DNA from: Planctomycetes bacterium UBA2386
GTDB taxonomy: Bacteria; Planctomycetota; UBA1135; UBA2386
Direction of reading: 5' to 3'
Assembly: GCA_002343845.1 (NCBI GenBank)
Contig: DDSQ01000179.1
Coordinates: forward strand, 1-19,177
Length of the DNA stretch: 19,177 bases
The notes under the pieces were generated by a model. The model did no database searches. It had not been told where the DNA came from and saw only the letters and a list, made by a program, of their open reading frames with translations. Positions 1-19,177 of this stretch are shown here, piece by piece (position 1 is the first letter of the stretch; every line of letters begins with the position of its first letter). A program made the translations under genes and the position numbers.

Positions 1-102
1 ATCAAGCGCTCCGAGTTCGGCATGACCTACGGCGTCGACAAGAACGCGCTCGGCGACGAGGTCACGCTGATGATCGACCTCGAACTCGTGGTCGCGAAGT
101 AG
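1..102 (+). CDS. YceI-family protein, C-terminal end only
   Basis: Only the last 33 codons are in the window; the gene enters from the left edge and ends at TAG 100-102. The visible tail, beginning IKRSEFGMTYG and followed by LGDEVTLMIDLEL, matches the usual end of YceI-family lipocalin-like proteins, in which an R-S/D-F-G-M motif precedes a last beta strand of the form GDEV-L-I-E. Family members are small, usually periplasmic beta-barrels that bind polyisoprenoid-like lipids. The next gene starts 7 bases downstream on the same strand, so the two are probably co-transcribed. The assignment rests on a short tail and is moderately secure. Confidence 0.6.
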   Translation: MKRSEFGMTYGVDKNALGDEVTLMIDLELVVAK

Positions 103-109
103 GCCGCGA

Positions 110-937
110 GTGGACCTGGAAGTCGTGCGGGATGGAGCGCTGCCGCCGATCGCGGCAGCGCTGCTGCTGGTCAGCCTCGGCGGCGCGCGCCTGCTGCCGC
201 TGGCGGTGGCGGTCGGGTTGTTCGTCGCGTTCGGCCTGCTCAAGGACTGGAACGACTGGCCGACGTGGCCGCACGAACTGTGGGACGCGCCGAACGGCAC
301 GATGTGGCTCTTGTGGGGGGCGTTAGCCGCCTGCGCGATCGCCCTGCTCGAGCATCTCCGCGTCGTGCCGCGCAAGGCCGGATCTCCGCTCGCCGTGCTC
401 GTCGCGATGGCCAGCGTCGGCCTGCTGCTGCAGAAGACCGCCACCGCCAACCGCTGGCCGGTGGCCGACGTCGTGCTGCACGTCGGCGGCGGCATGTTCG
501 TCGTGTCGCTGCTCGCGATCGCCGGCCGCCGCGCGCTCGAGCGCGCCCCGGCCGGCATCGGTCCGGCGATCCTGTTCGCGACGACGTTGTCTGGCGCTTC
601 GGTCGCGATCGCCTTGAGCAGTGGGCTGCTGGGACAGCTCTGCGGCGTTCTCGCCGCCGCGGTCGGCGCTGCCGCCGGCACCGCGCTGTGGCGGCGGCCG
701 TTCGCGCTCGGCGTCGCCGACGGCACCTGGCTCGGCATCGCGCACGGGCTGTTCGTGCTCGCCGGCGTGCACCTCAGCTCGTTGCCGTGGTCGGCCGCGG
801 GCTGTGCGCTGCTGGCGCCGTGCACGCTGCTGCTGCTCGGGCCGGGAGTGGCCAAGCGCCCGGTCGGCTGGACCGTCTCGGCGTTGCTGCTCGCCGGCAT
901 CCCGCTCGCTGCCGCGGTCTGGTTCGCGGCAGCGTGA
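110..937 (+). CDS. Hypothetical polytopic membrane protein
   Basis: A 275-residue protein made almost entirely of hydrophobic segments, with roughly eight predicted membrane helices separated by short loops, several containing R/K pairs that suggest the cytoplasmic side. An early Trp-rich loop (residues about 45-65, WNDWPTWPHELW) is the most distinctive part. I recognise no family. The start is GTG 110, 7 bases after the YceI stop; an in-frame GTG at 125 is the alternative, and no clear Shine-Dalgarno site separates them. It ends 3 bases before the end of the convergent DMT transporter gene. A function in the envelope is all that can be said. Confidence 0.75.
   Translation: MDLEVVRDGALPPIAAALLLVSLGGARLLPLAVAVGLFVAFGLLKDWNDWPTWPHELWDAPNGTMWLLWGALAACAIALLEHLRVVPRKAGSPLAVLVAMASVGLLLQKTATANRWPVADVVLHVGGGMFVVSLLAIAGRRALERAPAGIGPAILFATTLSGASVAIALSSGLLGQLCGVLAAAVGAAAGTALWRRPFALGVADGTWLGIAHGLFVLAGVHLSSLPWSAAGCALLAPCTLLLLGPGVAKRPVGWTVSALLLAGIPLAAAVWFAAA
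908..933. terminator. Hairpin between convergent genes
   Basis: A perfect 9-bp GC-rich stem (GCTGCCGCG with CGCGGCAGC, 8-base loop) ends just before the stop codon of the plus-strand membrane protein and 8 bases beyond the stop of the minus-strand transporter. Its position suits a shared terminator for the convergent pair. There is no T-run on either side, so intrinsic termination is an inference. Confidence 0.4.
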
Positions 938-940
938 AGG

Positions 941-1834
941 TCAGCCGCCGGCGGGGCGGTCGCGGCTCGTGATCACGACGCCCGCGATGATCAGGCCGCC
1001 GCCGACGAGTTGCGGGACGCCGAGCGCATCGTCGAGCATTGCCCAGCCGCACAACGCCGCGAACAGCGGCTGCAGCGCGAAGAGCAGGGCGAGGTGGGTC
1101 GGTGGGATGCGGTGCTGCACCCGCGCCTGCACGCCGATGCCGACCGCCGACGCGAGCACGCCGAGGTAGGCGACCAGCAGCAGCAGTTCGACGTCCCAGA
1201 CGATCGACTCCACGCCCGCGGCCGCCCAGCCGCCGCGCATTGCGAGCACGGTGCCGGCCAGGGCCACGATCGCCAGTTGCCACGTCGTGAGCGCGGCGAT
1301 CGGCGTCGAACGGCCGAAACGCGTCAGCAGCAGCACGTGCGCCGCGTAGCTCGTCGACGAGCCGACCTGCAGCAGGATGCCGCGCAGCGTGTCGGCGCGA
1401 TCCGCCGGCGCGCCGCTCGGCCAGCAGATCGCGACGATGCCGGCGATCGCCAGCACGAGGCCGGTGATCGCGAACGTGCTCATGCGGGCGCCGAAGAACA
1501 GGAAGCCGCCGAGCCCGACCAGCGGCACGATCAGTCCGGCGAGCAGGCCACCGGTCGCGGCCGAGGTCTCGTTCATGCCCTGCATCTGCAGCACGTAGCC
1601 GAGCGCAAGCGCGCTGCCGGCCACGAGCCCCGGCACGAGCGCGGCCCGCAGCTCGGCGAGCGCGCCACGTCCGAGCAGCGGCAACACGCAGGCAATCGCC
1701 AGCCAGAACCGCGTCGCGACCAGGCCGTCGGGCGACAGCGAGCGCATCGCCAGCTTCGACACGACGAAGCTGAGGCTCCAGATCGCGATCAGCGACGTCA
1801 GGACGAGGTGGGGGACGTAGCGGCCGGCGGGCAT
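941..1834 (-). CDS. DMT-superfamily (EamA) transporter
   Basis: A 297-residue inner-membrane carrier of the drug/metabolite transporter superfamily with about ten helices arranged as two EamA repeats. Family hallmarks are the opening helix with IWSLSFVVSK (residues about 15-25), the A-TRFWLA segment in helix 2, and the second-repeat segment LLFALQPLFAALCGWAMLDD near the C-terminus, which matches the conserved 'L-P-ata-l-g---l-E' region. Substrates in the family are small metabolites such as amino acids; nothing here fixes the substrate. The frame stays open to 1921, but homology begins at the ATG at 1834 (MPAGRY), just before the first helix, and a TATCGT box lies 12 bases upstream. It is divergent from the MFS gene to its right. 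Confidence 0.85.
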   Translation of the reverse strand: MPAGRYVPHLVLTSLIAIWSLSFVVSKLAMRSLSPDGLVATRFWLAIACVLPLLGRGALAELRAALVPGLVAGSALALGYVLQMQGMNETSAATGGLLAGLIVPLVGLGGFLFFGARMSTFAITGLVLAIAGIVAICWPSGAPADRADTLRGILLQVGSSTSYAAHVLLLTRFGRSTPIAALTTWQLAIVALAGTVLAMRGGWAAAGVESIVWDVELLLLVAYLGVLASAVGIGVQARVQHRIPPTHLALLFALQPLFAALCGWAMLDDALGVPQLVGGGLIIAGVVITSRDRPAGG

Positions 1835-1846
1835 CGGGGGGCGGGC

Positions 1847-1852
1847 ACGATA
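1847..1852 (-). promoter_or_regulatory. Possible -10 box, TATCGT
   Basis: Reads TATCGT on the minus strand and ends 12 bases before the chosen ATG of the EamA transporter. AT-rich hexamers are rare in this DNA and similar TAnnnT boxes lie close upstream of several other starts in the window. No convincing -35 is visible. Confidence 0.3.
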
Positions 1853-1928
1853 GGCATCGGCCGGTGCTTGGCCAGCGAACGCTGGTCGCGTAGCACTGCG
1901 CCCGGCCGCCTCACCGGCCAAGCACCTC

Positions 1929-3227
1929 GTGCGTAGTCACCCCGTGCCCCTGCTGCTGCGTTCGTTCGGCCTCGAGGCCGCCACGCCGTCCGAACGTCGC
2001 GCCGCCGGCTGGATCGCGGTGATGTTCGGCGCCGGCCTCGCGTCGATGTTCTTGCTGCGACCGCTGCGCGACCAGTTCGGGGTGCACGCCGGCGTCGACA
2101 GCTACCCGCGGCTCTACACCTGGACGCTGCTCGCGACCACGTTGGCGGTGCTGCCGTTCTGGTGGCTGGCCAACCGCATGCCGAGCCGCCGCTTCGTGCC
2201 GCTGATCCTGCACGTGTGCACCGGGCTGGTCGTCGTGCTGGCACTCGCGCTCGCGGCGATCGGCGACTACGACTGGTCGAGCGCGCCGAAGGTGGGCGAG
2301 TGGTTCTGGGGCGCCTTCTCGGCGCTGAACGTGGTCGTGCCGACGCTGGTGTGGATCCACGCGGTCGAGCACTGCCGCACCGACCAGGCGCGCCGGCTGT
2401 TCGGGTTGATCGCGTTCGGCGGCACGGTCGGCGCCGTCGTCGGTTCGTGGCTCGCCGGCCAGCTTTGCGACGGACTCGATCTGCCGCCGTGGACCGCGGC
2501 GTGTGCCTCGGCGGTGCTGCTGCAGGGGATGCTGGTCGCGTTCCGGTGCAGTCTGCCGGCGTGCCGCGAACTCGGCTCGGCGGCCGATGCCGGGCGCGTC
2601 GCATCCGGCGGCGTGTTCGAAGGGCTGCGCATCCTGCTGCAATCGGGCCGCGCGCGGGCGATCGCCGCCTACATGATGCTGCTCGGCATCCTGGCGACGG
2701 CGTTCGCGGCGGCCGAGACCGAACTGGTCGGTGCCGGCGTTGCCGGCAGCCGCGAGCAGCACTTCCTGCTCGCCAGCGTCGAGTTCTGGAGCCAGAGCCT
2801 CGTCCTGGTGCTGCAGCTGTTCATGACCGGGCGCCTGCTGCAGCGTTGGCCCGCGGCGGTGCTGCTGGTGTCGCTGCCCGTGGTGTCGGTCGTCGGCCTC
2901 GCGGCGTTGTGGATCGCGCCGGTCGTGCTGACGATCAACCTGGTGCGGATCGGGCGTCGCGGCGCGCAGTTCGCGTTCGAGAAGCCGGCGCGCGAAGTGC
3001 TGTATGCGCCGCTGGCCTTGGCGACCAAGCACAAGGTCAAGTTCCTGCTCGACACGTTCGCGTTCCGCCTCGGTGACCTGTTCGGCGCGTGGCTCGCGGT
3101 CGGCCTGCGCGCCTCCGGACTCGGTGTCGGCACGGCCGCCGGCGCCACGACGTTGGTCGCGCTGGTCTGGATTGCGCTCGGCCTGCGGCTCGGACGGCGC
3201 GAACGTCAGCCCGCGTCGACTTCGTAG
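1929..3227 (+). CDS. MFS / NTP-NDP exchange-like transporter
   Basis: A 432-residue protein with about twelve membrane helices. The opening R-P-L-R-D-Q-F-G motif followed by a 'YPRLYTWTLL' helix (residues about 40-65), the FGLIAFGGTVGAVVGSW segment (about 158-175), and the late KPAREVLYAPLALATK-KVK-LDT-FRLGD segment (about 350-385) are typical of the MFS subgroup related to ATP/ADP translocases (NTT/TLC) found in free-living bacteria. The substrate of these non-parasite members is not established, so nucleotide exchange should not be assumed. The start is GTG 1929, with GTG 1944 possible in frame; neither has a good Shine-Dalgarno site. The 3' end overlaps the convergent rlmL gene by 22 bases. 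Confidence 0.75.
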   Translation: MRSHPVPLLLRSFGLEAATPSERRAAGWIAVMFGAGLASMFLLRPLRDQFGVHAGVDSYPRLYTWTLLATTLAVLPFWWLANRMPSRRFVPLILHVCTGLVVVLALALAAIGDYDWSSAPKVGEWFWGAFSALNVVVPTLVWIHAVEHCRTDQARRLFGLIAFGGTVGAVVGSWLAGQLCDGLDLPPWTAACASAVLLQGMLVAFRCSLPACRELGSAADAGRVASGGVFEGLRILLQSGRARAIAAYMMLLGILATAFAAAETELVGAGVAGSREQHFLLASVEFWSQSLVLVLQLFMTGRLLQRWPAAVLLVSLPVVSVVGLAALWIAPVVLTINLVRIGRRGAQFAFEKPAREVLYAPLALATKHKVKFLLDTFAFRLGDLFGAWLAVGLRASGLGVGTAAGATTLVALVWIALGLRLGRRERQPASTS

Positions 3228-4348
3228 CGCAGCCACCGGCACTCGATCGTGCCGATGCGCAGCGGGTGCTTGCCGCTCGCGCGCAGGCCGAGGTGCTGCG
3301 TCAGCCCCGGGTCGCCGCAGAGCACGAACGCCGATGCACCCCGGCAGCGCCGGTGCAGGAACGCGCCGAGCGCCCGCCAGCTCGCCGCGAGTGCTTCCGG
3401 CTCGGCCTGCAGGCGATCGCCCCACGGCGGGTTGGTCACGACGAGGCCCGGTGCGGCCGGTGGTTCGTAGTCGGCAGCGTCGCCGTGTGTGAGCTGCACG
3501 CGGCCCGCGAGCCCGGCTGCGGCCAGCGCCTTCTGCGCGAGCGCGATCGCGCCGGGATGGCGGTCGTTGCCGAACAGCGGCGGACAGTTCGCCGCACCAC
3601 GCTGCGCGCGCGCCTCGGCGTCGTCGTACAGCCGGCGCCACGCGTCGAGCTCGACGTCCTGCCAGCGCTCGAACGCGAACGACCGGCCGAGTCCCGGCGC
3701 CCGGTCGGTCGCCAGCCACGCGGCCTCGATCAGGAACGTCGCCGAGCCGCACATCGGATCGCACAGCGCGCGGCGTTTGTCCCAGCCGGTCAGCAGCAGC
3801 AGGCCCGCGGCGGTCGCCTCGTTGAGCGGGCTCTTGTGCTGGATCTCGCGGTAGCCGCGCTTGTGCAGCGGCTCGCCGCCGAGTTCGCGGTAGAGGATCG
3901 CTTCGTCGCCGTGCAGCACCAGCTTGATCGGCAGGTCGGGCCGGTCCTTGCCGACGTCCGGCCGCTTGCCGAAGCGGTCGCGGAACTGGTCGCACACCGC
4001 GTCCTTGACCACCAGCACCGGGAAGCGCGTGTCGTTCGCGAAGCTGTCCTTCACCGCGCCGTCGATCGCGAACGTCTGCAGCCAGGTGATGCTGCGCGTC
4101 CAGTCGACGGTCCGTGCGAGCGCGTAGAGCTCGTCGCGATCGCGCGCGCGGCCGCGCGCCAGCTCCTCCTGCACGCGGATCGCCGAACGCGCCCACAGGC
4201 ACGCGGCGTAGCCGACGGCGGGTTCGCCGACGAACGCACAGGCGCCGCGGCGCACCTCGACGCGCTGCCCGCCCAGCGCCTGCAGTTCGCCGGCGAGCAC
4301 GGTTTCGAGCCCGAGCGTGCAGGCGGCGTAGTAGCTGCGTTGCGTCAC
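3206..4348 (-). CDS. rlmL: 23S rRNA (guanine-N2) methyltransferase, RlmL-type (THUMP domain)
   Basis: A 380-residue class I SAM-dependent RNA methyltransferase matching the RlmL half of E. coli RlmKL, which makes m2G2445 in 23S rRNA; the RlmK half is absent. A ferredoxin-like/THUMP region covers residues about 5-165, with family motifs KDAVCDQFR and LHKRGYRE. SAM-binding motif I is DPMCGSATFLIEAA (from residue 197, E. coli has DPMCGSGTLLIEAA) and the catalytic motif IV is NPPWGDRL (306-313, usual NPPYGERL). I chose GTG 4348 because homology (YYAACTLGLE) begins a few residues later and it starts one base after the nuoF-like stop; the frame is open to 4414 but would overlap that gene. The pair is probably one operon. 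Its end overlaps the MFS gene by 22 bases. Confidence 0.88.
   Translation of the reverse strand: MTQRSYYAACTLGLETVLAGELQALGGQRVEVRRGACAFVGEPAVGYAACLWARSAIRVQEELARGRARDRDELYALARTVDWTRSITWLQTFAIDGAVKDSFANDTRFPVLVVKDAVCDQFRDRFGKRPDVGKDRPDLPIKLVLHGDEAILYRELGGEPLHKRGYREIQHKSPLNEATAAGLLLLTGWDKRRALCDPMCGSATFLIEAAWLATDRAPGLGRSFAFERWQDVELDAWRRLYDDAEARAQRGAANCPPLFGNDRHPGAIALAQKALAAAGLAGRVQLTHGDAADYEPPAAPGLVVTNPPWGDRLQAEPEALAASWRALGAFLHRRCRGASAFVLCGDPGLTQHLGLRASGKHPLRIGTIECRWLRYEVDAG
3237..3254. terminator. Hairpin just past the MFS gene
   Basis: CGGCAC pairs with GTGCCG around a 6-base loop, 9 bases downstream of the MFS stop and inside the 3' end of the convergent rlmL gene. Position fits a terminator for the plus-strand transcript, but the stem is short and has no T-run. 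Confidence 0.3.
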
Positions 4349-4349
4349 G

Positions 4350-5576
4350 TCACGGCCCGCCGGCAGCGGGCCCGGCAGCGGCCTCGAAGTCGAGCGCGAA
4401 GCACCGCACCGCACTGAGCACCGGAGCCGCCGCCATCTCGATCAGCGAGCAGAAGCCCTTCCGGCGCGAGAACTCGGCGAGCTTCTGCAGCTTCTCGGCG
4501 AAGCCCGGGCCCTTGCCGGCCCGCACGGCCTGCAGGATGTGCACGAACTGGTTCGTCTCCATGCGGCACGGCGGGCACTGTCCGCACTGCTCGCGCATGA
4601 AGAACTGCGCGATCTCGAGCGTCAGCGCCACGACATCGGTCGCGTCGTCGACGATGCGCACGCCCCCGCACCCCGGCGAGGTGCCGAGCGGGCGCAGGGT
4701 CTCGTAGGCGATCGGCACGTCGAGGTGCTCGGCGAGCAGGAACCCGCACGACATCGCCGGCAGGATCGCGCGCACGACGCGGCCCTGGCGCAGGCCGCCG
4801 CCGTGGTTGTCGAGCAGCTGGCGGTAGGTGGCCCCGAACGGCAGTTCGTACACGCCCGGCCGGCGCACGGCGTCGGGCAGCGTGAACAGCAGCGTGCCCT
4901 TGCTCTCCGCGGTGCCGATCGCGGCGAACGCCGCGCCGCCGTGCCGCGCGATCCAGGCGACGTGCGCCAGCGTCTCGACGTTGTTCACGGTCGTCGGCTT
5001 GCCCCACAGCCCCGCCTCGCCGGGGAACGGCGGCTTCTTGCGCGGCTTCGCCGGCTGGCCCTCGATCGCCGCCAGCGCCGCGGTCTCCTCGCCGGCGACG
5101 TAGGTCGGCGGGCCGAGATGGACGTCGATCGGGAACGGCAGCAGGCCCGCGGCGCGCAGTTCGCCGAGCGCAGCCTCGGCCGCCGTGCGCGGACCGTGCA
5201 TGTCCTCGATCAGGTAGAGGTAGCCCTGGCTCGCGCCGGTCGCGAGGCCGGCGAGCAGGAGCCCTTCGAGCACGGCGTGCGGGTGGCGTTCGACGAGCAC
5301 GCGGTCCTTCGCGCTGCCGGGCTCGTGTTCGCCGCCGTTGGCGACCACGTACTTCGTCGCGGCGTTCGCGGCGGCGGCGAGCTCCCACTTGCGTGAGGTC
5401 GGGAATGCCGCACCGCCGCGGCCGCGCAGCAGCGAGGCTGCCACTTCCCCGCGCAGCCAGGCGCCGCCGCGCTGCTGCACCGCCTGCAGGCCGGTGTAGC
5501 CGCCGCGCGCGCGGTATTCGGCGAGGGTCTCGGTCCCGGTCGACGAACGACCGGGCAGGAGCAGGTTCGGCGTCAC
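4350..5576 (-). CDS. nuoF: NuoF-like NADH dehydrogenase flavoprotein subunit
   Basis: A 408-residue protein of the 51-kDa (NuoF/HoxF/FdsB) family, which takes hydride from NADH onto FMN and passes electrons to a 4Fe-4S cluster. Visible motifs are the FMN loop GRGGAAFPTSRKW (residues about 52-64), GEETAALAAIEG (about 162-173), KPTTVNNVETLA, an SLBB region, and cluster ligands C331, C334 and C337 in EQCGQCPPC plus C376 in the FCSLIEM segment. The usual N-A-D-E-G-E-P-G loop reads N-G-G-E-H-E-P-G, so the acidic D is missing. Neither NuoE nor NuoG is in the window, so the partner complex (respiratory complex I, hydrogenase or formate dehydrogenase) is unknown. The frame is open to 5687, but homology and a TACCAT box support GTG 5576. 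rlmL starts one base after the stop. Confidence 0.85.
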   Translation of the reverse strand: MTPNLLLPGRSSTGTETLAEYRARGGYTGLQAVQQRGGAWLRGEVAASLLRGRGGAAFPTSRKWELAAAANAATKYVVANGGEHEPGSAKDRVLVERHPHAVLEGLLLAGLATGASQGYLYLIEDMHGPRTAAEAALGELRAAGLLPFPIDVHLGPPTYVAGEETAALAAIEGQPAKPRKKPPFPGEAGLWGKPTTVNNVETLAHVAWIARHGGAAFAAIGTAESKGTLLFTLPDAVRRPGVYELPFGATYRQLLDNHGGGLRQGRVVRAILPAMSCGFLLAEHLDVPIAYETLRPLGTSPGCGGVRIVDDATDVVALTLEIAQFFMREQCGQCPPCRMETNQFVHILQAVRAGKGPGFAEKLQKLAEFSRRKGFCSLIEMAAAPVLSAVRCFALDFEAAAGPAAGGP

Positions 5577-5583
5577 GCCGGCG

Positions 5584-5589
5584 ATGGTA
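5584..5589 (-). promoter_or_regulatory. Possible -10 box, TACCAT
   Basis: TACCAT on the minus strand ends 7 bases before the GTG of the NuoF-like gene. That spacing would put the transcription start at or next to the start codon, and there is no Shine-Dalgarno site, so a leaderless or near-leaderless message is possible. No clear -35 is seen. Confidence 0.35.
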
Positions 5590-5630
5590 GAAGGCCCCCG
5601 AGGCCGTTCCACCGTGCTCCGGAAAGCGAA

Positions 5631-5666
5631 CCGGCCCGGCGCGCGATCACTCGCGGGCCGGGCCGG
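5631..5666. terminator. Strong hairpin between the secreted-protein and nuoF-like genes
   Basis: A perfect 10-bp stem (CCGGCCCGGC with GCCGGGCCGG), a single G-G mismatch, an inner 4-bp CGCG stem and the loop ATCACT. It lies 33 bases after the stop of the minus-strand secreted-protein gene and upstream of the NuoF-like gene. On the minus strand it is followed by TTCGCTTTCC, a weak T-rich run. This is the best terminator candidate in the window. Confidence 0.6.
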
Positions 5667-5698
5667 AACGCGGTGCGCGGCGCGCACCTACACCAGGC

Positions 5699-7099
5699 TC
5701 AGTTGGTGTTCAGGACGTAGTTGAAGGCGTTCGTCATCGAGAACTGGAAGCCGCCGCCGAGGTCGCAGGTCAGGCCGGCGCCGCCGAAGGGGTCGACTTC
5801 CGCGCCCTGGAAGCGGAGGTTTGCACCCTGGAGCCCCGCGTTGACCGGGATCTGCGAGTTCATGCTGACGCTCTGGCCGGGGAGGGTCCCGACGAACTGG
5901 AAGTCGGGTTCGACGTTCCAGGTGGCGCCGCAAGCCCCCAGCGAGACGGGCCCGGGCCCGCCGACCGTCGGGAAGTTCGAGCTCGCGATGATGAGGCCGA
6001 ACGCCGCAGGATTGACGCCGGTCAGGTCCGCGCGCACGTAGCCGCCGACAACCGGGGCGCCATCAACGTTGAGGGTCGCAGTGACACCGCCGCCAGCGCC
6101 GCCGTAGTTCGTGATCGAGCCGAGCGTGCCGGCCGAGCCCATGAGCTTGAACGGCATGCCCTGAGGAACGCCAGGGCTGTAGTAGGGGTTGATGCTGAAC
6201 GTTGAGGCCGTTGGGGGCGTCACCCATGCGTTCGCTACCACGATCGTCGTCGCCGTGTTGCTAACGACAATGTTCGTCGCGGGAGAGCCGACGCCGGCCG
6301 TGACGGAGACCGTTTTGCCGACAAGTTCGTTCGGGATCCACGAGGCCGCGGCGACCGTGATATCCGTCGCTGTCGCGGCGATCGACGTGTAGTTGCCCCT
6401 GAAGCCGGTGTCCACGATGGGACCCCACGTTGCGGTGATCAGCTGGATGCAGTCGCTCGTCCCGCCGGTCTGGAGCTGATTCAGCGTCGTGCGCGGCGGG
6501 CAGAACGAGAGGCCGACCGTGCCGTAGTGGAGGTAGTAGGTGCCCGCGGTCAGGACGAGCGGGACCGCCAGCTTGACGTTGACCTTCTGCACGCGCCGGG
6601 CCGTCGACGCCGGCGTTCCAGCCGCAGCTCGGTACAGCGGGACCCCGGGCGTTGCTTCGGCCCAGCCGGTCGAGCACGTGTAGTTGCCCGTGACCGTACC
6701 CGCGACCGAAACCGGGAGCTGGGTGCCGCCCGATGCGACCATGCCGGCGCCCGTCAACAGCTGCGCCGGCGTGCCGGTGCTGGGATTGCCGTCGTAGAGA
6801 GCGATCTGGATCGCGGTGCAACCGTTCACCACCGCGTTCGTCAGGTAGCCATAGACCTCGATCTCATCGAGGATCAGCACGTTGGCGACGGTGAATTGAT
6901 CGCACCAGCTCACGTTGCTGGCGATGTTGTGCCCGTAGCCGAGGACGTTCAGGTAGAGCGGGTTCGGATTGGACTGGAGCAGGCTGAGGTCGTTGAGGCC
7001 GTTGAGGCCGGTCTTGAGCGGGCCGTTGTCGTAGATCACCGGGCTCTGCGCGATGGCGTAGGCGGAGAGCAGGGCAAGAGGTGCGATGCGTGAAAGCAT
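5699..7099 (-). CDS. Secreted planctomycete-type extracellular protein with an inserted beta domain
   Basis: A 466-residue exported protein. Residues 1-17 form a signal peptide (MLSRIAPLALLSAYAIA, likely cut before QS). Residues about 20-235 are a Gly/Thr/Asn-rich beta-type region (possible adhesive or PEP-like fold) with paired cysteines. The last 80 residues (LGACGATWNVEP, then SQIPVNAGLQGANLRFQG) resemble the conserved C-terminal region of many planctomycete secreted proteins. Between them, residues about 236-307 (for example SWIPNELVGKTVSVTAG and SNTATTIVVANAW) look like a separate small beta module that recurs in unrelated phage and surface proteins. The coding DNA is visibly less GC-rich than its neighbours. 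The function is unknown; cell-surface or extracellular placement is inferred from the signal peptide. Confidence 0.8.
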   Translation of the reverse strand: MLSRIAPLALLSAYAIAQSPVIYDNGPLKTGLNGLNDLSLLQSNPNPLYLNVLGYGHNIASNVSWCDQFTVANVLILDEIEVYGYLTNAVVNGCTAIQIALYDGNPSTGTPAQLLTGAGMVASGGTQLPVSVAGTVTGNYTCSTGWAEATPGVPLYRAAAGTPASTARRVQKVNVKLAVPLVLTAGTYYLHYGTVGLSFCPPRTTLNQLQTGGTSDCIQLITATWGPIVDTGFRGNYTSIAATATDITVAAASWIPNELVGKTVSVTAGVGSPATNIVVSNTATTIVVANAWVTPPTASTFSINPYYSPGVPQGMPFKLMGSAGTLGSITNYGGAGGGVTATLNVDGAPVVGGYVRADLTGVNPAAFGLIIASSNFPTVGGPGPVSLGACGATWNVEPDFQFVGTLPGQSVSMNSQIPVNAGLQGANLRFQGAEVDPFGGAGLTCDLGGGFQFSMTNAFNYVLNTN

Positions 7100-7180
7100 G
7101 GGTAGGGGAGTGAGTGAAGGGTGAGGGAACGCGGACAGGCTAACTCGCCACCGGCCGAGCGCGCGCTCGGTACCCAGCGG

Positions 7181-7217
7181 CAGTTCCGGTCTGAGACCGA
7201 CTCAGACGAAGCAACTG
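7181..7217. terminator. Bipartite hairpin in the gap after the channel gene
   Basis: GTCTGAG pairs with CTCAGAC around ACCGA (7189-7207), and an outer CAGTT pairs with AACTG across a small internal loop. It sits 62 bases past the minus-strand channel stop and next to a second hairpin. No T-run follows, so it may be a Rho-independent-like or processing structure; the function is inferred from position. Elsewhere in this 179-base gap only a 16-base palindrome at 7155-7170 stands out. Confidence 0.35.
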
Positions 7218-7218
7218 T

Positions 7219-7248
7219 CTACTTGGGTTCCGCGCGGCTCGCAAGTAG
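7219..7248. terminator. Hairpin 30 bases past the channel gene
   Basis: CTACTTG pairs exactly with CAAGTAG, enclosing a 16-base loop that contains the self-complementary CCGCGCGG. It lies 30 bases downstream of the stop of the minus-strand potassium channel gene and is the nearer of two tandem hairpins there. A role as transcription terminator for the channel is likely but lacks a T-run. Confidence 0.4.
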
Positions 7249-7278
7249 GGGCGAACGAGCGATCGGCGCCGTTGCGCT

Positions 7279-8157
7279 TCACCGTTCGAATGGCGGCTCG
7301 CTGGATCGTGCGGGCGATTCCGTCGTGCGGTTCGCTGCGTCGCTCGCGGGAAGCGCCGAGCCGCAATGCGGGCACTTCACCGCGTGTGGTCGGGCGGCGC
7401 CCATGCCATCGCCCGTTCGCGCCTTGCCGAGTTCGTCGACGAAGGCCGCGCCGAGCAGGCCCGCCGGCAGCGCGAACATGCCGATGCCGAGTACGGCGAT
7501 CACGCCGCCGAGCGCGCGGCCCGCGTCGGTCGCCGGCGCCAGATCGCCGTAGCCGATCGTGGTCAAGGTGACGATGCCCCACCACATCGTCGCCGGGATG
7601 CTCGAGAATCTCTGCGGCTGCGCTTCGTGCTCGAGGTGGTACATCGCGGTCGACGAGAGCACCAGCAGCACGACCAGCACGAAGAGCAGCGACAGCAGGT
7701 CGGGCGCCTTGGCTCGCAGAACGCGCTGCAGTGTCTGCACGGCCAGCGAGTAGCGGCCGAGCTTGCCGATGCGGAGCAGCCGCGACAGGCGCACGAGGCG
7801 CAGCGCGCGCAGGTCGGCGCCGAGGAACACCAGCAGGCTCGGCAGCACCGCGAACAGGTCGATCAGGGCCGCGGGGGTCAGCGCCCAGCGCAGCCGGCCG
7901 GCGATCGGCGCGCGGAAGCGTTCTTGTTCGGGGGCGACCCACAGCCGCGCCAGGTACTCGACGCCGAAGACGGCGAGCGAGACGGCTTCGAGGATCGCGA
8001 ACACGTCGTGCCAGCGAGGGCCGAGCGTCGGCACGGTCTCGAGCGCGATGGTGGCGACGTTGAGGACGATCAGCAAGCCAAGGGCGAACCGCACGAGCAT
8101 CGCAGCGCGCGCGTGGTCGTCCTCGAGCAGCCGGTGCACGGTCGATCGCAGGGTCAC
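7279..8157 (-). CDS. Voltage-gated potassium channel, six-helix (Kv/VIC type)
   Basis: A 292-residue inner-membrane ion channel. Helix S1 is at about 20-42, S2 at about 52-73 (ending EYLARLW), S3 carries LIDLFAVLP (98-106), and S4 (116-136) has the spaced arginines LRALRLVRLSRLLRIGKLGR of a voltage sensor. The pore follows with the selectivity filter T-I-G-Y-G-D at residues 200-205, diagnostic of potassium channels, and S6 carries FALPAGLLGAAF. A short cytoplasmic tail contains one CPHCG knuckle (262-266) but no second cysteine pair, so any zinc ribbon would need another subunit. The start is GTG 8157, with a TAAGCT box ending 6 bases upstream and no Shine-Dalgarno site. It is divergent from the thioredoxin-fold selenoprotein gene. 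Confidence 0.92.
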   Translation of the reverse strand: MTLRSTVHRLLEDDHARAAMLVRFALGLLIVLNVATIALETVPTLGPRWHDVFAILEAVSLAVFGVEYLARLWVAPEQERFRAPIAGRLRWALTPAALIDLFAVLPSLLVFLGADLRALRLVRLSRLLRIGKLGRYSLAVQTLQRVLRAKAPDLLSLLFVLVVLLVLSSTAMYHLEHEAQPQRFSSIPATMWWGIVTLTTIGYGDLAPATDAGRALGGVIAVLGIGMFALPAGLLGAAFVDELGKARTGDGMGAARPHAVKCPHCGSALPASDAANRTTESPARSSEPPFER

Positions 8158-8163
8158 GCGAGG

Positions 8164-8169
8164 AGCTTA
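8164..8169 (-). promoter_or_regulatory. Possible -10 box, TAAGCT
   Basis: TAAGCT on the minus strand ends 6 bases before the GTG of the channel gene, so transcription would begin at about the start codon. The same bases contain the in-frame TAG (8168-8170) that closes the selenoprotein frame on the plus strand. No -35 is apparent. Confidence 0.3.
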
Positions 8170-8218
8170 GGCCCACGAGGCTGTTCGCCGCAGGCTCGAG
8201 AAGAGCGGCAACCCCGAC

Positions 8219-8824
8219 GTGAAGGCCGCCGCGCTGCTCGCGCGCCACGCCGACACGATCGAGAAGGCTCCGCTCGACGGCGACGCCTACAAGGCGGCGA
8301 AGAGCGACCTGCTCGCGGCGGCGGGTGCTGCGAAGGACAAGCGCCTGAAGGGCGAGATCCAGGGCGCGATCGACACCCGCGAGAAGTTCGGCGTCGGCAA
8401 CGTGGCGCCCGACATCGAGGGCGTGGACCTCGACGGGGTGTCGTTCAAGCTGTCCGACTACAAGGGCAAGGTCATCTTCCTCGACTTCTGGGGCGACTGG
8501 TGAGGCCCTTGCCGGGCCATGTACCCGCACGAGCGGTCGCTCGTGGAAGAGATGAAGGACAAGCCGTTCGCCTTGATCGGAGTGAACTCCGACAAGGAAG
8601 TCGCGCGCGCCAAGAAGGCGATCGCCGACAACCAGCTCAACTGGCGCAGCTTCCACTGCGGGCCCGAGGGCACGCGTGGACCGATCCCGACCGCGTGGGC
8701 GGTGAAGGGTTGGCCGACCATCGTCGTGCTCGACGCCGAGATGAAGATCCACTACCGCGGCCACAGCGGTGACGAGGCGACGCAGATCGCCAAGGGACTC
8801 GTCGCGAAGATGCAGGGCGGCTGA
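8219..8824 (+). CDS. Predicted selenoprotein, TlpA/thioredoxin-fold, UxxC active site (in-frame TGA 8501-8503)
   Basis: Read through one in-frame TGA, this is a 201-residue thiol-disulfide oxidoreductase. Residues about 58-94 (VGNVAPDIEGVDLDG, then GKVIFLDFWGDW) are the first half of a TlpA/AhpC-TSA-type thioredoxin fold. Residue 95 is TGA, then G-P-C98-R. The second half has MYPHERSLVEE, LIGVNSDK (119-126) and the cis-proline motif GWPT (164-167). Relatives read DFWG-WCGPCRAMYPHE, so TGA replaces the first, nucleophilic cysteine. A SECIS-like hairpin lies 24 bases downstream. The only ordinary start is GTG 8219, which leaves no signal peptide although relatives are usually exported; coherent sequence continues upstream to a TAG at 8168. 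A TGC-to-TGA mutation is the alternative reading. Confidence 0.8.
8528..8545 (+). promoter_or_regulatory. Candidate bacterial SECIS element
   Basis: A perfect 7-bp stem, CACGAGC with GCTCGTG, closes the 4-base loop GGTC. The loop begins 31 bases after the TGA, inside the 16-37 base range described for bacterial SECIS elements, and GGUC is also present in the apical loop of the E. coli fdhF SECIS. A smaller 5-bp hairpin (GGCCC/GGGCC, 8504-8518) starts immediately after the TGA, so the whole 8501-8545 stretch is structured. Binding by SelB is inferred; the hairpin also encodes the conserved HERSLV residues. Confidence 0.65.
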
Positions 8825-8834
8825 GCCGTCCTGC

Positions 8835-8864
8835 GCGGGCTCTCCCGTCGCCGGGGGAGCCCGC
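8835..8864 (+). terminator. Long hairpin between the selenoprotein and HEAT-repeat genes
   Basis: A 13-bp stem with one G-T wobble and the tetraloop TCGC starts 10 bases after the selenoprotein stop. It has no T-run behind it. It ends 4 bases before GTG 8869 and its 3' arm includes GGGGGAG, the only Shine-Dalgarno-like sequence for that start, so it could both end the upstream transcript and mask initiation of the next gene. Confidence 0.5.
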
Positions 8865-8870
8865 TAGAGT
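8865..8870 (+). promoter_or_regulatory. Possible -10 box, TAGAGT
   Basis: TAGAGT follows directly on the hairpin and overlaps GTG 8869. If it is a real -10 box, transcription would start near 8877 and translation would begin at the in-frame GTG 8890 rather than 8869. The context GCTAGAGTGC resembles GCTAGTCTGC before the lipoprotein gene. Confidence 0.3.
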
Positions 8871-10368
8871 GCGCGCCCCTCGTCGTCCCGTGCGCACTCC
8901 CCACGTCGTCGTCGTTCTGTCGGCCCTCGTCGTCGCGCTGCCCGCGCAAGGCAGGTCCAAGGAACTCGACCGCGCGCGCGACCTGCTCGAACAGCGGGGC
9001 GAGCAGCAGGTGCAGGAAGGCACCGCCGTGTGCGTGAAGGCCAACGACGTGCCGGCCGTCGAGCTGCTGCTCGAGACGCTGGCGACGAAGGAGCGGCGCT
9101 CGCGCCTGCACCTGTCGCCCGGCCACTACCGCGACATCGTCTGGGACGGCCTGCTGAAGATCACCGACGTCTACGCCCGCCGGCGCGTCGAACTCGAACT
9201 GCGCACCGGCCGCGATCCCGACGTGCGGTCGTGGTGCGCGGAGCTGCTCGGCATCTACGGCGACGCCGGCTACGGCGAGACCCTGCGCAAGGCGCTGTCG
9301 GCGAAGGACGAGGACGTCGTGCGCCAGGCGGCGCGTTCGCTCGGCATGTTGCGCGATGCCGCGGCGGCGCCGCAGTTGGCGGCGCTGAGCAAGCACGCCG
9401 ACGACTACGTGCGCGGCAACGCGATCGAAGCGCTGGCGCGGTGCGATGGCGCGCAACTCGCGACGTTCCGCGCGGCCATCGTGCAGGACAAGTCGGGCGG
9501 CGTTCGTTGTGCGCTGCTCGGTGCGGCTCCGGACCTGGTCGGCGACGACCTCGAGGCCGTGTGCACGGCGGCCCTGCGCGACCCCGACTGGCGCCCGCGC
9601 ATGCAGGCGGTGAAGAACCTCGGCCGGTTGCGCAGCAAGACCGCGGTCGACGCCCTGATCACGGCCTTGCGCGACGGCCGGCCGGTGGTCGCGGTGCGCG
9701 CGCAGCGCGAACTGCAGGAACTGACCGGCCAGCCGATCACGCAGATCGAGGTCTGGGAGAAGTGGTGGGCCGACCACCGCGCGGCGTTCGCGTTCCCCGA
9801 GGGGCGCGGCGTCGCCAAGCGCGACGTCGGCACGGTCGTCTACAACGGCGTGCCGGTCGACAGCGACCACGTCGCGTTCCTGCTCGACAAGTCGGTGCAG
9901 ATGCAGGCGCGGCTGCAGTCGAAGGGCACGAGCAAGGACGAGGCGGCGCTGGCGGAGCTGGCGCAGGTCCTCGGCAAGCTCGACGACAAGATCGCCTGCA
10001 ACGTGTTCGCCTACGACACCGAGGTGCGCGCGTTCGAGAAGAAGGCCGTCAAGCTGACCGCCGCGAGCCGCAAGCGCGCGCTGGCGTTCGCGACCGAGAA
10101 GCCGGTCGGCAAGGAGAAGGACATCTGGCAGGCGCTGGTCGCCGTGGTCGCCGATCCCACGCTCGACACCGCCTACCTGCTGTCGTCGGGCGAGCCGGAC
10201 ACCGGTCGCTACGTGCACTGGAACCGCGTCACGCGGCACCTCGCCGACCTGAACCGCTTCCATCAGGTCACCGTGCACGCCGTCGCCTACACCGACAACG
10301 AGTGGTTCCGCGACCAGATCCAGAAGATCGCCGAGGTGACCGGCGGTCACTTCGAGTGGTTCCGCTGA
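8869..10368 (+). CDS. Secreted HEAT-repeat protein with a VWA-like C-terminal domain
   Basis: A 499-residue exported protein. A signal peptide covers about the first 26 residues (hydrophobic core VVVVLSALVVALPA). Residues about 105-290 are helical HEAT/armadillo-like repeats, for example VVRQAARSLGMLRDAAAAPQ and PRMQAVKNLGRLRSKTAVDA. From about 335 the sequence resembles a von Willebrand A fold: a hydrophobic strand ends in LLDKSVQM, then CNVFAYDTEVRAF, and TAYLLSSGEPDTGR. The metal-site motif D-x-S-x-S is only partly kept (D-K-S-V-Q), so metal binding is doubtful. Start GTG 8869 has a GGGGGAG upstream, but it is buried in a hairpin; GTG 8890 is in frame and still gives a full signal peptide. 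It precedes the S46 peptidase gene by 107 bases. The function is unknown, probably protein binding in the envelope. Confidence 0.8.
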   Translation: MRAPRRPVRTPHVVVVLSALVVALPAQGRSKELDRARDLLEQRGEQQVQEGTAVCVKANDVPAVELLLETLATKERRSRLHLSPGHYRDIVWDGLLKITDVYARRRVELELRTGRDPDVRSWCAELLGIYGDAGYGETLRKALSAKDEDVVRQAARSLGMLRDAAAAPQLAALSKHADDYVRGNAIEALARCDGAQLATFRAAIVQDKSGGVRCALLGAAPDLVGDDLEAVCTAALRDPDWRPRMQAVKNLGRLRSKTAVDALITALRDGRPVVAVRAQRELQELTGQPITQIEVWEKWWADHRAAFAFPEGRGVAKRDVGTVVYNGVPVDSDHVAFLLDKSVQMQARLQSKGTSKDEAALAELAQVLGKLDDKIACNVFAYDTEVRAFEKKAVKLTAASRKRALAFATEKPVGKEKDIWQALVAVVADPTLDTAYLLSSGEPDTGRYVHWNRVTRHLADLNRFHQVTVHAVAYTDNEWFRDQIQKIAEVTGGHFEWFR

Positions 10369-10423
10369 CCCCGGCATCGGGCACGGCGAGCGGCTCGGGC
10401 GTGGTCTCGGCGCGAAGGATCCC

Positions 10424-10429
10424 TATCAT
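10424..10429 (+). promoter_or_regulatory. Possible -10 box, TATCAT
   Basis: TATCAT matches the TATAAT consensus at five of six bases and lies 46 bases before the ATG of the S46 peptidase gene, in the 107-base gap after the HEAT gene. No good -35 is visible. It would give the peptidase gene its own promoter. Confidence 0.35.
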
Positions 10430-10475
10430 CCCCGCCCCCGTGCGCCGCCCTGGCGACGGTTCCCCGAGGCACTGC

Positions 10476-12140
10476 ATGCATCCGACTCCGCTCGTTCCGT
10501 TCGCCGTCGCCCTGCTGGCGCTCGGCGCCACGTTCCCGACTTCGATGGCCCGCCCCGACGAGGGCATGTGGCCGTTCGACGGCCTGCCGCTGCAGGTGTT
10601 GAAGGAGAAGTACCAGTTCGAACCGACCGCCGAGTGGCTCGACCACGTGCGGCTGGGCTCGGTGCGTTTCGACACCGGCGGCTCGGGTTCGTTCGTGTCG
10701 CCGAACGGCCTGGTGATGACGAACCACCACGTCGCCTTGACCACGATCCAGGCGATCTCGACGCCGGAGAAGGACTGGGTCGAGCCCGGCTTCTCGGCGA
10801 AGAAGTACGGCAAGGAAGTGCCGGGGAAGGGTCTGACGCTGCGCCAGCTCGTCGAGGTCCGCGACGTGACCCAGGAGATCCTCGCGGTGAAGGCCAAGGA
10901 CGACGCGGCGGGCAACGCCTGGCGCGCCAAGCTCGAGGAGATGTGCGCTGCGATCACCGACGAGAAGAAGCACGTCAAGGCCGATCCCGTCACCCTCTAC
11001 GACGGCAACCAGTTCCGCATCTACGTCTACCACGTCTACGACGACGTGCGGCTCGTCTTCGCGCCGGAGAAGCAGGTCGCGTTCTACGGCGGTGACTTGG
11101 ACAACTTCACCTACCCGCGCTACTGCCTCGACTGCGCGTTCTTCCGCGTCTACGAGGACGGCAAGCCGATCGACTCGAGCAAGTTCTACTTCCAGTGGGA
11201 CGGCGATGGCGCCAAGGCCGACGAGCTGGTGTTCGTGTCCGGCCATCCGGGCGGCACCGAGCGGGCGCTGACGCACGCCGAGATGGAGTTCCACCGCGAC
11301 TTCCGCGTGCCGATGCAGGTCGACCGCTTGCGCCAGATGCTCGACATGACGAAGAAGCAGATGGAGTCGAGCGAGAAGGCCGCGTTCGATCTGCGCGACC
11401 AGTACTTCGGCATCAGCAACTCGCTGAAGGCCTACGAGGGGCACCTCGCCGGCCTGCGCGACGGCGCGATGATGGCGAAGATGAAGCAGCGCGACGAGGA
11501 GCTGATCGCGCGCTCGGGCAAGCCCGAGGTCAAGGCGGCGTTCGATTCGATCGCCACGGCCTACGCCGACTACCGCAAGGCGATCGAGGACAAGGCGCCG
11601 CAGTCCGAGCGCCAGAAGGTGCGGCAGAAGATCGATCGCGAGATCGCGCCGCCGGCCAAGGCCGCCATCAACCAGGCGCGCTTCGATGTCTACGGCGCCT
11701 CGAACTACCCCGACGCCACGTTCACGCTGCGGCTCGCCTTCGGCACCGTGAAGGGCTACGAGGCCGGCACGACGCTGGTGCCGCCGAAGACGACGATCAA
11801 CGGCCTGTTCGAGCGCAACGCGGCGTTCGACAACGCGCCGCCGTTCGATCTGCCGAAGCAGTGGACGGACAAGAAGGGCAAGCTGAAGCTCGACACGCCG
11901 TTCAACTTCGTCTGCACGGCCGACATCATCGGCGGCAACTCGGGCAGCCCGATCCTCGATCGCGACGCCAAGGTCGTCGGCCTCGTGTTCGACGGCAACA
12001 TCGAGTCGCTGCCGAGCAACTACTGGTACGACGAGCGGGTCAACCGCTGTGTCGGCGTGCACACCGCGGTCATGACCGAGGCGATGACGGTGATCTACGA
12101 GGAGCACGACCTCGTCAAGGAACTGACCGGCGGCAAGTAG
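10476..12140 (+). CDS. S46-family dipeptidyl-peptidase-like serine peptidase
   Basis: A 554-residue exported serine peptidase. Residues 1-25 form a signal peptide ending in PTSMA, before the MWPFDGLP motif typical of S46 mature enzymes (DPP7, DPP11, DAP BII). The catalytic histidine is in TNHHV (82-86, likely H85), the aspartate in YGGDLDNFTYPR (204-215), and the nucleophile is S489 in GGNSGSP. Characterised S46 enzymes remove dipeptides from peptide N-termini; known ones are about 700 residues, so this member has a shorter helical domain. Position 507 in VFDGN is glycine, which aligns with Gly673 of DPP7 rather than the arginine of DPP11, suggesting non-acidic P1 preference (inference). The ATG has GAGG 7 bases upstream. 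A hairpin spans the stop codon. Confidence 0.88.
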   Translation: MHPTPLVPFAVALLALGATFPTSMARPDEGMWPFDGLPLQVLKEKYQFEPTAEWLDHVRLGSVRFDTGGSGSFVSPNGLVMTNHHVALTTIQAISTPEKDWVEPGFSAKKYGKEVPGKGLTLRQLVEVRDVTQEILAVKAKDDAAGNAWRAKLEEMCAAITDEKKHVKADPVTLYDGNQFRIYVYHVYDDVRLVFAPEKQVAFYGGDLDNFTYPRYCLDCAFFRVYEDGKPIDSSKFYFQWDGDGAKADELVFVSGHPGGTERALTHAEMEFHRDFRVPMQVDRLRQMLDMTKKQMESSEKAAFDLRDQYFGISNSLKAYEGHLAGLRDGAMMAKMKQRDEELIARSGKPEVKAAFDSIATAYADYRKAIEDKAPQSERQKVRQKIDREIAPPAKAAINQARFDVYGASNYPDATFTLRLAFGTVKGYEAGTTLVPPKTTINGLFERNAAFDNAPPFDLPKQWTDKKGKLKLDTPFNFVCTADIIGGNSGSPILDRDAKVVGLVFDGNIESLPSNYWYDERVNRCVGVHTAVMTEAMTVIYEEHDLVKELTGGK

Positions 12141-12146
12141 CCGCCG
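12128..12146. terminator. Hairpin across the convergent stop codons
   Basis: CGGCGGC pairs with GCCGCCG around AAGTA, overlapping the TAG of the S46 gene and ending 9 bases before the stop of the convergent CMD gene. It could serve both strands. There is no T-run. Confidence 0.4.
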
Positions 12147-12154
12147 CGGCGCCG

Positions 12155-12508
12155 TCAGCGCTCGAGCACGTCGTCGACCCAGCGCATCGCCGCCATCGTG
12201 CTCGGGAAGCCGAGCGTCGTCGTCGCCATCACGACGACGTGCCGGATCGCCTCGCGCGAACAGCCGGCCGCCAACGCGCGGCCGGCGGCGCTGTGCACCG
12301 CTCCCTCGCGCCAGGCGCCGACGGCGAGCGCCAGCTTGACCAGTGCGCGCGTGGTCGCATCGAGCGGGCCGGCGGCCTGCGTGGCCGTGCCGAGCGCTTC
12401 GTAGGCGGCGGCCACTTCGGGGTAATCGGCGGCGAAGCGCTGGAAGTGCGACTTGCGGGGACCGCCGGCGGAACGCTTCGGCGGACGCGACGATCGACGG
12501 GCTGTCAT
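12155..12508 (-). CDS. CMD/AhpD-fold protein lacking the CxxC pair
   Basis: A 117-residue protein of the carboxymuconolactone decarboxylase family, an all-helical fold that includes the AhpD alkylhydroperoxidase partner. Residues about 50-110 carry the family core: TRALVKLALAVGAW, then REGAVHSAAGRALAAGCSRE and VVVMATTTLGFP. In AhpD-type members a C-x-x-C sits before the conserved histidine; here that region reads R-E-G-A-V-H-S with no cysteine, as in the GAVHS subgroup common in environmental bacteria and archaea. Redox activity through a disulfide is therefore unlikely. The N-terminus is basic (RRSSRPPKR). Its ATG overlaps the stop of the upstream TPR gene (ATGA), implying translational coupling. 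The function of this subgroup is not known to me. Confidence 0.8.
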   Translation of the reverse strand: MTARRSSRPPKRSAGGPRKSHFQRFAADYPEVAAAYEALGTATQAAGPLDATTRALVKLALAVGAWREGAVHSAAGRALAAGCSREAIRHVVVMATTTLGFPSTMAAMRWVDDVLER

Positions 12509-13662
12509 TTGGGTGCTCGTGGCTTGCCGAAGTACTGTTCGTAGAGGGGCGCGAACCGCGGGTCCTTGCGCAGGGAATCGATGTCGTGGTCGGTGTCGAC
12601 CAGCGCCTTGCCCAGCGGTTGGCCGGCCTTCTTGCCGGCGGCGAGCGCCTTCTCGAGGTAGGCGAAGGCCTCGTCGATCTGCCCGGCGAGGGCGAGGTTG
12701 CAGGCCGTGTTGTAGACGGTCGTCGGGAAGCCCGACGGCAGCTCGGGCTGCGCCTCGAGTCGCTGCACGGCGGTCTTGTAGTGCGCGGCGGCCTCGGCGT
12801 GGAGACGGGCTGCGTAGAACAGGTTCGCCAGCGTGTCGATGATCGGCAGTTGGCGTTCGGGGCCCGCGTCGGCGAGCTGCTGCTCGAGTCTGCCCCGGAT
12901 CTCGTCGAACGCGGCGGCGTCGCCGTACTCGCGCAGGGCGCAGATCGCGTTCATGAACAGGTCCTGGTTGCGTCCGGACTGCGCCATGCCGGCGATCTCC
13001 TTCAGGTTGGCGCGCACGAGGTCCGTCGCGTGCTCTGGCGCCAACGCGTCGCGCAGCGCGCGTACGCACGCGGTGCGGAAGGCGTCGGGGTTGGTGACTT
13101 CGCGCGGCGCCTCCTTGGCCCAGCGCAACAACAGGTCGTTGCCGTCCGGGTGGAAGTCGCGCAGCTCGCGGTACTGACCCGCGAAGATCGCGTTCGTGTC
13201 GATCTTGCGGCGCACGATCGCCGTGACGGTGCGTTCGAGGATCTTCCGGCCGCGTTCGTCGAGCTGCTGCAGCGCCAGCGTGCCCGCGGTCTTGTCGGCG
13301 GCGAGCGCTTCGATCGCGGCCTTCTGTTGGGCAGCGTCGGCGGCGACCGCGGTGTTCATGTGTTGGCGGATCTCCGCGGCGAACTCGGGGGGCTTGGGCG
13401 GCGTCCCGGCGCTCGGAGTCGGCGCTGCGGACGGTGGCGCCACGGCGGCGATCGCCCGCAGCGTGCCGACGAACCACGCGCGTCCCGCAGCGTCGGCGGC
13501 GATCACCTTGTCGGCGGCGGCCATGATGACGAGCTTGCGTCCGCCGTCGGCATCGACGAACGCCTTGCGCAGTTCTTCGCCCGCGGGCCCCGCGGTCTGG
13601 GCGAACAGCCACGGCGCCAGCAGCAGCAGCGGACACGAACGCACGAGCAGTGGGTGCAGCAT
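12505..13662 (-). CDS. Secreted TPR-type protein
   Basis: A 385-residue exported helical protein. The signal peptide is about residues 1-22 (MLHPLLVRSC then PLLLLAPWLFAQ). An Ala/Pro-rich linker near residues 75-90 precedes a long helical region. The end has clear tetratricopeptide character: YNTACNLALAGQIDEAFAYL, followed by DHDIDSLRKDPRFAPLYEQY, a common closing motif of TPR proteins in which a final repeat reports 'first D-L-x-x-L-R-x-D-P-R-F'. The ATG at 13662 has a GAGGT Shine-Dalgarno 5 bases upstream, which decides against the longer frame reaching 13728. It overlaps the CMD gene by 4 bases. It probably acts outside the cytoplasm as a scaffold; no catalytic motif is visible. Confidence 0.8.
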   Translation of the reverse strand: MLHPLLVRSCPLLLLAPWLFAQTAGPAGEELRKAFVDADGGRKLVIMAAADKVIAADAAGRAWFVGTLRAIAAVAPPSAAPTPSAGTPPKPPEFAAEIRQHMNTAVAADAAQQKAAIEALAADKTAGTLALQQLDERGRKILERTVTAIVRRKIDTNAIFAGQYRELRDFHPDGNDLLLRWAKEAPREVTNPDAFRTACVRALRDALAPEHATDLVRANLKEIAGMAQSGRNQDLFMNAICALREYGDAAAFDEIRGRLEQQLADAGPERQLPIIDTLANLFYAARLHAEAAAHYKTAVQRLEAQPELPSGFPTTVYNTACNLALAGQIDEAFAYLEKALAAGKKAGQPLGKALVDTDHDIDSLRKDPRFAPLYEQYFGKPRAPK

Positions 13663-13746
13663 GGCAACCTCGCGGGCGCCGGACCGGCGCGACTGCGGAT
13701 CTGAGCGTGCCGCCGGCGACTGCGCCAAGTCCCCGCCGCGGAATAT

Positions 13747-13778
13747 GCCGTTCGCTGACGACTGCCCGGGCGTTCGGC
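13747..13778 (-). terminator. Imperfect hairpin after pyrC
   Basis: GCCGTTCGC and GCGTTCGGC can form a stem of 4 and 3 bp separated by two T-T mismatches, 2 bases beyond the pyrC stop; on the minus strand it is followed by CATATTCC. The gap before the TPR gene is 117 bases and this is the only hairpin noticed in it. Weak evidence. Confidence 0.25.
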
Positions 13779-13779
13779 G

Positions 13780-14814
13780 TCAGCCGGTGACCAGCCGCCA
13801 GCCCACCGTCTCGCCGGCGCGCATCGGCACCAGCGCCTCGCCGCCGAACGGCAGTTCGGCCGGCACGGTCCAGCTGGCGCGCTCGAGCGTGATGCGATCG
13901 TGGTTGCGCGGCAGCCGGTAGAAGTCCGGTCCGCGCCAGCTCGCGAACGCCTCGAGCCGATCGAGCGCGCCGGCCTGCTCGAACGCCTCGGCGTAGAGCT
14001 CGATGCCGGCGTGCGCGGTGTAGATGCCGGCACAGCCGCAGTCGTGCTCCTTGCGCGAACGCGCGTGCGGCGCGCTGTCGGTGCCCAGGAAGAAGCGCGC
14101 ATCGTCGCCGGTCGCCGCGGCGACGAGCGCCTCGCGATGGCGTTCGCGCTTGAGCACCGGCAGGCAGTACGCGTGCGGCCGGATGCCGCCGGCGAACAGC
14201 GCGTTGCGGTTCCACAGCAGGTGGTGCGCGGTGATCGTCGCCGCGAGGTTGGGCCCGCCGGCGCGCACGCAATCGACGGCGTCCTTCGTCGTCGCGTGCT
14301 CGAGCACGATGCGCAGGCCGGGGAACGAGCGCTGCAGCGGCGGCAGCGCACGGTCGAGGAACACACGCTCGCGATCGAACACGTCGACCGCCGGATCGGT
14401 CACCTCGCCGTGCAGCAGCAGCGGCACGTCGTGCCGTTCCATCGCCGCGAGCACGCGCTGCACATGGCGCCAGTCGGTGACGCCGTTCTCGGAGTTGGTC
14501 GTGGCTCCAGCCGGGTAGTACTTCACCGCGTGCACGAACCCGCTCGCCTTCGCCGGACCGATCTCGGCGGGATCGGTGCGGTCGGTGAGGTAGAGCGTCA
14601 TCAGCGGCGCGAACGACGAGCCCGCGGGCAGTGCAGCGAGGATGCGTTGCCGGTAGGCGGCGGCGTCGGCCACGGTCGTCACCGGCGGCTTCAAGTTCGG
14701 CATCACGATCGCGCGGCCAAACCGCCGCGCAGTGTCCGGCAGCACGGCCGCCATGGCCGCGCCGTCGCGCAGGTGCAGGTGCCAGTCGTCGGGGCGCGTG
14801 ATCGTGAGGCGCAT
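13780..14814 (-). CDS. pyrC: Dihydroorotase (E. coli PyrC type)
   Basis: A 344-residue zinc amidohydrolase that interconverts N-carbamoyl-L-aspartate and dihydroorotate, the third step of pyrimidine synthesis in the cytoplasm. The length and order of motifs match E. coli PyrC (348 residues). Metal ligands are visible: H12 and H14 in [10 protein letters not shown], the carbamylated lysine K98 in [15 protein letters not shown]135 in [10 protein letters not shown]173 in LEHATTKDA, and D246 in FLGTDSAPH. The substrate segments [10 protein letters not shown] and [12 protein letters not shown] are also present. The frame is open to 14850, but homology begins at ATG 14814 ([11 protein letters not shown]), with GAGGA 9 bases upstream. 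No other pyrimidine gene is nearby. It is divergent from the lipoprotein gene. Confidence 0.96.
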
Positions 14815-14914
14815 CGCGCGGGATCCTCGCGGGGCGCGCGCGAAGCGCAAGCACGCGCCTCGCGGCGGGTGTCCGGACGGCGCACGCTGCCGTGCACCTT
14901 CCGGACGTCGGGGC

Positions 14915-14920
14915 TAGTCT
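14915..14920 (+). promoter_or_regulatory. Possible -10 box, TAGTCT
   Basis: TAGTCT in the context GGGCTAGTCTGC lies 36 bases before ATG 14957, in the 142-base gap between divergent pyrC and the lipoprotein gene. It resembles the GCTAGAGTGC sequence before the HEAT gene. No -35 was recognised. Confidence 0.3.
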
Positions 14921-14956
14921 GCTGGACCGGCACGCTCGTTGTGCTGCGTAGAGCCC

Positions 14957-16339
14957 ATGACCATGAAGAACCTCCTCCTCTTCGCCTCCCTGGCGCTCTG
15001 GTCGGCTGCGGCGTGCAGCGGTTCGGGCAGCGGGTCGGAAACCACGACCACCGGCGCGGTGCACGTCGTCATCGACACCGCGACCGGCGCCGACGGCCTG
15101 GTGCAGTTCCAGGTGACGGGCGCGGTGCTTGGCGATGGCACGGGCGCCGTCACCGGCAACCTGCTCGCCGCGGCCGAAGTGGTGACGTTCGCCGATCCGA
15201 GTGGCGAGGCCTCCGCACTCGAGCTGCGGGCGGTGCCGACCGGCAATTACGCGACGCTGCACCTCGTGCTGGTGCCGGGCAGCGGGCAGGTGCTGCGCGC
15301 CGACGGTTCGGTGACGGCGATCGCGGGGCCGGTCGACCTCGCGATCCCGATCGCCGACGGTCTGCAGCACGACAACGCGACCAACACCTGGCTCGCGGTC
15401 GGCCACGGGCTTGGCAACGCGATCACCGACACCGGCAGCGGTCTCGTCTGGTCGCCGGCGCTGACCGGGAGGTTCGACGGCAGCGAACACGAACTCGGCG
15501 ACCTGGCGCCGGTCCTCGTCGACGGCGAAACGGTCGTCGCGCGCGATCCGGCGAACGGCGGTTTGCTGCGCGTCGAGTTCGCCCCGGACTGCGCCTTCAC
15601 CGCCGAGGACGACGGCCGCAGCGCCGAGTCGCGCGGTGAGTTCCTGCAGCGCGTGCGGGAAGCGGGCGAACTGCGCGTGCGCGGCGACCTGCATCGCGAC
15701 GGCCGGCTGCTCGCGCGCGACGCGCGACGCGGCCGCGGCCACGACGGCGTGCGCTTCCTCGGCCGCATCGTCACCCTCGAACCCGCGACCGAGAGCTTCG
15801 TCTTCCGCGTGCAGGCCGAGACCCGGCGCGGCGGCGAGCGTCGCATCCTCACGCCGCCGCGCGACGTGCGCGTGCTCACGCAGAACGCCGTCATCCGGCG
15901 CCCGGCCGCGCAGTTCGTGCTGACGTTCGCCGACCTCGCCGTCGGCAACCTCGCGAAGGTCAAGCCGTTCACCGTGACGGCGGTGCCGGGCGGTCTGACC
16001 GAGATCGGCGCCCGCGAGATCGAGGTGACGTCGGGCGACGGCGTGCCGCCGCAGCCCGAGTGGCAGGGCCGCGTCACCGGCGTCGACCTCGTGCTGAAGG
16101 AGATCACCGTCGAGCCGCGCAACGACGATCCGATCGTGATCGGCGGCGTCTCGGTGCCCGTCGCGACCGTTCGCGTCGATGCGCAGACCTGGCTCGAACG
16201 CCGTGAGCGGCAGGGACCCGGGCGCTTCGTGATCGAACTCGGCGACATCGTGCCGGGACAGGACCGCATCTGGTGGCGCGGCTCGGTGGTCGGCCCGGCC
16301 ACCGTGTTGGCCCGGTGGGTGCGCGTGCGCGAGGATTGA
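14957..16339 (+). CDS. Probable lipoprotein with DUF4382/DUF5666-like domains
   Basis: A 460-residue envelope protein. The start MTMKNLLLFASLALWSAAAC is a short basic, hydrophobic leader ending in a cysteine followed by a Ser/Gly linker, which suits a lipoprotein, although the lipobox (A-A-A-C) is weak. Residues about 30-150 are a beta domain resembling DUF4382. From about 225 onward come repeated small beta units of the DUF5666 kind, such as RFLGRIVTLEPATESFVFRV and WQGRVTGVDLVLKEITVEPR, each followed by a segment of the type 'V-V-D-A-x-T' and 'F-x-D-L-x-V-G'. ATG 14957 or 14963 are both plausible; GTAGAG at 14948 favours 14963, and the longer TTG 14939 is unlikely. The stop overlaps the kinase start. 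The function is unknown. Confidence 0.72.
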   Translation: MTMKNLLLFASLALWSAAACSGSGSGSETTTTGAVHVVIDTATGADGLVQFQVTGAVLGDGTGAVTGNLLAAAEVVTFADPSGEASALELRAVPTGNYATLHLVLVPGSGQVLRADGSVTAIAGPVDLAIPIADGLQHDNATNTWLAVGHGLGNAITDTGSGLVWSPALTGRFDGSEHELGDLAPVLVDGETVVARDPANGGLLRVEFAPDCAFTAEDDGRSAESRGEFLQRVREAGELRVRGDLHRDGRLLARDARRGRGHDGVRFLGRIVTLEPATESFVFRVQAETRRGGERRILTPPRDVRVLTQNAVIRRPAAQFVLTFADLAVGNLAKVKPFTVTAVPGGLTEIGAREIEVTSGDGVPPQPEWQGRVTGVDLVLKEITVEPRNDDPIVIGGVSVPVATVRVDAQTWLERRERQGPGRFVIELGDIVPGQDRIWWRGSVVGPATVLARWVRVRED

Positions 16340-19177
16340 GCGACGCCGAGCATCTGCCGGCGGCGCTGCGCGCGCGCTTTCGCCTGCTCCGGCGCTACGC
16401 CGGCGGCGAGGGACTCACCATGGCCGTGCTGCCGCGCGATGGCGGCGGTGCGCAGCTCCTGAAGGTGCTGCCGGCGGGGGTCGAGCCCGCCGAAGCGTCC
16501 CTGCTGCTGTCGCTGCGGCATCCGGCGATCCCGGCGGTGCACGAAGTGGGCCGGCTGCCCGACGGGCGCGCCTTCGTGCTGCGCGAACACGTCGAGGGCG
16601 AAGTCCTGCGCACGCTGCCGCGCGAACCCGGCGCGTTGCGCGAGTCGCTGCAGGAACTGCTCGAGGTGCTCGCCTACGTGCACTTGCGCGGCGTCGCGCA
16701 CCTCGACCTGAAGCCGGGGAACTTGCTGCGCGGCAGCGACGGCCGCCTGCGCCTGCTCGACTTCGGCCTCGGCGCGCGGTCCGGTCAGGCGGGGCGCGGC
16801 GGCACGCCGTTCTTCGCGGCGCCCGAGCAGTGGCTCGGACTCGCTGCGGACGCCCGCGCCGACTTGTTCGCCGTCGGCGCGATGGTGGCACAGGCGCTGT
16901 GGCCGGGTGATGGCCCGGACGTCGCCCGGTTCGTCGCGGCATTCCCGGCGCAGGACTTCTTCGTCGCCGCCGGGCTCGATGCCCGTTCGCTGCCCGCACC
17001 GTTCGACCGTTTCGTCGCACGTTGCACGGCGAGGCAGCCGGCCGAACGGTTCGCCGATGCGCAGGCAGCGCTCGAGTTCCTCGGCGGCGGCAGCGGCCGG
17101 CCCTCGGCATCGTTGCTGCATCCCGATGCGGTGTTGCTGTGGTCGTCGGAGTTGGCGCGCGCTGTCGTCGCGGCCGGCAGCGTGGTCGTGCGGGGTGGCG
17201 CGCCCGCCGACCGGCGCGCGCTGGCGTTGCACCTCGTGGCCTCGCTGCCCGGCGTGCGGGCGGTGCGCGAGGACGCCGATGCCGTGCACGTGCTGCGCAA
17301 CAGCGGCGAAGCGGCGTTCGAACTCGACCTGCCGCCGCTCGACGCCGACCGCCTGCTGCCGCACCTCGACCGCGCGTTCGGTCTGAGTGGAGAGGCGGCG
17401 ACGAGCGCGGCGCGATGGCTCGCCCGACGAGGCGCCACCGGCACCGAGGCAGTGGCGCGGAGCCTGCTCGCGCTCGTCGATGCCGGGGAGATCGTGCCGT
17501 CGGGCATGCGCTGGACCTGGCCGGCCGCGCGCAGCGGGCGCCTGGCGGCGGCGGGCGACGCGATGCCGGCAGCGCCCGCGACCGTCGACGAACTGGGGCG
17601 TGCGGCCGCGAGCGGGCGGGCCGAGTTGGCCTTCGCGGGCTGGCGCCGCATCGCCGCCGAGCACCCCGCAGACGAACCTGCGGCGCGCGCCGCGCTCGTC
17701 GCGGGGTTGCTCGATGGTGGCGAGCCGGCGCGGGCGCTGCCGCTGTGCGCCGACCTTCCCGGCCTGCGGGCGCAGGCGCTGCTCGATACCGGTCGCATGG
17801 CCGAAGCCGCCGACGCCCTGGCGTCGATGCCGGACCCGACGGCGACGCCTCGCCTGCGCAGGACCGGCGCGCAGCTGGCGGCCGCGAGAGGCGACCTGGC
17901 GGCCGCGCTCGCCCAGCTGCACGACGACGGCGTCGACGTGCTCGAGTCGCTGACGCGCGCAGCCGTGCTCGAACAGGCGGGTCGCGCCGCCGACGCGCAC
18001 GCGGTGCTCGCCGCGGCCGCGCCGGTTCTCGCCCGCGGCGAGTTGCCGTTCGCCGAAGCGAGCGCCGCGACGGTGCATGGCCACCTCGCGCGCGCCGCCG
18101 GCGATCTGCAAGCGGCCCGCTCGCACTTCGAACATGCCGCCCGGACCTTGTTCGCCCTCGGCAACGTGCGCCATGCCGCCAGCGCGTTGCTCAACCTCGG
18201 CGTCGTCGCCAAGGACCTCGGCGAGCATGCGCTCGCGGTCGAGCGACTGCGCGAGGCGCGCACGCTCTACCAGCACGTCGGCGATGCCGTGCGGGCGGCG
18301 ATCGCGGCGGCGAATCTCGGCAGCGCCTCGCTGGCACGCAACGACGCGGCGGCCGCCCGGCAGTGGCTCGACGCGGCGGCGGCCGAACTCGCGCGTCTCG
18401 GCGAGCGACCGGCTGCCGCGCTCGCGACCGCGATGTTGGCGCGCGCTCATGCACAGCTCGGCGACGCGGACGCCGCGTCGGCAGCACTCGCGCGCGTCGG
18501 CGATGCGACGTCGGCTAGACTGCGCGACGAGGTCGCTCGCGTGCACGAGTTGTTGCGCGGGCCGCTCCCCGCAGCCCCGCCGCCGATGACCGAACGCCCG
18601 CCGAGCGGCCCGAGCCGCGAACTGTTCCGCACCTTCCTGGCGGTGAACCGCCAACTGGCGCAGGAGGTGGACCTCGACAAGGCGATGCGCCACTTGCTGG
18701 ACGCCGCGGTGACGCTGACCGCGGGGCGCATCGGCTATCTGCTCGTCGCGCACGACGACGGCATGCGCCGCGAGTTCCAGAGCGGCGATGCCGGGCCGAT
18801 CGGCCAGGCGTTCAGTCGTTCGTTGGCGCATCGCGCGATGCAATTGCAGCGCACGCTGACCGGCGCCGACGGGCTCGCCGACCGCGACCTGCAGGACATG
18901 CCGTCGATCCGCAACCTGCAGGTGCGATCCGCGATCTGCGCGCCGTTCCGCAGTGCCGGGGGCGTGGTCGGGGCGATCTATGTCGAGCATCCGGGACGTG
19001 CCGGTGCGTTCACGGATGTCGACAAAGAGGCGCTGGAAGTGCTCGCCGACCAGGCCGCGATCGCCGTCGATCGAATGCTGCGCGAGCAGGCGGTGCTGAA
19101 GGAGCTGACCGCGAGCCAGCGCGAACTCGCAGTGGCCAAACGCAGCTCGTCGCGGCGCGACGGCGGCCAGTTGCTCG
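16336..19177 (+). CDS. Ser/Thr-kinase-like, TPR and GAF sensor protein, 3' end outside window
   Basis: The frame is open from TTG 16336 to the window edge (947 residues) and is cut there. Residues about 15-235 are a protein-kinase-like domain: K43 in LLKVLP, catalytic loop HLDLKPGN (122-129), DFG at 142-144 and APE at 162-164. The glycine loop is poor and HRD reads HLD. Residues about 275-395 resemble a degenerate STAND/AAA module: VVVRGGAPADRRALA stands where a Walker A would be, with no GKT, then a winged-helix-like LLALVDAGEIVPSG. TPR-like helices fill about 400-745. A GAF domain covers about 761-915, then a coiled coil begins. Relatives of this layout often end in a sigma-54 activator or histidine kinase domain. 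TTG overlaps the lipoprotein stop; GTG 16315 is possible. Confidence 0.82.
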   Translation, partial: MSDAEHLPAALRARFRLLRRYAGGEGLTMAVLPRDGGGAQLLKVLPAGVEPAEASLLLSLRHPAIPAVHEVGRLPDGRAFVLREHVEGEVLRTLPREPGALRESLQELLEVLAYVHLRGVAHLDLKPGNLLRGSDGRLRLLDFGLGARSGQAGRGGTPFFAAPEQWLGLAADARADLFAVGAMVAQALWPGDGPDVARFVAAFPAQDFFVAAGLDARSLPAPFDRFVARCTARQPAERFADAQAALEFLGGGSGRPSASLLHPDAVLLWSSELARAVVAAGSVVVRGGAPADRRALALHLVASLPGVRAVREDADAVHVLRNSGEAAFELDLPPLDADRLLPHLDRAFGLSGEAATSAARWLARRGATGTEAVARSLLALVDAGEIVPSGMRWTWPAARSGRLAAAGDAMPAAPATVDELGRAAASGRAELAFAGWRRIAAEHPADEPAARAALVAGLLDGGEPARALPLCADLPGLRAQALLDTGRMAEAADALASMPDPTATPRLRRTGAQLAAARGDLAAALAQLHDDGVDVLESLTRAAVLEQAGRAADAHAVLAAAAPVLARGELPFAEASAATVHGHLARAAGDLQAARSHFEHAARTLFALGNVRHAASALLNLGVVAKDLGEHALAVERLREARTLYQHVGDAVRAAIAAANLGSASLARNDAAAARQWLDAAAAELARLGERPAAALATAMLARAHAQLGDADAASAALARVGDATSARLRDEVARVHELLRGPLPAAPPPMTERPPSGPSRELFRTFLAVNRQLAQEVDLDKAMRHLLDAAVTLTAGRIGYLLVAHDDGMRREFQSGDAGPIGQAFSRSLAHRAMQLQRTLTGADGLADRDLQDMPSIRNLQVRSAICAPFRSAGGVVGAIYVEHPGRAGAFTDVDKEALEVLADQAAIAVDRMLREQAVLKELTASQRELAVAKRSSSRRDGGQLL

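Follow-up and report, generated by a model that had tools for sequence, protein, structure and literature searches.

A TlpA-like selenoprotein family of Planctomycetota, represented by a 5′-truncated gene with an in-frame UGA

The window analysed here, a 19,177-nt stretch of DNA from Planctomycetes bacterium UBA2386, holds a thioredoxin-like coding frame in which an in-frame TGA stands where the first residue of the active site is expected. Does this codon specify selenocysteine (Sec), or does it mark a gene in decay? Comparison with relatives indicates that the TGA is genuine and that selenocysteine is, almost certainly, what it specifies. The gene belongs to a real selenoprotein family, here as a 5′-truncated copy, and we consider it very probable that positions 8192–8824 make up the 3′ portion of a selenoprotein gene whose UGA is recoded as Sec through a SECIS element and whose product carries out thiol-disulfide chemistry.

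A single TGA in a TlpA-like coding frame

Retranslation of the window recovered the following features of the initial annotation: one in-frame TGA at 8501–8503, flanked by GKVIFLDFWGDW on the 5′ side and GPCRAMYPHERSLVEE on the 3′ side, with the residues FLDFWGDW directly before it, VNSDK and GWPT encoded 3′ of it in the same frame, and an uninterrupted frame up to the gene's own stop, TGA 8822–8824. The remaining coding frame spans 8192–8824 (+ strand), as judged by homology to the protein P0004 from residue 163 of the latter (the R of RLEKS), and comprises the C-terminal part of a helical domain and a complete TlpA-like domain; the 5′ part is missing. The putative Sec codon is residue 95 of the frame that begins at 8219 and corresponds to residue 265 in L001, a full-length relative. 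It is followed by GGC CCT TGC (8504–8512, +), encoding G-P-C, whose Cys would be the resolving residue of UGPC, and by the cis-Pro motif GWPT (8708–8719, +; Pro codon 8714–8716, Pro336 in L001); both the Cys and the Pro are invariant in a 28-row alignment (A2). Across the TGA, the read-through product scored above the Pfam cut-offs for AhpC-TSA, Redoxin, Thioredoxin_8 and Thioredoxin. No Rfam family reached its gathering threshold over the window, and none reached E ≤ 1 over 8400–8700.

The TGA is shared by relatives

A scan of genome contigs with the read-through protein returned 14 loci, eight of which match most of the query at 58–80% identity (six of them from genomes named Planctomycetota or Phycisphaerales); the remaining six are distant partial matches. 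Because all eight close homologues carry TGA at the same codon, the in-frame TGA is more than chance. Seven of the eight are otherwise complete, and the other, L005, runs off its contig. When the search was extended to 294 genomes of the same phylum as G001, the read-through protein matched at E ≤ 1e-10 in 213; among the matches listed, the 78 strongest have exactly one in-frame TGA each, and TAA or TAG occurs within none.

We then counted the codons at the site itself. A pattern requiring W before the site and xPC after it found 56 TGA, 15 TGC and 4 TGT among the distinct sites of the fetched loci, a ratio of TGA to Cys (56:19) that is not a frequency, Cys loci having been deliberately sought out. 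The pattern missed the TGA sites L038, L121 and L122 and three further Cys sites (L099, L102 and L103; TGC or TGT). A later count that allowed any stop and excluded sites less than 60 bases from a contig start gave 62 sites, all TGA; with L038, where the TGA lies in a UAAC motif, L121 and L122, TGA accounts for 65/65 distinct stop-bearing sites in the fetched loci, with TAA or TAG at none. Two checks proposed at the outset thus came out in favour of Sec: Cys homologues align across the TGA, and other TGA-containing homologues are many. Together they support the reading of 8501–8503 (+) as a Sec codon at the first position of UGPC in a TlpA/thioredoxin domain.

Were the TGA a nonsense mutation, the window copy would simply be a pseudogene. 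This copy does lack about 600 bp including its start, so it may be non-functional as assembled. However, that loss, whether recent or an assembly error, leaves the TGA unexplained, the hairpin that follows the TGA is under synonymous constraint, and seven of the eight close homologues that share the codon are otherwise complete. We consider a nonsense mutation very improbable; a pseudogene call from the TGA alone was rejected, the codon being common to all eight.

The window copy lacks its 5′ part

Apart from the TGA, the initial annotation had seen no lesion in the gene. Here it erred: of some 370 codons, roughly the first 160 are missing from the window copy. Intact relatives have roughly 255–270 residues before Sec, opening with a stretch that resembles a signal peptide (judged by eye), and the window product aligns with P0004, a 265-residue fragment, only from residue 160 of P0004. 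The GTG at 8219 corresponds to an internal Val (NPDV) of the relatives; upstream of it, a TAG is reached after 16 codons with no intervening ATG, GTG or TTG. We place the junction at 8158–8191 (+). About 600 bp of the relatives' DNA (intergenic DNA, the signal peptide and the first ~160 codons) are absent there: the start of the neighbouring ion-channel gene lies 62 bp from 8219 in the window and 670 bp from the equivalent position in L001. DNA homology to L003 stops at 8163 and that to L001 restarts at 8201, and protein homology (P0004, P0060) is clear from 8192. Since the window frame beyond the junction is intact, this DNA was either deleted recently or lost through a fault in assembly.

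TlpA/ResA-like oxidoreductases are defined as exported by a signal peptide or an N-terminal anchor. The window copy has neither, its N-terminus being absent, and because the first ~160 codons are missing, the gene as assembled would yield either nothing or, at most, a protein that is not exported and has lost most of the helical domain.

The diverging ion-channel gene upstream (7279–8157, −; PF00520, PF07885) is also the upstream neighbour in L001–L003 but is missing from that position in L004–L008. Next downstream is a HEAT-repeat gene (8869–10368, +) with a weak, sub-cut-off VWA match; it has no match in the relatives' loci, in which a peptidase S46 gene lies closer to the selenoprotein. The window's own S46 gene follows, an open frame with an approximate start (10365–12140, +; PF10459, 512.8 bits). 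S46 is found downstream of the selenoprotein in L001, L002, L004–L007 and L032, with no match at L008 or at L003, whose contig stops shortly downstream of the selenoprotein. L001 and L002 preserve the gene order ion channel (−), selenoprotein (+), peptidase S46 (+); L004–L007 have S46 and no ion channel at that place, and L008 has neither. Two very long open frames of the window (12155–15742, −, and 15247–18990, −) run over or opposite other likely genes in GC-rich DNA and are probably spurious.

A probable SECIS hairpin follows the UGA

In the window, 31 nt after the UGA, the RNA can form the hairpin CACGAGC-GGUC-GCUCGUG (8528–8545, +), with a 7-bp stem, the apical loop GGUC at 8535–8538 and a folding energy of −10.5 kcal/mol. 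Loop, spacing and energy fall within the limits for bacterial SECIS elements given in a 2026 selenoprotein catalogue, that is, a loop of 3–9 nt with G in its first two positions, 16–37 nt after the UGA, and a minimum free energy ≤ −7.5 kcal/mol (PMC13188914). Folding of 65 nt there gave a modest z-score (−1.60).

In the relatives, we counted codons at the TGA sites with an ERS motif (48 of 56). Within the hairpin, Arg is CGG at 48/48, Ser TCG at 48/48 and Leu CTC at 47/47; CAC (45/45), GAG (47/48) and GTG (40/48) make up the rest. The CAC and GAG counts weigh little, because other two-fold degenerate columns reach 70–100%; in other four- and six-fold degenerate columns the commonest codon takes 40–78%, except for Arg at +4 (CGG, 39/43). 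Over 50 distinct rows, representing 54 of the 62 TGA sites, 98.3% of the stem is paired, the outermost pair being unpaired in six rows. Two-sided changes affected six stem cells, whereas shuffling gave 0.6 on average and none of 500 shuffles scored as high; counted as stem pairs with change on both sides, there were two, a number reached in 37 of the 500. Because degenerate codons are fixed in relatives and the stem has undergone compensatory changes, the hairpin at 8528–8545 is, on this comparative evidence, a bacterial SECIS.

One might argue that the hairpin is kept only for the HERSLV protein sequence that it encodes and that Sec insertion uses something else, given that H-E-R-S-L-V also appears in the Cys homologues P0001 and P0007 and that eight of the 62 TGA sites are without the hairpin sequence, having PHEKEMV, PHLKTLV and similar residues in its place. 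Selection on amino acids, however, cannot fix the six-synonym codons of Arg, Ser and Leu without exception, nor does it account for the compensatory stem changes. Four Cys homologues with Glu-Arg, a partial control that is not the full HERSLV, use three different Arg codons (CGC in L099, CGT in L102, CGG in L098 and CGT in L129). Constraint on the protein alone is therefore a very unlikely explanation, and we retain the SECIS reading.

The eight sites without the ERS motif (L058, L118, L119, L125, L126, L130, L131 and L132) stand outside the SECIS alignment. Folding of all but L119 gave no better result than shuffled sequence for L118 and slightly better for the other six, and at L056 the stem sequence is kept while the minimum-energy fold differs from the hairpin. 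L118, L125, L126 and L130–L132 are more distant TGA paralogues that lack the hairpin common to the other sites; their SECIS elements, if any, are of another form.

The core ACGARC-GGUC-GYUCGU matched exactly 91 times in 55 of the 294 genomes, compared with 13 times for the reversed control. Among the matches listed, 80 of the 91 lie at family places, and the 11 elsewhere are similar in number to the control's 13; no TGA was present 11–45 nt upstream of the off-family matches examined (8/11). As a finder of other kinds of selenoprotein the core was rejected, the eight off-family matches examined being without an upstream TGA and SelD having other sequences after its UGA. For the TlpA-like family, the near-fixed SECIS offers an easy means of searching.

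Database entries break the family at the UGA

The initial annotation had predicted that standard procedures would split such genes into fragments. The databases agree: at least 21 homologues end exactly at FWxxW, among 120 listed of 1082. Regular expressions divided these 120 into 21 N-terminal, 12 middle, 14 'C-terminal', 35 CxPC and 38 other entries. Only P0003, P0006 and P0113 of the 'C-terminal' class start right after the UGA, the other members being full-length variants such as CPDC, and the 12 middle pieces lie between two successive UGAs and resemble parts of the double-headed proteins described below. Genes of the family are thus stored as broken N-terminal, middle and C-terminal pieces.

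Both kinds of end piece are what one would find if the locus encoded two separate proteins, a helical N-terminal one ending at the UGA and a C-terminal one beginning at ATG 8519, and an N-terminal piece is also expected as a product when selenium is absent. Yet the C-terminal protein would be without its first strands and its active site, and ATG 8519 is replaced by CTG, CTC or TTG in L004, L008, L033 and L035. Two separate proteins are thus a highly improbable reading, and the data are better explained by one protein read through the UGA.

Relatives possess the Sec machinery

In the eight genomes behind L001–L008, tRNA-Sec, SelB and SelD scored over their cut-offs in 8/8 and SelA in 7/8; in G003, the remaining genome, SelA is present as a fragment that matches profile positions 277–454 and stops 4 bases short of a contig end. 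SelD itself has one TGA, in a GUAAK motif, in all eight (L153–L160), and the DNA after this UGA differs from the TlpA-family SECIS. SelD adjoins SelA in seven of the eight, and the two are on different contigs in G008.

Across the phylum, tRNA-Sec exceeded the family cut-off in 215 of 294 genomes. Matches were bimodally distributed, and we set a strong match at E ≤ 1e-11. Strong matches occurred in 57/65 genomes listed with TGA-bearing matches versus 122/229 others (Fisher p = 2.4e-7). The 65 include G227 and, among the 57, G140, both counted as TGA genomes because their listed match holds TGA; dropping these two, whose sites are TGC, gave 56/63 versus 123/231. Because strong tRNA-Sec is also present in 122 of the 229 other genomes, Sec is commonly used in the phylum outside the TlpA-like family too.

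Eight of the 65 TGA-listed genomes, of unstated completeness, have no strong tRNA-Sec; one of them is G227, with its TGC site. Among the other seven, SelA is over cut-off in four, and G158, G181 and G220 gave no SelA match. For ten genomes without strong tRNA-Sec whose listed matches are stop-free, SelA is over cut-off in one, G261, which has a Cys-type family member.

The frame would also run on if this lineage had reassigned TGA, for instance to Trp or Gly, or if ribosomes passed the codon without using selenium. This proposal has a negligible probability and was rejected, as TGA ends 9/11 window frames checked, the selenoprotein gene's own end included, the site aligns with Cys in homologues and not with Trp, and relatives have both the Sec machinery and a SECIS-like hairpin 3′ of the TGA.

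Structure and proposed mechanism

To view the intact protein, we turned to an AlphaFold2 model of L001, built from the 28-row alignment with Sec entered as Cys (pLDDT 93.3, pTM 0.82). It has helices at residues 34–227 followed by the TlpA-like domain, which contains Cys268 and Pro336 and in which residue 265 (Sec) immediately precedes the helix 266–269. The best Foldseek matches to the model were domains of the ResA/TlpA/DsbE type. Pfam and the model agree on a TlpA/ResA-type fold in which a helix begins at the active site and the cis-Pro position is conserved.

Fold and motif point to thiol-disulfide chemistry, and the family members are likely to be exported thiol-disulfide oxidoreductases that work through a selenenylsulfide; between the two directions, we lean towards reductase over oxidase. 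Judging from sequence conservation and the genomes of relatives, SelB and tRNA-Sec would recode UGA 8501–8503 as Sec, directed by the hairpin at 8528–8545. The product of the intact relatives, consisting of a signal peptide, an all-helical domain and a TlpA/ResA-type thioredoxin domain with UGPC, is probably exported. There, the Sec selenolate would attack a disulfide, or another oxidised thiol, of an extracytoplasmic partner; the Cys three residues on (Cys268 in L001) would resolve this intermediate as a selenenylsulfide, and a reductant would then reset the active site. The family suggests that selenium may serve extracytoplasmic thiol redox chemistry in many Planctomycetota.

Relation to known proteins

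The family shares its fold, active-site position and cis-Pro with proteins of the ResA/TlpA/DsbE type (PDB 4grf, 2lrn, 4nmu, 1st9 and 1jfu). The best sequence-profile match was 2lrn (the same sequence as 4grf; 1.4e-29), and among the matches listed the Foldseek TM-score by target length reached 0.88. Those proteins have CxxC where UxxC is found here, and the matches listed cover the TlpA-like domain only; one of them, 4yod, aligns over a longer stretch at an rmsd of 12.7 Å. Against the NCBIfam ResA model (PRK03147), the window protein scored 65.7 bits, below the 170-bit cut-off. The UGC-containing TlpA, or WAxxUGC ResA-like, protein (NF041054; PMC13188914, Table 1) also has Sec in a ResA-like domain; its motif is UGC, in contrast to UGPC here, and the window protein scored 35.5 against a cut-off of 300.

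The initial annotation had called the protein undescribed-looking. This does not hold for its kind and may hold at most for the subfamily, because UxxC thioredoxin-like selenoproteins are in print (PMC2398784, PMC13188914). The GOS selenoproteome reports Trx-like 1 (COG0526, UxxC, 321 sequences) and Prx-like 1 (pfam00578, UxxC, 225 sequences) and mentions fusions of Trx-fold selenoproteins with unknown domains (PMC2398784), and the 2026 catalogue lists a 'Thiol-disulfide isomerase-like protein' (cd02966, UxxC) and a 'Prx-like thiol:disulfide oxidoreductase' (PF00578, UxxC/UxxU) (PMC13188914). Both Trx-like and Prx-like selenoproteins with UxxC have thus been described, as have some with UxxU (PMC2398784, PMC1088965, PMC13188914); UxxU forms occur in Prx-like families. 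The present family shares with these the Trx fold, Sec as first residue of the active site and widespread Cys homologues. It differs from them, by the descriptions available in these sources, in its helical N-terminal domain, near-invariant SECIS cassette and double-headed TlpA forms, although membership may overlap. The string 'planctomycet' is absent from the main texts of PMC13188914, PMC2398784, PMC1088965, PMC5029168 and PMC12013277, and the literature searched yielded no helical-plus-TlpA subfamily with a near-invariant SECIS, paralogues, double-headed members and ULTU sites. For planctomycete isolates P1 and P2 from Porphyra, the available text describes Sec machinery and selenoproteins including fdhA and fmdB, and a TlpA-type entry is possible in its S9 Table (PMC4807772).

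Paralogues, double-headed proteins and two-Sec sites

We think it likely, with some reservation, that these proteins form a phylum-wide, so far unnamed subfamily of Planctomycetota, exported and composed of a helical and a TlpA domain with an active-site Sec, with paralogues, a SECIS cassette and double-headed forms. Active sites are mostly UGPC or UPPC, also UAAC, and ULTU in two genomes. Many genomes have several paralogues, most of which share the near-fixed cassette ACGARC-GGUC-GYUCGU. In a tree of 122 domains (148 columns) the window protein falls within an all-Sec clade of 23 (support 98/99); with many forks unresolved and an arbitrary root, well-supported branches imply at least five switches between Sec and Cys.

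Three genomes have double-headed genes, in which a single frame contains two UGPC/UPPC sites, at L133/L148 (G317), L134/L149 (G382) and L044/L076/L120 (G136), and SelA is over cut-off in all three. Each TlpA domain of these proteins carries a separate UGA, and the HERS hairpin comes after it in both cases. G317 and G382 share one architecture; G136, whose gene is open at the first base of the contig, has another. A second UGA also appears within single active sites: L121 (G117, near 1400) reads TGA CTC ACC TGA and L122 (G072, near 1085) TGA CTC ACG TGA, so that the two UGAs of ULTU are nine bases apart, at motif codons 1 and 4, and the same SECIS core follows. Double-headed proteins and ULTU sites offer ways to test what a second selenol adds. 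At L041 (G204), two adjacent family members (at 1645 and 2787), in different frames, are identical over 48 bases from the TGA.
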